The position numbers and the translations under genes are program-made. The notes beneath the pieces were generated by a model, which did not search any database, was not told the origin of the DNA, and saw only the letters and a program-made list of their open reading frames with translations. From assembly GCA_016191555.1 (NCBI GenBank), contig JACPVX010000014.1, forward strand, positions 1-64,000: a stretch of DNA of 64,000 nt. Reading direction: 5' to 3'. Below are positions 1-64,000 of this stretch, piece after piece. Position 1 is the stretch's first letter. Every line of letters starts with the position of its first letter. The DNA is from Bacteroidota bacterium (lineage in GTDB: Bacteria; Bacteroidota; Bacteroidia; Cytophagales; Cyclobacteriaceae).

Positions 1-425
1 CGGGTAGCCAACCAATTGCCAAAAATCTGTTGCGGGGTCATGGAGCCTTTCTCCTTTGTACCCAATGCGCGTGAACCAATCACTAGGTCAACACCATCAT
101 GTTGAATAGGTTCGATTAACTTAATCAATTCATGTGGATAGTCTGAATGATCGGCATCCAAAAAAACAACAATGTCCGGTTGCGTTTTACTTTTCTTTAA
201 ATAATCAATTCCTCTCAGGCATGCCCTTCCATACCCGGCTATCGGTTCGCGCAGCACTGTGGCTCCATGTCGCTGGGCCACCATCTCCGTATTGTCCGTG
301 GAGGCATTATTGACGACAATTATCTCGCTCACTACCTCCTTAGGTATCTCTTGGATCACCTGGCCCACTCCATTTTCCTCATTGAATGCAGGTATAATTA
401 CACAAATCTTACTTGTCAACTCCAT
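1..425 (-). CDS. Glycosyltransferase family 2, 3' part outside the window
   Basis: This is the N-terminal part (about 141 residues) of a GT-A fold glycosyltransferase that runs off the left edge. The start is the ATG at 425, followed at once by the strand-loop KICVIIPAFNEENGVGQVI, typical of GT2 enzymes of the dolichyl-phosphate-mannose synthase or polyprenyl-phosphate glycosyltransferase type. The nucleotide/metal motif D-A-D is at residues 90-92 in VVFLDADHSDYP, and the segment DLVIGSR that usually follows in this family is present near residue 113. Such enzymes transfer a sugar from an NDP-sugar, often to a lipid carrier on the cytoplasmic face of the membrane. The acceptor and any C-terminal membrane segment lie outside the window. 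Family assignment is firm; the substrate is unknown. Confidence 0.85.
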   Translation of the reverse strand, partial: MELTSKICVIIPAFNEENGVGQVIQEIPKEVVSEIIVVNNASTDNTEMVAQRHGATVLREPIAGYGRACLRGIDYLKKSKTQPDIVVFLDADHSDYPHELIKLIEPIQHDGVDLVIGSRALGTKEKGSMTPQQIFGNWLAT

Positions 426-507
426 ACATCACAAATATGACTGTTTAATAGATGGCATAATAATTTGTTAACAAACAAATTATGGTGAGGTGCGTACCTT
501 TGAAAAG

Positions 508-2334
508 ATGATTCATTTGCTAAAGCTTAACTCCATTCGAAGCCGTATGCTATCCGGCTTTTTGTTTCTTACGCTTTTGATCATCTGCGTTGCCGCTGTA
601 TCTATTTATATATTAGATCGTACGAATCATATCATCGCGATTCATACGCGTATCAGCCAACTTGAAATTACCACTCTTAGTCTTTTAAAAACAGACAATG
701 ATTTTTTCGATTTAGAAACGATTAATCCCAATTACTTCGAAACACACGAGAGCACGTATTTGTCGAGAAGGGATAGTTTAAAGAAATTGATTGCGTTAAG
801 TTCCGAGGAAATTATTCAACAAAATAAGAATGGAGTTGCCAGCAGTTTGCAAAAGATTGATAGCGCATTGATGTCGTACGATCAGAAATTTTTGCTTTTG
901 GAATCACTTCTATTTAAAAAAGGATTTAAGGATTATGGATTAGAAGGTCAGATGAGATTTCATGCGCATAAATTGGAAGAGTCTCAATTCAATCTGGACT
1001 TGTACAAAGTGCTTTCTTTGCGCAGAAATGAGAAGGATTTTTTTCTTCGCCATGAGGTTGTTTACATCCAAAATGTAAACCAAATTGCTAATAGTTTTTT
1101 AGAAGAGCTAAGTAAAAACAAATCCACCAATCAGGCAGCTCTGTACCACTTACAGCAATACACAAAGCTATTTAATGAACTGGCGGTGATACAAATTCAA
1201 ATAGGGTTAAGTAGTAAAGAAGGCCTTCGATCGGATTTAAACAGATTGAGTGATCACCTGGCACAAAGCTATTTTTCGCTATCAAAGTATAGCGATGAAG
1301 TATCCAGTGCGGCACAAATGCGTGTGCGTGTCTTTTTCCTTGCCATCGTAGCGGGTGCGGTTATTTTCTCGCTTATATCCGGCTACTGGATTTCAAAGAA
1401 ACTTTCTTACCCGATTGCGAAGCTTTCCAGCCTAATGAACAATGTAGTGGGTAGCAAGAAATATACTCGTTCTTTTTTTACCACCGAAGGTGCGGCAGAA
1501 GAGATCACAACTTTAACAAAATCATTTGCCCATCTGATTCGGGAAACGGAAGCGCAGATGACAGAGATCAAATCAAAATCCCGGCAGTTGAAAGGGCGAA
1601 ACCTTGAGCTAAAAAAACTTAATCGAGAATTGGATAGTTTTATTTATAGTACAGCACATGATCTGCGCTCACCGCTCACTTCACTTCTTGGATTGTTGAA
1701 CATCATGAAATATGAAAATCAACAGGATAGTATCAAGCCACACATTCAAATGATGGAAAATTCAATTTATCGAATGGAGGATTTCATCGAACAAATTGTG
1801 GGCTATTCAAAAAATAAACGTTTATCCATTCAGCCAACCAAAATTGATTTTCAAATTTTACTTTCCGAAGTTTTTGATAACCATCAATTTGTGCCTGGCG
1901 CTTCGAAAATTAAGCACCTGGTCGAAGTAAGAGAAAAATCTCCTTACTACTCGGATCGAGGGCGGCTACTGATTGTCTTCAACAATTTAATTTCGAATGC
2001 CATTCGCTATGCCGATTTTTCAAAAGCCGAACCCTTTGTCCGTGTACACTTAGTGGTCGATACTTCCGAAGTAACAATTTCGTTTATTGATAATGGGATT
2101 GGAATCGGTCCGGAACATGTAGATAAAATCTTCAATATGTTTTATCGTGCGAACGCATCTTCAAAAGGTTCGGGCTTAGGTCTTTTTATCTTTAAAGAGA
2201 CCATCATGAAATTGCGAGGGCATGTTTCGGTGGAGTCCACATTGGGCGTAGGCACCAAATTTTTTATTCAACTTCCTAATATGATTAGTGGAGTCAATGA
2301 ACAAATGGAGATTCCACTTGCAGTTCATGTTTAG
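508..2334 (+). CDS. Membrane sensor histidine kinase with HAMP domain
   Basis: An inner-membrane two-component kinase of about 608 residues from the ATG at 508; a GTG at 490 would add six residues, but the stretch between carries a TACCTTTG box (495-502) that looks like a -7 element, so the ATG is preferred. A first membrane segment lies near residues 14-36, followed by about 240 extracytoplasmic, mostly helical residues, a second segment around residues 275-295, a HAMP-like linker and a coiled coil. The HisKA phosphoacceptor is in STAHDLRSPLTS, with His at about residue 384. The ATPase boxes are NNLISNAIRYAD, DNGIGIG, FNMFYRA and SGLGLFI. It is an orphan: no response regulator is adjacent. 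Ligand unknown. Confidence 0.9.
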   Translation: MIHLLKLNSIRSRMLSGFLFLTLLIICVAAVSIYILDRTNHIIAIHTRISQLEITTLSLLKTDNDFFDLETINPNYFETHESTYLSRRDSLKKLIALSSEEIIQQNKNGVASSLQKIDSALMSYDQKFLLLESLLFKKGFKDYGLEGQMRFHAHKLEESQFNLDLYKVLSLRRNEKDFFLRHEVVYIQNVNQIANSFLEELSKNKSTNQAALYHLQQYTKLFNELAVIQIQIGLSSKEGLRSDLNRLSDHLAQSYFSLSKYSDEVSSAAQMRVRVFFLAIVAGAVIFSLISGYWISKKLSYPIAKLSSLMNNVVGSKKYTRSFFTTEGAAEEITTLTKSFAHLIRETEAQMTEIKSKSRQLKGRNLELKKLNRELDSFIYSTAHDLRSPLTSLLGLLNIMKYENQQDSIKPHIQMMENSIYRMEDFIEQIVGYSKNKRLSIQPTKIDFQILLSEVFDNHQFVPGASKIKHLVEVREKSPYYSDRGRLLIVFNNLISNAIRYADFSKAEPFVRVHLVVDTSEVTISFIDNGIGIGPEHVDKIFNMFYRANASSKGSGLGLFIFKETIMKLRGHVSVESTLGVGTKFFIQLPNMISGVNEQMEIPLAVHV

Positions 2335-2370
2335 TCAAATAATCGGGACTATTCTCAGAAGAGCATCTAT

Positions 2371-2754
2371 TTAGAATGACTTCCAATGCCCTCGAATCGC
2401 CAGCGCAGCTAGCGTGAGAAAAGGCAATGTTGAAGCGACTATTTTAAAATGCAAACCCAGCAGTCCAATTGCGAACATGAAAACCAGCAAGACACCCAAG
2501 CATGCAATGCCTACAGTGGATATCATTCTACTAGGCGTAGATTGGAAAAGGGTCAACAGTAAAAGGATTTGACCAACCATCGGAAGCAAGGTAAACGGAT
2601 GCCAAACAGATAAAGGATCAGCAATCAGTTTGGATACTACTTCAAATTCTGCCTCGGCTAAAAATTGGTGATTGCCCTTACCCCACTCCAAGTAACCTAC
2701 CAGTGACGTAAGAATTAGCAGTCCATTCAAAATCTTAAGCTTCCGTGTTCTCAC
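2371..2754 (-). CDS. Small four-helix integral membrane protein, unknown function
   Basis: A 127-residue hydrophobic protein with about four predicted membrane segments (near residues 7-22, 52-70, 78-97 and 102-120) and short charged loops. I do not recognise a named family; the size and layout recall small DoxX-like or DUF-type membrane proteins common in Bacteroidota, but no diagnostic motif is visible. It lies 30 nt downstream of the PepSY-like gene on the same strand, and with the His-rich peptide gene upstream may form a three-gene unit. Its 3' end faces the kinase gene with a 36-nt gap. The reading frame is convincing because of the uninterrupted hydrophobic pattern and the basic start (MRTRKLK). 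Confidence 0.7.
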   Translation of the reverse strand: MRTRKLKILNGLLILTSLVGYLEWGKGNHQFLAEAEFEVVSKLIADPLSVWHPFTLLPMVGQILLLLTLFQSTPSRMISTVGIACLGVLLVFMFAIGLLGLHFKIVASTLPFLTLAALAIRGHWKSF

Positions 2755-2784
2755 GTCTCCCGTTTAGTTAATCACTGGCTGTAA

Positions 2785-3291
2785 TTATTTAATAAAAATC
2801 AGGACGAGGGCAATGACCAATCCTGCTGCCGCAAAGTAAAGTCCCTTTTTGAAAACATCTGTTCCGGGTAAAAACATCCAAAATGAGGACACAACAAAAA
2901 AGAAAAGAGATAGACCAAAAAGTATGTTGAGAAAAAAGAGTGGCTGCTTTGTGTTGGCTTTGTGCAGCTGGGTCATCTTGTTAAGAACCAAGGGTAATTC
3001 TTTGGTGGAATAAACAGCGATACCTGTTTCTTTATTATATGTTCCTTGTTCAAAGGAAACAATAGCCCCTTCGGTTCCTGTTACCTTCAATTCGCGGATT
3101 CGTAGTGCCTTTCCAAGTTCCTCTGCTTCCAAATTTGGCTTTAATTCTTTCTCCACCTTCTTCTCTACTTTTAGAAAATCAGTATCACGAAAAATTAGGA
3201 TGATTCCGCTGATTGCATAAACGGCCATGATGCCGGCCAGAAAGAAACCAAGGTAGCGGTGGTAGACGCGCATGCTATTATTCAAATTCAT
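2785..3291 (-). CDS. PepSY-associated transmembrane-like protein
   Basis: A 168-residue inner-membrane protein. It opens with a basic segment and R-V-Y-H-R-Y-L-G-F-F followed by a hydrophobic helix ending in AISGIILIFRDTDF, the hallmark of the PepSY_TM family (often near iron or flavin reductase functions). A soluble extracytoplasmic part of about 80 residues follows, containing a PepSY-like strand pattern (AIVSFEQGTYNKETGIAVY), then two further membrane segments at the C terminus. Canonical PepSY_TM reductases are two to three times longer and carry more heme or flavin histidines, so this is a short variant. The His-rich secreted peptide gene is 69 nt upstream and the four-helix protein 30 nt downstream; a role in metal or redox handling is inference. 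Confidence 0.7.
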   Translation of the reverse strand: MNLNNSMRVYHRYLGFFLAGIMAVYAISGIILIFRDTDFLKVEKKVEKELKPNLEAEELGKALRIRELKVTGTEGAIVSFEQGTYNKETGIAVYSTKELPLVLNKMTQLHKANTKQPLFFLNILFGLSLFFFVVSSFWMFLPGTDVFKKGLYFAAAGLVIALVLIFIK

Positions 3292-3360
3292 AAATAGAGA
3301 TTAGGTTATTTTAAACAATTTGTAAGTTCAAAATTGAACAAGATTTTTTCAGGATGCAAA

Positions 3361-3591
3361 TTAGTGTGAGTGGTGATGACGGTGACCGTTTTTGTGGTGA
3401 CGATGCCCTGCGTGGCTATGGTGGTCTCGTTTCTTTTTGCCACCTCGAACTCGATGTTGATGATCTTTATCGCCTTTGCGATGGGTAGCTGATTGGAGTT
3501 GACGGTTTTCTTTGCGAGAGGTATCGCTGTTTTGTGCGTTTCCGCTAACCATGATCAGCGAAAGCAGCAACGTGATGAAGGAAAGTTTCAT
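3361..3591 (-). CDS. Secreted histidine-rich small protein
   Basis: A 76-residue protein with a clear N-terminal signal peptide (MKLSFITLLLSLIMVSGNAQ, cleavage probably after A-Q). The mature part of about 56 residues carries 14 histidines, mostly in HH and HxH clusters in the last 35 residues, mixed with Lys/Arg and Gly. Such a composition is suited to binding Zn, Ni, Cu or Fe outside the cytoplasm. It precedes the PepSY-like membrane gene on the same strand, which supports a metal-related role. Low-complexity composition means homology would be hard to prove. An opposite-strand open frame at 3493-3675 is judged to be a shadow, because only this strand encodes a signal peptide and a coherent composition. 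Confidence 0.7.
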   Translation of the reverse strand: MKLSFITLLLSLIMVSGNAQNSDTSRKENRQLQSATHRKGDKDHQHRVRGGKKKRDHHSHAGHRHHKNGHRHHHSH

Positions 3592-3685
3592 AAGATTTGC
3601 TTTTTGCTATTAGACAGAAGCACTCCTTCATTTATTCCCGAACTAAAGAATAAATTTTTAGTTAACTTTGATTGACGTCAAATAA

Positions 3686-3761
3686 GCGGGAGTAGCTCAG
3701 TTGGTAGAGCGGCAGCTTCCCAAGCTGCAGGCCGCGGGTTCGAACCCCGTTTCCCGCTCCA
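3686..3761 (+). tRNA. tRNA-Gly (anticodon CCC)
   Basis: A complete cloverleaf: acceptor GCGGGAG pairing with TTCCCGC (one G-U pair at the base), D arm AGCTCAGTTGGTAGAGC, anticodon stem GCAGC/GCTGC with loop TTCCCAA giving anticodon CCC, and T arm GCGGG-TTCGAAC-CCCGT. The discriminator is T3758 and the CCA end is encoded at 3759-3761. It should read the GGG glycine codon. It lies between the His-rich gene and glnS and is transcribed towards the 3' end of glnS. Confidence 0.95.
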
Positions 3762-3774
3762 TTAACACTTACCC

Positions 3775-5439
3775 CTACCCCTTCTTCGCTTCTTTCGCCC
3801 ACATATCTTTTAGCGTAACGGTGCGGTTAAACACCAATTGGCTAGACGTAGAATCTTTATCTTTATAAAAATAGCCGGTGCGCATAAACTGAAAGCGCTC
3901 TCCTTCTTTTGCTTCTTTCAAAGATGGCTCTGCATAAACATTCGTCAACACTTTCAACGAATCAGGATTTAAGTGATTTTTGAAATCATCTTCAATACGA
4001 TTCATATCTTCCGTCACAAAAAGTCGGTCGTACATCCGCACTTCGATCGGCAACGAATGTGCCACACTTACCCAATGAATAACGCCCTTTACATGAATGC
4101 CTGATGTATCCGATCCGCTCTTGCTCTCGGGCACATACGTGCATCGCAACTCGGTTACTTTGCCTTCCGCATTTTTGATCACCTCCTCGCACTTAATAAT
4201 GTATGCACTCTTCAAGCGCACCATCTGGCTGGGAGCCAACCGGAAATATTTCTTGGGTAGCACTTCCATAAAGTCATCTGCCTCAATATAGAGTTCGCGG
4301 CTAAATGGAATTGGGCGCGATCCGGCTGTTTCGTCTTCCGGATTATTTTCGCTGGTTAAAATTTCTTCTTTTCCTTCCGGATAATTGGTGATCACTACTT
4401 TAATAGGATCGAGCACTACCATTCTGCGAAGCGAAATTTTATTGAGATGTTCACGCACGCAAAATTCAAGCAGCCCAATGTCAATCAGGTTTTCGCGCTT
4501 GGCCACACCAATCTTATCGCAAAACTCACGAATACTTTCGGGTGTATAGCCGCGTCTGCGCACACCACTGAGTGTAGGCATCCTTGGGTCGTCCCAGCCG
4601 CTCACATGTTTCTCGTTTACCAATTGCAAAAGCTTGCGCTTGCTCATCATGGTATACGTCATGTTGAGGCGGGCAAATTCGTATTGATGTGATGGATAAA
4701 TTTCCAAATTGGCTATACACCAGTCGTACAACTCACGGTGAGGCACGAATTCAAGTGTGCAAATGCTGTGTGTTATTTTTTCGATGGAGTCGCTTTGGCC
4801 GTGGGCAAAGTCATACATCGGATAAATGCACCATGCATCACCTGTGCGATGGTGATGTGCATGTTTAATGCGATAAATTACCGGATCGCGCATGAGCATG
4901 TTGGTGTGTGCCATATCAATTTTGGCACGAAGCACTTTTTCGCCATCCTTGTATTTACCTGCCTTCATGTCGGTGAAGATCGTCAGGTTTTCTTCGATAG
5001 AGCGATCGCGGTAGCTGTTGTTGGTGCCAGGCTTGGTAGGGGTTCCTTTTTGCGCGGCAATCTCTTCACTGGTGCTATCGTCTACATAAGCCAATCCTTT
5101 TTTGATCAGCACTACGGCAAAGTCATACAAGTTTTGAAAATAATCAGAAGCATATAATTCGTTGGCCCATTGAAAGCCTAACCAACGCACATCGTCTTTT
5201 ATGCTTTCAACATATTCTGTTTCTTCTGTCACCGGGTTGGTGTCATCGAAACGCAAGTTGGTGTAGCCTCCATATTTGTTTGCCAGCCCAAAGTTGAGGC
5301 AAATGCTTTTGGCATGCCCTAAGTGAAGGTATCCATTCGGCTCCGGAGGGAAGCGCGTTGCAATGCTGGTGTACTTACCTTCCCTCAGGTCGGTCTCCAC
5401 TATCTCTTCTAAAAAATTTAAGCTTTTCTCGTCTGCCAT
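3775..5439 (-). CDS. glnS: Glutaminyl-tRNA synthetase
   Basis: A class I aminoacyl-tRNA synthetase that charges tRNA-Gln directly with glutamine. From the ATG at 5439 it is 554 residues, the usual bacterial length. The open frame extends upstream to 5535, but those extra residues are not GlnRS-like and a promoter box sits at 5456-5463, so 5439 is the start. The HIGH-type motif is PPEPNGYLHLGH (residues 31-42) and the KMSKS-type motif is MSKRK at residues 265-269. The catalytic core and the C-terminal double beta-barrel anticodon-binding region are both present. Its presence implies that this organism does not depend wholly on the transamidation route for Gln-tRNA. Confidence 0.97.
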   Translation of the reverse strand: MADEKSLNFLEEIVETDLREGKYTSIATRFPPEPNGYLHLGHAKSICLNFGLANKYGGYTNLRFDDTNPVTEETEYVESIKDDVRWLGFQWANELYASDYFQNLYDFAVVLIKKGLAYVDDSTSEEIAAQKGTPTKPGTNNSYRDRSIEENLTIFTDMKAGKYKDGEKVLRAKIDMAHTNMLMRDPVIYRIKHAHHHRTGDAWCIYPMYDFAHGQSDSIEKITHSICTLEFVPHRELYDWCIANLEIYPSHQYEFARLNMTYTMMSKRKLLQLVNEKHVSGWDDPRMPTLSGVRRRGYTPESIREFCDKIGVAKRENLIDIGLLEFCVREHLNKISLRRMVVLDPIKVVITNYPEGKEEILTSENNPEDETAGSRPIPFSRELYIEADDFMEVLPKKYFRLAPSQMVRLKSAYIIKCEEVIKNAEGKVTELRCTYVPESKSGSDTSGIHVKGVIHWVSVAHSLPIEVRMYDRLFVTEDMNRIEDDFKNHLNPDSLKVLTNVYAEPSLKEAKEGERFQFMRTGYFYKDKDSTSSQLVFNRTVTLKDMWAKEAKKG

Positions 5440-5455
5440 ATCGGTAATAAAAGCA

Positions 5456-5463
5456 CAAAGGTA
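5456..5463 (-). promoter_or_regulatory. Bacteroidota-type -7 box for glnS
   Basis: On the minus strand the sequence reads TACCTTTG, an exact match to TAnnTTTG. A T-rich TTTTT lies 19 nt further upstream, at the place of the -33 element. The ATG of glnS is 16 nt downstream of the box, leaving a very short leader. This supports the shortened glnS start. Confidence 0.55.
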
Positions 5464-5589
5464 GTCTCGATTTATGAGCGAGAAAAACTGGGAAGATAGA
5501 TTTCGCGAAAAAGTTGAGCCGATTGGAAATGCCACAATTGGGAGCTGTTACAATGCACGGCAGCTATTTCGTAGCATGCGTGAAACTGA

Positions 5590-5597
5590 TAAATTTG
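5590..5597 (+). promoter_or_regulatory. Bacteroidota-type -7 box for the 5670 gene
   Basis: TAAATTTG matches TAnnTTTG exactly, with TTTC at 5567-5570 nineteen nucleotides upstream in the -33 position. It would drive the secreted-protein gene at 5670 from a leader of roughly 65 nt. Together with the minus-strand box at 5456 it makes 5440-5669 a divergent promoter region. Confidence 0.5.
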
Positions 5598-5669
5598 CAC
5601 GGAGAAAACAAACTTAAACGTACTCGTAAGAGCAACCATTTAAAAACCAATTTTAAACCGACCAATCAC

Positions 5670-6146
5670 ATGAAGTTCATCTTTACCTCCTCGTTCGTCT
5701 TCCTTTTTGTTGCTGGCACCGTTGCTCAGTCCGATTCCATTCGCACAACTAAAGTATTTGGCGGCTACAAGTATTCTCAAAACAATCAGCCACTCACAGT
5801 CAAACAATTGGGCGCGGCATTAGAAATCAATCCCGAAGCTTCTAAACTATTTCAACAAGCCAAACCCAACGGAACAGCTGCTACGATTTTTGGCGTAGCC
5901 GGTGGCTTTTTAGTAGGATGGCCTATCGGTACGGCAATTGCAGGTGGTAAACCCAGTTGGGAATTGGCGGGAATCGGAGCAGGTCTGATCGTGGTCTCTA
6001 TTCCGTTCAGTTCTGCCTTCAACAAAAAAACGAAAGAAGCTGTTTCTATTTATAATCTAGGGAATAAAACGAGTTCAGCGAATTGGAAACCAGAATTCAA
6101 ATTGAATTTATCGATGAATCAGGTAGGTGTTGCAATGAAATTTTGA
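5670..6146 (+). CDS. Secreted or membrane protein of unknown function
   Basis: A 158-residue protein from the ATG at 5670; the longer open frame back to 5514 is rejected because a signal peptide begins exactly at this Met (MKFIFTSSFVFLFVAGTVAQ) and a promoter box lies between. After the signal peptide comes a polar segment with FGGYKYSQNNQPLTVKQL, then two Gly-rich hydrophobic segments (GVAGGFLVGWPIGTAIAGG and GIGAGLIVVSIPFSSAF), then a polar C terminus ending in a Phe-terminated strand. This pattern recurs in small Bacteroidota cell-envelope proteins with glycine-zipper-like helices. I do not recognise a named family. It is monocistronic, with its own promoter box and terminator. Confidence 0.75.
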   Translation: MKFIFTSSFVFLFVAGTVAQSDSIRTTKVFGGYKYSQNNQPLTVKQLGAALEINPEASKLFQQAKPNGTAATIFGVAGGFLVGWPIGTAIAGGKPSWELAGIGAGLIVVSIPFSSAFNKKTKEAVSIYNLGNKTSSANWKPEFKLNLSMNQVGVAMKF

Positions 6147-6164
6147 TTTCTAATAATTTTCTCG

Positions 6165-6193
6165 GCAGCGAGTTTACTTTCTCGCTGCTTTTA
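6165..6193 (+). terminator. Intrinsic terminator after the 5670 gene
   Basis: Perfect 8-bp stem GCAGCGAG (6165-6172) and CTCGCTGC (6181-6188), an 8-nt loop, then TTTTA. It serves the plus-strand gene and overlaps the last codons of the convergent cytochrome c gene. Confidence 0.7.
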
Positions 6194-6572
6194 CTTCTTC
6201 CGGTGTTACAGCCGCTCCTTTGTTGCCAAAAGAATTGCGGACATAATTCAACACATCGCTAATTTCCTGATCGCTCAAATCGATAGCAGCCATTTCTCCA
6301 TTGTATTCTATACCATTTACTTTAATGGGGCCGCTCACGCCTTTTATAATTTGCACGATGGATCTTTTTTTATCGGCCATCAGGTAATTGGATTTTGCCA
6401 ATGGCGGAAAAACGCCTTCCATGCCTTCGCCTTTTTCCATATGGCAGCTAACGCAATTGGTGGTGTACACTTCTTGTCCGCGGGTCATACTTGCCTTCAA
6501 ATCAAAGGCAGGTTTTTTTTGAAAGGAAACAAGTGTGATGGTAAGTGCTATTAATAAAAAGAGAGTTTTCAT
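6174..6572 (-). CDS. Monoheme cytochrome c, partner of the Mo-hydroxylase
   Basis: A 132-residue periplasmic class I cytochrome c. It has a signal peptide (MKTLFLLIALTITLVSFQ), a single heme site C40-V-S-C43-H44, and a likely axial Met at residue 65 (SNYLMAD), followed by the helix D-Q-E-I-S-D-V-L-N-Y-V typical of the C-terminal helix of small cytochromes. It lies 100 nt downstream of the molybdenum subunit gene on the same strand. In related aldehyde/isoquinoline oxidoreductase systems a cytochrome c accepts the electrons from the Fe-S subunit, so this is probably the electron acceptor of the operon. The role is inferred from family and gene order; the cytochrome assignment itself is certain. 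Confidence 0.92.
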   Translation of the reverse strand: MKTLFLLIALTITLVSFQKKPAFDLKASMTRGQEVYTTNCVSCHMEKGEGMEGVFPPLAKSNYLMADKKRSIVQIIKGVSGPIKVNGIEYNGEMAAIDLSDQEISDVLNYVRNSFGNKGAAVTPEEVKAARK

Positions 6573-6672
6573 TTAAAAATCTAACAGTTGATGATTATAC
6601 CTATATAATTGCTTAGTTATTTTCTATGCCACGAAGACACCAAGTCCACAAGCAAATACATTTTTATTTTAA

Positions 6673-8838
6673 TTACGCAGTCTTATCCAAACTGAAAGGC
6701 AGTCTGCGAATGCGCGTGCCCGTCAAGTCGAAGATGGCATTGGTCAGCGCAGGTGTAAATGGCGGCAAACCCGGCTCACCTACCCCTCCTGCTTTTTCTT
6801 CGTTGTCCATAATGTGCACTTCAATCTCCGGAATTTCTTGAATGCGTGGCATTTTGTACGCATCAAAATTTCGCTCTACTGCTTTGCCATCTTTAAAAGT
6901 TGTTTCATGCTTCGTAGCAGCACCCAACGCCATCACAATACTTCCTTCCACTTGTGCTTTGATAATATCCGGATTGACATACCAACCGCAGTCCATCACC
7001 GCCCACACTTTGTCAATTTTAATTTTGCCATCAGCAGTTTTTGAAACTTTCACTACTTCGCCTACAATACTCGAGAAACACTCGGTAATGGCCACTCCAT
7101 AGCCCGTATTTTTTCCGCGCTCTTTCCAGCCAGTTACTTGCTCTAATTTATTCATGAGCAACTGATAGCGCTCACCCAAATGTTGTCTGCGAAAATCGAT
7201 CGGATCTTTTGATGCTTGCGCTGCCAACTCATCAATAAAACTTTCAAAAGCAAATGCATTGGTCGATGAATACACCGAGCGCCACCACATCACCGGCACA
7301 GGCGAATCCAAAGGAGAGTCACCAAAACTATAGTGTGGTATTGACTCAAAATATCCTTCCAAAAATCCTTCAGTATCACTGCCGTTGTAGCTTGTTTTAT
7401 CGGCACCCGGATTTTGCATGTCCATGTTCTGACCGGAGATTTTCGTTTCAAACGAACCGATACGTCCATTGCCTGTCACCGCTCCTTTGCATTGGTACAC
7501 CATGCCCGGGCGGAAAGGGCCAATGGTCATGTCATCTTCGCGTGTCCAAATGACCTGAACGGGGGCTTTGATCTCCTTCGAAATCATCACAGCTTCGTAG
7601 GGATAATCAGTAAAAGCCTTGCGGCCAAAACCTCCTCCCAGAAAAGTCATGTTTACAATTACTTTTTCAGGAGGCAGTTTGAAATGCGAACAAATATTTT
7701 GTTGAATCCAATCCGGGCCTTGTATCGGTCCCCAGATTTCAATTTTATCGTCTGTCACATTGGCCACACAATTCAACGGCTCCATACAGCTGTGCGATTC
7801 GTAAGGAGTTTCGTACGTGGCTTCCACTTTCTTTTCCGCTTTCGCGAAAGCAGAAGTAGTGTTGCCCATTGTGCGGAAAGAAATCATTTCGCCTTTAACC
7901 TGGTCACGCATTTTGGTGTACAGCTCTTCCGTGCTATGATGCGGAAATGCCGTGTCATCCCATTCGATCTTCAATGCTTTTCTTCCTTGCATGGCCGCCC
8001 AAGTATTGTCGGCCACTACGGCCACGCCTTCGCGCATATTGCCAAACTCATCGCGTGTTACTTTCAACACGTGTTTTACGCCCGGCACTTTTTTCGTTTC
8101 GGTATCGTCCCACTTGATCACCTTACCTTGAAAGCGTGGACTGCGTTCAACCACAGCATACAACATACCCGGCAATTTAAAATCCAAACCAAACACGGCT
8201 TTGCCATTTACCTTCATCGGTGTGTCTTGTCGTGGCAATGGCTTGCGAATCAGTTTGTAATCTTTCGGATTCTTGAGTACTACATCTTTCGGTGGTTCCA
8301 GTTTAGCTGCTTCGGTCACCAATTCGCCATAGTGGAATTTTTTTCCGCTGGCGCGATGAATGACAGAACCATTTTCTGCATAGCAGTCTGATTTATTCAC
8401 GCCCCATTTTTTAGCTGCGGTTTCAATCAGCATCTCCCGTGCCGAAGCACCGAGACGCAAAAGTTTTTTGTACGAACCACGGATGGTGGAACTTCCACCC
8501 GTCACCTGACTACCATATTTTCTTCCGTTGCCGGGAGCAAAAATGATATTCACCTGATCGAGCGCTACTTCCAATTCTTCAGCTATCATCTGAGGTACGG
8601 ATTGAAACGAACCTTGCCCCATTTCCGAGCGATGGTTTAAGAGCGTTACCTTGCCATTGGTATCAATGGAAATCCACGCGTTTAATTCTACACCACTGCT
8701 TTCGGCAGCAGCCGCATTCCAAATGTCCAATTCATTCGCGGAAGCGGAAAAACTGAACCCCAACGTAAGAGCAGTGCCGGTTAAGCCCGAAAGCTTAATG
8801 AAGTTTCTGCGTGATATATTTTTAGAAGTCGTTTCCAT
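6673..8838 (-). CDS. Xanthine dehydrogenase-family Mo-binding subunit, isoquinoline/aldehyde oxidoreductase type
   Basis: The 721-residue large subunit of a molybdenum hydroxylase, which hydroxylates aldehydes or N-heterocycles using water. It starts with a twin-arginine signal (SRRNFIKLSG at about residues 9-18), so the folded enzyme is exported. The rest shows the a/b hammerhead and molybdopterin-binding domains, including GGGFGRKAFTDY, and the active-site Glu in GVGEPGLPP (Glu688). The layout matches the IorB subfamily, in which the FAD subunit is absent. It follows the 2Fe-2S subunit by 6 nt and is followed by a cytochrome c, giving a complete periplasmic electron path. Substrate is not deducible from sequence. 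No maturation (XdhC-like) gene is visible nearby. Confidence 0.92.
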   Translation of the reverse strand: METTSKNISRRNFIKLSGLTGTALTLGFSFSASANELDIWNAAAAESSGVELNAWISIDTNGKVTLLNHRSEMGQGSFQSVPQMIAEELEVALDQVNIIFAPGNGRKYGSQVTGGSSTIRGSYKKLLRLGASAREMLIETAAKKWGVNKSDCYAENGSVIHRASGKKFHYGELVTEAAKLEPPKDVVLKNPKDYKLIRKPLPRQDTPMKVNGKAVFGLDFKLPGMLYAVVERSPRFQGKVIKWDDTETKKVPGVKHVLKVTRDEFGNMREGVAVVADNTWAAMQGRKALKIEWDDTAFPHHSTEELYTKMRDQVKGEMISFRTMGNTTSAFAKAEKKVEATYETPYESHSCMEPLNCVANVTDDKIEIWGPIQGPDWIQQNICSHFKLPPEKVIVNMTFLGGGFGRKAFTDYPYEAVMISKEIKAPVQVIWTREDDMTIGPFRPGMVYQCKGAVTGNGRIGSFETKISGQNMDMQNPGADKTSYNGSDTEGFLEGYFESIPHYSFGDSPLDSPVPVMWWRSVYSSTNAFAFESFIDELAAQASKDPIDFRRQHLGERYQLLMNKLEQVTGWKERGKNTGYGVAITECFSSIVGEVVKVSKTADGKIKIDKVWAVMDCGWYVNPDIIKAQVEGSIVMALGAATKHETTFKDGKAVERNFDAYKMPRIQEIPEIEVHIMDNEEKAGGVGEPGLPPFTPALTNAIFDLTGTRIRRLPFSLDKTA

Positions 8839-8844
8839 ATCAAA

Positions 8845-9312
8845 TTATTTTTGAGTCATTAATTGAGCCGCTGTTTTGATAGCTTTGCGAATGCGCGGAT
8901 AGGTGCCACATCGGCAAATGTGCCCTTGCATAGCCGCATCGATGTCTTTGTCGGTTGGATTTGGGTTGCGCTTTAACAATGCGGATGCCGCCATGATCTG
9001 GCCGCTCTGGCAATACCCACACTGCGGTACTTGTTCTAAAATCCAGGCGCGCTGCACGGCCGTGGAGTTATCAGTCGAGAGACCTTCGATGGTAGTTATG
9101 TTTTTATTAGCAGCCGAAGAAACAGGAACCGAACACGATCGCACGGGTACGCCTTCCAAATGAACGGTACAGGCACCACATTGCGCAATGCCGCAGCCAT
9201 ACTTGGTTCCGGTGAGGCCAGCCAAATCGCGGATCGCCCACAGCAGTGGCATTTTGGGGTCGGCCTCGATGGTGTAATTCTTATTGTTTAGCTTCAGGGT
9301 AATAGATGCCAT
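8845..9312 (-). CDS. 2Fe-2S subunit of the Mo-hydroxylase
   Basis: A 155-residue small subunit with two [2Fe-2S] clusters. The plant-type ferredoxin cluster is bound by C40, C45, C48 and C60 ([17 protein letters not shown]), and the all-alpha domain cluster by C98, C101, C133 and C135 ([11 protein letters not shown] and [12 protein letters not shown]). This is the IorA/CoxS layout. It has no signal peptide; it is expected to be co-exported with the Tat-tagged large subunit. It is the first gene of the operon and ends 6 nt before the large subunit. It passes electrons from the molybdenum centre towards the cytochrome c encoded downstream. Confidence 0.94.
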
Positions 9313-9500
9313 ACATTTTGGGATTGATAGAAAATAAAAATACGAAATAAGATGGTATTATCTTGCGAATTATTTCGATCGGTTAAAGCGGTATGAACAA
9401 CTCATCTTTTACCTCAACAATTGAGAATACCAAACCTACGGTTCGGTCGTTTTGATTTGAGAAAACACTCACACCTAAAGAATTTTGAAGAAAAAAAGTC

Positions 9501-9923
9501 ATGACAAAGATTATTATTCCTTTTTTGATTGCAATGGTTATTTCCCTTACGGGGAATGCCCAAACACAAACTTTAACCATTCAGATAACGAATGTAAAAG
9601 ATGCTGAAGGGCACGTGCGCATCGCCATCTACAACTCCGAAAAAGATTACATGAAAAAATCCTTCATGGTGAAGTCTGCAAAAGCGGCCAAAGGCACCGT
9701 AGAGGTGGTGGTTGAGAACTTACCTGCTGGGATTTATGGAATTAGTGTGATGCACGATGCCAACAGCAACGAAAAGATGGATTCAAACTTGATCGGTATG
9801 CCCAAAGAGGGCTTTGGCTTCTCGAATAATGCGAAGGGCTCATTTGGCCCTCCCGGCTTCGAGAAAACGAAAATGGATTTCAACACTTCCAAGGAGATTT
9901 CAATCGCACTGACATACCTCTAA
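9501..9923 (+). CDS. Secreted DUF2141 protein
   Basis: A 140-residue exported protein: signal peptide MTKIIIPFLIAMVISLTGNAQ, then a single beta-sandwich domain. The DUF2141 signature is clear: TIQITNVKDAEGHVRIAIYN, then the strand VEVVVENLPAGIYGISVMHD, followed by DANSNEKMDSNLIGMPKEGF and FSNNAKGSFGPPGF. The family is widespread in Bacteroidota and Proteobacteria; its biochemical function is not established. The gene stands alone between the divergent Mo-hydroxylase operon and the phosphorylase-like gene. The conserved asparagine-rich loop could bind a metal, but that is a guess. Confidence 0.92.
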   Translation: MTKIIIPFLIAMVISLTGNAQTQTLTIQITNVKDAEGHVRIAIYNSEKDYMKKSFMVKSAKAAKGTVEVVVENLPAGIYGISVMHDANSNEKMDSNLIGMPKEGFGFSNNAKGSFGPPGFEKTKMDFNTSKEISIALTYL

Positions 9924-9969
9924 GCCTTCATAACAATCGTTTGCAATAAGTTAAAGCATGCGGCTGAGA

Positions 9970-9989
9970 CAATTTGTTTAAGCAAATTG
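9970..9989. repeat. Inverted repeat before the phosphorylase-like gene
   Basis: CAATTTG (9970-9976) and CAAATTG (9983-9989) form a perfect 7-bp inverted repeat around a 6-nt loop. No T-tract follows, so it is a weak terminator at best and could be an operator for the gene at 10047. Confidence 0.35.
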
Positions 9990-10046
9990 ATTGGGATGTG
10001 TTAAGTTCGCACACCAAAAAATTAACCTTAACTAAATCTCAGGCGC

Positions 10047-11702
10047 ATGTTTTCATTAGATCAGCTCTTTCCTTACTCTTTTGATAAAAAGTACAGCAAG
10101 CCGGCTGCTTATTTTTCAATGGAGTTCGCCATTGATCAGCCGTTAAAAATTTACAGCGGAGGTTTGGGCTTTCTGGCCGGTTCGCACATGCGCAGTGCAT
10201 TTGAGCTGAAGCAAAATCTGGTAGGCATTGGCATCTTGTGGAAATATGGCTACTACGATCAGGAGCGCAACAAAGATGGCACGCTGCAATCGAGCTATAT
10301 TCAAAAAGACTATTCTTTTCTAACCGACATCGGCATTACTTTTCCTATCACCATTCACAACCATACGGTGCAGGTGAAAGTGTATTTGCTCAAGCCTGAA
10401 GTATTCAACACGGTGCCGATATTTTTATTAAGCACTGATATTGCCGAGAACGACTACTTAGCCCAAACCATTTGCCATCGCTTGTATGATTCACACGAAT
10501 CAGCTCGCATTGCTCAGTCGATTCTGTTAGGTGTGGGTGGAGCAAAGTTATTGGATGTGTTAAGTCGCGAAACAGACATCTACCACATGAACGAAGGGCA
10601 TGCGCTACCGCTTTGCTTTTATCTGCTCGACAAATACAAAAAATTGGAGGAGGTAAAGAAGCGTGTTGTATTCACAACCCACACTCCCGAAAAAGCCGGC
10701 AACGAAGAACATGCCATCAAAACATTGGAAGTACTTGGTTTCTTTCAGGGAGCCGATCGCAAAACCATTTTGGAAATGGCGGCACCGGATGAGAACACAC
10801 TAAACTACACACTGGCCGCTTTACGCATGGCCAAACGTGCCAATGGTGTTTCGCAATTGCATGGCGAGGTGTCGCGCAAAATGTGGAAAGGCTTTGAAGG
10901 CATTTGCGAGATAGGTGCCATCACCAACGCGCAAAACAAACGCTACTGGCGCGATGATGCGTTGGAGGCTGCTTTAGAAAATGACAACGACAAAGCTTTA
11001 GTGAGCCGCAAGAAGGAATTGAAAACGAAACTCTTCCGCATTGTAGCCAACCAAACAGGCAAGCTGTTTGACCCGAATGTATTTACCATTGTGTGGGCCA
11101 GACGATTTGCTGCTTACAAGCGTGCTAATTTATTATTGGCTGATTTTGAGCGATTCAAAAAATTGGCTACCAATACTAAATATCCAATCCAAATTATTTG
11201 GGCGGGTAAGCCGTATCCGGAAGACTACAATGCCATTAACATCTTCAACGATATTTATTGGAAGACTAAATCACTTCCCAATTGCACCGTGTTGACGGGC
11301 TATGAGTTGTGGTTGTCAGGTCATTTGAAAAAAGGATCGGATGTGTGGTTGAACAACCCGCGTTTGTATCACGAAGCATCAGGCACTTCGGGAATGACAG
11401 CCGCAATGAATGGTTCGGTAAATGTTTCCATTCCGGATGGATGGGTTCCTGAATTTGCCGACCACGGAAAAAACTCTTTCATCATCGACACAGCAGATGA
11501 GACATTATCGGTTGAAGAGCGCGATCGCATTGAAGCTGAAAACTTGCTGACCTTGCTGGAGAAGGAAGTGATTCCTACGTATTATGATTCACCTGAAAAG
11601 TGGAACAAAATAGTAAAGAAGGCGATGAAAGATGTATCGCCCTTCTTCGAATCAGGCCGCATGGCGCAAGAGTATTACGACAAAATGTATAACTCAAAGT
11701 AA
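10047..11702 (+). CDS. Short-form alpha-glucan phosphorylase-like protein (GT35)
   Basis: A 551-residue GT-B fold protein of the short alpha-glucan phosphorylase family, which normally releases glucose-1-phosphate from glycogen or maltodextrin. Recognisable blocks are AYFSMEFAIDQPLKIYSGGL near the N terminus, DIYHMNEGHALPL, TTHTPEKAGNEEH, FTIVWARRFAAYKR, QIIWAGKPYP and HEASGTSGMTAAMNGS. In the last block the position that normally holds the PLP-binding lysine (S-G-M-K) is Thr451 (codon ACA at 11397-11399). Without that lysine the canonical PLP-dependent phosphorolysis would not be expected, so the protein may be a divergent subfamily with another activity. It is monocistronic. Family call is firm, catalytic activity uncertain. 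Confidence 0.88.
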   Translation: MFSLDQLFPYSFDKKYSKPAAYFSMEFAIDQPLKIYSGGLGFLAGSHMRSAFELKQNLVGIGILWKYGYYDQERNKDGTLQSSYIQKDYSFLTDIGITFPITIHNHTVQVKVYLLKPEVFNTVPIFLLSTDIAENDYLAQTICHRLYDSHESARIAQSILLGVGGAKLLDVLSRETDIYHMNEGHALPLCFYLLDKYKKLEEVKKRVVFTTHTPEKAGNEEHAIKTLEVLGFFQGADRKTILEMAAPDENTLNYTLAALRMAKRANGVSQLHGEVSRKMWKGFEGICEIGAITNAQNKRYWRDDALEAALENDNDKALVSRKKELKTKLFRIVANQTGKLFDPNVFTIVWARRFAAYKRANLLLADFERFKKLATNTKYPIQIIWAGKPYPEDYNAINIFNDIYWKTKSLPNCTVLTGYELWLSGHLKKGSDVWLNNPRLYHEASGTSGMTAAMNGSVNVSIPDGWVPEFADHGKNSFIIDTADETLSVEERDRIEAENLLTLLEKEVIPTYYDSPEKWNKIVKKAMKDVSPFFESGRMAQEYYDKMYNSK

Positions 11703-11725
11703 TCTTGACTAAAGACTGAGGTCAA

Positions 11726-12430
11726 CTATTTTTCATTCAGCGCCCAATTGTATTCATAAAATCCCACCGCATAGTCGGCTGGGATTTTTTCTTTGCGAAA
11801 AAGATTTATCCAATCGAGTTCAGTTTTGGCTGCAGCCAGAAAATCTTTTTTGTACCATTCAAAAATTTTGGATAGCTCTACTTTCTTTTGTGCTGCATTT
11901 ACTTTCAGCCAATTCGGATTGTTGATTGCCAATGTGGTACGCTCGTTGAGTTGCTTTTCGAGATTGGCAGATGTGTAAGCAAAGCTGGCGAGCGGAGGGC
12001 AGCTTTTAGCAGCGCATGCTAATGCAAAATGAATGCGCGGATCCTTATAAACCGCTAACAACTTTTTAATCTCTAAAGAATTTAAAGTCATTTCCTCGCC
12101 CGCAACCTTGTGCTTCACGCGATCAAAGAAACCACTATCGTCCAGTGGAGACTTGAGCGGATAATGTTTCGCTACCCAATAAATCACTACCAGATTGTAG
12201 GCATTGATATAAAATGCTTTTTTATTGGCATCATCCATACCATCCAATTTTTGTTCACCAATTTGCGTATAGAGACTTTCAATCCCGGCCATGTTTTGTT
12301 TGATCTTGCTATAAGCTACTGATCCGTTGGTAACATGTTTTTTCAAGAACGCATCGGCAGCAGTCGTAAAATTTTGAGCGAACGAAGGGGATGCGATCAG
12401 CATCAGCAGGAAGATGACAAAACGATTCAT
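11726..12430 (-). CDS. Secreted DUF547 protein
   Basis: A 234-residue exported protein with signal peptide MNRFVIFLLMLIASPSFAQ. The body matches DUF547: AFYINAYNLVVIYWVAKHYP, a D-D-S-G-F-F-D segment, then MTLNSLEIKKLL, and DPRIHFALACAAKSCPPLAS. The conserved H-F-A-L-x-C-A-x-x-S-C-P-P block is intact and resembles a catalytic or metal-binding site, with an asparagine and histidine that could act with the cysteine, but function is not established. It converges with the phosphorylase-like gene, 23 nt apart. In other organisms DUF547 proteins are often linked to glutaredoxin-like or redox genes; here none is adjacent. Confidence 0.92.
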   Translation of the reverse strand: MNRFVIFLLMLIASPSFAQNFTTAADAFLKKHVTNGSVAYSKIKQNMAGIESLYTQIGEQKLDGMDDANKKAFYINAYNLVVIYWVAKHYPLKSPLDDSGFFDRVKHKVAGEEMTLNSLEIKKLLAVYKDPRIHFALACAAKSCPPLASFAYTSANLEKQLNERTTLAINNPNWLKVNAAQKKVELSKIFEWYKKDFLAAAKTELDWINLFRKEKIPADYAVGFYEYNWALNEK

Positions 12431-12563
12431 AGTTTTTGATTTAAAATCGGATGGATTGGAAGACTAGTTAAAAAGACGAATTAAAACTACCTTTAAGAGA
12501 GGCTCGGTAATGTCAACTGAACGACATCACATGCAATAAAAATAGCAGAGCTTTGAAAACGGC

Positions 12564-13853
12564 ATGAAGCACATCGTCATCATTGGAAACGGCATCAGTG
12601 GAATTACCGCTGCACGTCACATTCGCAAAAAGAGTAATCACAAAATCACCATCATTTCCGGTGAATCGGAATATTTCTTTTCGCGCACCGCACTCATGTA
12701 TGTGTACATGGGCCATCTAAAATTCGAGCACACCAAACCTTATGAAGACGGCTTCTGGAAAAAAAATAAAATTGACTTAGTATTCGATTGGGTGGATCAC
12801 GTAAACATTGAAACGAAATCACTCACGCTTCGAACGAAGGGCTCAATCTCATACGACACACTCATCATCGCGTCGGGTGCAAAGCCAAATAAATTTGGAT
12901 GGCCCGGTCAGGATTTGAAAGGCGTGCAGGGGCTCTATCACAAACAAGATCTCGAGTTGATGGAGCAAAATACGAAAGGCGCTCAACATGCAGTGTTGGT
13001 AGGTGGCGGATTGATTGGTGTGGAAATGGCTGAGATGCTTTTATCAAGAAATATTTCCGTCACATTTCTCGTGCGCGAGAATGCTTTTTGGAGTAATGTG
13101 TTGCCGTTGCCAGAAGCTAACCTTATCAGCCGACACATTCGCTCGCATCATGTCGATCTTCGATTTGAAAATGAACTAAAAGAAATCAAAGGCAATTCGA
13201 ATGGACGTGTGCAGTCCATTGTCACTAAGTCCGGAGAAGAAATTGCTTGTCAATTTGTGGGGCTCACCGTTGGCGTTTCGCCTAATATTTCTTTTTTGAA
13301 AGATTCAGGCATTGCTACCGCACGAGGTGTTTTAGTAAATGAATTTTTGGAAACCAATGTGCCCGATGTGTATGCCTTGGGCGATTGTGCCGAACGAACC
13401 TATGAGTTGCCGGGTCGGAGAAGCATTGAGCAAGTGTGGTATACCGGACGCATGATGGGCGAAGTAGTGGCGCAAACGATCTGTGGAACAAAAACAAAAT
13501 ATGAACCAGGCCCGTGGTTTAATTCCGCTAAATTTTTCGACATCGAATATCAAACCTATGGTCAGGTTGGAAATGAGTTGAAAGCCCACGAGTCAAAATT
13601 TTGTTGGGAACACAGTAGCGGCACCAAATGTGTGCATCTGATTTGGAATACCATGACCCGCGAGTTTATTGGGATTAATACCTTTGGAATTCGTATGCGT
13701 CATGAAAAATTTGACACTTGGCTCCGCGCTAAGAAATCTGTAGATTTTGTAATGGAACATTTAGCAGAGGCGAATTTTGATCCTGAATTTTTTGCTCGCT
13801 ACGAAAAAGAAATCAAACTTCAGTTCAACGAAAAAGCGGTCTTAGCACATTGA
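12564..13853 (+). CDS. FAD/NAD(P)-dependent oxidoreductase (pyridine nucleotide-disulfide fold)
   Basis: A 429-residue cytoplasmic flavoprotein. The FAD-binding motif GNGISG is at residues 8-13, the NAD(P)-binding motif GGGLIGVEMAE near residue 149, and the C-terminal FAD motif VYALGDCAE near residue 277. It resembles ferredoxin/rubredoxin reductases and the small subunit of nitrite reductase rather than thioredoxin reductase, since no CxxC redox pair is visible. Its stop codon is only 5 nt before the ATG of the membrane Fe-S protein (a TTG at 13850 would even overlap), so the two are translationally coupled. I infer that it passes electrons between NAD(P)H and that membrane Fe-S protein; direction unknown. 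Confidence 0.88.
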   Translation: MKHIVIIGNGISGITAARHIRKKSNHKITIISGESEYFFSRTALMYVYMGHLKFEHTKPYEDGFWKKNKIDLVFDWVDHVNIETKSLTLRTKGSISYDTLIIASGAKPNKFGWPGQDLKGVQGLYHKQDLELMEQNTKGAQHAVLVGGGLIGVEMAEMLLSRNISVTFLVRENAFWSNVLPLPEANLISRHIRSHHVDLRFENELKEIKGNSNGRVQSIVTKSGEEIACQFVGLTVGVSPNISFLKDSGIATARGVLVNEFLETNVPDVYALGDCAERTYELPGRRSIEQVWYTGRMMGEVVAQTICGTKTKYEPGPWFNSAKFFDIEYQTYGQVGNELKAHESKFCWEHSSGTKCVHLIWNTMTREFIGINTFGIRMRHEKFDTWLRAKKSVDFVMEHLAEANFDPEFFARYEKEIKLQFNEKAVLAH

Positions 13854-13858
13854 AATTT

Positions 13859-15625
13859 ATGAAGTTACTAAAATCGTTTGGCCTTGCACTTTTCATCATT
13901 GGGTTTGGCCTGTTTAATTTCTCGTTCTTCTGGGCGCATTATCAACTCTCACCTGAGGCCATTCGCACACAATTGACCGATACAAAAAAGTCAGAACTCT
14001 TTATTGAGGCATCAACTCCCATGTTGAATCAGGAGTTCACTTCCAATTTCAAATTTGTTGATGAATTGCATGCGGCATTGGATCGTGTCAACCAAAGTCA
14101 ATTAGATTTATTTGGCATTTCAAACCATGAGATAGATCAGCTAGTATCACACAATCCTGAAAAGTTTTCAATTGCATCGGTAGATTCCGTTTTTGCAGGC
14201 AGTGATGAAGCCGCAGCCTTCAAACGAAAGGCGTTCAAAGATTATGGAAGCTGGTTGGATGGGCAACCAACGAAACGCGAACAACTTCAACAGGTGGCGG
14301 ACAACATTCGCCAATTCGGCATTGTATCGCAATTTGGATTCGATCGCTATGCTATCAAAGATCTCACGTACTCAATTACCAAAGCTTCGGCAATTAGTCC
14401 GGTAAAAAATAATCCGTTGCTTTATTTGTTGCTCACCATCGGTTTGTGTGTAGTAGGTGCGCTGCTGTACATTTTACCCAAGCTGCAACTCGCACCAGGC
14501 ATTAAAAACAATGGCATCTTCTTTAATGCGATGAAAAATGTGCAATGGTTGGGCATCCTTACGGGAAGCTGGTTGATTGCATTTTATGTGGTGCTGTATT
14601 TTTATCCGGAGTACATGACAAACTGGGTGCTGCTAGTCGATCCAGTAAGCGAATTACTCAGCGGCAATGAAGCGGGTCGGTTTTTTCTTTACGGATTCAT
14701 CTACACGTTGTGCATTTTGGTGATGGGTATGAGGATGATAATAAACCATCGGCACAGCAAGTATCAGATTTTTCGTACATGCTCGGTTATGTTTTTTCAA
14801 ACTGCTTTCGCGTTTCTTATTCCAGAAATCATGATTCGCTTAAATCAACCGTATTTTGATTTTAAAAATATCTGGCCACTCGATTATTCATTTTTCTTCA
14901 ATAGTCGGTTAGATACTTTGTTAGCGAATGGCGGCCTCGGCATTTTTATGTTAGTGTGGGGAATTGCGATGATTATACTAGGCGTTCCCATATTCGTTTA
15001 TTTTTTTGGCAAGCGTTGGTATTGCTCGTGGGTATGTGGTTGTGGTGGTTTAGCAGAAACATTGGGAGATCCTTATCGGCAGCTTTCCGATAAATCGGTG
15101 AAGGCTTGGAAAGCGGAGCGATGGATCATTCACAGCGTGTTGGTATTTGCCGTAGTAATGACGGTCGGAGTTTTGTACACGTATTTTACCAACAACTCAT
15201 GGGTTTTGTTTTTTGATAGTTACAAGCTGCGCGAAATCTATGGTGCCTTTATCGGAGCCGGATTTGCTGGAGTGGTAGGCACGGGCTTTTATCCGTTGAT
15301 GGGCAATCGTACCTGGTGTCGCTTTGGTTGTCCGTTGGCAGCATACTTAGGAATCATTCAGCGATTCAAGTCACGCTTTCGAATTACCACCAACGGAGGT
15401 CAGTGTATTTCGTGTGGTAATTGTTCAACGTATTGTGAGATGGGAATTGATGTGCGCTGGTATGCACAGCGCGGACAAAACATTGTGCGCAGCTCGTGTG
15501 TGGGTTGTGGCGTTTGTTCATCTGTTTGCCCTCGGGGCGTACTCAATCTCGAAGTGAAGGAAGAAGATGGAAGATTTGGCAAGCCTATCTTAATTGGAAA
15601 CAATCATATTGAATTAGTGGAGTAG
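13859..15625 (+). CDS. Polytopic membrane 4Fe-4S protein, NapH/CcoG/NosR-like C-terminal part
   Basis: A 588-residue inner-membrane electron-transfer protein from the ATG at 13859. Residues 5-25 form one membrane helix, followed by about 150 extracytoplasmic residues and then about eight helices. A loop contains WYCSWVCGCGGLAE and another TWCRFGCPLAAYLG; paired C-x3-C-P motifs of this kind are characteristic of NapH/NosR-type proteins. The C-terminal domain binds two [4Fe-4S] clusters through C516, C519, C522, C526 and C547, C550, C553, C557. The preceding gene encodes an FAD reductase. The large extracytoplasmic N-terminal region is not part of standard NapH or CcoG and may receive or donate electrons outside the membrane. 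Confidence 0.88.
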   Translation: MKLLKSFGLALFIIGFGLFNFSFFWAHYQLSPEAIRTQLTDTKKSELFIEASTPMLNQEFTSNFKFVDELHAALDRVNQSQLDLFGISNHEIDQLVSHNPEKFSIASVDSVFAGSDEAAAFKRKAFKDYGSWLDGQPTKREQLQQVADNIRQFGIVSQFGFDRYAIKDLTYSITKASAISPVKNNPLLYLLLTIGLCVVGALLYILPKLQLAPGIKNNGIFFNAMKNVQWLGILTGSWLIAFYVVLYFYPEYMTNWVLLVDPVSELLSGNEAGRFFLYGFIYTLCILVMGMRMIINHRHSKYQIFRTCSVMFFQTAFAFLIPEIMIRLNQPYFDFKNIWPLDYSFFFNSRLDTLLANGGLGIFMLVWGIAMIILGVPIFVYFFGKRWYCSWVCGCGGLAETLGDPYRQLSDKSVKAWKAERWIIHSVLVFAVVMTVGVLYTYFTNNSWVLFFDSYKLREIYGAFIGAGFAGVVGTGFYPLMGNRTWCRFGCPLAAYLGIIQRFKSRFRITTNGGQCISCGNCSTYCEMGIDVRWYAQRGQNIVRSSCVGCGVCSSVCPRGVLNLEVKEEDGRFGKPILIGNNHIELVE

Positions 15626-15671
15626 ATTCTGTTACAAAGGATTTACTAATTTGAATTAGATTTACAGGTAT

Positions 15672-16331
15672 ATGAAATCAATTCTAGCCATAACACTTCT
15701 TTCGCTAATTGTGGTGATTCCTTCCACAGCTCAGCATAATTGCCCTGAAGGTATCAATTTGATTCCGATGTATGGGAGCAAGAAAAAATGTGCAGAACAA
15801 ATACAAAGTGATTCCGATTTTATCACGGATTGTCTAAAACAATTTAAAGACCGAAAGACAGCCGCTCATTATTTCGTAAAAAAGGGTTGGGAATACTTCT
15901 ATAAGAATGATTCAGAGAAAGCCATGAAACGATTCAATCAAGCATGGTTATTGGACAGCTTGAATGCAGAAGCATTTTGGGGCTTTGGAAATTTACTGGG
16001 CATGAAATCAAGTTTTGAAGAATCCATCAAGTTGTTGGAACATTCTATCGCACTGGATCCGAATAATTCAAGCGCATATGAATCACTAGCCATAAGTCTT
16101 GGCCAATTGTTCAATAAAACCAAAAACATAGAATATCTGAACAAGATGACAAGCGCATTAAAAAAATCCCTTTCCATCAACCCGAAAAATGTGCGAGCCC
16201 TTGTGCAGTTGACAACAGCCTATAGTTATTTCGTACAAAAAGATAGTGCTGTCAAATACATGAAGCTTACTGACCAAATCGATCCAGCAGCTGTTGATCC
16301 CGAAGTTCGTAAATTGATTTTAAAAAAGTAA
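15672..16331 (+). CDS. Secreted TPR-repeat protein
   Basis: A 219-residue exported protein with signal peptide MKSILAITLLSLIVVIPSTAQ. It then has two cysteines in a polar segment, followed by four or so tetratricopeptide repeats from about residue 60 to 205 (for example FYKNDSEKAMKRFNQAWLLD and SFEESIKLLEHSIALDPNN). TPRs mediate protein-protein contact, here in the periplasm. A TAGATTTA box (15657-15664) lies immediately upstream. Its 3' end abuts the convergent START-domain gene with one nucleotide between. Function is not deducible beyond a scaffold role. Confidence 0.85.
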   Translation: MKSILAITLLSLIVVIPSTAQHNCPEGINLIPMYGSKKKCAEQIQSDSDFITDCLKQFKDRKTAAHYFVKKGWEYFYKNDSEKAMKRFNQAWLLDSLNAEAFWGFGNLLGMKSSFEESIKLLEHSIALDPNNSSAYESLAISLGQLFNKTKNIEYLNKMTSALKKSLSINPKNVRALVQLTTAYSYFVQKDSAVKYMKLTDQIDPAAVDPEVRKLILKK

Positions 16332-16332
16332 A

Positions 16333-16926
16333 CTACTTGTACTTCCCAATCTTTGCCTTCATGCTCATGAAAGTTTGGTAGGGTGCTTTGTGCGAAAGCG
16401 AATTGATGACCCAGGCAGGAAGTGTTCCTCCCAAATCAATCTCCAATGTATAATGAATAAAAAGTCGTCCGGGCTTTACCTCTTTCACCACCCACACTGC
16501 TTTAGACATTGGCACGCGTACTACATTTTTTACTTTGGGAATATAATCAGGTATGCTGACCAATGTAACTTTCATTTCATTGGCACTGATTTGCTGAATC
16601 GTTAACCGAATCACAAAATCACGATTATCAACAACCGGAGCTTTTACTTCGGTATGATAGATGATTTCATTTTCATTCATCTTTTTCAACAACTTAGCAC
16701 TCACCGTTTGATCTTGCCATTCACCCAAATGATCAACATCGAGCAACATCGCTCTGAGCTGGCGCTGATTGGCTTTCAAATAAAATTTGGATTGAATGAC
16801 TTTGTACTTTGAGTTTTCCGGATCGCAGGTGTAAACTTGAATGCTATCCTTATCCAATTTCAATTGACAGTTTTTCTGCGCGAAGCAAACCACCGGTAAT
16901 AAAATAGAAATTACTAACCACTTCAT
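16333..16926 (-). CDS. Secreted START/SRPBCC-domain lipid-binding-like protein
   Basis: A 197-residue protein from the ATG at 16926, where a signal peptide starts (MKWLVISILLPVVCFAQ); the extra upstream 11 residues of the frame overlap the previous gene and are not signal-like. The mature part is a START-type helix-grip fold: KFYLKANQRQLRAMLLDVDH, then EIIYHTEVKAPVVDNRDFVI, AVWVVKEVKPGRLFIHYTLE and DLGGTLPAWVINSLSHKAPY. START domains bind hydrophobic ligands such as lipids or sterols in a deep pocket. It is the last of three genes with the phosphoesterase and the sugar transporter, starting one nucleotide after the phosphoesterase stop. Ligand unknown. Confidence 0.85.
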   Translation of the reverse strand: MKWLVISILLPVVCFAQKNCQLKLDKDSIQVYTCDPENSKYKVIQSKFYLKANQRQLRAMLLDVDHLGEWQDQTVSAKLLKKMNENEIIYHTEVKAPVVDNRDFVIRLTIQQISANEMKVTLVSIPDYIPKVKNVVRVPMSKAVWVVKEVKPGRLFIHYTLEIDLGGTLPAWVINSLSHKAPYQTFMSMKAKIGKYK

Positions 16927-16927
16927 A

Positions 16928-17836
16928 CTATCGGATCGAAATAATGTGAGGCTCACCAAATCCCGAAAAATCGGGAAGCAATGGGTAAGAGGACAACTTC
17001 AGAGAATTACCTAATCGCTGCAGTAGCAAGTAGTGAAACATCGGTTTGTAATTGGCATCGAGATCTTCATGTGATGGGTTCTTCGTATTCAGTGGTTGAT
17101 GAATCCCCCCACCTCCTCCTATCACCATAAAATCCTTTCCCGATTTTTGAAAGTGTTCAAATCCATGTGAGTGACCGGTAATAAACAATTTGGCTTTCGC
17201 GGATGCGAGATAAGTGGGCACAAAGGCAGACTGCACTTCGGTAGACGATCCCACGATCTTACTGTTTGAAAAAGGAGCATGATGACAACTCATCACAATG
17301 ATGCGGATGGCGGGATTAGCATCTAATTCCTTCATGGTGGCAGTAAGCCAGTTTTGTTGCTTGTCTCGATCTGCTTGCGATAGCTTCGAAAAATTGGAAT
17401 TCAACAGAACAAACGCAATCGAATCTGTGATCTTCACAAAACCCGTTCGAACGTGATCCGGAAAACGTTTTTGAAATACAGACTCGCCTTTGGCTGCATT
17501 GCCCATCACATCGTGATTTCCCAGCAATGCAGTTACTTGAATTCCTTTGTCCCGACCTTCTTTTAGATAACCATCAATTGCTTTCCATTTTTTTTCTTTG
17601 TGACCCAACGAAACGACATCGCCCAATATGAATAAATCCGCGGGCTTGGTTTTGATGATTTGCTGAAAAATCAATTGTGTGGCCAGCGTGTTATGGTTTG
17701 GCTTCAACCATAACTTTTCAATCCACATGGGCTTTTGCGTATCGCTTACTAAAGCAATTGTCTGTTGCGCATAACCCCCAGAAAAAGCTATTAATAGCAA
17801 ACCTACTATTTCCCGTATTCTTCTTCTCAAACGCAT
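16928..17836 (-). CDS. Secreted calcineurin-like metallophosphoesterase
   Basis: A 302-residue exported phosphoesterase. An N-terminal basic and hydrophobic segment (residues 1-23) ends in YAQ, a signal peptide. The di-metal site motifs are present in order: SDTQ at 31-34, GDVVS at 72-76, GNHD at 106-109, HHAPF and GHSHGFEH. The first motif is D-x-Q rather than the usual D-x-H, a substitution that also occurs in some periplasmic members. It would hydrolyse phosphomono- or diesters outside the cytoplasm. It lies 33 nt after the sugar transporter gene and one nucleotide before the START-domain gene, so the three are probably cotranscribed. Confidence 0.9.
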   Translation of the reverse strand: MRLRRRIREIVGLLLIAFSGGYAQQTIALVSDTQKPMWIEKLWLKPNHNTLATQLIFQQIIKTKPADLFILGDVVSLGHKEKKWKAIDGYLKEGRDKGIQVTALLGNHDVMGNAAKGESVFQKRFPDHVRTGFVKITDSIAFVLLNSNFSKLSQADRDKQQNWLTATMKELDANPAIRIIVMSCHHAPFSNSKIVGSSTEVQSAFVPTYLASAKAKLFITGHSHGFEHFQKSGKDFMVIGGGGGIHQPLNTKNPSHEDLDANYKPMFHYLLLQRLGNSLKLSSYPLLPDFSGFGEPHIISIR

Positions 17837-17869
17837 ACTACCCTTAACGAAAAAAGAAGAAAAATGATT

Positions 17870-19105
17870 CTATGATTGCGTAGTAGCAGTTTCTTCCGAA
17901 GGTTTATAAAATTTCACAGCAAACAAGAAGATCATCAAATAACAAATGATCGGCAACAGATATGCTGTCGCCACGCTGTACTTATCCGCGACATATCCCA
18001 TGATGGGAGGAAACACCGCACCGCCTGCTACTGCCATCACAATAAAGGAAGATGCCTTCTCGCGAAGATCACTGATATTTCGTAAGCCCAATCCGAAAAT
18101 GGTGGGGAACATGATGCTGAAGGTGAACTGCAAACCGATCAGGCATGCAAAAGAGAGCCAGCCAAGATGCTGTGAAATGATAATGCACATGGTAATGCTC
18201 CCCAAGCAAAACAAGGCGAGCAGTTTATTGGGTGCTATGAAATTCATCAAATAGGTTCCTACAATTCTTCCCATGAGCATCATAAACATGCTGAGACCAA
18301 AATAATAGGAAGCATGTGAGTCGCTCATTCCCGGCATATACTTAACAGCGTAATTAATAAAGAACGCCCAAGTACCGCCTTGAGCAGCCACGTTGAAAAA
18401 TTGAGCTACGACAGTCCATCGAAAATGTTTATATTTAAATAACTCACCATAGGAACGCTGACTGCTCGGATTATTACGCGCTTCTTGAAGGGGCGGCACC
18501 CTTGTAAACAAAAATGCCACAGCAATGATAAAAACGGTTGCACCGATGGCCGCGTAAAGCATCTTTACCGAAAATAAATCTGCTTGGGTATCTCCTGTTA
18601 ATACAGCACGTAAGATAAAGTACCCGCCTAAAACCGGACCTATGATTGTTCCAACTGCGTTGAATGTTTGTGAGAAATTTAATCGTTGCTCTGATCTTCG
18701 TTCATCTCCTAATGCCGCAGCAAACGGATGTGCTACTGCTTCTAACGTGGCCAATCCACACGCTAAGATAAACAATGCTATCCGGAAAAAACCAAATGAC
18801 TCGGCACCCGCTGCTGGTATAAATAAGAAAGCACCGATTGCATACAAACATAATCCAAGTAATACTCCATTCTTATATCCATATTTTTTCATGAACAACC
18901 CTGCCGGTATTCCCATTACCGCATAAGCGCCAAAAATCGAAAACTGCACCAAGCCCGATTGCGCCAATGATACATTCAACACCTTTTGAAAATGGCGATT
19001 GAGCACATCGCCCATGGAAATGGCAATGCCCCACAGCATAAATAAGCTGGTGACAAATATGAAGGTAGGGATATACTTTCGGTCGGTGAGTGGTATTTTT
19101 TCCAT
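17870..19105 (-). CDS. Sugar MFS transporter, FucP-like
   Basis: A 411-residue major facilitator protein with 12 predicted membrane helices, from the ATG at 19105; the 33-residue upstream extension of the frame overlaps a terminator hairpin and is rejected. The N terminus KYIPTFIFVTSLFMLWGIAI, followed by LNRHFQKVLNVSLAQSGLVQ and G-A-Y-A-V-M-G-I-P-A-G, is characteristic of the fucose/glucose/galactose:proton symporter branch (FucP, GluP). It should import a hexose or deoxyhexose. It heads a unit with the secreted phosphoesterase and START protein; no sugar catabolic genes adjoin it, so the sugar cannot be named. Confidence 0.9.
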   Translation of the reverse strand: MEKIPLTDRKYIPTFIFVTSLFMLWGIAISMGDVLNRHFQKVLNVSLAQSGLVQFSIFGAYAVMGIPAGLFMKKYGYKNGVLLGLCLYAIGAFLFIPAAGAESFGFFRIALFILACGLATLEAVAHPFAAALGDERRSEQRLNFSQTFNAVGTIIGPVLGGYFILRAVLTGDTQADLFSVKMLYAAIGATVFIIAVAFLFTRVPPLQEARNNPSSQRSYGELFKYKHFRWTVVAQFFNVAAQGGTWAFFINYAVKYMPGMSDSHASYYFGLSMFMMLMGRIVGTYLMNFIAPNKLLALFCLGSITMCIIISQHLGWLSFACLIGLQFTFSIMFPTIFGLGLRNISDLREKASSFIVMAVAGGAVFPPIMGYVADKYSVATAYLLPIICYLMIFLFAVKFYKPSEETATTQS

Positions 19106-19123
19106 AATTGGTTTAGGTAGGTT

Positions 19124-19154
19124 CAAACAAAAATGCCTCAAGTTTATGAGGCAT
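19124..19154 (-). terminator. Intrinsic terminator after nhaC
   Basis: Perfect 8-bp stem ATGCCTCA (19133-19140) and TGAGGCAT (19147-19154) with a 6-nt loop. Read on the minus strand it is followed by TTTTTGTTTG. It separates nhaC from the sugar transporter gene about 100 nt after the nhaC stop. Confidence 0.75.
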
Positions 19155-19254
19155 CCAAATTTTATTTTACAGTCCCAACCGAAGATGTTTCGAGACAGTA
19201 CCAACCAAGCAAGTAAAACACGTTCAACTAGAATCAGTTAATCACAACGGAATA

Positions 19255-20538
19255 TCACTTCCTCTTTAGAAAAATAAATACGAGTGTGGCAATACCCAAC
19301 AGGAATGGATAATACATATAACCAATAATTTCAAAGGCTGTTACTTTTTGTTGCGCGATGGCAACAGCGGCCAATAACTGCGCACCATAAGGCAACAAGC
19401 CTTGCACGAAACAAGAAATCGTGTCAAGGATGCTCGCACTGCGCTTTCCATCAATTTCGTTTTTGTCGGCTATGGTTTTGGCCAGCGGACCCACAATCAA
19501 AATAGTAATTGTATTGTTGGCGATGGCTGCATTCACCAATGCCGTAAGACCGGCTATTCCCAACTCACCTCCACGCTTTGTTTTGATTAACCGCGAAACA
19601 TGATAAAGTATAAAATCAATGCCACCCTGGTAACGAATCAATCCCACAATACCTCCAATCAAAATACAAGTAATGCTCAACTCGAACATGGAAGCCATTC
19701 CGGCATTGGCCGAACTAATCGCCTGCCAACCATCCAAACTTCCAGTCGTCATACCGATGATCGCTGTCAATACAATTCCACTTAGCAAAACCCAAATTAC
19801 GTTTAGTCCGGTAAGGGCAGCCACCAACACGAATACATAAGGCACAATCTTGATGAATGAATATGGATGCTCTCCTGGTATCACAACCGAATCCGTCACC
19901 GCTCCGGAAAAAGAATAAATTAAAAATGTGATGATAGAAGGCGGCAAGGCAATCCAAAAGTTCACTTTAAACTTATCACGCATCTCCACATTTTGTGTAC
20001 GAGTAGCCGCAATGGTCGTATCTGAAATCATCGAAAGATTATCGCCAAACATGGCGCCACCCACCACGGCTCCTAAGGCCACGGCCAAAACGCCCGGCAT
20101 GGATTCATTAAAACCCACAGCAATGGGAGAAAGCGCAACCACCGTGCCCACAGATGTACCGAGTGAAATAGAAATAAAGCAGGCAATCAAAAACAAACCT
20201 GCTATAATCAGGCTGGGCGATAAATACGTGAGCGCAAAGTTGACCGTAGACTCAACTGCGCCCATACTTTTGCTGATGGCCGCGAAGGCTCCCGCCAACA
20301 GGAAAATAAAGCACATGAGCATGATATTGGCATCGCCCATGTGATGACTAAACTCATCTACTTTCTTGGCAAAAGGTATCGCTGGGTATTGTACAAAGGC
20401 CACCACGGCCGCCAGCAAAAATGCCACCAGCACGGGCATCTTATAAAAATCTTGAAGGGCAATGGAGGTAAAAAGATAGACAACCAAAAAAACAAATAGC
20501 GGCAATAAAGCGCCCAGGCGCCCCTTGTTATTTTCCAT
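19255..20538 (-). CDS. nhaC: Na+/H+ antiporter, NhaC family
   Basis: A 427-residue inner-membrane antiporter with about eleven helices. Family features include FISISLGTSVGTVVALSPIAVG, then GALVGG-type glycine stretches (AVVGGAMFGDNLSMISDTTI) with the conserved D-N-L-S-x-x-S-D-T-T block. NhaC proteins exchange cytoplasmic Na+ for H+ (in some cases coupled to malate/lactate) and aid sodium and pH homeostasis. It is the last gene of an apparent minus-strand unit yceI - hydrolase - desaturase-like - nhaC with gaps of 24, 5 and 11 nt, and is closed by the terminator at 19124-19154. A second, unrelated-family Na+/H+ antiporter (NhaD) is encoded at 57458. Confidence 0.92.
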   Translation of the reverse strand: MENNKGRLGALLPLFVFLVVYLFTSIALQDFYKMPVLVAFLLAAVVAFVQYPAIPFAKKVDEFSHHMGDANIMLMCFIFLLAGAFAAISKSMGAVESTVNFALTYLSPSLIIAGLFLIACFISISLGTSVGTVVALSPIAVGFNESMPGVLAVALGAVVGGAMFGDNLSMISDTTIAATRTQNVEMRDKFKVNFWIALPPSIITFLIYSFSGAVTDSVVIPGEHPYSFIKIVPYVFVLVAALTGLNVIWVLLSGIVLTAIIGMTTGSLDGWQAISSANAGMASMFELSITCILIGGIVGLIRYQGGIDFILYHVSRLIKTKRGGELGIAGLTALVNAAIANNTITILIVGPLAKTIADKNEIDGKRSASILDTISCFVQGLLPYGAQLLAAVAIAQQKVTAFEIIGYMYYPFLLGIATLVFIFLKRK

Positions 20539-20549
20539 GCAGTGTCAGA

Positions 20550-21770
20550 TCAATTGGAAGAATCGTAAACAAATTTTAGGTAAAGCTTTTTTGTGGGCAG
20601 TGTGATATTCACTACGAGCAACACCACCAGCGATAGTAAAAATAGTTGAATACTTCCAATCCAAAAGCTGAAATAGAATATTATTAATAGTATCCGAATG
20701 TATTCGAGGTAATAAATCCACCTGCGCTGCTCCAAAAGTGCTCCGCAGTTTACAATTGTCACTAAAATGAGCAGGCTATTGACTGTTTTGTCAACTGCGT
20801 TGAGTGAAAAGAAGAATCCAGATACAAAAAACAATAACGAAACCGCTGCCACTAGTTGAATGACCAGATACGCTTTGAAGCGTACAGTCGGTTTCAGTTC
20901 TTGCTTGTGCGGAAGGTAAATCCTCTCCAAAGCCGGGCGAATTTGTTGGTTGAGATTTTCAGGTTTACCAAAAAGCAATTTTGCTTTATTAAGCCAGCCC
21001 TCGGTTCTTCGTATGGCATAATTCAATTCCAAGAAATAATGAAAATGTTGCCACATAAAGCTATAGCTCTTGAGCGGGTGCGTGAGTCCATATACCGGCT
21101 TAATTTCTTCTTCCTCTTTTTGGAAAGTGCCGAAAAGCTTATCCCAAAACACAAACAGATCGCCATAATTTTTATTGATGTATTTTTCATTGGATGCGTG
21201 ATGCACCCCATGCAGCGAAGGAGTAATGAAAATATATTCCAGCCAACCTAAATTTTTAATCAATTGTGTGTGGGTGAAGAACGAATACGCCCCATGAATC
21301 ACCAGTGTGGCGAAAACCATAGTAGGGTGAAAGCCGGCCAATGGAAGTCCGCACCAAAATACATTTCGGATAATGGCCTGAAAAGTAGTGATGCGTGCCG
21401 AAACCGTGTAATTAAACTCTTCGCTTTGATGATGCACTATATGTGCCGCCCAAAATAAATTAATCTCATGCCCGAGGCGATGATACCAATACCAAACGAG
21501 GTCGGTAGCCAGAAGCATGATAATCCATACCCACCAGGTGTTCGGAATTTGCCAGAGCGCATAGTGTTCGTAGACATACACAAACGCTCCGAAAAATGAA
21601 GCGGTGATAAACAAATTGAGCAACCGCTCAGCAATGCCAATGGTAAGATTGGCCACAGAGCTATCGAACTTAAATAAGTGTTGCTTCTTCAGGCGAATAG
21701 CCGCTACATATTCTAAACCGAGGAAAATGAAAAAAGCCGGAATCGCCACCGCCACATAATTGAATGCCAT
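20550..21770 (-). CDS. Sterol desaturase/fatty acid hydroxylase-family membrane di-iron enzyme
   Basis: A 406-residue membrane protein with the histidine clusters that bind a di-iron centre in this superfamily: HRLGH, then AAHIVHHQS, then HGVHHASNEKY. Four N-terminal helices flank the clusters, and an extra C-terminal segment of about 120 residues adds three or four more helices. Members hydroxylate or desaturate sterols, fatty acids, carotenoids or alkylglycerols using O2. It lies between an alpha/beta-hydrolase-like gene (5 nt upstream) and nhaC (11 nt downstream). The long C-terminal helical tail resembles bacterial relatives of alkylglycerol monooxygenase. Substrate not deducible. Confidence 0.9.
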   Translation of the reverse strand: MAFNYVAVAIPAFFIFLGLEYVAAIRLKKQHLFKFDSSVANLTIGIAERLLNLFITASFFGAFVYVYEHYALWQIPNTWWVWIIMLLATDLVWYWYHRLGHEINLFWAAHIVHHQSEEFNYTVSARITTFQAIIRNVFWCGLPLAGFHPTMVFATLVIHGAYSFFTHTQLIKNLGWLEYIFITPSLHGVHHASNEKYINKNYGDLFVFWDKLFGTFQKEEEEIKPVYGLTHPLKSYSFMWQHFHYFLELNYAIRRTEGWLNKAKLLFGKPENLNQQIRPALERIYLPHKQELKPTVRFKAYLVIQLVAAVSLLFFVSGFFFSLNAVDKTVNSLLILVTIVNCGALLEQRRWIYYLEYIRILLIIFYFSFWIGSIQLFLLSLVVLLVVNITLPTKKLYLKFVYDSSN

Positions 21771-21775
21771 ATCGA

Positions 21776-22543
21776 CTACTTTGCGATTAAGAATTGATAG
21801 AGATGTTGATTGAATTTTTTCGTTTGTTCAATCATTGGAACGTGTCCACATTGATCGATAAATTTTACTTCTGCATTTTTCAACAGGTCGTGAAAATGCA
21901 GTGCTACCTCGGGGGGAGTAATTTTATCTTGCAAACCCCAGATTAATAAAACGGGTAATTCCAATTTTCCTAAAAAAGAAGCCACCTTACTATGCAAGGA
22001 TGATTGTACCAGCGAAGAAAGAACTATTCGCTTTGGCAAACTTTGTACAGTGTCATAAATATCGCGCGTCAGTTTTTCGACTTCAGGCATTTCTTGATAA
22101 AAGGCAGTTCGCACTTTTTCGTTAATAAAATGAAAATTGGCTGGATGAGATGCTCGTGAGTCATCTGCCGGGTTCTGATCAATCAAACCGCTACTTCCTA
22201 CCAATACAATTTTATCTACTGCTTCCGGATTCTGATGAGCATAAAAAAGTGCCACCTGTCCTCCTACGGCATGCCCCACCAACGTAACATACGAAAGTTG
22301 ATGCCATTCGATAAAATCGTGGAGTACTCGCACCAGAAATGATAAATTGGTTTGAGCGATTGGTAAATCAAATATGGGAAAGCGTGGAATAATCACACGG
22401 TGAGTTTTCTTCAGTTCTTCCACCACGGGCAACCATAAATTAACATTGCCAAATAAACCATGAAGTAAAATTACCACAGAACCTTTACCCTCATCGATGT
22501 ATGGTTGATGAAATACCAACCCCTCTCTCTTACTTGTTCCCAT
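21776..22543 (-). CDS. Alpha/beta-hydrolase fold protein with Ala at the nucleophile position
   Basis: A 255-residue cytoplasmic alpha/beta-hydrolase. The oxyanion-hole motif VILLHGLFGN is at residues 24-33, and the acid/base parts are retained in LLIWGLQDKITPP and DQCGHVPMIEQ. At the nucleophile elbow, where G-x-S-x-G is expected, the sequence is GHAVGG, with Ala92 (codon GCC) instead of Ser. A conventional serine esterase mechanism is therefore not possible unless another residue stands in. Cofactor-independent or non-catalytic roles are known for this fold. It sits between yceI and the desaturase-like gene in a tight unit. The fold is certain; the activity is open. Confidence 0.87.
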   Translation of the reverse strand: MGTSKREGLVFHQPYIDEGKGSVVILLHGLFGNVNLWLPVVEELKKTHRVIIPRFPIFDLPIAQTNLSFLVRVLHDFIEWHQLSYVTLVGHAVGGQVALFYAHQNPEAVDKIVLVGSSGLIDQNPADDSRASHPANFHFINEKVRTAFYQEMPEVEKLTRDIYDTVQSLPKRIVLSSLVQSSLHSKVASFLGKLELPVLLIWGLQDKITPPEVALHFHDLLKNAEVKFIDQCGHVPMIEQTKKFNQHLYQFLIAK

Positions 22544-22567
22544 ACCTATTTTCTAGTTTACTATATT

Positions 22568-23197
22568 CTACGATCCTGATTGCAGAATGGCAATCAGTTT
22601 TAAGTCTAATTCGAATTCATCGTAAATGACTTTGTCTCCCAGATTTTCAAAAAATGACTTCGATCGGAAGCGGATGTCAAACTTTGAGCGATCGACAATG
22701 ATCTTTGCATTGGCTACTATCTGTTTTCCATCATTAGTAATCGTTGCCGGAAACTCAATATCATTTGCAATACCCTTAATGGTTAATTTACCTTTCACAG
22801 TATACTCGTTTGCTGATTTTGAAATGACACTTCCAATGACGAAAGCCGCCTTCGGAAATTTCTCAGTCGCGAAGAAGTCATCCCTCTTCAAATGACCTAC
22901 TAATTTGGAGTTGCCATCCTTATCCGTAATATCGGCTACTTTAATTGAGTTTACGTCAATTTCAAATGAGCCCTGTTTGATTACTTTCCCCTCAGTCACA
23001 ATTTCTCCTGATGAAATGGCAATAGATCCGTTGTGCTGACCTGTTACTTTTTTACCAACCCAGTTAAGAGTACTCGCATTTGTGTCTACTTTAAATTTTA
23101 ATGTAGCTGGCGGCACGATAAAAGCGACCAAAGCAAAAATGGCAGCTAAAACTAATGGAACATAGTTGAGATTTATTTTTGATTTTATGTTACTCAT
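22568..23197 (-). CDS. YceI-family lipocalin-like protein
   Basis: A 209-residue protein with an N-terminal hydrophobic segment (residues 12-32) acting as signal or anchor, followed by a YceI domain. Family features: STLNWVGKKVTGQHNGSIAI, a G-S-F-E-I-D-V-N-S-I strand, LVGHLKRDDFFATEKFPKAA, and the C-terminal strands ending FELDLKL. YceI folds as a lipocalin-like barrel that binds long polyisoprenoids or similar lipids and is often induced by stress. It is the first gene of the unit with the alpha/beta-hydrolase-like protein, the membrane di-iron enzyme and nhaC; lipid modification is a common thread, but this is inference. Confidence 0.93.
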   Translation of the reverse strand: MSNIKSKINLNYVPLVLAAIFALVAFIVPPATLKFKVDTNASTLNWVGKKVTGQHNGSIAISSGEIVTEGKVIKQGSFEIDVNSIKVADITDKDGNSKLVGHLKRDDFFATEKFPKAAFVIGSVISKSANEYTVKGKLTIKGIANDIEFPATITNDGKQIVANAKIIVDRSKFDIRFRSKSFFENLGDKVIYDEFELDLKLIAILQSGS

Positions 23198-23258
23198 GAT
23201 TCGTGTAAGTTAAATACTGATTTTACCTGCCACTCTGAAGATGTCCAAGAAAAAACAA

Positions 23259-23288
23259 CGCTTCAGCCTTTGCAACATAGCTGAAGCG
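23259..23288. repeat. Perfect 9-bp inverted repeat upstream of yceI
   Basis: CGCTTCAGC (23259-23267) and GCTGAAGCG (23280-23288) are separated by 12 nt. No T-tract follows on either strand. Its place 62 nt upstream of the yceI start fits an operator or a leader RNA hairpin better than a terminator. Confidence 0.5.
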
Positions 23289-23526
23289 CTAACGCTGGAA
23301 GCTGACAGAAATACCCCTTTTCGGAGTGTAAATGATGATACAACTCTTTCGTTTTCATTTTGTCAGTAGTTTATAGTTCCCATTTACTCTTCGGGTAGGT
23401 TTTGGCACTTTTTTAAAATTTACTCTTAAAAGTTGCCAGAGGTTCGCTGAGCCCATCTCTCCCCTCTTCTTTATAAATCTGACGCAAATAAAAGAAAATA
23501 TTTATTACCCTACTAATTTAATAGAC

Positions 23527-23534
23527 TATATTTG
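23527..23534 (+). promoter_or_regulatory. Bacteroidota-type -7 box for the PhyH gene
   Basis: TATATTTG matches TAnnTTTG exactly, 57 nt before the ATG of the dioxygenase gene. No good TTTG stands at the expected -33 position, so the call rests on the -7 box alone. Confidence 0.45.
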
Positions 23535-23591
23535 TAAAAACTTTTGTGACTTCCATTATACGTACAATTCAAAATTCAATCCGATTAAAAG

Positions 23592-24398
23592 ATGATCAGT
23601 GATTACAAAAAATTTCAATTAGACGAAACCATTACATCTGAGCAAAAGGAATTCTTCAACCAATTTGGATTCATTCATTTTGAAAACTTCATTCCCGCGC
23701 ATGCGGTAGAAACCATTATCCAAGCTTCTATCGAGGTACAACAAAAGTGGATCAGTCAGGGAATTACTAAAATTAATGGTGTGCCTATTAAATATGGAGT
23801 AGACTTGGACGGCTCCCCTATCGTGCAACGCTTTGCATTTATTAATCAGCATCATCCGGTGTTAGCGGAATTTTTATTAGATCCCCGTTTCTCTACATTA
23901 TTAGAGTTGATCGGTCCTGCTGCACGCTTAGGCGATTCTGAAAAAGATGGAATGGTCTTTAATCATTATGTGAATGGACCCGGCAGTAAATTCACACAAA
24001 TGGGTTGGCATGTGGATGGCTTGCGTGATATTTTCTACGGACAAAAGTTAAATCCCATGTTAAATGTAGGAATCCATCTCAGCAATTTAAAAATTGAAAA
24101 TGGTGGGCTGCGGCTGATTCCCGGCACGCACACGCAAAGTCTAAGCAGTCTTCTATTTAGGAAAGCACACTTCTTTGACAATCGCCCCGATGCGCAAGAG
24201 GTGGCTGTGATACCCAAAGCAGGAGATCTTACCATTCACGATGGACGGTTGTGGCATCGGGTTGCTAAATCAGAAGTGGTGGGTGAGGCCAGCCGAAGGC
24301 GTGTGATTTACATACCAATCGTAACCGGGAAATACGAACCGAAAAATGAGGACAGTCCAACTTTATTTTATCAGCGATTTGCGGGCCTCTTGAAATAA
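23592..24398 (+). CDS. Phytanoyl-CoA dioxygenase (PhyH)-family Fe(II)/2-oxoglutarate oxygenase
   Basis: A 268-residue cytoplasmic enzyme of the PhyH family, which hydroxylates substrates using O2 and 2-oxoglutarate. The iron-binding facial triad is visible: His140 and Asp142 in MGWHVDGLRD and His222 in DGRLWHRVAKS, with the 2-oxoglutarate-binding Arg probably in the following EASRRRVIYIP. The segment IENGGLRLIPGTH is a strong family marker. It is followed by tRNA-Cys 8 nt downstream and may read into it. The substrate range of bacterial members is wide (lipids, antibiotics, small alcohols), and context gives no clear hint. Confidence 0.92.
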   Translation: MISDYKKFQLDETITSEQKEFFNQFGFIHFENFIPAHAVETIIQASIEVQQKWISQGITKINGVPIKYGVDLDGSPIVQRFAFINQHHPVLAEFLLDPRFSTLLELIGPAARLGDSEKDGMVFNHYVNGPGSKFTQMGWHVDGLRDIFYGQKLNPMLNVGIHLSNLKIENGGLRLIPGTHTQSLSSLLFRKAHFFDNRPDAQEVAVIPKAGDLTIHDGRLWHRVAKSEVVGEASRRRVIYIPIVTGKYEPKNEDSPTLFYQRFAGLLK

Positions 24399-24406
24399 CC
24401 AATCTT

Positions 24407-24477
24407 AGTCTCGTGGCCGAGGGGATAGGTAGAGCTCTGCAAAAGCTCTTACAGCGGTTCGAATCCGCTCGAGACGT
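24407..24477 (+). tRNA. tRNA-Cys (anticodon GCA)
   Basis: Cloverleaf: acceptor AGTCTCG pairs with CGAGACG over six of seven positions, leaving an A1-G72 mismatch; short D stem GCC/GGT; anticodon stem GAGCT/AGCTC with loop CTGCAAA giving anticodon GCA; T arm AGCGG-TTCGAAT-CCGCT. The discriminator is T24477, the U73 identity base expected for tRNA-Cys. CCA is not encoded. It starts 8 nt after the PhyH stop codon. Confidence 0.88.
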
Positions 24478-24484
24478 CAATACA

Positions 24485-25678
24485 TTAACTTTCTTTAGAG
24501 GAAGTTACTCTTAACAATCCGGCAAACATTGCTCCGATCAAAAGTTGGATGGCCAAAATAATTACCGGCAAATCATAATTTCCTTTCCACGCTACTAGGT
24601 ATCCTATTCCCAGCGATGCGGCAGTGCCCCCTAACAATCCCGCTGTGTTCATCGCACCTGTAATTGCTCCACTCGACTTCCCGCCAATATCAGTGGCTAC
24701 AGCCCACGCAACCGGTGCCGTTACATCCATGAAGGCTAGACCTAATGCAAGAAACACAATGGCCACGGAGTTGTCTTTGGTGAAGAGGGCGATTAACATA
24801 ACAAGGCCGGATAAACTCAACCCAATCACAGGTACAATTTTTCGTCCCCAGTTGATACCAATTTTGGTCACCAACCAATCGCTGACAAATCCACCGAGCC
24901 AACAACCAAAGGCAGCTAATAAAAACGGCAAGGAAGCAGAATAGGCTAGCTCTCCTTCCCCAATGCCTCTGCCATTTTGTAAATATTTCGGCAACCATGA
25001 GATAAAGAAAAATACACCACACGCGTAGCAGTAATACATAATCAACAAAAACCAAAAATTACGATCAGCCAAGTGTAATCGCCATGAAGGTGTTTCATTT
25101 TTTTCTTGTGGTACATCACTCTTTGTGGTCGATGGATATAAGAGCCACCATGCTAATACCCACACCAAACCAATTGTGCCTAAAAAATAAAATGTGATTC
25201 GCCAGCCAAACTGCATTTGCATTGGTACTACAATAAACGGTGCAATGGCACCACCGATGCGGCTGGCCATCCAAATAAAAGATTGCGCTCGTCCGCGCTC
25301 AGTAATCGGAAACCATTTGCGAATGGATATGGCTGTATTAGGATACGCTCCCGCTTCGCCTGCACCAAACAAAAAGCGAACCATAAAAAGCGAAGCAAAG
25401 CCAGTGACTAAACCTGTAAGTGCTGTGAATAACGACCACCAAAAGACAATTCGAATTATGACTCGTTTCTCGCCAAAGCGATCGCCCCACAAGCCCATCG
25501 GTATCTCCAGTAAGCCATACGAAAGAGTGAAAGCGGTGAGTATCCATCCAAACTGACTTTCAGATAATCCCAATTCTTGTGTAATGCGTACTCCGGCAAT
25601 GGAAATAGCGTTGCGATCTAAAAAGGTAATGACAGACAATAATGAAAGCAACGCTAAGATCCAATACTTTTTATTCAT
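24485..25678 (-). CDS. MFS transporter, anion:cation symporter (hexuronate/galactonate-like) branch
   Basis: A 397-residue, 12-helix major facilitator protein. The N terminus LLSVITFLDRNAISIAGVRI and the following G-L-S-E-S-Q-F-G-W-I-L-T-A-F-T-L-S-Y-G are typical of the ACS family, as are GAGEAGAYPNTAISIRKWFP and ERGRAQSFIWMASRIGGAIA. Members import organic acids such as hexuronates, galactonate or glucarate with protons. The next gene on the same strand upstream is a DUF1684 lipoprotein (30 nt). No catabolic genes adjoin it, so the substrate is not assignable. Confidence 0.9.
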   Translation of the reverse strand: MNKKYWILALLSLLSVITFLDRNAISIAGVRITQELGLSESQFGWILTAFTLSYGLLEIPMGLWGDRFGEKRVIIRIVFWWSLFTALTGLVTGFASLFMVRFLFGAGEAGAYPNTAISIRKWFPITERGRAQSFIWMASRIGGAIAPFIVVPMQMQFGWRITFYFLGTIGLVWVLAWWLLYPSTTKSDVPQEKNETPSWRLHLADRNFWFLLIMYYCYACGVFFFISWLPKYLQNGRGIGEGELAYSASLPFLLAAFGCWLGGFVSDWLVTKIGINWGRKIVPVIGLSLSGLVMLIALFTKDNSVAIVFLALGLAFMDVTAPVAWAVATDIGGKSSGAITGAMNTAGLLGGTAASLGIGYLVAWKGNYDLPVIILAIQLLIGAMFAGLLRVTSSKES

Positions 25679-25708
25679 AGCTGTAGATTAATGAATGCTG
25701 AGAAAAAC

Positions 25709-26617
25709 TTACAAATGATGTTCATCTTGATATACTTTTTCTCCGGCCACTACTTTTAGGTTTAAATGATTTTGAGAAGGTGGCAATGGACAAGTTGCAT
25801 AGGGGGAAAAAACACAAGGTGGATTGTAGGCCTTATTAAAGTCAATCACAGTATTTCCCTCTGCATCGGGTTTCTTTACATAAATAAAACGACCTCCCCC
25901 ATAGGTTTCTCGTCCGGTGGTAGCATCGGCAAATACAATAAAAAACTCTTCGTTTCCCTCCATAACATCCAATCGGTATTCTACATCATTCACTGTAAAA
26001 ATGATCGTGCCGGGTGATGGCTGCGCCACGGTTTGACCAATAATATTCGTAACTTCAATGGTTCGCAACGAATCACCTTTTTCAAAACGAGCAGGCAAAC
26101 GCCAGTTAATGTCTATTGGAAAACGCTCTACTCCTTTAAAGTCAGTTACGGTTTTACTTGCCAGATCGCGCACACGCACACCTACCTTCTCATCGCGTTT
26201 GATGACGTTCCAGCGAATCGTGCCGTATTCAAGGACCTTATTCAATTTAGTAGCAGCATGAAAGACGATCTCATTGCGGATAGTATCAATCGCACTTTTA
26301 ATCACCACTCCTTTTTCCGCGATAAGCGTAACGGTATCACCTTTCACCAGAAATTGGCCGGCTTTCGCAGGAAGGGTAGTATTCAAAAAAACAACATCAT
26401 TTTCGGCACCACTCCCAAATGTATTAACGCCCGGTTCCAACCAATAAAGACCAATTAAATTCAACCAGCCATTCGGAGCTTGCACCTCCTCTAAACGCTT
26501 CACATGCCAATTGTTGATTTCTGTACGATGAACCTCGCGCTCTTCGGGAGTTGTTGTTTTCTTATCGCTACAAGACAGGATCATGACTGAAAGGATCACT
26601 AAGATTTTACGCTTCAT
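25709..26617 (-). CDS. DUF1684 lipoprotein
   Basis: A 302-residue lipoprotein: signal sequence MKRKILVILSVMILSCSD with the lipobox cysteine at residue 16. The DUF1684 domain follows, with W-L-N-L-I-G-L-Y-W-L-E-P-G near residue 50, then RFPIDINWRLPARFE, ETYGGGRFIYV, VIDFNKAYNPPCVFSPYATC and PLPPSQNHLNL. The last block, with conserved Cys and His, is invariant in the family. Function is not established; the family is common in Bacteroidota. It lies just upstream of the ACS-type transporter on the same strand, and divergent from the sensor kinase. Confidence 0.92.
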   Translation of the reverse strand: MKRKILVILSVMILSCSDKKTTTPEEREVHRTEINNWHVKRLEEVQAPNGWLNLIGLYWLEPGVNTFGSGAENDVVFLNTTLPAKAGQFLVKGDTVTLIAEKGVVIKSAIDTIRNEIVFHAATKLNKVLEYGTIRWNVIKRDEKVGVRVRDLASKTVTDFKGVERFPIDINWRLPARFEKGDSLRTIEVTNIIGQTVAQPSPGTIIFTVNDVEYRLDVMEGNEEFFIVFADATTGRETYGGGRFIYVKKPDAEGNTVIDFNKAYNPPCVFSPYATCPLPPSQNHLNLKVVAGEKVYQDEHHL

Positions 26618-26788
26618 CAGGTTCTCTAAATTTTTTAAGCCGCTTCAAATTCATGATTAAAATTGGCAGTTCAAAATAAATGCGGCAAAACCATTTCGCA
26701 ATCAGTCTGGCTAATCATAGACCCAATTCATTGATAAATTTGAATGACTATAACTGAATCGTAAAATTTACGTTAGTTTTAACCTCCA

Positions 26789-28354
26789 ATGAAATCCACT
26801 AACCGCATCGGGCTTCTTTTAGGCATTGTCTTTTTGCTGCCGGCTCTTTTCTTTTCGGTGTACGAAATGTCGGCACTGAACAAAGACGAGAAGATGATCC
26901 AGCAGATTTATGAAAAGCAACTGGATGCGATCCTTTTCTCCATCAACCAATATTCAGATGACGTGCTGAGCAATTGGATTACCAAAGTAGAAGCGGCCAA
27001 AGAAGCAACGACAGAAGAAGCCTTTCAAAAATTACTATCACTCAATCCTTCGCTCAACCGCATCTTTGTGATCGACACGGTTCAAGATAAACCGGTCATC
27101 CGATTCGCCTCTTTGGATTCAACCACGGCCAGCTGGGAAAATAAAGTACAAAAGGCATTTGACTCCAATCCGGAAATCATTCAACAACTCATCGAGTTTA
27201 AAAAAAGCGGATTTCAAAAAACCATCTCGTTGGATTACAATTGGGGAGATCCACTGTTCCATTGCATCATCTATGTTTCTCAAACACTCAAAGGCTATCA
27301 GGTAGTTGGTTTAATTATCGACAGCGAAGCCTTCATTCAGGATTTAGTGGGGCCACGTTTACAGATGGTGGCCAAAGAACAGTTTGTATTATCTGTTTTC
27401 AAAAAACCGACACCGCGCCCCATCTACTCTACATTACAAGGCGACACCACTTCCATCCAAAGGGAATCGCTCACCAAAACATTCTGGATTTTTCCGGAAC
27501 ACGAATTGGGTATCCGTACGGTTGGATCAACATTACAGAAAATCATTGATGAACGAACCTATACGAATCTCTCCTTATTGATTGTGTTAGATGTCATTCT
27601 GATAATCGCGGTCATTCTGGTTTTTAGAAACGTGAAGCGCGAAGTACAACTTGCTCAAAACAAAGCTGACTTTGTATCCAACGTTTCTCACGAAATCCGA
27701 ACTCCACTGGCACTCATCAGTATGTTTGCCGAAACACTGGAGATGGATCGGGTAAAGTCAGAAGAAAAGAAAAAAGAATACTACAGCATCATCAGTAAAG
27801 AAACACAACGGCTTTCGGGCATCGTTAATAAGATTTTAAATTTTAGCCAGACAGAAGCGAAGAAAAAAGTACTTCATCCGGAAGCTATGGATTTAAAAGC
27901 AGCTACGGAAGATGTATTAAAAACCTACGACTTTCATTTGCGTAATAAAGGCTTTGTGTATGAACTTAAAAACAGTAACCCGTTGTGGGTAATAGCCGAT
28001 CGTGAAGCGTTCATGGAAGCCTTCATTAACTTAATAGATAATGCCATCAAATATTCTTCAGAACAAAAAAGACTGGAGATTAACCTACAGGAAGAAAAAG
28101 AATTTGGTTTACTGATTGTAAAAGATTTCGGGATCGGCATTAGCCAGCAAGACCAAAAGCACGTGTTCGATAAATTTTATCGCGTATCCTCCGGCAACTT
28201 AGCCAAAACCAGTGGCACCGGCTTGGGGCTTTCTCTTGTCAAGCAATTGATGGATGCACAGCAAGGCAAAATCACTGTGGAAAGTGAATTAGGTAAAGGC
28301 TCGTGTTTTACACTTTATTTTCCATTGCAAAAAATAACGATCACGAATGGTTAA
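26789..28354 (+). CDS. Membrane sensor histidine kinase, partner of the OmpR-type regulator
   Basis: A 521-residue inner-membrane kinase. Helix 1 (residues 7-27) and helix 2 (about 257-277) bracket an extracytoplasmic sensor of about 230 residues with a mixed alpha/beta pattern (FIVDTVQDKPVIRFASLD, VGLIIDSEAF). There is no HAMP domain; helix 2 passes almost directly to HisKA with His301 in VSNVSHEIRTPLALIS. The ATPase boxes are INLIDNAIKYSS, KDFGIGIS, FDKFYRV and GTGLGLSLV. The stop codon region overlaps the regulator start by 8 nt, so kinase and regulator are coupled. A TAGTTTTA box (26774-26781) lies just upstream. Signal unknown. Confidence 0.94.
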   Translation: MKSTNRIGLLLGIVFLLPALFFSVYEMSALNKDEKMIQQIYEKQLDAILFSINQYSDDVLSNWITKVEAAKEATTEEAFQKLLSLNPSLNRIFVIDTVQDKPVIRFASLDSTTASWENKVQKAFDSNPEIIQQLIEFKKSGFQKTISLDYNWGDPLFHCIIYVSQTLKGYQVVGLIIDSEAFIQDLVGPRLQMVAKEQFVLSVFKKPTPRPIYSTLQGDTTSIQRESLTKTFWIFPEHELGIRTVGSTLQKIIDERTYTNLSLLIVLDVILIIAVILVFRNVKREVQLAQNKADFVSNVSHEIRTPLALISMFAETLEMDRVKSEEKKKEYYSIISKETQRLSGIVNKILNFSQTEAKKKVLHPEAMDLKAATEDVLKTYDFHLRNKGFVYELKNSNPLWVIADREAFMEAFINLIDNAIKYSSEQKRLEINLQEEKEFGLLIVKDFGIGISQQDQKHVFDKFYRVSSGNLAKTSGTGLGLSLVKQLMDAQQGKITVESELGKGSCFTLYFPLQKITITNG

Positions 28355-29033
28355 AATATTATTGATTGAAGATGAACCTGCTATGCAACTAGGTTTGAAA
28401 GATAATCTGGAGTTGGATGGCTACACCGTCAGCATAGCTTCGGATGGAGAAGCCGGTCTTGCCGCCATTAAATCAGAAAATTTTCATCTCATTTTGTTGG
28501 ATGTGATGCTGCCCAAACTTTCCGGTTTCGATGTTTGTAAATCAGCAAGAGCCGCGGGCATTCGCACACCTATTATTTTGCTAACAGCGCGGGGCGAAGA
28601 AATAGATAAAGTTCTTGGTTTAGAATTAGGAGCCGATGATTACATCACTAAACCATTCAGCGTGCGCGAATTACTGGCGCGCGTGAAGGCCATCCTTCGC
28701 AGAAGTCAGGCAAACCCATCCGATAATCCACAAGATAAAATTCAAATCGGCAGACTGTCCATTGACTTCTCTCTCTTTCAGGCAAGTGAAAATGGCGAGG
28801 AGATAAAACTGTCGCACAAAGAAATGGAAGTGCTTCAGTATCTCTTCAAAAACAAAAATCAAATTGTAAGTCGCTACCAGTTACTGGAAAACGTGTGGGG
28901 CTACGAAGAGCAAATCACCACACGTACGGTTGATAATTTCATTGTGCGCCTCCGACAAAAAACAGAAGTGAACCCCAACCAACCTAAAATCATTCTTACG
29001 GTGCATGGCACCGGCTACAAATTGGTGATCTGA
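28347..29033 (+). CDS. OmpR/PhoB-family response regulator
   Basis: A 228-residue DNA-binding regulator. The receiver has the acidic pair in LLIEDEP, the phosphoacceptor Asp52 in LILLDVMLPKLSGF, the Thr/Lys switch residues in ILLTARG and DYITKPF, and a C-terminal winged-helix DNA-binding domain from about residue 130 (LSHKEMEVLQYLFKNKNQIV, then DNFIVRLRQKTE and VHGTGYKLV). Phosphorylation by the overlapping kinase should control promoters. The likeliest nearby target is the small secreted protein gene 119 nt downstream, by position only. Confidence 0.95.
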   Translation: MVKILLIEDEPAMQLGLKDNLELDGYTVSIASDGEAGLAAIKSENFHLILLDVMLPKLSGFDVCKSARAAGIRTPIILLTARGEEIDKVLGLELGADDYITKPFSVRELLARVKAILRRSQANPSDNPQDKIQIGRLSIDFSLFQASENGEEIKLSHKEMEVLQYLFKNKNQIVSRYQLLENVWGYEEQITTRTVDNFIVRLRQKTEVNPNQPKIILTVHGTGYKLVI

Positions 29034-29152
29034 TTGCATTCTTTGGGTTGTGACAACTTGTTACAAACCTTTACTGCACGGTGACATCTTGCCGCGGCAT
29101 AGCAGCGTTATTTGACTTGTAATTCAATCAACAAGTTTAAATATACAAAGCC

Positions 29153-29560
29153 ATGAAAATTCAAACCATTATCGCAGCAGGGTTAGCCGTAGTCGCCAGC
29201 ACTGCCTTTTCAGTACAAGCTCAATCTGAGTTGTCACCCGCCATCAAGGTACTTCCATCTTCGGAGGAAGGAGTAGTAAAAATTTTATATGCTTACGAAA
29301 CAAATAAGCCGGTGGAAGTTCGCTTCTCAAACGAAAGTGGAATCCTGAAAACAGATCGCGTAAAGCCAAATTCATTTGAACATGGGTTTATCAAGAAATA
29401 TGATGTCAGTGGTATCGATACCAAGAAATTTAAAGTTGAAGTGATTTCGGAAAATGTGTCGGTGACTTATCTGATCACCGAATCAAAAAATAGCAAGGGT
29501 TATACCCCTCGCCTCGAAAGCACAACATATAATCAGCCTTTGGTCGCTTCGAATAATTAG
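29153..29560 (+). CDS. Small secreted protein downstream of the two-component system
   Basis: A 135-residue protein with signal peptide MKIQTIIAAGLAVVASTAFS ending V-Q-A-Q. The mature part of about 110 residues looks like a single beta-sandwich: repeated strand pattern with VVKILYAYETNKPVEVRFSN, a FIKKYDVSGIDTKKFKVEVI block, and a polar Asn-rich C terminus. I do not recognise a named family, though the arrangement recalls short secreted Bacteroidota proteins with C-terminal-strand patterns. It stands after the kinase/regulator pair and has its own terminator, so it may be regulated by that pair. Function unknown. Confidence 0.75.
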   Translation: MKIQTIIAAGLAVVASTAFSVQAQSELSPAIKVLPSSEEGVVKILYAYETNKPVEVRFSNESGILKTDRVKPNSFEHGFIKKYDVSGIDTKKFKVEVISENVSVTYLITESKNSKGYTPRLESTTYNQPLVASNN

Positions 29561-29574
29561 GGTTTATTTGGAGC

Positions 29575-29608
29575 AAGGTGAGTGGCCTCTGGTCATTCAC
29601 CTTCTTTT
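29575..29608 (+). terminator. Intrinsic terminator after the small secreted protein
   Basis: Stem AAGGTGAGTG (29575-29584) and CATTCACCTT (29594-29603), ten pairs with one G-T, 9-nt loop, followed by CTTTTT. Confidence 0.75.
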
Positions 29609-29618
29609 TACATTTGTG

Positions 29619-29626
29619 TATCTTTA
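29619..29626 (+). promoter_or_regulatory. Bacteroidota-type -7 box for the jelly-roll protein gene
   Basis: TATCTTTA fits TAnnTTT(A/G) and ends 16 nt before the ATG at 29642. It sits directly after the preceding terminator, as expected for an independent promoter. Confidence 0.5.
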
Positions 29627-29641
29627 TAAAAAAGTTGTTCC

Positions 29642-30598
29642 ATGCGGTTTTATTTTTCCACTCTCTTTTTACTCTGTAGCGTCTCCATGCATGGGCAGGT
29701 TATTCCTTTAAACGGCTTATGGAAATTTACTTTAGATGACGAAGCTGTTTGGGCAGAAGCCAATTACGATGACACGCGCTGGGGAAATATTTTAGCACCA
29801 TCTCCATGGGAAGATAAAGGTTTCAATGGATACGATGGATTTGCTTGGTATCGAAAAAAGTTTGATGGGAAGAAGTTAAACAAGCAAGAGAACTACTATT
29901 TGAACCTAGGCTATATTGATGATTGCGATGAAGTGTATGTCAATGGAAAGCTCATTGGTTTTTCAGGCACCATGCCTCCACACTTTAAAACAGCTTACAA
30001 CAGCGAGCGTAAATACAACATCCCGAGCGATCTCATTAACTTCAATGGCATAAATGTCATTGCCGTTCGGGTTTTTGATGTAACGCTAGGTGGTGGAATC
30101 ATCGATGGTCGTTTGGGAATTTACGCTACTAAGAGAAGTCATCTGTTGCTGGATTTGCAAGGCGTATGGTCTTTCGCTACCAGTTGGAATGACAAGCCCA
30201 TAAAAAATGAATCGAGTTGGAAACGGATATTGGTGCCCAGCCCGTGGGATCATCAAGGATATTACAAGTACGATGGCTTCGCTTGGTATAAAAAAACATT
30301 TACGTTCCCTGAAAACGCCTCCACCGAAAACCTAGTGCTGTTGATGGGGAAAATTGATGACTTCGATAAGGTGTACCTCAATGGAAAGTTAATTGGCTCT
30401 ACCAATGACCACGAAAAATATGGATGGAGCGAATCGTATCAGGAAAAAAGAGCTTACTCTATCCCTGCAGGACTCTTGAAGAAAGGAACCGAAAATGTGA
30501 TTGAGGTTTTAGTTGAAGATATGGGAAACACAGGCGGCATTTACGAAGGACCTGTTGGTATTGTTACCAAATCGGATTACGAGTGGTATTTTAAATAG
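29642..30598 (+). CDS. Secreted protein with two tandem GH2-type sugar-binding jelly-roll domains
   Basis: A 318-residue exported protein: signal peptide (residues 1-19, ending M-H-G-Q), then two homologous beta-jelly-roll domains of about 145 residues. Each domain repeats the same blocks: L-N-G-L-W-K-F / L-Q-G-V-W-S-F; PSPWEDKGFNGYDGFAWYRK / PSPWDHQGYYKYDGFAWYKK; DEVYVNGKLIG / DKVYLNGKLIG; and a final G-G-I-x-x-G-x-x-G-I. These are features of the N-terminal galactose-binding domain of family 2 glycoside hydrolases, but no catalytic barrel follows. It probably binds a carbohydrate outside the cell or in the periplasm without hydrolysing it. It is monocistronic, with promoter box and terminators on both sides. 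Confidence 0.88.
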   Translation: MRFYFSTLFLLCSVSMHGQVIPLNGLWKFTLDDEAVWAEANYDDTRWGNILAPSPWEDKGFNGYDGFAWYRKKFDGKKLNKQENYYLNLGYIDDCDEVYVNGKLIGFSGTMPPHFKTAYNSERKYNIPSDLINFNGINVIAVRVFDVTLGGGIIDGRLGIYATKRSHLLLDLQGVWSFATSWNDKPIKNESSWKRILVPSPWDHQGYYKYDGFAWYKKTFTFPENASTENLVLLMGKIDDFDKVYLNGKLIGSTNDHEKYGWSESYQEKRAYSIPAGLLKKGTENVIEVLVEDMGNTGGIYEGPVGIVTKSDYEWYFK

Positions 30599-30635
30599 CA
30601 ATCCATAAATATTCTTGAACCTCTTGCAAAAAAAA

Positions 30636-30662
30636 TCTCCTGACCAGCAGGAGACTTTTTTA
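30636..30662. terminator. Bidirectional terminator between the jelly-roll gene and floA
   Basis: Perfect 7-bp stem TCTCCTG (30636-30642) and CAGGAGA (30648-30654), 5-nt loop, with a run of A on the 5' side and CTTTTTT on the 3' side, so it can stop transcription from both converging genes. Confidence 0.8.
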
Positions 30663-30682
30663 TTTCAGTGACTTCTGTTGAA

Positions 30683-31666
30683 TTATTTAGTAGGCTGGCT
30701 TCCACCTTTGCCAGATCCGGAAATGGAGTTTCTCATTTCAGTATCAGCTTGCACGTTTTGCATCTTGTAGTAGTCCATTACGCCTAAGTTACCGCTCAAG
30801 AAAGCTTGAGCAATGGACTTTGGAATTTCTGCTTCAGCCTCAATTACTTTCGCGCGAGCTTCTTGAGCTTTCGCTTTCATTTCTTGCTCTACAGCTACCG
30901 CCATCGCTCTGCGCTCTTCAGCCTTCGCTTCAGCAACTCGTAAATCGGCAGCCGCCTGATCAGTTTGCAATTTCGCACCGATGTTAGCGCCCACATCCAC
31001 ATCCGCAATATCAATGGATAAGATTTCAAACGCAGTACCTGCATCTAAGCCGCGTGACAATACCAACTTCGAAATCTTGTCGGGGTTGGCCAACACTTCT
31101 TTGTGCGAAGCCGCTGAACCGATCGATGTTACAATACCCTCGCCTACACGAGCCAAAATCGTTTCTTCACCTGCACCACCCACTAACTGCGCTAAGCTGG
31201 CGCGCACAGTTACACGTGCAATCGCAATCAACTGAATACCATCTGCTGCTACAGCAGCTACTTTTGGCGTGTTGATCACTTTCGGGTTTACCGAAATTTG
31301 TACGGCTTCAAATACATCGCGACCAGCAAGGTCAATAGCCGTTGCTTGTTTGAAGGTAAGGTTGATGTTTGCCTTATCGGCAGAAATCAACGCACGAATC
31401 ACGTTTGGCACATTACCACCTGCTAAATAGTGGGTTTCCAAATCACTTGGAGTTAAAGCAATGCCTGCTTTGGTAGCGGTGATCAATGAGTTCACGATAA
31501 TGGAAGGTGGAATTTTACGCAAACGCATTCCAATCAATTGGCCAATGCTTACACGAACTCCCGAAAAGATAGCGGTTACCCACAAGCCCACCGGTACAAA
31601 GTAGGTGAACAAGAAGAAGCCGATAATGCAGATAAACACAACAAAAATAAATGCCAAATTCTCCAT
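30683..31666 (-). CDS. floA: Flotillin-like protein FloA
   Basis: A 327-residue membrane-associated scaffold protein (UPF0365/YqfA family). An N-terminal hydrophobic hairpin (residues 5-35) anchors it, followed by the SPFH-like region ([20 protein letters not shown], then [20 protein letters not shown]) and an Ala/Glu-rich coiled coil ([20 protein letters not shown]). FloA-type flotillins organise membrane microdomains and influence fluidity. The NfeD gene 9 nt upstream is the usual partner of flotillins. Length and sequence are typical; nothing unusual was seen. Confidence 0.95.
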
Positions 31667-31675
31667 ATGTAAATT

Positions 31676-32146
31676 TTAATTAATTGGTTCCACGATTATT
31701 TGATTTGAAATTATTTTAATGATTCGAATTTTACTACCACTGTCCAGATAATCTCCGGTCGTTTTCACCTCCACCATTTGGTTGTTTAGCGCTGCTTTGC
31801 CAATTGGCCGCAAAGCCGAAACAGTTTGTCCCTCCATACCAACGGTAAATTGATCCATCTCACCTTCATTGACTTTGCTTTTGATGGCAGATTTTAGCGA
31901 AAAGCGATTCCATGTTTTTGTGTTAAACGAAAAATAGAGCAAGCCTCCGCACGCCACCGATGTGCTCGCCAACAGAATCCAGCCCACTTCGCCACCAAAG
32001 TATTTGAAACTAAGCCCTACGCCAATAATCAGGAAAATAAATCCTATTAAACCTACCACGGTCGTACCAGGAACAAAGACAATCTCTGCCACCACCAATA
32101 AAAGGCCCAATGTTACGAGCGATAAAACGATTGACCAATCTGCCAT
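31676..32146 (-). CDS. NfeD-family membrane protein
   Basis: A 156-residue short NfeD protein: three or four membrane helices (about residues 5-30, 32-50 and 53-72), then a C-terminal OB-fold domain (MEGQTVSALRPIGKAALNNQ, then GSKIRIIKIISNQIIVEP). It lacks the N-terminal ClpP-like protease domain of long NfeD proteins. NfeD partners of flotillins are thought to act in membrane protein quality or microdomain formation. It is the first gene of the pair with floA, 9 nt apart. Confidence 0.92.
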   Translation of the reverse strand: MADWSIVLSLVTLGLLLVVAEIVFVPGTTVVGLIGFIFLIIGVGLSFKYFGGEVGWILLASTSVACGGLLYFSFNTKTWNRFSLKSAIKSKVNEGEMDQFTVGMEGQTVSALRPIGKAALNNQMVEVKTTGDYLDSGSKIRIIKIISNQIIVEPIN

Positions 32147-32225
32147 CTGTATCTAAGACTTAGAAAGCATTAAAGTTACTACAATTAAATGAACTCAAAT
32201 CAGCGATCAAAAACATCTCAAAATC

Positions 32226-33704
32226 TTAATAAGCTCTCGCAAACAATACGCGCTGCTTGGAAGGCTTGCCCGAATAAATACAAACTCCGTCTTCTTCTAC
32301 AGCATCCAATGGAATGCAGCGGATGGTTGCCTTGGTCTCATCTTTAATTCTACCTTCCGTTTCGGCAGTGCCATCCCAATGGGCCGAAACAAAGCCACCT
32401 TTTTCATCTAATACGCGCTTCAATTCTTCGTATGAATCTACTTTCGTTATTTTTTCATTTCGGAACTTAAGGGCTCGGTCGTAAATGGTTTGCTGAATAG
32501 AATCCAGCAACGCAGGCATCTCAGCCACTACGGCGTTCATCTGCATCACTTTCTTTTCTTTGGTATCTCTGCGTGCCACTTCCACCGTTCCATTTTCCAA
32601 ATCACGGGGGCCAATCGCGATGCGCACGGGTACTCCTTTCAATTCGTATTCGGCAAACTTAAAGCCCGGCTTTAGTGTATCTCGGTTATCGAATTTTACA
32701 GACAAACCGAGTTTACGTAGCTCCTTCGCTATCTCCTCCGCTTTAATCGATACCTTATTGAGTTCTTCTTCGCTCTTAAAAATGGGAACAATCACAACAT
32801 GTATTGGAGCCAACTTCGGAGGAATGATCAATCCATCGTCATCCGAATGCGCCATAATCAAGGCGCCCATTAGGCGTGTGCTCACACCCCATGAGGTGCC
32901 CCATACTTTTTCAAGTTTGCCTTCTTTATTGGTAAACTGCACGTCAAATGCATCGGCAAAGTTTTGGCCTAAAAAATGCGAAGTACCCGCCTGCAATGCC
33001 TTACCATCCTGCATCATCGCCTCGATGCAATAGGTGTCAACCGCACCGGGAAAACGCTCACCTTCCGACTTTCTTCCTTTAATAACAGGCATGGCCATAA
33101 ACGTTTCAGCAAACTCGGCATACACATCCAGCATTTGCTTGGTTTCTGCTACCGCTTCGGCAGAAGACGCATGCGCGGTATGGCCTTCCTGCCATAAAAA
33201 CTCCGCGGTGCGTAAAAATAAGCGTGTTCGCATTTCCCAACGCACCACATTGGCCCATTGGTTAATTAACAACGGCAAGTCGCGATAGGATTGAATCCAT
33301 TTTTTATAAGTGCTCCAGATAATGGCCTCGCTGGTAGGGCGCACTACTAATTCTTCTTCTAACTTGGCCTCCGGGTCTACCATCAGCTTTCCTGGGCGGC
33401 TGGGATCGTTCTTTAACCGATAATGAGTTACGATGGCACATTCTTTCGCAAAGCCTTCTGCATTTTTTTCTTCCGCCTCGAACATGCTCTTGGGTACAAA
33501 AAGCGGGAAATAGGCATTGACGTGGCCTGTATCTTTGAACATTTTGTCCAAAGCTTGCTGCATTTTTTCCCAAATACTGTAGCCGTAGGGCTTAATAACC
33601 ATACAACCGCGCACCTCCGAATTTTCTGCCAAATCGGCCTTCTTTACCAAGTCAATATACCATTGCGAATAATCTGCCTCACGGCTTGTAATCTCCTTTC
33701 CCAT
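32226..33704 (-). CDS. proS: Prolyl-tRNA synthetase, eukaryote/archaea-like short type
   Basis: A 492-residue class II synthetase that charges tRNA-Pro. The start [20 protein letters not shown] is typical for the archaeal/eukaryotic type, without the bacterial editing insertion. Class II motifs are present: motif 2 around [20 protein letters not shown] and motif 3 near the G-x-x-x-G-x-x-R segment ([20 protein letters not shown]). The anticodon-binding domain follows ([13 protein letters not shown] and [13 protein letters not shown]) and a C-terminal zinc-binding-like domain ends in [16 protein letters not shown]. The last residue is tyrosine, as in this type. Nothing anomalous seen. Confidence 0.96.
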
Positions 33705-33852
33705 TTTTTATGTTAGTTCTAGCGTAAACGAAGGGCAAATATAGGGTTATTGGAAGTATTGGGAGGTTTTCAATTCAAATTTTGAATAGTGGCACCTTTC
33801 TTGTGCTTCAAATGTTATTAGGACATACCTAAAAACTGTAGATTTACGTTAG

Positions 33853-33860
33853 TATCTTTA
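33853..33860 (+). promoter_or_regulatory. Bacteroidota-type -7 box for the Tyr/Gly-rich protein gene
   Basis: TATCTTTA fits TAnnTTT(A/G), ending 20 nt before the ATG at 33880. No clear TTTG is seen at -33. Confidence 0.45.
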
Positions 33861-33879
33861 GTTATTAAATTCATAAAAT

Positions 33880-34914
33880 ATGAAAACGAAAGTAACATTC
33901 TTAACCTTTCTGGCTGTAGCAGCGAGTATTTGCGGGATGGCACAAAGCACCGAAGAGTTGGACGACATGTACTTTACCTCAAAAGATAGAGCAACGTTAA
34001 ACACATCAAAAAAGGTAGCGCTCTCGTCTGAGAATGCGCGGAGAGTCATTGAAAGTGAAACCGCTAGCGTGATTAACCCTACGGATAGCTATTCGGCACG
34101 CAACGTAAACCCCGAATATGTCGCTGGTTCTAAAGTAAAAGGCTCATCTCCAACGGTAGCGAGTTATTTCTCGCCTAATTATATCCCGACCGGAGTTAAC
34201 CAAAAGTTGGTCAATAATTGTGGCACCTGTGGAAGTTCATATACCAATTACAATTCGGCATATTACCCTTACAGCAATTACGGCTACGGCATGAATCCTT
34301 ACAGCTATAGCATGATGAATCCTTACAATAGTTTTGGTTATGGTTTTGGTAATGGATTCTATCAACCCGGTCTTTCATTTGGATTTGGAAGCTATTATGG
34401 TAACGGATTTGCGAACCCTTTTTATAGTAATTACTATGGCATGGGCTCCTACTATGGTTATAGAAACTATTATAATTCTTATTACAATCCTTATAGCTAT
34501 GGATACGGTGGTTACGGATACTATCCTACAGTAATTGTGGTAGATCGCCCACGTCCACAGTCTACCCGCAATGCGGAGGTAAACCGTTATTATACTACCG
34601 ATGGCGTTCGCACAACTGCCGCCAACAATGGTGGCCGCGTAGCTTCTTCTCCAACAGAATATTACAATAAAACCTGGCGCAATGATGCACAAGTTGCGCG
34701 CGGAACAGACACTTGGAACAATACCCGCTCCTATCAGCAAAACAATAACAATAACAACTGGAACAACCAGAATAATTGGAATAATCAAAACAACAATGGT
34801 TTCGGTGGAAATCGTTCATCCTTCAGCACTGGAGGTGCAGGCGGCCGAAGTGGCGGTGGATCTGCTCCAGCCAGCAGTGGTGGCGGTGGTGGCTCACGTA
34901 GAGGCAGAGATTAA
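33880..34914 (+). CDS. Secreted Tyr/Gly/Asn-rich low-complexity protein
   Basis: A 344-residue exported protein with signal peptide MKTKVTFLTFLAVAASICGM ending A-Q. Residues 22-110 are ordinary polar sequence. A C-G-T-C pair (Cys114 and Cys117) marks the change to about 95 residues very rich in Tyr, Gly, Asn and Phe (YYPYSNYGYGMNPYSYSMMN and similar). A conserved-looking linker follows (TVIVVDRPRPQSTRNAEVNR), then an Asn/Gln/Trp-rich stretch and a Gly/Ser-rich tail ending in R-R-G-R-D. Such composition suggests a disordered or amyloid-like surface or matrix protein. The FadL-like gene follows after 25 nt, so the two may be cotranscribed. No enzyme motif. Confidence 0.82.
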   Translation: MKTKVTFLTFLAVAASICGMAQSTEELDDMYFTSKDRATLNTSKKVALSSENARRVIESETASVINPTDSYSARNVNPEYVAGSKVKGSSPTVASYFSPNYIPTGVNQKLVNNCGTCGSSYTNYNSAYYPYSNYGYGMNPYSYSMMNPYNSFGYGFGNGFYQPGLSFGFGSYYGNGFANPFYSNYYGMGSYYGYRNYYNSYYNPYSYGYGGYGYYPTVIVVDRPRPQSTRNAEVNRYYTTDGVRTTAANNGGRVASSPTEYYNKTWRNDAQVARGTDTWNNTRSYQQNNNNNNWNNQNNWNNQNNNGFGGNRSSFSTGGAGGRSGGGSAPASSGGGGGSRRGRD

Positions 34915-34939
34915 TTATTCTCAATTTTAGATCTTCCGT

Positions 34940-36565
34940 ATGTTTTTAAAATTCAGAGGGCTATGGCTCTGTGGGCTTTGTCTGCTCTTTTCAATCTCCA
35001 CAACAGCTCAAAATTATTTTGTGGAACAAGCTGTGCTCTTCTCTCGGCAAAATGCAGGTGGAAGTGCCCGCATACAAGCCATGGGCGGGGCGCAAGTAGC
35101 CTTGGGTGGCGACTTTAGTTCAGGGCAGTCTAACCCGGCTGGTCTGGGATTTTACAACCGCAATGAATTTACCATCACGCCAGCCATCACACTTCAATCT
35201 GCCGATGCTACCTACCGCACAGCCGAGTTTGATGGAAGCAACAACATTATTTCGTCCAGATTTAACAGTTCACATAGTGGCACATTTGGCAGCTTACCCG
35301 GTTTAAGTGCTGTTTTCGGTGCTAACAAAAATGATGACCGTGCTCCCTTCTTAGGTGGAACCTTCAGTATTTCGTTAAATAGAGTCAATGATTTCAATGG
35401 CGGGTTTGAATACAAAGGTCAGAACAACGGAACCTCAATCGTTGATTATATGCTCGAAGCTTCCAACGGCTATTCAAAAGATCAGTTCGATCCGAATTAT
35501 GATCCAAACTCAAACAGTGCTGGGAAAGGTGATAATGTGAATACACCCGCATTTCTTGGTTACGAGAATTATTTAATTGGTCCAACTACGGCCAATGGTA
35601 CTACCTACTTTACAGATATTACCGGAAAACCGTTGCAAAGTGAATTGGTAAAAACATCGGGATCGCAAAATCAATGGAGTATTGCCTATGGGGCCAATTT
35701 TATGGACAAAGTATTTTTGGGAGCGAGCGTGGGTATTGTTTCTGTGCGTTATGAATATGATAAAACCTATAAGGAAAGCTTTGCAGGGCAAGCGATGAAT
35801 TGCAATGGATGTTTTAATAGTCTTGAGTTAAAAGAAAATCGTGGTACCACCGGCAATGGAGTTAATCTTACTTTAGGTGCCATCTTTAAACCGGTAGAGT
35901 TCTTTCAGGTGGGTGCCTCCTACACAACTCCTACTGTCTATCAACTAAGTGATACTTATAATGCTTCAATGAACACAAGTTGGAACAATTTCGACTACTA
36001 TGAGGACGGATCAAAAATTCTATCTAAAGTAAATTCGTCCACCTATGATGATCCCGTAAGTTACTCACTGAGTACGCCTGCTCGGTTTACCTTTGGTGCA
36101 GCCGTATTTTACCCCAAGAAAGGTTTCATAACTCTGGATGTCGAAATGATTAATTACAGTCGGGCCACGATGAGCAGTTTTAGTACCCAATACTACAGTT
36201 TAAGCATCGATGGAGATGCAGATGTCAATCGCGTTGTGAGCGCCAGATTCACTTCAGCAACGAATTTACGCATGGGGGGTGAATATCGCCTAAAGAAATT
36301 TAGACTCCGTGGCGGATACAGCATTATGGGCGATCCCTACTTGCGAAAGCCTACAGATCGGGTTAATTATTCACTGACCGGAGTAAGTTCCATAACTGGG
36401 GGAATAGGCTATCGCGACACCACTTTCTTTATTGATTTAGCCGTTACAAATACGCAAGGCAATGGCTATTATGTTCCTTACGCAGTGGCTTCTGACATAA
36501 GTCCGAATTTGAATTACTCAAACACATCAACACGAATTATGTTCACCGTTGGGTTTCCTTTCTAA
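34940..36565 (+). CDS. OmpP1/FadL-type outer-membrane protein
   Basis: A 541-residue outer-membrane beta-barrel protein. Signal peptide about residues 1-23 (ending T-T-A-Q), then the FadL-type N-terminal plug: RQNAGGSARIQAMGGAQVAL followed by S-N-P-A-G-L-G-F-Y. The rest alternates amphipathic strands and loops and ends in the strand STRIMFTVGFPF with terminal Phe, the outer-membrane insertion signal. FadL proteins take up hydrophobic compounds such as long-chain fatty acids. It follows the Tyr/Gly-rich gene by 25 nt, and its last 23 nt overlap the convergent aroK gene. Confidence 0.9.
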   Translation: MFLKFRGLWLCGLCLLFSISTTAQNYFVEQAVLFSRQNAGGSARIQAMGGAQVALGGDFSSGQSNPAGLGFYNRNEFTITPAITLQSADATYRTAEFDGSNNIISSRFNSSHSGTFGSLPGLSAVFGANKNDDRAPFLGGTFSISLNRVNDFNGGFEYKGQNNGTSIVDYMLEASNGYSKDQFDPNYDPNSNSAGKGDNVNTPAFLGYENYLIGPTTANGTTYFTDITGKPLQSELVKTSGSQNQWSIAYGANFMDKVFLGASVGIVSVRYEYDKTYKESFAGQAMNCNGCFNSLELKENRGTTGNGVNLTLGAIFKPVEFFQVGASYTTPTVYQLSDTYNASMNTSWNNFDYYEDGSKILSKVNSSTYDDPVSYSLSTPARFTFGAAVFYPKKGFITLDVEMINYSRATMSSFSTQYYSLSIDGDADVNRVVSARFTSATNLRMGGEYRLKKFRLRGGYSIMGDPYLRKPTDRVNYSLTGVSSITGGIGYRDTTFFIDLAVTNTQGNGYYVPYAVASDISPNLNYSNTSTRIMFTVGFPF

Positions 36566-37061
36566 CCATCTCCACGAGTTGCTGGGATAGTATGTCACGG
36601 CCGACAAGAGTATGCTGCGCCTGTTTGTAAAATGATATTCTTCGGCTGCGAAGGGTTTCAATCTGATCTTTTAACACATCAAAATCCATCGAATTAAATA
36701 ATGGACGATCAGGTTTATTGGAGGCAGCAATGCGCTTTGCTATTTCCATGGCCGGTACATCCAAGAAAAAAGTAATGCCAACCCGATTCATCACTTCCAC
36801 ATTATCAAAAAAGCAAGGAGCTCCTCCACCAGTCGCCATTAGAAAATCGGTAGTTGACTCGGCCCATTTTTTTAACAAGTCTGATTCAATCTTGCGAAAA
36901 TAATTTTCTCCGGATTGTTTAAAGATCTCAGGAATGGTTCGCTGCTCGGATTTTTCAATCGCGGCATCGAGATCCACAAAAGGAACAGAGAGTTGGCGGG
37001 CTGCCTGCTTACCCAATGTGGTTTTGCCAGATCCTGGTAACCCGATTAAAAATATCTTCAT
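36543..37061 (-). CDS. aroK: Shikimate kinase
   Basis: A 172-residue cytoplasmic kinase that phosphorylates shikimate in the pathway to chorismate. Walker A is GLPGSGKTT at residues 7-15, the D-L-D of the shikimate site at 31-33, the F-R-K-I-E block (shikimate-binding Arg) near residue 56, G-G-G-A-P near residue 78, and RPLFN for the lid. Length is typical. Its start overlaps the stop of the upstream DoxX-type gene by 4 nt, so they are translationally coupled; its end overlaps the convergent FadL-like gene by 23 nt. Confidence 0.95.
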   Translation of the reverse strand: MKIFLIGLPGSGKTTLGKQAARQLSVPFVDLDAAIEKSEQRTIPEIFKQSGENYFRKIESDLLKKWAESTTDFLMATGGGAPCFFDNVEVMNRVGITFFLDVPAMEIAKRIAASNKPDRPLFNSMDFDVLKDQIETLRSRRISFYKQAQHTLVGRDILSQQLVEMVRKETQR

Positions 37062-38161
37062 TTAAGCAATTCCAAAATTTCAGCCGATGAAGGTGTATCA
37101 TGATGATGCCAGTTGCCAAGTACTTTTCCATCCTTCCAAAGTGCAATCCCCGGGTTCGATCGGATAATTGTTTTCAATACAGTAGCATCTGAAAAGTAAT
37201 AAGGCACGGCCAACTGATGTTGATGACGAAATGCTTCCATCATTTCTGCGCTTGAGGATGTTAAAACAAAGCAATCCACTTTACCCTCCAAGTCTTGCGT
37301 TAATTTCCGAACAGCTTCAATATCTTCGGTCGATGCTTTTAACACATCATACATCACAATAATTAATCGATTACCTTGAAATGTATATTGTGTTTTGTCT
37401 TCACCTTCTGCGCTCGACACAGAATAATCGGTAATTTTTGGTTTGATCTTGTCTTCGTTCAACACACGAGATGAAACATAGGTGTAACCCGGATCGGTCA
37501 GGTATTTATCAGATGCAATTTCCTTTCCATCCTTTTGGAAAACATACTCAATGATTGGCTGCTCGGCTGCAATCATCTGTTGTGGAATTACATTTCCGAT
37601 ACGGTACGCTCTGAAATCAATGAAAGGCAAATGACGGATCGCATACACACCTAAAAAAGTACAAAGTACAACTGTGAATAGTACAACTGCATAGCCTTCG
37701 CGCGTGCGCAACACCGGCACATATTTTTTACGATACCAAAAAAGGTGTAATACAAAAACCATGAGCACTACATCTTTGGTGAAGGATTCCCAAGGCGTTA
37801 ACTTAATCGCATCGCCAAAGCAACCACAATCCGTTACTTTATTGAAGTAAGCAGAGTAGAACGTGAGGAACGTGAAAAAAAGCATCAGCCCCAGCAAAAC
37901 CCATGTTGTCAAGTTCATTCGCCAATAAATAAGAATGGCTACCCCGATTGCCAGCTCTAAAATGATCATGACCATACCGATCTCAAGAGCCCATGGAATG
38001 AAATAATGAAAGAAAGAGCCAAAGTCTTGTGCGAAAACCTCAAAGTACTCTTCCATTTTTATCTGTGTGCCAATCGGGTCATTCAACTTAATCAGGCCCG
38101 AAAAAATAAATAGTCCGCCTACGAAGAAACGTGAGAACTGATCGATTACTTTTTTAAACAT
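37058..38161 (-). CDS. DoxX/MauE-like membrane protein with thioredoxin-like C-terminal domain
   Basis: A 367-residue protein: four membrane helices in the first 150 residues (FVGGLFIFSGLIKLNDPIGT, a family marker), with V-T-D-C-G-C-F-G-D between helices 3 and 4, a cysteine motif shared with MauE and related redox membrane proteins. One further helix near residue 160 is followed by about 190 extracytoplasmic residues; the last 100 resemble a thioredoxin fold (AVPYYFSDATVLKTIIRSNP, then ALWKDGKVLGNWHHHDTP) but no CxxC is seen there. This matches the Bacteroidota BT_3928-type family. It overlaps aroK by 4 nt. A role in envelope redox chemistry is plausible, not proven. Confidence 0.88.
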   Translation of the reverse strand: MFKKVIDQFSRFFVGGLFIFSGLIKLNDPIGTQIKMEEYFEVFAQDFGSFFHYFIPWALEIGMVMIILELAIGVAILIYWRMNLTTWVLLGLMLFFTFLTFYSAYFNKVTDCGCFGDAIKLTPWESFTKDVVLMVFVLHLFWYRKKYVPVLRTREGYAVVLFTVVLCTFLGVYAIRHLPFIDFRAYRIGNVIPQQMIAAEQPIIEYVFQKDGKEIASDKYLTDPGYTYVSSRVLNEDKIKPKITDYSVSSAEGEDKTQYTFQGNRLIIVMYDVLKASTEDIEAVRKLTQDLEGKVDCFVLTSSSAEMMEAFRHQHQLAVPYYFSDATVLKTIIRSNPGIALWKDGKVLGNWHHHDTPSSAEILELLK

Positions 38162-38169
38162 AGTCGTAG

Positions 38170-38640
38170 TTATTTCAATTCCAACATCTTCACTACCATC
38201 ACTGCCGCCTCTTCTCCTTTGTTGCCGAGCTTGCCACCGGCACGTTCTAATGCTTGTTTTTTATCGAGCGTGGTAAGGACACCAAAAGCTACAGGCTTAT
38301 TTGTTTTCAACATTACTTTCATAATGCCATAGGTTACTCCCTGACATACATAATCAAAGTGGGGGGTATCGCCTTGAATGACACAACCTAAACAAATGAC
38401 CGCACTAATGTCTTTCCGTTCGGCCATCCATTGTGCAGCCAGCGGCAGTTCGAAACTGCCGGGCACACTTTTACGGATGATGTTCTTCTTTTTGGCACCC
38501 ATATCCTGCAAAGCTTGTAAAGCGCCTTCGTACAAAGGCTCGGTTATTTCATCATTCCATTCTGCCACCACAATGGCAAATTTTTTATTGGATAGATTGA
38601 TATTGCTTTTAGCGGAAACGGATTTGAGTATACCAGCCAT
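38170..38640 (-). CDS. ribH: 6,7-dimethyl-8-ribityllumazine synthase
   Basis: A 156-residue enzyme of riboflavin synthesis, condensing 5-amino-6-ribitylaminouracil with dihydroxybutanone phosphate. Family blocks are intact: FAIVVAEWNDEITEPLYEGA, VPGSFELPLAAQWMA, CLGCVIQGDTPHFDYVCQG (with the catalytic His in TPHFDYV), and VAFGVLTTLDKKQALERAGG. It lies 8 nt upstream of the DoxX-type gene, giving a ribH - doxX-like - aroK unit on the minus strand. No other riboflavin genes are nearby. Confidence 0.96.
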   Translation of the reverse strand: MAGILKSVSAKSNINLSNKKFAIVVAEWNDEITEPLYEGALQALQDMGAKKKNIIRKSVPGSFELPLAAQWMAERKDISAVICLGCVIQGDTPHFDYVCQGVTYGIMKVMLKTNKPVAFGVLTTLDKKQALERAGGKLGNKGEEAAVMVVKMLELK

Positions 38641-38709
38641 GAAATTTTATTTCAATTGAATTTTTACATGATTATCTGCAAATTTACGAACAACGATTAG
38701 AACTACCGC

Positions 38710-40662
38710 ATGCGATTTTTACTGTTGGCGTTTTCAATATTCCTAGCTGATCTATGCTTCAGCCAATCAAGTGATGAAGATTCTCCTAACTTTTTATCCG
38801 AACGCCTATACGGATATGAAGACATTGACTTTGTGTGGAAAGTTGAAGGGAAGCTTCAAGTATTCCTAAATGAAGGCATTAACTATTTAAAAGAAGGCAA
38901 TCTGACGGCCGCACTAGCGAACCTGAACGATTTTATAAAAGAAGATTCCACTTTTTGGGTGGCTCGTTATTATCGCGGGGTAACTTATAAACTGTTGCGA
39001 AAATTGAAAAACGCAGAAGCTGATTTCTCTGCTGTTTTAGCTCGCAAAAAAAATAGTTACGAAACCATGCTGGAGATGGGTAAGATCTATCACTTCAGAA
39101 ATAATGCAAGACGGGCAGAGAAATGGTATAATCAAGCCATTCAACTGAACCCTGAAAAGCCTTTAGCATATTATATGAAAGGCGAGTTGGAATTAAATCA
39201 GGGAAATTCACGGCAGGCCATTAAAAACTACAAAATAAGTATTGAAAGAGATCCTCAATTTTCAGATGCTAAAACGAAACTGGCTTTGATTGAAATCATT
39301 CAAAAGGAAAATATTGAAGCAGGGTTACATTATCTGGACGATATCCTTCGGAAAGACTCACTCAATCGAATTGCCTTGCTATTCAGAAGCTCAATCAATT
39401 ACAAGAAGAATCCTACTGCAAGTCTAAAAGATCTAAATACGTTGGTTCGGATCAATCCGGAAAATATTGAAGTACGATACTCGCGTGGAGAATTATTGGT
39501 TGGGCTAGAGGAATTCGAAGCCGCATTTATCGATATGCGAAAGGTGATTCAGGCAAGCAGGGAAGACGAAAATTATTTTATCGGGCAGCAAACAACGTTA
39601 GACAAACGCATTGACATACTGAATGCCGGAAACTACACGACTCGAACCATTTTTGGCTTTGATGAAGCCGATACCAAAAAAATAAAAAAGGGATTTTGCT
39701 TATTATTAGTAAGCAAATATGACTCAAGTATTCGCGAATTTGATTTAGTAAAAAATGCGAACAAAAATTCACTTACTCTTTTCCTAAAAGCACTGGCCAA
39801 TGAACACTCCGGTAATCATCAGGAGGCGTTTCGGCTTTACAATCTGGCACTGGTTTTTGACAATGACATCACAGACGCTCACAAAAAAAGAGGTATTTAT
39901 CTCTCGGAATTACAAAATTGGAGCGCTTCTGAAAAAGACTTTTCGGAAGTCCTAAAAATCAATCCGGAAATTCATGTGATTTATAAATTGCGAGGTGTAA
40001 CAAGATATCATCAGAGCAATTTTTCTGGTGCAATCGATGACTTCACCCAATACATTAATTACCTAACCAGAGATTCCCTCGAACTTGAACAACCACTGCA
40101 ATTTAAGATCTATCAAGAAGTAGTCGGCTATCGAGCCATGGCGAATCAGAAGGATGATCACTATCTGGATGCGGTTTATGATTTTCTGGTCTCTGATAAT
40201 ATGAGAGCCATTGATGTCACATTAATGAATAATTCCATTACGCAACTTATCATTGAAGGTGACACCACCAAGGCGATGGGCTATCTTAATAATTACCTTC
40301 GTAAAACCCCCTATTTTGCTGGTGCTCAGATATCGAGAATCAAAATTCTGTTATTGCAAAAAAAATGGGACCAAGTTGAAACGGAGATTGATCAAGCCAT
40401 CAAGATTGGCGCCAGCCCCTACCTACATTTCGTTAAAGGTCTTGTTTTGAAAGAGAAAAAGAATGACGCAGAGGCGATTAAGTTCTTTACCGATTCCATT
40501 GACCTAGCCAAAAAGCTACATGAAGCAACCGCCCCACCCTATCTGGAGCGCGGCAAATTGTATGCGAAGCTCAATAAGAAAAAACAGGCTGTTAAGGATT
40601 TTGAAGCCGCCAAAAAATTGGGCTCAAAGGAGGCTACCCGCCTGCTCCACGAACTAAACTAG
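38710..40662 (+). CDS. Large secreted TPR-repeat protein
   Basis: A 650-residue exported protein: signal peptide MRFLLLAFSIFLADLCFSQ, then tetratricopeptide repeats through nearly all of its length, in at least three blocks (about residues 55-190, 215-280 and 345-450, and again 520-645), for example A-R-R-A-E-K-W-Y-N-Q-A-I-Q-L-N-P and EAIKFFTDSIDLAKKL. It should be a periplasmic or outer-membrane-associated scaffold. It is divergent from ribH and precedes dnaK by 188 nt. No catalytic domain is visible. Confidence 0.87.
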   Translation: MRFLLLAFSIFLADLCFSQSSDEDSPNFLSERLYGYEDIDFVWKVEGKLQVFLNEGINYLKEGNLTAALANLNDFIKEDSTFWVARYYRGVTYKLLRKLKNAEADFSAVLARKKNSYETMLEMGKIYHFRNNARRAEKWYNQAIQLNPEKPLAYYMKGELELNQGNSRQAIKNYKISIERDPQFSDAKTKLALIEIIQKENIEAGLHYLDDILRKDSLNRIALLFRSSINYKKNPTASLKDLNTLVRINPENIEVRYSRGELLVGLEEFEAAFIDMRKVIQASREDENYFIGQQTTLDKRIDILNAGNYTTRTIFGFDEADTKKIKKGFCLLLVSKYDSSIREFDLVKNANKNSLTLFLKALANEHSGNHQEAFRLYNLALVFDNDITDAHKKRGIYLSELQNWSASEKDFSEVLKINPEIHVIYKLRGVTRYHQSNFSGAIDDFTQYINYLTRDSLELEQPLQFKIYQEVVGYRAMANQKDDHYLDAVYDFLVSDNMRAIDVTLMNNSITQLIIEGDTTKAMGYLNNYLRKTPYFAGAQISRIKILLLQKKWDQVETEIDQAIKIGASPYLHFVKGLVLKEKKNDAEAIKFFTDSIDLAKKLHEATAPPYLERGKLYAKLNKKKQAVKDFEAAKKLGSKEATRLLHELN

Positions 40663-40850
40663 AAGCTGAAAGCTTCATTACCCGAATCTTGCCATCCGTG
40701 GTTAGTCTTCCTCAAAACATCCAAATTGCCCTCATTTTAATCTGATCGTGGTCTTTTCTATGCCACTCTGTCACTTTTTGGCAGAAAAACACCTGTGGCA
40801 TAATCATTGACTTTGAGGAGGTAAATCCGAAATAATAACACTTAATCAAT

Positions 40851-42767
40851 ATGGGAAAGATCATTGGAATTGACTTAGGCACTACCAACAGTTGCGTGGC
40901 CGTAATGGAAGGCAACGAGCCTGTGGTAATTGCGAATAGCGAAGGCAGAAGAACCACGCCTTCGATCGTTGGCTTTTTGGACAACGGAAAGGGCGAACGC
41001 AAAGTGGGAGACCCTGCCAAGCGTCAAGCCATTACAAACCCCAAAAACACTGTTTCTTCGATCAAACGCTTTATGGGCAAAAAGTTTGGTGAGGTATCTG
41101 GTGAAAAGAAAATGGTATCGTACGATGTAGAGAGCGGCAACAATGACACCGTGCGCGTGCGCATTGGCGACAGAATGTACACCCCTCAGGAAATCTCTGC
41201 CATGATTTTGCAGAAAATGAAAAGCACAGCAGAAGATTATTTGGGTACCACTGTAACCGAAGCGATCATTACCGTGCCAGCGTACTTCAACGATGCCGAG
41301 CGTCAAGCAACCAAAGAAACCGGGCAAATTGCAGGCTTAGATGTAAAACGTATCATCAACGAGCCCACCGCAGCCGCTTTGGCGTATGGCTTGGATAAGA
41401 AAAACAAAGACATGAAAATCGCGGTGTACGACTTAGGCGGTGGTACATTCGATGTGTCGATCTTGGAATTGGGCGATGGTGTGTTTGAAGTAAAATCAAC
41501 CAATGGTGATGTACACTTGGGTGGTGATGACTTCGACATGCGTATTATGAACTGGCTAGCCGATGAATTCAAAACTGAAAAGAACATCGACTTGCGCAAA
41601 GACCCCATGGCGTTGCAACGCTTGAAAGAAGCTTCCGAAAAAGCGAAGATTGAATTGTCAAGCGGCAATGAAACCGAAATCAACTTGCCGTATATCACTT
41701 CCGTGGATGGTGTACCCGAACACTTAGTGAAAAAATTAAGCCGCGCGAAGTTTGAACAATTGAGCGATGACTTGATCAAGCGCACATTAGAACCTTGCAA
41801 GAAAGCAATTGCCGATTCAGGTTATTCTGTATCTCAAATTGATGAGGTGATTTTGGTGGGAGGTTCTACTCGTATCCCTCGCATTCAAGAAGAAGTTGAA
41901 AAATTCTTCGGCAAAAAACCTTCCAAAGGTGTAAATCCTGATGAAGTAGTAGCCGTAGGTGCTGCCATTCAAGGTGGAGTTTTAACTGGTGAAGTAAAAG
42001 ATGTGTTGTTGTTGGATGTTACTCCGCTTTCATTAGGTATTGAAACGATGGGTGGTGTTATGACGAAATTGATTGAGTCAAACACAACCATTCCTTCGAA
42101 GAAATCGGAAGTATTCTCAACTGCATCTGACAGTCAGCCTTCAGTAGAGATTCACGTGTTGCAAGGCGAGCGCCCGATGGCCCGCGATAACCGCACGATC
42201 GGACGCTTTCACTTAGATGGAATACCTCCTGCTCCTCGCGGTGTACCTCAAATCGAAGTAATCTTTGATATTGACGCCAACGGTATCCTTCATGTAGCTG
42301 CAAAAGATAAGGGCACTGGTAAAGAACAAAAGATTCGTATCGAAGCGTCAAGCGGATTAACAGATGCCGAAATTCAAAAGATGAAGCAAGAGGCGCAAGC
42401 CAATGCTGAAAATGATAAGAAAGAAAAAGAGCGTGTAGAAAAAATCAATCAAGCCGATTCACTAGTCTTCCAAACTGAAAAGCAGTTGAAAGAATTTGGT
42501 GATAAGTTGTCAGATGGAAATAAGTCTGCTATCAATGGAGCGTTAATCAAACTGAAAGAGGCGCATGCCAGCCAAGACTTAGCAGCAATTGATACGGCCA
42601 TGAATGCGTTGAACACTGCGTGGACTGCTGCTTCGCAAGAGATGTATGCGCAAGGCGGTGCTCAGCCTGGAGCGGATGCAGGTGCGAACGCTGGTGCAGG
42701 GGCAAACGCTAACACGAGCAGTAATAACGATGCACAAGACATCGAGTACGAAGAAGTGAAGAAATAA
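40851..42767 (+). CDS. dnaK: Molecular chaperone DnaK (Hsp70)
   Basis: The 638-residue Hsp70 chaperone. The actin-like ATPase begins [12 protein letters not shown], with [30 protein letters not shown] and [14 protein letters not shown]. The interdomain linker is [16 protein letters not shown], followed by the substrate-binding domain, helical lid, a Gly/Ala-rich linker and the end D-I-E-Y-E-E-V-K-K, similar to the conserved EEVD-like tail of bacterial DnaK. dnaJ and grpE are not adjacent. No CIRCE inverted repeat is seen in the 188-nt upstream region. The gene ends in a strong terminator at 42795. Confidence 0.98.
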
Positions 42768-42794
42768 TTCGCTTTCAGTCAAATCAAATTAAAG

Positions 42795-42828
42795 AGGCTT
42801 TCCTGAGAAATCGGGGAAGCCTTTTTTC
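42795..42828 (+). terminator. Intrinsic terminator after dnaK
   Basis: Stem AGGCTTTCC (42795-42803) with GGGAAGCCT (42814-42822), nine pairs with one G-T, followed by TTTTTTC. It also lies at the 3' end of the convergent glycosyltransferase gene. Confidence 0.8.
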
Positions 42829-42829
42829 T

Positions 42830-43966
42830 TTACCGATATTTTTTCTTTGAGAACGTTTGAATCAACTTATTTCGAACGTAGTAAATCAGGCTCTTTAAAG
42901 AGTTCCATGAAAATGGAACCCGCGTAAAATAGTGTATATTTTTCTTGATTAATTCTAGGTAAAATAATTGACTGATTTGTTTGAGTTCGGTTTCGGCTAT
43001 CTGGTTGCTTGCGAAACTCTCATCCAGTTGTAAGTTTGCCTCCCATTGTTTTATGCGCTCCTCCAAGCGATGCTTTCTCGCGCTTTGAAATGCAGCTTCC
43101 GAATACTCTTTACGATTGGTCGCGTTTTCCAAAAAAAGAAACGCATTAATCCAGTCTTCCTCCGTCTCACAAACGATCACTCCCCTTTCTGTTTCGGCTA
43201 CTGCCCGATACGAAAAAATAGGCGAACAAATAGTTGGAATCGACAAAGCCATCGACTGCAGCAATCGATTGGCTGATTTGGCTGCGTTTATTTCATCTTG
43301 ATTAAATACTGGTAACGCCACTACATCTGCCATCATACTAATCGTAGTCAGATAATCCGGTTGCCATGCGATGGTGGCCTCGTCATGATTGGAAATTGTT
43401 ACCAACTCCCATCGCGATAAGCGTGAATCCTTAAAAATGTCTTTTAGTTTTTGCACATCCTCCCAACGGTGCCCTGTGCTATCGCCAAACCAAACGCACG
43501 TTAATTTCTTCTTTTCTGGGAGTAAAGTTCTCTCCTCGAATCGCTCAGGAGCATCTTCAATGAAAATTGATTGCGGATTTACTTTATAGTAAGCTGCACG
43601 AAGCAGATCAGATGAGCAAATGATGCGATCAACAAGCCTGCTAACATCCTCCGCTATGGGCAAATCACAATCGATGAGTATCACAGTCACTCTCATTCTT
43701 TTGAAAAGCTGAATGAGAGCAAGGTTATTGTTGTCTTTACATTTCTGTAGAATTACAATATCCCCGGAATTCAGCAACTGTGGCAGAGTCTTTTCAATTG
43801 ACTTTGAAAACGGAATCGTTCGCTCAAAAGAAGTGGGGATATATGCTATTCCTGAGGCATAGCCTATTTTCTTCAGTTGATGATGAATGGCCAATCCTTG
43901 CAGGCGCGCACTGGCTGTGAAGATGGGGTTGGCCCATAAAAACCAAAGTATTTTATTTTTACCCAT
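42830..43966 (-). CDS. GT-B fold glycosyltransferase-like protein
   Basis: A 378-residue protein from the ATG at 43966; a GTG at 43975 would add three residues. The N terminus KILWFLWANPIFTASARLQG and the later DYLTTISMMADVVALPVFNQ, followed by AAKSANRLLQSMALSIPTIC, place it among GT4-like glycosyltransferases: the last block is the donor-binding region where A-K-S-A-N-R corresponds to the conserved sugar-nucleotide contact. No membrane segments. It probably transfers a sugar in polysaccharide or lipopolysaccharide-type synthesis. Two tiny membrane-peptide genes lie just upstream on the same strand, but other glycan genes do not adjoin it. Similarity is to the fold rather than to a named enzyme. 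Confidence 0.75.
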   Translation of the reverse strand: MGKNKILWFLWANPIFTASARLQGLAIHHQLKKIGYASGIAYIPTSFERTIPFSKSIEKTLPQLLNSGDIVILQKCKDNNNLALIQLFKRMRVTVILIDCDLPIAEDVSRLVDRIICSSDLLRAAYYKVNPQSIFIEDAPERFEERTLLPEKKKLTCVWFGDSTGHRWEDVQKLKDIFKDSRLSRWELVTISNHDEATIAWQPDYLTTISMMADVVALPVFNQDEINAAKSANRLLQSMALSIPTICSPIFSYRAVAETERGVIVCETEEDWINAFLFLENATNRKEYSEAAFQSARKHRLEERIKQWEANLQLDESFASNQIAETELKQISQLFYLELIKKNIHYFTRVPFSWNSLKSLIYYVRNKLIQTFSKKKYR

Positions 43967-44006
43967 TGCTGGCACTCACCAAAAATACGCAATGGGAACT
44001 TAGGAT

Positions 44007-44105
44007 TTATAGTGCCAGAGCTCCGATTAAGATAACTCCTACGCTTAGCAATAAAACGATTAGCCAAAAACCAGAAAATCGCTGCACTTCATTCTTGTTA
44101 AACAT
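44007..44105 (-). CDS. Very small single-helix membrane peptide (32 aa)
   Basis: An open frame of 32 codons, from ATG (44103-44105) to TAA (44007-44009). It begins M-F-N-K-N-E-V-Q-R-F-S-G and continues with one hydrophobic helix FWLIVLLLSVGVILIGALAL that reaches the C terminus. A polar basic N terminus and one helix ending in Leu suggest an inner-membrane peptide with its N terminus in the cytoplasm. It lies 21 nt downstream of another peptide of the same type and 41 nt upstream of the glycosyltransferase gene. Such peptides often regulate membrane complexes. No homologue was recognised; coding status is inferred from composition and the paired arrangement. Confidence 0.45.
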   Translation of the reverse strand: MFNKNEVQRFSGFWLIVLLLSVGVILIGALAL

Positions 44106-44126
44106 AATGAGTCGATTTTTTGATAG

Positions 44127-44237
44127 TTATGGATGAGTTGCAATCAGAATCAGTGACAAGCCAATGCTCATTGAAAAAAAGAGAGACCACAGGCGGTTGA
44201 TCCATTTGTCGGGAGTAGCGATGATAAGATTTTTCAT
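44127..44237 (-). CDS. Very small single-helix membrane peptide (36 aa)
   Basis: An open frame of 36 codons, from ATG (44235-44237) to TAA (44127-44129). It begins M-K-N-L-I-I-A-T-P-D-K-W-I-N-R and continues with a hydrophobic helix L-W-S-L-F-F-S-M-S-I-G-L-S-L-I-L-I, ending A-T-H-P. The amphipathic N-terminal part with Trp and Arg at the membrane border, then a helix, is a believable small membrane protein. It is followed 21 nt later by a second small peptide. Upstream is the hairpin at 44258-44287, at the end of the FISUMP gene. No family recognised; confidence is limited because short frames of this kind can occur by chance. Confidence 0.45.
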   Translation of the reverse strand: MKNLIIATPDKWINRLWSLFFSMSIGLSLILIATHP

Positions 44238-44257
44238 GGTTAGTGAACTTTATGTTT

Positions 44258-44287
44258 AAGTAGAGGAAGCTTTCGCCTCCTCTACTT
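44258..44287. repeat. Perfect 10-bp hairpin between the FISUMP gene and the small peptides
   Basis: AAGTAGAGGA (44258-44267) and TCCTCTACTT (44278-44287) with a 10-nt loop. On the minus strand it comes 13 nt after the FISUMP stop, but no U-tract follows, so it may be a processing or attenuation hairpin letting some transcription continue into the small peptide genes. Confidence 0.65.
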
Positions 44288-44299
44288 GAATTTGATTGA

Positions 44300-45595
44300 T
44301 TAGTCTTTTAAGCAACGGATGGCTAAGCCTGTGCTTTTTGGGCGCCAGTATAGGTCTGGATAAGAAACCGCACTATAAATTAAAAGTGTATTATTTTCAA
44401 GAGAATTCTTGGCTGTTGAAGACCAAAGCTCACCATTAAGTTTAAAGACGGGGTAAGACCCTGTTGGTTCACGCTGACCTGATCCTACTGCAGAAAATCC
44501 CGATGAATTAGTTCCTGAATCGTTAACCCAAAAATTCAATCCGGCAGTTTTGAGTTTATTACCGGCAGTTGAGTTCAGGTTAGTGCCCCCTAAATAATTT
44601 ACTAGTGTGGTGAATTCTTCATTCGATGGAACGTGCCATCCCGCAGGGCAAACATTTCTATTATCAGTAGCGACCCAGCTGGTATACAATAATCCGAAGT
44701 CAGGGATATTCGCTGCGTTGTTACCGGGCGCCCAGTAGTATACTGGATTTGATTCAGCTGAAATGTCTTGAGATGGCGTAGCCGTAGTTGGTATCACATC
44801 TCCATTAAGAAATTTCTTCGTACGCAAATTTTTATTCATCCAGATTTGATTTCCAATTAATACAGATCCGTATACGTTTCCGTCCGCATCGGTAGCTGTC
44901 GGAAGACTCTTAGTAGTTGCCTCTATCACATTGCTATAAGCCGTGCCTTGATTATTGGTAGCAAAAGCGCGAACATAATATTTGGTTCCAACTGTCAAAT
45001 CAGCAATAGTTTTCTCTACAAATGTGGCATTAGTATTAAATGGTGCAAACACATCCGTACCTGTTACCGGCAATGCATTGGCAGTACTAATTACCCAACC
45101 TGAAAGAGAAACTACCGATGCGCCCTGCTCAGTTACTGTCCAGCTTGCTTTGATATCTTTGTAGTTAATGTTACTGACTGAAAGCGTTACCGATGGCAAC
45201 CCTGCTCCTGTAGTAAAAGAAAACTCTTCACCATATCCGGTACCTGCACTGTTGGTTGCATAAGCGCGTGCAAAATATTTTGTATTTGGAAGTAAGTCGG
45301 TAATCTGGGAAGTAAAATTCTGTGATCCTGCACCTTGATTGGTGGTATCACTTTGAACAGTAGGAGCTGCAGTAGTCGCATAGCAAATACCTTTCGCTTT
45401 AATATCTGCACCACCATTTGACTTCACAGTGCCACCCATGGTGGCCGTATTGAAGGTAATGTTCGTAGCATTGATGGTTGTAACCTGAGGCGCGATCACC
45501 ACATCATCTTTTTTACAGCTTTGAAATAGCAGAGTGGCTGCTAGAGTAATAACACTAAGTGCTCGGAAGAATGAATAAGGGGTTTGTGTTTTCAT
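44300..45595 (-). CDS. FISUMP-domain lipoprotein with two Fn3-like domains
   Basis: A 431-residue surface or periplasmic lipoprotein. The signal ends with the lipobox L-F-Q-S-C at Cys27. Two fibronectin-III-like domains follow (about residues 35-130 and 135-230), each with a version of the L-x-P-x-T-K-Y-F-A-R-A-Y-A-T-N motif. The C-terminal 200 residues are the FISUMP domain (Fibrobacter succinogenes major paralogous domain): DADGNVYGSVLIGNQIWMNK, then CPAGWHVPSNEEFTTLVNYL, GSGQREPTGSY and the end STGLAIRCLKD. Function of FISUMP proteins is not well defined; they are often numerous, surface-exposed and adhesin-like. Monocistronic. Confidence 0.93.
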   Translation of the reverse strand: MKTQTPYSFFRALSVITLAATLLFQSCKKDDVVIAPQVTTINATNITFNTATMGGTVKSNGGADIKAKGICYATTAAPTVQSDTTNQGAGSQNFTSQITDLLPNTKYFARAYATNSAGTGYGEEFSFTTGAGLPSVTLSVSNINYKDIKASWTVTEQGASVVSLSGWVISTANALPVTGTDVFAPFNTNATFVEKTIADLTVGTKYYVRAFATNNQGTAYSNVIEATTKSLPTATDADGNVYGSVLIGNQIWMNKNLRTKKFLNGDVIPTTATPSQDISAESNPVYYWAPGNNAANIPDFGLLYTSWVATDNRNVCPAGWHVPSNEEFTTLVNYLGGTNLNSTAGNKLKTAGLNFWVNDSGTNSSGFSAVGSGQREPTGSYPVFKLNGELWSSTAKNSLENNTLLIYSAVSYPDLYWRPKSTGLAIRCLKD

Positions 45596-45760
45596 TTTTT
45601 AGTTTTTGTTTTTGAATTAGTACGCAAGAATAGTCATTGCGTCCACGGCTTAATTAGCATTGTAAGTGTTTGGCAGGTATAGCTAGCAATCGGCATCTGG
45701 AGTTAGTTTTCGGCTGAATGGCTATGAATTGGTCGTTTTTTAAATCACTTCAGCCAACTT

Positions 45761-45820
45761 CTCAAAAGAAATGTCATTTACTCAAGCAAACTGTCATTTA
45801 CTCAAAAGGCATGTCCCATT
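45761..45820 (+). repeat. Three tandem 20-bp repeats upstream of the globin gene
   Basis: Units at 45761-45780, 45781-45800 and 45801-45820 each start CTCAA and contain TGTC at position 13. The first two share ATTTACTCAA-type junctions: the 14-mer TGTCATTTACTCAA occurs exactly at 45772-45785 and 45792-45805. A 20-bp period is close to two helical turns, so the copies face one side of the DNA, as expected for a cooperative operator. The block ends 36 nt before the globin ATG, over the likely promoter. Confidence 0.75.
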
Positions 45821-45856
45821 TTTGGTAAAAGCGGTACTTTGTGGCCAAACAGCGAT

Positions 45857-46366
45857 ATGGAAAATCTAACAACTAGCCAAGTGGCAGCCTTGAAGAAATC
45901 ACTTCGGCTATTGGATACTGAGAAACTGGCGGGCGAGTTTTATGGGACATTGTTTAAGCGCTATCCGCAAGTGAAGCACATGTTTCCTACTGACATGAAA
46001 GAGTTAGGCATAAAATTAATGAGTGTATTCGAGTTGGTAATTTATAGTTTCGAAGAAAAAAAACACAATGAGTTTAGCTTACAAGATGCGCTGATCAAAC
46101 CGATGCAAGAATTAGGTAAGCAACACGAGGCGAAGGGCGTTGTGACTGAGCATTATACTATTGCCAACGATTTGCTGCTCGAGATCTTAGTAAAACAAAA
46201 TAAAGCGGCTTTCAACCCCGAAGTAGAAAATAGCTGGCGACTAGCCCTCGAGCATTTGACGGTAGCCATGCTGTCACGAACAAATCTAAAAGTCGCTGAA
46301 ATGCCTGATGAACCAACTTTACGCGACACGTTTCATTCGATCATGAAGAAAGTTTTGAGAAAGTAG
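45857..46366 (+). CDS. Single-domain globin
   Basis: A 169-residue globin from the ATG at 45857 (a TTG at 45839 would overlap the promoter). The helix pattern fits bacterial hemoglobins: B10 Tyr in GEFYGTLFKRYPQVKHMFP, the C-D region, and the proximal heme ligand His90 in GKQHEAKGVVTEHY, followed by the G and H helices (NSWRLALEHLTVAMLSR). It should bind heme and O2, NO or CO. No reductase domain is attached, and a C-terminal extension of about 25 residues follows the globin fold. The next gene, a LytS-type kinase with little sensor region, starts 11 nt after its stop. Three 20-bp repeats precede it. I infer a sensing or protection role in the cytoplasm. Confidence 0.9.
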   Translation: MENLTTSQVAALKKSLRLLDTEKLAGEFYGTLFKRYPQVKHMFPTDMKELGIKLMSVFELVIYSFEEKKHNEFSLQDALIKPMQELGKQHEAKGVVTEHYTIANDLLLEILVKQNKAAFNPEVENSWRLALEHLTVAMLSRTNLKVAEMPDEPTLRDTFHSIMKKVLRK

Positions 46367-46377
46367 TCCTATTAGTA

Positions 46378-47295
46378 ATGCTGAAGATTTCCTTTTTCCG
46401 ATTCTGTTTACTGGCAGGTTTGCTGATCAGCATGCATCAATTTGCATACGCCTTTGAATTTCCTCTGCCCGAAAATAGTAATATGACAACCCAATTTACG
46501 ATGATCACTCCGTTTTGGAAAGAACGATGGTTTAAAGCGGTGCTAGTTCTCATTGGGCTGGGCGGTATCTATTTAGTGTATCATGTTCGCTTGCACCAGA
46601 TTAAATACGAAGAGAAACTAAAGACGGAGTTTACGCAAAAGCTAGCCGACATGGAGATGAAAGTATTAAAAGCCCAGATGAATCCGCATTTCATCTTCAA
46701 CTCACTCAACTCCATCAATTGGTACATCATAAAATCCGAAACTGAAAAAGCATCACTCTATCTTACTAAATTCTCAAAACTCATTCGCCTGATTCTTGAT
46801 AATTCGAATCACAAAACAATTTCATTACATCAAGAGTTGGCCGCCCTAAAATTATATCTAGAGATGGAATGCTTACGATTCAATGAAAAATTTAGCTATT
46901 CCATTTCAGTTGACAAAGAGCTAAATCCAATATCCATCGGTGTGCCTCCCTTGGTCATTCAGCCATTTGTTGAAAATGCCATTTGGCAAGGATTGCTCCA
47001 CAAAGAATCGGAAGGCAAAATCGAAATTAAAGTGGATCGGATGAATGGTGGTCTTAAATATGTCATTACCGACAATGGAATCGGGCGCAAACAAGCGACC
47101 GAAATGAACAGCAAAGCGGCTGATGAAGATAAAGCTTTTGGCACGAAAGTAAATAGCGATCGGCTAGCCATGTTAAACCGAGAATCAAACATAATGAGTG
47201 TGGAGACAGTCGATTTAAAAAATCAGCACGGGCAGCCGCAGGGAACTCAAGTGATTGTGAAAATGCTCTCTGCCGAATTAGAACCTGAATTTTAA
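46378..47295 (+). CDS. LytS-type histidine kinase with minimal sensor region
   Basis: A 305-residue membrane kinase. A first hydrophobic segment (residues 6-25) is followed by about 25 residues and a second helix (about 54-72, after the W-K-E-R-W border typical of Reg_prop-type kinases), so almost nothing is outside the membrane. A short coiled coil leads to the LytS phosphoacceptor domain with His104 in AQMNPHFIFNSLNSINWY, and the ATPase with PFVENAIWQG and TDNGIGR. It appears to be cut down from a larger sensor. It starts 11 nt after the globin stop, so the two are cotranscribed. Its kinase part is closely similar to that of the 47350 gene, including the shared C-terminal end S-A-E-L-E-P-E-F. 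Confidence 0.92.
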   Translation: MLKISFFRFCLLAGLLISMHQFAYAFEFPLPENSNMTTQFTMITPFWKERWFKAVLVLIGLGGIYLVYHVRLHQIKYEEKLKTEFTQKLADMEMKVLKAQMNPHFIFNSLNSINWYIIKSETEKASLYLTKFSKLIRLILDNSNHKTISLHQELAALKLYLEMECLRFNEKFSYSISVDKELNPISIGVPPLVIQPFVENAIWQGLLHKESEGKIEIKVDRMNGGLKYVITDNGIGRKQATEMNSKAADEDKAFGTKVNSDRLAMLNRESNIMSVETVDLKNQHGQPQGTQVIVKMLSAELEPEF

Positions 47296-47349
47296 GATGA
47301 GGATTTGAATAAACAAAGTTCGTATTTTTAAAGACTTCATTCCCCACAC

Positions 47350-49365
47350 ATGCGCAGAGCCACCTTTGTCCTCTCTTTATTAATATTCGTTTTCAGCGCT
47401 TCCATTGCTCAAAAAAAGTTGGCAGACAGCCTTGACGCGATATTACCATCCGCAAAAGATACCGCCCGCGTGTCGCTGCTTAATAAAATTGCCTTACTCA
47501 ATACGACCATCGATTCTAAAAAGTCGCTCGCATATAGCCAAGAAGCCTTACAACTGGCACAGGGAATTAAATTCAAACATGGGATTGCCTTATCGCACCG
47601 GGTATTGGGACTTGCCTGGTTGTACAATAACGATCACCAGCAAGCAATTGAAAATTTACTTCGTAGTGCGGAGCTAGCGATTACTAACGAGGATTGGAAA
47701 TTAGCCATTCAAGACTATATGAATCTGGCTGGCATGCACTGCAGTGTCTTCGGCAATTATGTAAAAGGTATGGAGTTCTACATGAAGGCTCTTCATGTGT
47801 GCGAATCGCAAAATATAACATATAAAATTTACGATGCTTACATGGGCATCGCCTACATCTATCATCATCAACATGAAAATGAAAAGGCGCTCGATTATTA
47901 CATGAAGGCGCTTGTCTTTATGGAAAAAGTCAACGATCAAAATTCGTTAGGCATTCTCTATCAAAATATTGGCGAGCATTATGTAGAAGTTGATCAACTG
48001 GATGAGGCGATATCATATTTTGAAAAAAGTTTGCAAGCATTTCGACAGATAAAAAGTAAAGGCGGCATTATTACAACGTTGGCCATGTTGAGTAATGTCC
48101 ATCGACAACTTGGCTTAATTGACAAAGCCTTAGCCGGAGATATGGAATCACTGGCCATCAGCAAAACAGTGACCTATGAAAGGGCAAAGTATTACACATT
48201 CAACTCTTTAGGTAAAACATATTATGAAATGAAAGAGTATGGCAAAAGCAAGGGCTTTCTGGAACAAGCGATTGCAATAGCTGAGAAAATAAAAATGAAT
48301 GAAGAAATGCGTGATACGTATTTGTCATTAGCACAAGTGTCGGACAAATTATCAAATCATGTGGAAGCCTACCAATATCAGCAGTTGCACACCGCTTACG
48401 CAGATTCTGTGCGATCGAAAGAAAGAACTTCGCAATTAGCTGAAATGGAAGTACGATTTGAGTCGGAACGAAAAGAAAAAGAAAACCAGCTCCTGAAAAA
48501 AGATAATGACCTCAATAAACTCTATATCAGTGTGATTACTATTAGCTTTTTGTCGGTGGTGATCATCGGATTTCTTTTCTTCAATCGCCAACGCTTAAAA
48601 ATCAAAAGCACCCAAGCGCTGGTCGAGGCTGAGAAAAAGCTATTGGAAGCCGAAGCAAAGAATGCCCAACTTAAACACGCAGAAAAATTAAAAAGAGAAT
48701 TCAATCAACAGTTGGCCGATGTGGAAATGAAAGCACTGAAAGCGCAAATGAATCCACATTTCATTTTCAACTCATTGAATTCCATTAACTGGTACATCAT
48801 CAAGTCAGAATCCGAAAAAGCCTCACTCTATCTCACTAAATTTTCAAAACTAATTCGTTTGATTCTGGATAACTCCAATCACAAAATCATTTCCTTAGAT
48901 CAGGAAATGTCGGCTCTTAAATTATATCTTGATTTGGAAGTGCTGCGCTTTAATGAAAAGTTCACTTACAGCATCGCGATACAGCCTGAGTTGAACCCGC
49001 TTTCCATTGGTGTACCCCCCATGATTATCCAGCCTTTCGTAGAGAATGCTATCTGGCACGGGCTGCTCCATAAGGAGTCTGTCGGTAAATTGGAAATTCA
49101 AATTGATACTATGCCCGGAGGCATTCAATGCATCATCACCGACAATGGAGTAGGTCGAAAAAAAGCAGGAGAGCTAAAAAGCAAAGCAGCTGACAAAGAA
49201 AAATCGTACGGCATGAACATCACCCGCGATCGGTTAGATATGCTTAATCGCGAATCGACTGTGGCGAGTATTGAGATTATTGACTTAGAGGATGAACATA
49301 ATCAACCACTTGGCACAAAAGTGATTGTAAAAATAGTATCAGCAGAACTTGAGCCGGAATTTTAA
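47350..49365 (+). CDS. TPR-containing LytS-type histidine kinase
   Basis: A 671-residue sensor. Signal peptide (1-20), then a periplasmic array of about seven TPRs (about residues 45-370), a coiled coil, one membrane helix at about 394-415 and a cytoplasmic coiled coil leading to the LytS domain, with His470 in AQMNPHFIFNSLNS, and the ATPase with PFVENAIWHG and TDNGVGR. The first 450 residues are closely similar to those of the 50190 gene, while the last 215 are closely similar to those of the 46378 gene: a mosaic. The LytTR regulator starts 11 nt after its stop and is the obvious partner. Upstream sequence resembles that of the 50190 gene. Confidence 0.93.
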   Translation: MRRATFVLSLLIFVFSASIAQKKLADSLDAILPSAKDTARVSLLNKIALLNTTIDSKKSLAYSQEALQLAQGIKFKHGIALSHRVLGLAWLYNNDHQQAIENLLRSAELAITNEDWKLAIQDYMNLAGMHCSVFGNYVKGMEFYMKALHVCESQNITYKIYDAYMGIAYIYHHQHENEKALDYYMKALVFMEKVNDQNSLGILYQNIGEHYVEVDQLDEAISYFEKSLQAFRQIKSKGGIITTLAMLSNVHRQLGLIDKALAGDMESLAISKTVTYERAKYYTFNSLGKTYYEMKEYGKSKGFLEQAIAIAEKIKMNEEMRDTYLSLAQVSDKLSNHVEAYQYQQLHTAYADSVRSKERTSQLAEMEVRFESERKEKENQLLKKDNDLNKLYISVITISFLSVVIIGFLFFNRQRLKIKSTQALVEAEKKLLEAEAKNAQLKHAEKLKREFNQQLADVEMKALKAQMNPHFIFNSLNSINWYIIKSESEKASLYLTKFSKLIRLILDNSNHKIISLDQEMSALKLYLDLEVLRFNEKFTYSIAIQPELNPLSIGVPPMIIQPFVENAIWHGLLHKESVGKLEIQIDTMPGGIQCIITDNGVGRKKAGELKSKAADKEKSYGMNITRDRLDMLNRESTVASIEIIDLEDEHNQPLGTKVIVKIVSAELEPEF

Positions 49366-49376
49366 TTAAAAATATT

Positions 49377-50120
49377 ATGCGAGCAATTTTAATTGATGAC
49401 GAAAGTAATGCGCTGGATATGCTGGAGTGGATTCTACAAAAACACTGTCCGCAAATTCAAATCATTGCAAAGTGTGACTCACCCATCATTGGCTTAGAGG
49501 AAATCAAAAAACACAAACCGGATTTGATTTTCTTAGATATTGAAATGCCGCAGCTCAATGGTTTTGATTTGCTGGAACGATTAGGCCCACACGATTCGGA
49601 TGTTATTTTTACCACTGCTTACAATCAATTTGCTATCCGTGCATTTAAAATTTGTGCACTCGATTACTTATTAAAACCCATTGATCCTGATGATTTGAAG
49701 GCCGCTGTGCAAAAAGCCGAGAACAAGAAAAGCAAAGTCAGCACCGACCAACTCGATATGCTTCTCAGCTACATGAAGCAAGAGAAACCTAAATCGAAAA
49801 GAATTGCCCTAACCGCCACCGATCATCTCGTCTTCGTTGAGACTGAAAAGATTGTGTATTGCGAAAGCGACAGTAACTATACCATATTCTTTTTAACGAA
49901 TGGTGAAAAGGTAATGGTATCCAAGACATTGAAAGACGTGGAGGAAATTCTGGAAGGAATGGACTTCTTCCGAATCCATGCCTCCTATCTTATTAACATG
50001 AAGCATGTAAGTAAATTTACGCGCGGAGATGGTGGTTATGTGGTGATGAGCAACAATCAGCACATTACCGTGTCGCGCAAGAAGAAGGACGAATTTTTTG
50101 ATCTGTTCTCCAAAATCTAA
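49377..50120 (+). CDS. LytTR-family response regulator
   Basis: A 247-residue regulator. Receiver domain with Asp54 as phosphoacceptor in PDLIFLDIEMPQLNGFDLLE, Thr in IFTTAYNQF and Lys in DYLLKPIDPDD. From residue 145 a LytTR DNA-binding domain follows: IALTATDHLVFVETEKIVYC, then S-N-Y-T-I-F-F, and FFRIHASYLINMKHVSKFTR. Cognate kinases are very likely the LytS-type proteins encoded just upstream (11 nt) and perhaps the 46378 kinase. LytTR proteins bind direct repeats, so the tandem 20-bp repeats upstream of the globin are a candidate target (inference). Confidence 0.95.
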   Translation: MRAILIDDESNALDMLEWILQKHCPQIQIIAKCDSPIIGLEEIKKHKPDLIFLDIEMPQLNGFDLLERLGPHDSDVIFTTAYNQFAIRAFKICALDYLLKPIDPDDLKAAVQKAENKKSKVSTDQLDMLLSYMKQEKPKSKRIALTATDHLVFVETEKIVYCESDSNYTIFFLTNGEKVMVSKTLKDVEEILEGMDFFRIHASYLINMKHVSKFTRGDGGYVVMSNNQHITVSRKKKDEFFDLFSKI

Positions 50121-50159
50121 GCTCCTTTATTACGGTCGCTGGGGTAATTCAAAGTTTCG

Positions 50160-50167
50160 TACTTTTG
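50160..50167 (+). promoter_or_regulatory. Bacteroidota-type -7 box for the TPR-HTH gene
   Basis: TACTTTTG matches TAnnTTTG, 22 nt before the ATG at 50190. The sequence AAAGTT(T)CGTA just before it is also found before the 47350 gene (there followed by TATTTTTA at 47323-47330), so both paralogues share a promoter layout. Confidence 0.55.
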
Positions 50168-50189
50168 AAGCCACTATTTTTTCTCCCCC

Positions 50190-51965
50190 ATGCGCAAGGC
50201 AGCTCTTGTTTCGCTCTTTTTTATGTTTTGGTGGATTCATTCCTCCGCGCAAAAAACACAAGCGGATACCCTTGAACTGCAATTGCCATTTACAAAAGAT
50301 ACAGCTCGGGTCACATTACTCAATAAAATTGCCGCCCTTCATTCGCGAACAGACGCCAAAAAATCGCTGGGGTTAAGCCTGGAAGCGCTGAAGCTGGCAG
50401 AAGAAATCAATTTCAAGAATGGAATTGCTGCCTCCTATCGAATGGTGGGACTGTCATGGTTTTATAACAACGACCATACAAAAGCGCTTGAAAATTTAGT
50501 AAAGAGCGCAGACGTTGCCATCGCAAACGAGCAGTGGACATTAGCCATCCAAAATTATTTGAATCTAGCCGGCACCTATTCCAGCGTATACGGAAATTAT
50601 GTCAAGGCCATGGAGTTTTACACCAAAGCACTACATGTATGTGAATCACAAAATCTTACTTATAAAATTTACGATGCTTACAGTTGCATTGCCAGCGTGT
50701 ATCTGCATCAGAGCGAAAACGAAAAGGCGCTAGACTTTTACATGAAAGCGCTACTGTTCTTAGAAAAAGCAAACGACAAGAATTCGCTCTGCATCCTCTA
50801 TCAAAATATTGGACAGTATTACTCTACCATTCATAAAATTGAGGAAGCTGAATCATATTATGAAAAAAGCCTTCAGGCATTTAGGGAAATTAAAAGCAAG
50901 GGAGGGATTATTACCACCTTGGTCATGTTGAGTGACATCTATCGAAAGCGAAATCAATTGGATAGAGCATTGGCAAGTGATATGGAAGCATTAGCAATTA
51001 GCGAAACGGTTTCTTATGAACGCGCTAAGTTTTATGCCTATAACTCTCTGGGAAAAACTTATTTCGAAAAAAAAGAATACACAAAAAGTAAAAGTTCGCT
51101 AGAGGCAGCCGCAGCCATTGCCCTGAAGATTAAGATGAATGAAGAACTGCGCGACACCTATTTATATCTGGCGCAAGTTTCCAACAAAATGACGAATGAT
51201 AGCGATGCCTATCGGTACCAACAATTACACACCGCATTTGCGGATTCCGTTCGCTCCAGAGAAAGAATGTCTCAACTGGCTGAGATGGAAGTACGTTTTG
51301 AATCGGAACGAAAAGAAAAAGAAAATCAGTTGCTCAAAAAAGATAATGACCTAAATAAACTATACGCAGCGGTTGCTTCCATTAGCTTTCTTTCAGTGGT
51401 TGTCATCGGCTTCCTTTTTTTTAATCGACAGCGGATAAAGATTAGAAGCACAAAAGCGATCGTAGAAAGTGAAAAGAAGCTACTGGAAGCCGAATTAAAA
51501 AATTCGCAACTCAATCAGCTTCAGTTGCGCAAAGAAATTGACTTTAAAAATAAAGAACTGACTACTTATGCACTCACCATGGTGCAGAAAAACGAAATAC
51601 TGGAAGAAGTACGATTAAGTATTGAGCAAATCTTAAAAAACACCGATTCGCTGGAAGAGCCGCTTAAAAAACTGAGCAAAGTAGTGGACTACAGTTTTCA
51701 CCTCGATAAAGATTGGGATGAGTTTAAAATATTCTTTGAGAGCGTTCACAACGATTTTTTCGTAAAACTCAAAGCCCAATTTCCTGATTTAAGCGGCACC
51801 GATCTAAAGCTTTGTGCCCTGATTCGTCTCAATTTGAATATCAAACAGGCTGCCGCCATCCTTCGCATCTCTCCTGACAGCGTAAAAATTGCACGTCATC
51901 GTCTTCGCAAAAAGTTCAACATGCAGACGGAAGATAACCTGAATGGTTTTATCATGAACCTTTAA
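50190..51965 (+). CDS. Membrane-anchored TPR protein with C-terminal LuxR-like HTH
   Basis: A 591-residue protein: signal peptide, periplasmic TPR array to about residue 370, one membrane helix at about 393-414, cytoplasmic coiled coil, and a C-terminal helix-turn-helix (about residues 540-585: SGTDLKLCALIRLNLNIKQA, then ILRISPDSVKIARHRLRKKF). This layout, a TPR sensor with a direct DNA-binding output across the membrane, is common in Bacteroidota. Residues 1-450 are closely similar to those of the TPR-LytS kinase at 47350. It has its own promoter box. It is followed by the second globin-like gene after 140 nt. It would act on DNA while staying in the membrane. Confidence 0.9.
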   Translation: MRKAALVSLFFMFWWIHSSAQKTQADTLELQLPFTKDTARVTLLNKIAALHSRTDAKKSLGLSLEALKLAEEINFKNGIAASYRMVGLSWFYNNDHTKALENLVKSADVAIANEQWTLAIQNYLNLAGTYSSVYGNYVKAMEFYTKALHVCESQNLTYKIYDAYSCIASVYLHQSENEKALDFYMKALLFLEKANDKNSLCILYQNIGQYYSTIHKIEEAESYYEKSLQAFREIKSKGGIITTLVMLSDIYRKRNQLDRALASDMEALAISETVSYERAKFYAYNSLGKTYFEKKEYTKSKSSLEAAAAIALKIKMNEELRDTYLYLAQVSNKMTNDSDAYRYQQLHTAFADSVRSRERMSQLAEMEVRFESERKEKENQLLKKDNDLNKLYAAVASISFLSVVVIGFLFFNRQRIKIRSTKAIVESEKKLLEAELKNSQLNQLQLRKEIDFKNKELTTYALTMVQKNEILEEVRLSIEQILKNTDSLEEPLKKLSKVVDYSFHLDKDWDEFKIFFESVHNDFFVKLKAQFPDLSGTDLKLCALIRLNLNIKQAAAILRISPDSVKIARHRLRKKFNMQTEDNLNGFIMNL

Positions 51966-51977
51966 AATAAGCCCCAT

Positions 51978-51996
51978 TTGGCAGTTTTGCCAATTT
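51978..51996 (+). terminator. Possible weak terminator after the TPR-HTH gene
   Basis: Stem TTGGCA (51978-51983) and TGCCAA (51988-51993), 4-nt loop, followed by TTTC. It lies 13 nt after the stop codon of the TPR-HTH gene. Short stem, so low confidence. Confidence 0.35.
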
Positions 51997-52013
51997 CTGT
52001 AACCTAATGTTTA

Positions 52014-52029
52014 CCTATCGAGCGATAGG
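52014..52029. repeat. 16-bp palindrome upstream of the second globin-like gene
   Basis: CCTATCG (52014-52020), AG, CGATAGG (52023-52029): a perfect inverted repeat with a 2-nt centre. The short spacing and position, 77 nt before the ATG, are typical of a dimeric repressor or activator site rather than of an RNA hairpin. Confidence 0.6.
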
Positions 52030-52105
52030 CATTAACGTATTGATAACCTGTTAAAATGCCCTAACAGACGCAAGTCGCGTTTCTTTGCCCAATCCAAATG
52101 AGGAC

Positions 52106-52537
52106 ATGACCGACAAGCAAATACAACTTATTCAATCCAGCTGGGGACACCTGGCTCATCGTCAGGAAGATCTCTCTGACCATTTTTATAAAAATCTGAA
52201 CAATTATCTGCCGGAGCGTAAAGCTGACCTAAAAAAAATCAGGCTTGAAAAAGGTTTTGAAAAAGTAATTGAAGCAGTTCATCGCCTGATTTCTAATCTA
52301 CCTGAATTTAGTAAGGTTGAGGGCGAGTTTTCTGCTCTGGTCGATGAATTTGCTCGAAAGGGAATATCAAAGGCAGACTACGCTACTGCGTTAGTGGCCT
52401 TCTTAAATACGTTGGAAGAAAAATTAGCAAAAATATGGACGCCTGAACTGGGCGAGTGCTGGATTTTCACCTTTGCGTCCTTTCATCAGCATTTAAGCAG
52501 AAAACTATACGATCAATCATTGAAAGCAGTGATTTGA
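52106..52537 (+). CDS. Globin-like protein lacking the proximal histidine
   Basis: A 143-residue all-helical protein from the ATG at 52106 (TTG at 52085 would add seven unlikely residues). It follows the globin helix layout: QLIQSSWGHLAHRQEDLSDH (A-B helices with F-Y in DHFYKNL), an E-helix region, and the F-helix equivalent EFARKGISKADY, which aligns with QHEAKGVVTEHY of the first globin. The proximal His position is Phe82 (codon TTT at 52349-52351). G- and H-helices follow (GECWIFTFASFHQHLSRKLY). Without proximal His, normal heme ligation is not expected; it may be a non-heme sensor globin or use another ligand. It ends the plus-strand cluster; the 16-bp palindrome precedes it. Confidence 0.75.
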   Translation: MTDKQIQLIQSSWGHLAHRQEDLSDHFYKNLNNYLPERKADLKKIRLEKGFEKVIEAVHRLISNLPEFSKVEGEFSALVDEFARKGISKADYATALVAFLNTLEEKLAKIWTPELGECWIFTFASFHQHLSRKLYDQSLKAVI

Positions 52538-52619
52538 TGTTTACCGATATTACCTGTCTCTTTGCAAGCAGGCGTACTTACGTGGGGTGGGTATGCTTCG
52601 CTTGCAAAAGGCGGTAATG

Positions 52620-53345
52620 CTATCCAATCTTCTTTAAGCTCGCCAGCAAAGCATCTTTGTAGGTTGAGCCAATCGGCAAAACAACTGAGCCGAGTTGTAA
52701 TTCTTGCCGATCCAAATTAAGTTGATTGATTTTAGTAGCATCGACTACCACCGATCGGTGTGTGCGAACAAAATGATCCGGCAACTTCGCGAGCAGGTCA
52801 TTCAGCGAAATGCGTACGACAAATTTTTTCTCATGAGTGCAGAGTGTGCAGTATTTATCTTCTGCCTCTATATAAGCAATGGAACTGATGGGCACCTTGA
52901 TTAGACTATTCTTTTCTTTTATAAAAAAGCTATCCTTTACAATTACATCGCGCTCAGCCATCACATTCTTTGCTTCACCGGCAATTTGAGAAATCACCAG
53001 ATCAATGGTGTTTTGTAACATCAGGCTATCAAATGGCTTGAGAATAAATGCAACAGGCCTTGTGCTTTTCGCCTTTTCAAAAACTTCGCGTTCGCGCAAT
53101 GAGGTGATGAAAATAATTGGTGTGTGTGCCGCCACCCGTTCAGCCAATTCAATTCCATTTAGCGCTCCGGCAATATGAATATCCAACAATAATAGATCCG
53201 GTTTAATCGCCTTGATGGCCAACAATGCTTCTTCGCCATTTGAAAATTGCCCAGCCAACTCGTAGCCCGCTTGCTCAACAATCATCTGAATGGTCTCCGC
53301 ATAAATCGGATCATCCTCCACCGAAACAATTCTAAATTTAGCCAT
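52620..53345 (-). CDS. LytTR-family response regulator (second system)
   Basis: A 241-residue regulator. Receiver with acidic D-D in VEDDPIYAE, phosphoacceptor Asp55 in LLLLDIHIAGALNGIELAER, the Thr/Ser in IIFITSLRE and Lys in FILKPFDSL. The LytTR domain covers about residues 140-238 (FIKEKNSLIKVPISSIAYIE, then YCTLCTHEKKFVVRISLNDL and FVRTHRSVVVDATKIN). Its start overlaps the 3' end of the TPR-kinase gene by 8 nt, so they are a coupled pair. The loop H-I-A-G-A-L-N-G after the Asp is longer than usual, a form found in a subgroup of LytTR receivers. Confidence 0.94.
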   Translation of the reverse strand: MAKFRIVSVEDDPIYAETIQMIVEQAGYELAGQFSNGEEALLAIKAIKPDLLLLDIHIAGALNGIELAERVAAHTPIIFITSLREREVFEKAKSTRPVAFILKPFDSLMLQNTIDLVISQIAGEAKNVMAERDVIVKDSFFIKEKNSLIKVPISSIAYIEAEDKYCTLCTHEKKFVVRISLNDLLAKLPDHFVRTHRSVVVDATKINQLNLDRQELQLGSVVLPIGSTYKDALLASLKKIG

Positions 53346-55521
53346 GAATCATTTCTTTCTTTAGTTCTTGCAACTCCTTTGGTTGAAATGAAGGTGTCGA
53401 AAAAGAAAACACCGTTCCCTTGCCCACTTCACTATTCACGTTGATCGTACCCTTATTGAGTGCTACATATTCTGCGCAAAGCATCAAACCAAGCCCTGTT
53501 CCCTTTTCTCCAGAGGTGCCACTGGTCGTTTTGTTTTCCGAAAGTGCAAAAAGGGTAGCCATTTTTTCCTGGGGCACGCCAACTCCGGTGTCTCTCACAT
53601 CCATCCAAACAAAATCTCCTGCCAAGCGAGCGTCCAGCGTAATTGCTCCGTTCAAAGGCGTAAACTTAATAGCATTGGAAAGTAAGTTGCGAAGCACCGT
53701 TGACAAGGCATTTTTATCAGCAAAGACAAACAAGTCATCGGTCGTACGATCTGAAAATTGAATTTGCTTCAGTTCCAGCGAATGCTGAAAAAATCCAAAA
53801 CACTCTTGAGTCAATTGACGAAGTTGAATAGGCTCTGGCCGATACGGCACTGCATCGGTTTGCGACATTGCCCAACTCAATAGGTTGTTTAATAGCGTAT
53901 CTAATTGCCGGGCTGACTGTGTGATTTTGCTTCCAAATGCTTTTACTTTCTCCAGATCATTTTTCGAAATGTGCCAATTCAACAAATCGTTGATGCCGGA
54001 GAAAGAAGTAATAGGCCCACGAAGATCATGTCCTACAATAGCAAAAAAACGATCTTTGGTCTGATTGAGTTTCCGTAGCTCTTCGTTCTTTGCTGCTAAC
54101 ATTCCTCTGTTTTTCTTCAACGCTATATAAGCAAAAGCTCCGACCACCAAAACGAGTGTTACCAAACTCAAACCCACAATTAAAAATGTAGCTTTCGTTT
54201 CCTCTTCGCCTAGCTGCGCATCTGCCGCCAGCTTTTGCGCACGCACCAAGGCCAGTTCTTTTTCTTTTTTATCGTTTTCATAAAGCGCCTCCATGTTGGC
54301 CACTTGTTTGATCTTTTCTTCGTTGTTGATGGAATCTTTAAGCTGATTGAGTTGACGACTATACGCAAATGCTTTGTTGAAATCCTTGTTCGCCTCATAG
54401 ATCAAAGTCAGAACTTCTAAAAATCCTTTCTGCAATTCTTTGGCGTTGATGAAAAGTGCCAAAGCCTGTCCTTCGGAAGCATGCACGAGCGCTTGATTAT
54501 TTTGCTTTAGTTGATATTCAATTTGCGAAAGCAACAGAATAGATTCAGCAATTCCATACTTCTCACCACCCGCCCGATGCAAATGAATCGCCTTCTCTGC
54601 TTCTTCTTTGGCCTGACTCCACTCGGCATTGTTTTTATAATGCAATCCAAAATAATAATGATCTTGCGCAATTCCATTTTGATGCTGTGCCCGCTCGTTG
54701 ATTCGCAGAGCCCGCGTGAGATAAAAAATAGCCGAATCTGATTTGCCGGCAGAAGAATACAAATTACCCAACTCCTCATTTACATAAGCCACACCGGTGT
54801 TGTCCAGTTCGTTATCCTGATCATATAACTTTAGCGCGGTGAGCAAATAGTACTTTGCCTTTACAATCTCGTTCATACTCATGTACGTCTTTCCAATGTT
54901 CTGTGCAGCACGAGGCGAAGGTGCGGTTTGGTAGGATTGAAAAAAATATTTTAAGGCAAGCGGGTAATTACCCATTTCTCGATATACCGTGGCGATGTTA
55001 TTGTTTCGATTGGCGATACCAATTTTTTCATTCAGCCTGATAAAAATATTCAACGATTTGAAATAGTAATACAACGCGCTGTCAGTTTTGCTTTTGTAAT
55101 TGGTGATTACCCCCAATAAATTATACGCAAGCGCTTTCTCTTTAATGACAAATCGACTGCTGTCAGTAGGCGATTGCCGAATAGCTTGATGAAGATACGA
55201 AGTGGCCAAATCGTATTCACCCTTCACCACCAATATAATAGCAATGTATCGGAGTGCGCGAGGAAGAAGGCGCGTGATTTTCTTTTGATCCACCAGAGTT
55301 TTTGCCTGCGTAGCGAAGATCATAGCAGTATCCGCATTTACTTCGCAATAGAAATCGGCCAACTGAATAAGTGCCTCTATGCGGGTGGTGTCCGCTATCT
55401 TTTTGCTTGCTAAAAGGCGATGAAGACTGTCTGCGCGATTTATTTGCGCCCAACTCATCTGCGGCAACGCGCACAACAACCACACAACAACAGCTATAAC
55501 TCTTCGCATGACGGGGCTCAT
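53338..55521 (-). CDS. TPR-containing sensor histidine kinase (HisKA type)
   Basis: A 727-residue sensor. Signal peptide (about 1-26, ending M-S-W-A-Q), a periplasmic TPR array of about seven repeats (residues 40-390), a membrane helix near 450-470 (ATFLIVGLSLVTLVLVVGAF), a coiled coil, and a classical HisKA domain with His498 in FAIVGHDLRGPITSFS. ATPase boxes: RNLLSNAIKFTP, DVRDTGVGVP, T-G-L-G-L-M-L-C. It differs from the plus-strand LytS-type kinases in phosphoacceptor class but shares the TPR-sensor plan. It pairs with the LytTR regulator it overlaps by 8 nt. Start could also be the ATG at 55509. Confidence 0.93.
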   Translation of the reverse strand: MSPVMRRVIAVVVWLLCALPQMSWAQINRADSLHRLLASKKIADTTRIEALIQLADFYCEVNADTAMIFATQAKTLVDQKKITRLLPRALRYIAIILVVKGEYDLATSYLHQAIRQSPTDSSRFVIKEKALAYNLLGVITNYKSKTDSALYYYFKSLNIFIRLNEKIGIANRNNNIATVYREMGNYPLALKYFFQSYQTAPSPRAAQNIGKTYMSMNEIVKAKYYLLTALKLYDQDNELDNTGVAYVNEELGNLYSSAGKSDSAIFYLTRALRINERAQHQNGIAQDHYYFGLHYKNNAEWSQAKEEAEKAIHLHRAGGEKYGIAESILLLSQIEYQLKQNNQALVHASEGQALALFINAKELQKGFLEVLTLIYEANKDFNKAFAYSRQLNQLKDSINNEEKIKQVANMEALYENDKKEKELALVRAQKLAADAQLGEEETKATFLIVGLSLVTLVLVVGAFAYIALKKNRGMLAAKNEELRKLNQTKDRFFAIVGHDLRGPITSFSGINDLLNWHISKNDLEKVKAFGSKITQSARQLDTLLNNLLSWAMSQTDAVPYRPEPIQLRQLTQECFGFFQHSLELKQIQFSDRTTDDLFVFADKNALSTVLRNLLSNAIKFTPLNGAITLDARLAGDFVWMDVRDTGVGVPQEKMATLFALSENKTTSGTSGEKGTGLGLMLCAEYVALNKGTINVNSEVGKGTVFSFSTPSFQPKELQELKKEMIHG

Positions 55522-55708
55522 ATCTTAAAAATATCCTTTTTTTCAGATTATCGAAAGGGTTTTGGCTATTCAGTCAGCTTGCCCTAAAGGAACTACCTGT
55601 TGAGTAAAATTTTCGCGCCATCCAAACACTGGTTCGCGACCGGATTTGACTCATTGACAGACATTCTTCTGTTTGATAACCCTGAAACCGCTAACATTAT
55701 TTAAAAAA

Positions 55709-55843
55709 ATGATAGCAGCCAACCCCCACGGTTCTATGAGAAAGATTTACATAAAAGTGGATACTTTTATCAGAAGGGAATGGTTCTTGTTGATCACTTT
55801 GAGCGCCATCACTGTAATTGTGTTGTTGTTCGAAGTTTTTTAA
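55709..55843 (+). CDS. Small single-helix membrane protein (44 aa)
   Basis: An open frame of 44 codons in an otherwise gene-free 480-nt region (55522-56001). It begins M-I-A-A-N-P-H-G-S, has a basic amphipathic part MRKIYIKVDTFIRREW (a second ATG at 55736 is an alternative start), and a hydrophobic helix FLLITLSAITVIVLLFEVF to the C terminus. The pattern of a basic cytoplasmic part and one helix is that of a small inner-membrane protein. Downstream, AACACTT (55877-55883) and AAGTGTT (55890-55896) could form a weak terminator stem. The rest of the intergenic region shows nothing except the lysC promoter box. No homologue recognised. Confidence 0.5.
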   Translation: MIAANPHGSMRKIYIKVDTFIRREWFLLITLSAITVIVLLFEVF

Positions 55844-55968
55844 CGGGAAACCCCAAATCTTTGCCCACCACCAGAAAACACTTCCTTACAAGTGTTCTCT
55901 CAAACCGTTGCATTTTCTAATAGACGCAACATTTTAAGCCTGCCTCTTTATTTATCAGATTCAGCCTA

Positions 55969-55976
55969 TATCTTTA
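55969..55976 (+). promoter_or_regulatory. Bacteroidota-type -7 box for aspartate kinase
   Basis: TATCTTTA, ending 25 nt before the ATG at 56002. A purine-rich AAAAAAAGGA follows it, close to a ribosome-binding site, which is rare among genes of this window. Confidence 0.45.
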
Positions 55977-56001
55977 CGGCCTTCAAAAAAAGGACAAGCA
56001 T

Positions 56002-57321
56002 ATGTTGGTTGTAAAATTTGGTGGCACTTCAGTAGGAAAGCCTGAGAGAATGAAAAAAATTGCCGAACTGGTTTTATCCATGCCCGGCAAAAAGATTGTT
56101 GTTCTTTCTGCATTGAGCGGCACCACCAATGCCTTGGTGCGAATTGGCGATCATTTGTTAGCTCAACAAAATACAGGTGCGCAAAATGAAATTGCGGAAT
56201 TAGAAAAGCATTATCTGCAATTCAGCAAAGAGCTTTACAGTTCAGAAGCTTACCAGGCCATTGGTCAGGAAATCGTGAGCCGTTACTTCAGTCTCTTCCG
56301 CTTGCTGGCGGCCGGTAAATTTGATGACCGCAGCTACCGCGAGTTACTGGCGCAAGGTGAATTGATCTCTACCGAATTTTTTTATCACCATTTGCAAGAG
56401 CGCAAGATCAGTTCGCGCTTGTTGCCCGCATTGCATTTCATGACCATCGATGAAAATCATGAACCTGAATTGGAAAAAATCAGCGAGCGGTTAAAACCTA
56501 TTCTTGAATCGGTGAATGTGGAGATTCTGGTGACGCAAGGATACATCTGTCGCAATCATAAAAATGAAATCGATAACCTGAAGCGTGGTGGCAGCGACTA
56601 CACCGCTTCTTTGATCGGAGCTGCCATTCGTGCCGAAGAAATTCAAATCTGGACGGACATTGACGGCATGCACAACAACGATCCGCGCGTGGTGAAGAAA
56701 ACAATGCCGATTGCCGAATTAACTTTTGATGAAGCTTCCGAGTTGGCGTACTTTGGCGCCAAAATTTTGCATCCTTCCACTATTGTGCCCGCACAAAAAT
56801 ATGGTGTGCCGGTTCGGTTGAAGAATACGATGGATGAAAAAGCCCCAGGCACAATCATCAGCGACAAAGGTTCAAAACATCAGTTCAAAGCCATTGCGGC
56901 CAAAGACGGCATCATCGCTATTAATATTAAGTCATCGCGCATGCTGTTAGCGTATGGCTTTTTGAGAAAAGTATTTGAGGTGTTTGAAAAGAATAAAACT
57001 TCCATCGATATGATTTCCACCTCCGAAGTGGCGGTATCGGTAACTATCGATGACAGCACCCGCCTGACTGAAATAGTGGCTGAGTTGGAGAAATTAGGTA
57101 CAATTGAAGTGGATAAAAATCAAACCATTATCTGTATTGTGGGCAATGCGCTGGCAGAAAAAGAAGCCGTACTGAAAGAAGTGTTTAGTGCCATGGGCGC
57201 CATCAAGATACGAATGGTGTCATTTGGCGGTAGCCACAACAATATTTCCATTTTGGTTGACACCACACAAAAAGATAAAGCACTTAATCTGCTGAACGAA
57301 GGGCTTTTCAATCTGAAGTAA
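56002..57321 (+). CDS. lysC: Aspartate kinase (monofunctional)
   Basis: A 439-residue cytoplasmic enzyme that phosphorylates aspartate, the first step to lysine, threonine, methionine and diaminopimelate. The N-terminal motif V-K-F-G-G-T-S-V-G is followed by VVLSALSGTTN, and the catalytic block LKRGGSDYTASLIGAAI with IQIWTDIDGMHNNDPRVV. Two ACT domains occupy the C-terminal 130 residues (MISTSEVAVSVTIDD and FGGSHNNISILVD), the usual site of feedback control by end-product amino acids. No fused homoserine dehydrogenase. It is monocistronic; the NhaD gene follows after 136 nt with its own promoter box. Confidence 0.95.
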   Translation: MLVVKFGGTSVGKPERMKKIAELVLSMPGKKIVVLSALSGTTNALVRIGDHLLAQQNTGAQNEIAELEKHYLQFSKELYSSEAYQAIGQEIVSRYFSLFRLLAAGKFDDRSYRELLAQGELISTEFFYHHLQERKISSRLLPALHFMTIDENHEPELEKISERLKPILESVNVEILVTQGYICRNHKNEIDNLKRGGSDYTASLIGAAIRAEEIQIWTDIDGMHNNDPRVVKKTMPIAELTFDEASELAYFGAKILHPSTIVPAQKYGVPVRLKNTMDEKAPGTIISDKGSKHQFKAIAAKDGIIAINIKSSRMLLAYGFLRKVFEVFEKNKTSIDMISTSEVAVSVTIDDSTRLTEIVAELEKLGTIEVDKNQTIICIVGNALAEKEAVLKEVFSAMGAIKIRMVSFGGSHNNISILVDTTQKDKALNLLNEGLFNLK

Positions 57322-57428
57322 AAGAACCCGCGCTTTCCCGAAATTAAGCATGATGAATTTTTTCATCACGCTATATTACCATACGTTGAATTTTTCAATT
57401 CGCTCGCTTGAGTTTTGATTTTTCAACT

Positions 57429-57436
57429 TATATTTA
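57429..57436 (+). promoter_or_regulatory. Bacteroidota-type -7 box for nhaD
   Basis: TATATTTA fits TAnnTTT(A/G), with TTG at 57408-57410 eighteen nucleotides upstream in the -33 position. The ATG is 21 nt downstream. Confidence 0.5.
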
Positions 57437-57457
57437 CCTTAGACCAAACCAACGCCT

Positions 57458-58741
57458 ATGGAACTGTACGTCATTCTTGTCTTCGTGGTGGGCTATATCG
57501 CCATCGCTATGGAGCACCCCATCAAAATCAACAAAACGGCCTCGGCACTACTAACAGGCGTTATCTGCTGGACACTTTATGCCGTTTCCGAGAACGATGC
57601 TATCAAAGTGGGAGGAGAATTATCCCATCATTTAGCCAGTGTTTCCGAAATTCTCTTTTTCCTGATGGGCGCCATGACCATTGTTGAATTGGTCGATGCC
57701 TACCAGGGATTTCGCATCATCACCGATCGCATAAATACAAAAAATCCCAAAGTTTTGCTGTGGATGATTTGCTTCGTTACGTTCTTTCTTTCAGCAATCT
57801 TAGATAACCTTACTACTTCCATTGTGATGGTGTCGCTCATCCGTAAATTAATCCCCAATAAAGAAATGCGGATGTTTTTTGCCGGTATGATCATTATTGC
57901 TGCCAATGCCGGTGGCGCCTGGACACCCATTGGAGATGTTACTACTACTATGCTGTGGATTGGCGGACAAATTTCTACGTTCGCCATTATGAAAGGCTTG
58001 TTCATACCAAGTATATTGTGTTTGCTGGTGCCACTCATTTATTTGAGCTTTACCCTGAAAGGTGATTTGGGTGAATACCACCACACGGCCCACATGCACA
58101 CGCATGACGAGGAAGGCCCTGTGAAAGGAAGCACGGTCATGCTTTGTTTAGGTATTGGTGCACTCATCTTTGTTCCCATTTTCAAAACCATCACACACTT
58201 GCCTCCATACATTGGTATGCTCATGGGGCTTGGTGTTTTGTGGGTAGTATCCGAATTGATCAACCCACATGCTGATGAAGCTGCGCGCAGACCATTTACC
58301 GCTGCCGGTGCGCTTTCGCGGATTGACTCATCCAGTGTGTTGTTCTTCTTAGGAATTTTGTTGGCCGTAGGTGCGCTAGAATCGATGCACATCTTACAAC
58401 ATTTCGCGGCATCGTTGGATTCTGCTTTGGGCGATAACCGAGTGATTATTACATTCATCGGGTTGCTTTCTGCCATCGTTGATAACGTGCCGTTGGTGGC
58501 GGCCAGCATGGGTATGTACAGCTTAGATACATACCCGATGGATTCAATGATTTGGGAATACCTGGCCTACTGTGCCGGTACCGGTGGAAGTATTTTGATC
58601 ATCGGATCTGCAGCCGGTGTGGCCGTAATGGGTATGGAGAAAATTGATTTTATCTGGTACCTGAAAAAAATAAGTCTGATTGCTTTGCTCGGTTATTTTG
58701 CCGGTGCACTGAGCTACCTCGCTATCGAGCAGTTTATGTAA
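57458..58741 (+). CDS. nhaD: Na+/H+ antiporter, NhaD family
   Basis: A 427-residue inner-membrane antiporter of the ion-transporter superfamily, with about eleven helices. Family blocks: FVVGYIAIAMEHPIKINKTA, EILFFLMGAMTIVELVDAYQ, FLSAILDNLTTSIVMVSLIR with the conserved D-N-L-T-T, and NAGGAWTPIGDVTTTMLWIG; the second inverted half carries AIVDNVPLVAASMGMYSL. NhaD exports Na+ (or Li+) in exchange for protons, mainly at alkaline pH. A His-rich cytoplasmic loop H-H-T-A-H-M-H-T-H-D lies near residue 208. Together with NhaC at 19255 it points to a life with significant sodium. Confidence 0.95.
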   Translation: MELYVILVFVVGYIAIAMEHPIKINKTASALLTGVICWTLYAVSENDAIKVGGELSHHLASVSEILFFLMGAMTIVELVDAYQGFRIITDRINTKNPKVLLWMICFVTFFLSAILDNLTTSIVMVSLIRKLIPNKEMRMFFAGMIIIAANAGGAWTPIGDVTTTMLWIGGQISTFAIMKGLFIPSILCLLVPLIYLSFTLKGDLGEYHHTAHMHTHDEEGPVKGSTVMLCLGIGALIFVPIFKTITHLPPYIGMLMGLGVLWVVSELINPHADEAARRPFTAAGALSRIDSSSVLFFLGILLAVGALESMHILQHFAASLDSALGDNRVIITFIGLLSAIVDNVPLVAASMGMYSLDTYPMDSMIWEYLAYCAGTGGSILIIGSAAGVAVMGMEKIDFIWYLKKISLIALLGYFAGALSYLAIEQFM

Positions 58742-58764
58742 ATATTATCATCTGAACATAAAAG

Positions 58765-58796
58765 AAGAGGCTAATGAATGCACATCAGCCTCTTTT
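58765..58796 (+). terminator. Intrinsic terminator after nhaD
   Basis: Stem AAGAGGCT (58765-58772) and AGCCTCTT (58787-58794), extended inside by ATG/CAT after a one-base mismatch, then TTCATTT. Confidence 0.7.
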
Positions 58797-58852
58797 CATT
58801 TATATGTAATTCTAAATGACTAATTCCTTCCATTCAATTTCACATTGAAGAG

Positions 58853-58898
58853 GGCGCCTGACGGCTGATAGGTGGAAAATTAATAGCCGTCTGACGCC
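58853..58898. repeat. Imperfect hairpin at the 3' end of the glutamate dehydrogenase-family gene
   Basis: Arms 58853-58866 and 58885-58898 pair over 14 positions with two mismatches; the core GACGGCT/AGCCGTC is perfect. It lies 7 nt after the stop codon of the minus-strand dehydrogenase gene and may act as its terminator or RNA 3' end, though no U-tract follows. Confidence 0.5.
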
Positions 58899-58904
58899 TA
58901 TTTT

Positions 58905-60164
58905 CTATTTCACCAATTCTTTCAACGCAATTTCAAAAGAGGCTTGTGCTATCTTGGTTTTAGCCGGATTACTCTTTCTGGTTTTCTCAAGAGCTGCACG
59001 TATTGTCTTTGAAATATCATTAAAAATAGAAGCGTCATCCATCGCTACTTCGCTTTCCATAAAGTAGGCAAACACACGGGCCATTCCGCAATTGGCAATA
59101 AAATCAGGTATCACAGAAAATTTCTCATCGGCATACAAACCCGTGGAGCCAAAAAATATTTCCGGATCGGAGAATGGCACATTGGCACCGCAAGAAAACA
59201 CCTCCACTTTCGAGGCGATCATGCGGTCTACTTGTTCTTTTGTAACCAAGCGCGAAGCAGCAGCAGGAATAAATACTTCAAATTCCAAATCCCAAATTTT
59301 TTCATTCACTGTTTCGAACGAAAGCAAATCTTCCGTTACCAATCGGTTGCCCTGACGATTGACCACCAATTTACAAATCTCTTCATGCGATATTCCTTTT
59401 TGGTTGATGAGGCCACCTTCGCGGGTTAAGATTCCTACCACCACTGCACCGAGCTGCGACAAATAAAATCCGGCTGCAGCACCCACATTTCCCCAGCCTT
59501 GCACTACTACTCGCTTTCCTTTTATTTGACCACTCTTGCCCTCTGAAGATTTATCGATAGGGGGCCATAATTCATAATAATGCCGCACCGCTTCGGCTAC
59601 ACCATATCCGGTGCACATATCTGCTATGGTATATTTCTTTGACAGCGAAGGTGTGTATTTAGGATCTTCAATCACCTTCACAACACCTTGACGCAATTGC
59701 CCGATCCGATTCACCTTTTGGGGCTCGGTTGGTTTATAGTGGCCGGTAAAAACGCCTTCTTGCGGATGCCAAATCCCGACATCTTCCGTATGCGGAATCA
59801 CTTCATGAATCTCATCAACATTCAAATCGCCTCCGGTACCATAATAATATTTGAGTAACGGCATCACCGCTGTATACCAGCGATGCAGCACTCCTTCCTT
59901 GCGGGGATCATTGGGATCGAAGTTGATTCCCGATTTAGCTCCACCGATCGGGGGACCGCTCACCGTAAATTTGACTTCCATCGTTTTGGCAAGCGACTCC
60001 ACTTCTCGCTTGTCAAGGCCAACGCGCATGCGCGTGCCTCCACCTGCCGCACCACCGCGCAACGAATTAATCACCACCCACCCAACGGCTTCCGTTTCGG
60101 CATCTTTCCATTCAAAAACAATTTCGGGGCGTTTGTTTTCAAACTTTTGCAAGAGTTCTTTCAT
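58905..60164 (-). CDS. Glu/Leu/Phe/Val dehydrogenase (glutamate dehydrogenase-like)
   Basis: A 419-residue NAD(P)-dependent amino acid dehydrogenase, from the ATG at 60164 (a TTG at 60182 is upstream). The start M-K-E-L-L-Q-K-F-E-N-K-R-P is conserved in Bacteroidota enzymes. The substrate domain has SLRGGAAGGGTRMRVG and GPPIGGAKSGINFDP with the catalytic Lys, and the nucleotide domain GKRVVVQGWGNVGAAAGFYL. It interconverts an amino acid, probably glutamate, and its 2-oxo acid plus ammonia. It is divergent from coaX. Which amino acid is preferred cannot be told with certainty from motifs alone. Confidence 0.92.
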   Translation of the reverse strand: MKELLQKFENKRPEIVFEWKDAETEAVGWVVINSLRGGAAGGGTRMRVGLDKREVESLAKTMEVKFTVSGPPIGGAKSGINFDPNDPRKEGVLHRWYTAVMPLLKYYYGTGGDLNVDEIHEVIPHTEDVGIWHPQEGVFTGHYKPTEPQKVNRIGQLRQGVVKVIEDPKYTPSLSKKYTIADMCTGYGVAEAVRHYYELWPPIDKSSEGKSGQIKGKRVVVQGWGNVGAAAGFYLSQLGAVVVGILTREGGLINQKGISHEEICKLVVNRQGNRLVTEDLLSFETVNEKIWDLEFEVFIPAAASRLVTKEQVDRMIASKVEVFSCGANVPFSDPEIFFGSTGLYADEKFSVIPDFIANCGMARVFAYFMESEVAMDDASIFNDISKTIRAALEKTRKSNPAKTKIAQASFEIALKELVK

Positions 60165-60320
60165 CTGTATATAGAGTTTCAATGCGGTTTTGTTACCACT
60201 AATAGAGGTTCCGCAAAGGTTTGCAAAATTGAACTAAAGTGTTGAGGTACGCAATGTGTAATTTTATTTTTCAGCGATGCTGCATTCCAAACGAGTGACC
60301 CATTTACTATTGCTACTTTT

Positions 60321-61043
60321 ATGTCGATGAACCTCGTAGTCGATGTCGGCAATACGCGAATTAAAGCAGCAACTTTCGATGGCGAACAGTTGCTCGAATC
60401 CTTTCAGTTTGCAACGGTAAATGACCTTCGCGAAGGAATCAAAAATCTCACTTTTCAATATGTGTTGATTTGCTCGGTCAATCAAGAAGCCGAAGAATTT
60501 AACTTCCTGCAGCCCACCGTAAAAAAGTTTTTCTTATCGCCTCAACTGCCCTTGCCTATTAAAAATGCATATGCCACGCCCCGCACGTTAGGGGTAGATC
60601 GGTTGGCAGGAGCCTGTGGTGCCTACGCCTTGTACCCCGGAAAAAATTGCTTGGTGGTCGATGCCGGCACCTGTATTAATTATGAGTTTTTGGATGACTC
60701 AGGCACTTATCATGGTGGTGCTATTTCGCCCGGTATTGACATGCGTTTCAAAGCCATGCATACGTTTACCGCGCGGCTGCCGTTAGTTGAGCGAAATGAA
60801 AATGCAAACTGGATTGGCAATAGCACAGAGTCATGCATGCAAAGTGGGGTAATGAATGGAGTGGTGGCCGAAGTTGAAAATACCATCGCCTGGTATCGAG
60901 AAAAATACCCATCGGTAGTGGTGCTAATTTGTGGTGGCGATGCCCCATTTTTTGAAAACAGGCTGAAACCTACCATATTTGCAGCCCCCGATCTGGTTTT
61001 AAAGGGATTGAACAGGATTTTACGCTATAATGCTTCATATTAA
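60321..61043 (+). CDS. coaX: Type III pantothenate kinase
   Basis: A 240-residue kinase that makes 4'-phosphopantothenate, the first step of coenzyme A synthesis. The N-terminal phosphate-1 motif is VVDVGNTRIKAATFDG; the central block TPRTLGVDRLAGACGAYALY and DAGTCINYEFLDDSG with GGAISPGIDMRFKAMHTFTA are diagnostic, and the last motif is VVLICGGDAPFFENRL. An ATG at 60327 is an alternative start. Its 3' end overlaps the outer-membrane protein gene by 14 nt, so they are cotranscribed. In Bacteroidota coaX is commonly followed by envelope genes and lptC, as here. Confidence 0.95.
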   Translation: MSMNLVVDVGNTRIKAATFDGEQLLESFQFATVNDLREGIKNLTFQYVLICSVNQEAEEFNFLQPTVKKFFLSPQLPLPIKNAYATPRTLGVDRLAGACGAYALYPGKNCLVVDAGTCINYEFLDDSGTYHGGAISPGIDMRFKAMHTFTARLPLVERNENANWIGNSTESCMQSGVMNGVVAEVENTIAWYREKYPSVVVLICGGDAPFFENRLKPTIFAAPDLVLKGLNRILRYNASY

Positions 61044-62316
61044 AAGGTCTTTTCTACTCTGCTTCGCGATTTTCGCAGCAAATTTTGCTTCCGGCCAGGT
61101 CGCTAACAGTCCATTCTCCACTTTTGGCTTAGGCGATACCTACGGTAACGGGTTAGCTCAGCACCAAGGCATGGCTGGCGCGGGCATCAGCAATCCCAGC
61201 TCTTGGTACATTAACAACCAAAACCCGGCATTGCTTACTTATAATTATGTCACCACATTTCAGGCAGGCATGATTTTAGAAAACCGAACAATTAATGATG
61301 GCTCGAGCACATTAAAGACTGGCACCGGCAATCTTAATTATTTGGTCGTGGCTTTTCCAGTTAAATCCGGAAAATGGACCACTTCGTTAGGCCTGATGCC
61401 GTTTTCTTCAGCAAATTATAAGTTAACCACCACCGGCAAAGTATTAAACGATGTTACCACCACGGTAACCAGTCAACAAACAGGAAGTGGTGGATTGAAT
61501 CAATTCTATTGGGCGAATGGAGTGCGCGTTCACAAAAATGTGGCGGTTGGTTTACGTGCCAATTATTTGTTCGGATCCATTAATTCAGAAAAAACAGAAA
61601 CGATCAATTTTCTTAATCCCAGCGATTCGCGTGTCATCATTTATGATCCATTGTTGATCGATAAAAGTTATGTGAAAGATTTCACCTTTTCTACGGGGGT
61701 TTATTTCCATAAAGATTCTATTACAAAAAAGAATTTCCGCGTAGGCGCAGGTTTCGTGTATGACTTTAGTTCGAAATTAAATGCCAGCAGAACGTTACGA
61801 ATCGAACAGCGCAGCATTAGAGGTACAATTGTGGACTCTACAACTTTGATCAATAAAGAACCCTCATCTTTCACGCTGCCGCAATCATTCGGCATCGGCC
61901 TTTCTGCGGGTATTCCGGGTCGCTGGACAGTTGCCGGAGATCTTTCGATTTCTGACTATACCGTTTTCAACGGATTGAATGGCGTGAAGACGCCTACCAC
62001 TAAAGGCTTCCGAAGCGGCCTTGGTTTTGAATATATTCCGAATCAAACGAGTGCAAGCAACTATTTGCGAAGAATCACTTACCGAACAGGTGTAAGCTAC
62101 GAACGATACCCTTATTTGGTAAACGGTAATGAAGTTAAAGATCTTGGCATTAATTTTGGTCTATCATTGCCTGTAGGGATTTCTACTTTAGATTTGTCCC
62201 TTAAAATCGGAAAAAGAGGAAGTATTACACAAAATAGCATTGACGAAAACTATTTTAAACTCTATTTTGGCATGACTTTCAATGACCGATGGTTTATTAA
62301 AAGGAAGTTTGATTGA
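61030..62316 (+). CDS. Outer-membrane beta-barrel protein (FadL-like start)
   Basis: A 428-residue exported protein: signal peptide (about residues 1-22, ending F-A-S-G-Q), followed by NSPFSTFGLGDTYGNGLAQH and MAGAGISNPSSWYINNQNPA, a plug-like start reminiscent of FadL/PorV-type barrels. The remaining sequence alternates amphipathic strands with polar loops, ending in the strand YFKLYFGMTFNDRWFIKRKFD. It is the second gene after coaX (overlap 14 nt) and before a TPR protein (13 nt), then lptC. Function unknown; an envelope-assembly or transport role fits the neighbours. Confidence 0.85.
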   Translation: MLHIKRSFLLCFAIFAANFASGQVANSPFSTFGLGDTYGNGLAQHQGMAGAGISNPSSWYINNQNPALLTYNYVTTFQAGMILENRTINDGSSTLKTGTGNLNYLVVAFPVKSGKWTTSLGLMPFSSANYKLTTTGKVLNDVTTTVTSQQTGSGGLNQFYWANGVRVHKNVAVGLRANYLFGSINSEKTETINFLNPSDSRVIIYDPLLIDKSYVKDFTFSTGVYFHKDSITKKNFRVGAGFVYDFSSKLNASRTLRIEQRSIRGTIVDSTTLINKEPSSFTLPQSFGIGLSAGIPGRWTVAGDLSISDYTVFNGLNGVKTPTTKGFRSGLGFEYIPNQTSASNYLRRITYRTGVSYERYPYLVNGNEVKDLGINFGLSLPVGISTLDLSLKIGKRGSITQNSIDENYFKLYFGMTFNDRWFIKRKFD

Positions 62317-62329
62317 AACGTAAATTATT

Positions 62330-63691
62330 ATGAAAATGAATTTGAAACAGGTAGTACTCGGTTTGGCACTCGTTGCCACCTCCTCACTTTCTGCAGTTGC
62401 TCAGTGTAAGCAGCAAATATGGCCTGCTGATAAGGCAAAAGCTGAAGAATGTGTGGCTGTATTTGGCGATGCAGTTAAACAAGGTCATTATAGAGCAGCC
62501 ACCGCTTCTCTGCAATGGATGATGACCAATGCGCCCAACTGGAATACCAAATTATATGTAGACGCTGCTACTGCTTATGATGGCTTGGCTGGTCAGGAAA
62601 AAGATGCTGTTAAGAAAAAAGTATTAGTAGATTCTTTAATGTTGATCTATGATCTACGCTTAAAGAATTGCGGTGATGAGGTGAATGTGTTGAACCGCAA
62701 GGCTGCCGCTAATGTAAAATACAACATCAACAATAAAGAAAAAGCTGCCGAACTTCTGGCGATGTATGATCGCGTTTACGAAATCAGCGGTAACAATGTA
62801 AACGATAACAATTTGGAAGCTTACATATCGGTGATTTATGTGAACTACCTTATTCAGAAAAACTTGCCTGAGGCTCAAAAAACATTGACCGAAGAACAAA
62901 TTTTGGCAAGATATGATAAGCTGGTGGCTGTGATCGAAGCTAAAACTCAAAAAGCGCAGGCAGAAAATAAAATTGCCGATGCAGATAAATACAAGTCCAT
63001 CAAAGCCAATGTGGATGACAAACTTTCTAAAATGGTTACGATCAACTGTGCCTTTGTAAAGAAAAACTGGGAGCCTCGCTTCAGACAAAATCCTACTGAT
63101 GTTGTGCTTGCCAAAAAAATCTTCCAGGCAATGTTGAACGACAAGTGTACTGATGATCCACTTTGGTTTGAAGCTACCGAAGTTGTTCATAAGGCCAGCC
63201 CTGATTTTACTTTAGCTCAAGTTTTAGGAGCAAAGTACTTACAAGCCAAAAATTTCGATAAAGCTCTTCCTTTGTTAAACGAAGCTTTAACACTTGCTAC
63301 CACACCAGCAGATAAAGGAAAGATCAACATCCTCTTGGGTGACAACGAAAACCAAAAAGGAAATAAGCAATCAGCCAGAGAGTTTTACAGAAAGGCGATT
63401 GCTGCTGACCCTACTAACAAAGACGGGTTCGAGAAAATTGGCGACTTGTACTACTTCTCGTTTGCCGAATGCTCTAGAAAGCAAAGCTTGGCAGAAGACA
63501 GATTGGTTTACATTGCTGCATACGACATGTACGCAAAAGCCGGCAGTCAAGATAAAATGAAGTCAGCTCGTGGCCAATTCCCTTCTGTTACCGAATTGTT
63601 CGAGTTGAACTGGAAGGAAGGTGACGTTAAGAAAATCGACAAGTGCTGGGTGGGTGAAACCGTAACCCTTCGCACACGCGGAAAAGAATAA
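62330..63691 (+). CDS. Secreted TPR protein in the coaX-lptC locus
   Basis: A 453-residue exported protein: signal peptide MKMNLKQVVLGLALVATSSL ending A-V-A-Q, then a mostly helical body. The N-terminal 200 residues have an irregular helical-repeat pattern with several cysteines (C26, and pairs further on), and the C-terminal half has recognisable TPRs (FDKALPLLNEALTLATTPAD and SAREFYRKAIAADPTNKDGF). Two cysteine-containing loops could form disulfides. It follows the barrel gene by 13 nt and is closed by a strong terminator before lptC. It may be a periplasmic partner of the envelope machinery; function is not established. Confidence 0.87.
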   Translation: MKMNLKQVVLGLALVATSSLSAVAQCKQQIWPADKAKAEECVAVFGDAVKQGHYRAATASLQWMMTNAPNWNTKLYVDAATAYDGLAGQEKDAVKKKVLVDSLMLIYDLRLKNCGDEVNVLNRKAAANVKYNINNKEKAAELLAMYDRVYEISGNNVNDNNLEAYISVIYVNYLIQKNLPEAQKTLTEEQILARYDKLVAVIEAKTQKAQAENKIADADKYKSIKANVDDKLSKMVTINCAFVKKNWEPRFRQNPTDVVLAKKIFQAMLNDKCTDDPLWFEATEVVHKASPDFTLAQVLGAKYLQAKNFDKALPLLNEALTLATTPADKGKINILLGDNENQKGNKQSAREFYRKAIAADPTNKDGFEKIGDLYYFSFAECSRKQSLAEDRLVYIAAYDMYAKAGSQDKMKSARGQFPSVTELFELNWKEGDVKKIDKCWVGETVTLRTRGKE

Positions 63692-63711
63692 TTCTTAGGA
63701 ATGATTATTGC

Positions 63712-63746
63712 AAGAAGGCTGGCTATAGGTCAGCCTTCTTTGTTTT
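63712..63746 (+). terminator. Intrinsic terminator between the TPR gene and lptC
   Basis: Perfect 10-bp stem AAGAAGGCTG (63712-63721) and CAGCCTTCTT (63731-63740), 9-nt loop, then TGTTTT. The lptC ATG is only 19 nt further on, so the hairpin may be a partial attenuator inside the operon. Confidence 0.75.
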
Positions 63747-63764
63747 AGAAGAACCAGTTGTAAA

Positions 63765-64000
63765 ATGAATACAAAGCGAATCGGTTGGGTTTTCTCATTT
63801 GCCTTAGCGGTAGCGATCAACCTTACCTCTTGCCGCAATAAGGAGGTGACCGCACCTTTAATTTATGAAGGTCCGCTTCGGGAAGCGGAAGACGTAGTGA
63901 TGCACTATACCGAAAACGACCGGGTAAAAGCGCTGCTGAAGGCTAAGAAAATTTTTGAGTTCCAGAATGGAGATCAGGAATTTCCGGAAGGAATTTATTT
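63765..64000 (+). CDS. lptC: LPS export protein LptC, 3' part outside the window
   Basis: The first 78 residues of a lipoprotein running off the right edge. It begins with a membrane segment ending in N-L-T-S-C (lipobox Cys23), then P-L-I-Y-E-G-P-L and VVMHYTENDRVKALLKAKKI, followed by F-Q-N-G-D-Q-E-F-P-E-G-I-Y. The last motif, with P-E-G-I, is the conserved signature of LptC, which bridges the inner-membrane LptBFG complex and LptA in LPS export. Position after coaX and the TPR gene is the order usual in Bacteroidota. It was too close to the edge to appear as a full frame. Assignment rests on motif and context. Confidence 0.82.
   Translation, partial: MNTKRIGWVFSFALAVAINLTSCRNKEVTAPLIYEGPLREAEDVVMHYTENDRVKALLKAKKIFEFQNGDQEFPEGIY

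Follow-up and report, generated by a model that had tools for sequence, protein, structure and literature searches.

A gene for a single-domain globin, glb1, stands directly ahead of a LytS kinase gene that encodes no sensor domain; the two are kept together in four species, and tandem repeats with the geometry of a LytTR operator precede the globin. Our preferred reading is a split heme sensor, in which glb1 would be an auxiliary heme sensor to which the short LytS responds; we hold it tentatively and put its probability at about 0.45. The pair lies in the window, by which we mean the whole 64,000-nucleotide stretch of DNA that was analysed, from a genome that is 77% complete.

The first-pass annotation of the window had described a single-domain globin with His90 as proximal ligand, followed after 11 nt by a LytS-type kinase, the two being separate proteins. 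All of this was borne out: the globin gives a Pfam Globin match and no other domain, the kinase is a separate gene of the same cassette with a His_kinase match, and the measured gap is 11 nt. The globin reading frame had been started at 45761, which lengthens it in frame across the direct repeats that lie upstream; the ATG at 45857, with which His90 becomes the F8 residue, is conserved in three close relatives. The same description stopped short of the remainder of the cassette, namely TPR-LytS, the LytTR regulator, a TPR protein and a second globin, glb2 (Table 1).

Table 1. The globin cassette of the window, its candidate operator repeats and its divergent neighbour
Feature	Position	Strand	Evidence
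glb1, F-family single-domain globin, 169 aa	45857..46366	+	Pfam, alignments, AlphaFold2 model
Short LytS, 305 aa	46378..47295	+	Pfam His_kinase, alignment, hydropathy
TPR-LytS, 671 aa	47350..49365	+	Pfam; kinase core 71% identical to short LytS
LytTR response regulator, 247 aa	49377..50120	+	Pfam, blastp
TPR protein, 591 aa	50190..51965	+	Pfam
glb2, second globin, 143 aa	52106..52537	+	Pfam, alignments, structure model, Foldseek
Direct repeat TGTCATTTACTCAA in tandem (period 20), putative LytTR site of globin operon	45772..45805	+	
Second, diverged pair of such repeats, oriented towards the divergent FISUMP gene	45666..45695	-	One mismatch to motif
Lipoprotein-like protein with FISUMP domain, encoded next to the operon in divergent orientation, possibly co-regulated	44300..45595	-	Pfam

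By blastp the LytTR regulator is 76% identical to the one that follows a globin and a full LytS in G475, and 56% identical to the globin-side regulator of G084 (genomes carry G numbers and loci L numbers throughout). The TPR protein has a C-terminus that looks LuxR-like by eye and matches the NCBIfam BT3442 family below its cut-off. The FISUMP neighbour is also present in the G470, G465 and G502 loci. Convergent with the cassette, a second LytTR regulator and a TPR histidine kinase occupy 52620-55521 of the minus strand, and they are conserved in G465, G470 and G502.

Conservation of the pair within the genus

A collection of 84,980 species, scanned with two N-terminal peptide patterns only, gave three confirmed loci, with glb1 identities of 83% (WB-IL-14, which is G470), 79% (UBA5008, G465) and 41% (JP3-4, G084). 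Searching 62 genomes of the genus with glb1 returned a match at E 0.001 or better in seven; orthologues are found in five of these (G000, G465, G470, G502 and G475), and the globins of G472 and G504 are more distant. A globin with a short LytS directly behind it occurs in four species, across gaps of 11 nt (window), 17 nt (G465), 16 nt (G502) and 17 nt (G470). The complete six-gene cassette is kept in G465 and is divided between two contigs in G470, and the G502 locus keeps the glb1-LytS pair without the TPR protein gene and without glb2.

The same 62 genomes were searched with TPR-LytS, up to 19 candidates being scored per genome. Among the matches listed, those of at least 67% identity fall in the same five genomes only, and the next is one of 50% in G504. 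The co-occurrence that the first-pass annotation had proposed to look for held within the genus, with glb1 and the LytS lineage of the window in the same 5/62 genomes; because these genomes are related, the five co-occurrences are not five independent events. Restriction of the pair to the window genome, which had been raised as a possibility, is rejected: four species share it, and G475 and G084 have the globin and the regulator. It had also been envisaged that relatives might carry a full-length sensor on the kinase. G475 has a propeller sensor there, and its globin directly precedes the kinase, in a row made up of a GAF protein, a single-domain globin, the glb1 orthologue, a 1025-aa LytS (15-nt gap) and LytTR. 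In G084 the globin and LytTR stand tail to tail with the repeats present, and the best LytS matches are only 38-42% identical. In G472 a sister globin follows a LytS.

Character of glb1

The Pfam Globin match of glb1 (E 5.4e-9) is above the cut-off, and its best solved relatives are the single-domain globins 3wfw, 3ubc and 3s1i. Alignments point to Tyr29, Phe43, Leu50, His90 and Leu131 as key residues; using the helix names of Vitreoscilla hemoglobin, we take Tyr29 to be B10, Phe43 CD1, Leu50 E7 and Leu131 H12. His90, Tyr29 and Phe43 are kept in 6/6 orthologues, and His90 suggests that glb1 binds heme. The AlphaFold2 model (pLDDT 91.5) has a beta-hairpin insertion between helices E and F (residues 65-75) and an extra C-terminal helix (155-168). 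With this model Foldseek placed Hell's Gate globin I and plant hemoglobins first among the matches listed, then neuroglobins and others; none of the 50 matches listed is a globin-coupled sensor by title. The 3/3 fold, the F8 His and the lack of an extra domain place glb1 among the F-family single-domain globins.

Gln at E7 and Tyr at H12 have a catalytic role in the flavohemoglobin pocket. This pair is absent from glb1, which has Leu at both positions in 6/6 orthologues. In counts that include near-copies, E7 is Gln in 20/21 other globins linked to LytS or LytTR genes and in 108/126 unlinked ones, and H12 is Tyr in 20/21 and 74/126, respectively; Leu at H12 also occurs in 27 of the 126 unlinked globins. 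The NCBIfam flavohemoprotein model matches the globin part of glb1 below its cut-off, and a flavohemoglobin identity is rejected, since Pfam and NCBIfam find no reductase domain. A phage origin was likewise set aside, PHROGs giving no match for glb1 or glb2.

In G731 a globin of the glb1 type forms one chain with PAS and MCP domains, so globins of this type can feed signalling outputs. The fusion (L184:2841-6701) joins the globin to five PAS stretches, a HAMP domain and an MCP domain, and a second single-domain globin lies just upstream.

Candidate operator repeats and the globin as a possible output

The motif TGTCATTTACTCAA occurs twice upstream of glb1. In 1.147 Mb of loci, some of it counted repeatedly where loci overlap, we looked for the motif pair at periods of 19-22 with at most one mismatch in all, and found nine different matches, 9/9 at period 20: five before glb1 (window, G470, G465, G502 and G084) and four before the divergent FISUMP gene. 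As the motif was derived from the glb1 and FISUMP promoters, this count shows absence elsewhere and a fixed spacing, not an independent discovery. A looser search, with two mismatches allowed per half, gave one pair in the window and also one in 2/10 shuffled windows; the near-perfect 14-nt copy and its conservation are not given by chance. A motif-free test for tandem repeats in 16 stretches was positive in 3/5 glb1 promoters with the motif and gave none in those of G470 and G084, where the two copies are too dissimilar to be picked up in this way. In the 11 other stretches it gave a cluster in L238 and L201, one pair each in L109, L190 and L229, and none in six, with no common motif among these repeats.

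According to PMC11347149, a LytTR site consists of two 9-bp direct repeats separated by 10-13 bp, and PMC4847170 describes a repeated GGCATTTCAT as the target of YpdB. The repeats described here, 10 bp long with a 10-bp spacer, fit this geometry and constitute a predicted LytTR site. The second pair, which faces the FISUMP gene, is kept in four species, and the FISUMP protein may be a co-regulated surface protein.

Because the repeats precede it, the globin itself is a likely LytTR target. The most conserved link is that between globin, LytTR and candidate operator rather than that between globin and LytS, because G084 retains the site while its nearest LytS is only distantly similar. Alternatively, the globin could be an output, a protective or O2/NO-handling protein switched on by LytTR while TPR-LytS or the propeller-LytS does the sensing; we regard this as quite possible. 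It would explain the LytTR-geometry repeat before 5/6 glb1 orthologues, G084 included. It would also suit loci in which the globin stands beside, not inside, the regulator operon, as in G084 and in family f11 outside the genus g94, where the globin is divergent from a full-length LytS or LytTR-LytS pair in 8/9 linked loci and tail to tail with it in 1/9. G475 keeps its full sensor, and the TPR-LytS of the window operon could be the real input. However, glb1 has lost the E7 Gln and H12 Tyr and has no reductase, and an effector role does not predict a sensorless kinase directly after a globin in two lineages (below). Nor is there a repeat pair directly before the G475 orthologue; a weaker pair lies at L109:5267, at the start of a kinase reading frame three genes upstream of that globin.

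Origin of the sensorless kinases

The short LytS comprises a signal-peptide-like stretch, about 25 residues, one membrane helix and a His_kinase core (Pfam E 4.5e-24); it is LytS-type by its PF06580 domain and NPHFIFNSL motif. Two membrane helices had been assigned to it in the first-pass annotation. Two hydrophobic stretches were indeed found by hydropathy, at residues 1-19 and 54-72, but the first, which is followed by AYA-F, looks like a cleavable signal peptide, so there may be one helix.

The short LytS is most likely sensor-deleted, because the glb1 orthologue of G475 precedes a full LytS with Reg_prop (propeller), Y_Y_Y and His_kinase domains in Pfam; most simply, the propeller and Y_Y_Y were lost. 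Alignment of the window short LytS to that kinase begins only at residue 44, the kinase tree groups the two with TPR-LytS, and an ancestrally sensorless kinase is judged unlikely for the window lineage. The globin did not originate as a substitute for a lost sensor, because in G475 it precedes the full protein. A missing sensor also proves little about the partner, because for 12/12 other short one-helix LytS of the genus, drawn from the TPR-LytS matches listed, the surrounding stretch of about 1 kb holds no globin gene; the idea that sensorlessness proves a globin partner is rejected on this ground. These twelve kinases (L258-L269) are 215-304 aa long, with one membrane helix and no sensor; eleven are complete and L265 runs off its contig.

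A glb1 profile search of the class (395 genomes, 11 of them matched at 1e-10) and the order (390 genomes, 29 matched at 1e-14), with inspection of the gene neighbourhoods, revealed a second case in g94, a genus of another family. Here, in 6/6 genomes among the matches listed, a full LytS (1065-1080 aa), a globin (138 or 142 aa), a short LytS (211 or 212 aa) and LytTR follow in order, with 0-3 nt between globin and short kinase. The one 212-aa short kinase that was scanned gave Pfam His_kinase only, and hydropathy found no hydrophobic stretch in the three examined.

In a kinase tree of 37 rows the sensorless LytS of window type (4 rows, 100/100) and of g94 type (6 rows, 100/99) fall in different halves, divided by a long branch with support of 100/99. 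The window type joins TPR-LytS (84/94) and the full-length kinase of G475 (96/83). The g94 type groups with the full LytS of its own operons (97/89), a long-branch join that may be false and of which the separation of the two types is independent. Because the tree sets them so far apart, sensorless LytS beside a globin most likely arose at least twice.

An improbable alternative regards the short LytS as a duplicate of TPR-LytS, in decay or in an accessory role, whose transcript the globin merely shares, so that adjacency would imply no partnership. The short LytS does change faster than TPR-LytS (dN 0.21-0.25 versus 0.13-0.14 in comparisons with the window); over four species pairs its dN is 0.17-0.25, that of glb1 0.10-0.15 and that of LytTR 0.01-0.04, with dS saturated or 1.0-2.8. 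Its N-box reads NAIWQG, with His replaced by Gln, in 4/4 species, where 7/7 other LytS rows of the alignment have His, and one G1-box glycine is changed in G465. The N-box change may alter ATP handling and, together with the higher dN, could mean a weakened kinase. Against mere decay, reading frame and phospho-acceptor motif are kept in 4/4 species with silent sites saturated or nearly so, and the pair is adjacent in all four species and has its parallel in g94.

The second globin

Scanned alone, glb2 scores 26.2 bits with Pfam Globin (cut-off 22); among the matches listed by the whole-genome Pfam search, glb1 is the only globin. It models as a globin (pLDDT 90.6), and Foldseek with this model gave globin matches, none at E 0.001 or better. 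The F8 His is absent in 3/3 glb2, replaced by Phe in the window and by Phe or Tyr in relatives. In the globin tree a long branch leaves glb2 no more than a possible orthologue of the single-domain globin of G084. That both globins are gas-independent protein-binding modules, a heme-free glb2 with glb1 as its partner tuning the kinases via another ligand, is very improbable: the missing F8 His agrees with it, as do the heme-free globin domains described for Bacillus RsbR in PMC4976288, but glb1 keeps His90, Tyr29 and Phe43 throughout, and G502, where glb2 was not found, retains the glb1-LytS pair.

Linkage of globins to LytS and LytTR genes

Pfam Globin loci were surveyed in the family (245 genomes, 62 matched) and the order (282 genomes, 88 matched); a globin counted as linked if LytS or LytTR lay no more than 400 bp away, a second globin in between being disregarded. 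Among 132 stand-alone globins from 84 genomes, 17 adjoin LytS or LytTR, versus 12 of 513 control genes, chosen from the same loci as having no signalling role and lying at a distance of more than 4 kb (odds ratio 6.2, p 4e-6); linkage occurs in 8/45 genera. The 132 include the two of the window and at least two from some genomes, the genomes are related and hence not independent, and the LytS and LytTR labels were assigned by profiles whose seeds were loci from this analysis. The survey covered globins in reading frames shorter than 250 aa and left out G246:C445; L133 and L241 have no globin row, an overlapping reading frame having won, and L187 and L189 were missed likewise, though outside the surveyed set. 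The remaining 115/132 are placed elsewhere, so linked globins are a minority. The globin tree (115 rows), which has few columns and a bootstrap that had not settled, requires at least seven changes of linkage by well-supported branches and nine overall; linkage thus has a history of several gains or losses. LytS-LytTR-globin operons also occur beyond the order, in G936 and G846.

Several neighbouring arrangements came to light in these loci. In L253-L256 (G125, G311, G304 and G391) reading frames of 1370-1527 aa appear to encode a fusion of globin, nitric oxide synthase, flavodoxin and reductase (Pfam, L253 only), and 4/4 adjoin a 230-aa LytTR regulator and a hybrid kinase of 709-959 aa, which sets NO synthesis beside LytTR control. 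A GAF-domain protein, confirmed by Pfam in L109 and L111, adjoins a single-domain globin at L109:6877-8371, L111:8361-9836, L112:8213-9614 and L032:5791-7241, and may form a further globin/signalling pair. In L143 and L145 tandem globins are convergent with a histidine kinase of 1164-1165 aa.

A model for the operon

In the split-sensor reading, the operon would be an autoregulated LytS/LytTR two-component module with the globin as auxiliary heme sensor. Heme-bound glb1, with Tyr at B10 and an apolar Leu at E7, would bind O2, NO or CO, and its ligand state could be read by the membrane-tethered sensorless LytS through contacts with the extra C-terminal helix and the EF hairpin. The short LytS might form mixed dimers with TPR-LytS, given the similarity of their kinase cores, so that TPR and gas inputs would meet on one LytTR regulator. 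That regulator would bind the repeats of 20-nt period and control how strongly the operon and the divergent lipoprotein gene are transcribed, the direction of this control being presumptive.

We favour the split sensor because a sensorless LytS appears repeatedly directly after a globin. We hold it back because of the full sensor of G475, the missing LytS of G084, the 12 globin-free short LytS and the operator before the globin. The first-pass annotation had proposed the globin as the kinase's partner; conservation of the pair, its recurrence in g94 and the loss of the pocket residues speak for this, whereas its argument from the missing sensor to the globin is weak. A broader version, which we consider rather unlikely, is that Bacteroidota repeatedly built split globin sensors: F-family globins would have been recruited to LytS/LytTR loci, LytS duplicated and one copy stripped of its sensor into a dedicated globin receptor. 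The kinases of the window would then be flanked by one globin with heme and one lacking it, the stripped LytS passing the gas signal on to the sensor-bearing LytS via mixed dimers.

Comparison with known systems

Many single-domain bacterial globins are without a known role. If true, a dedicated module of globin, LytS and LytTR under a conserved operator would assign to some of them a role in signalling that is open to test. It would also illustrate the splitting or assembly of one-chain heme sensors and provide a first input for the sensorless LytS kinases of Bacteroidota. Among the matches listed in the open-access literature, no globin/LytS or globin/LytTR operon is described. A 2006 report has globins mostly absent in Bacteroidetes/Chlorobi (PMC1457004).

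The closest working analogue of the pair is NosP/NosK. PMC12570481 describes NosP as sharing an operon with the kinase NosK and the regulator NosR and as controlling kinase autophosphorylation. Both systems would place a stand-alone heme protein, a histidine kinase and a response regulator in one operon, heme binding being predicted for glb1; they differ in that NosP/NosK employs FIST, a DHp-CA kinase and an HD-GYP regulator, whereas the window has a globin with LytS and LytTR and a putative effect on the kinase. Similarly, H-NOX is a separate heme sensor that binds and regulates a histidine kinase, as summarized in PMC8738867. It resembles the glb1/LytS pair in keeping heme sensor and kinase separate, but heme fold and kinase family are different.

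In globin-coupled sensors, which are fused globins of the S family, a globin provides the input to a signalling output, as is proposed for glb1. Published descriptions give a distal Tyr for HemAT, YddV/DosC and AfGcHK, and Leu65 for the YddV pocket. We presume Leu65 to be at the same helical position as Leu50 of glb1, and both Tyr29 and Leu50 are present in 6/6 glb1. In contrast to these sensors, glb1 is a separate protein of 169 aa with the kinase in another gene, and by sequence and fold it is nearest to F-type globins, not to the S family. Its nearest relatives are thus F-family single-domain globins such as Vitreoscilla hemoglobin and Hell's Gate globin I, whose fold it shares; it differs from these two in lacking the E7 Gln and H12 Tyr and in having the EF hairpin and the C-terminal helix. 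Finally, BtsS/BtsR and YpdA/YpdB share with the window operon a His_kinase-type kinase, a LytTR regulator and a direct-repeat operator (a candidate one in the window), whereas the window operon has two LytS, one of them sensorless, and a globin at either end.
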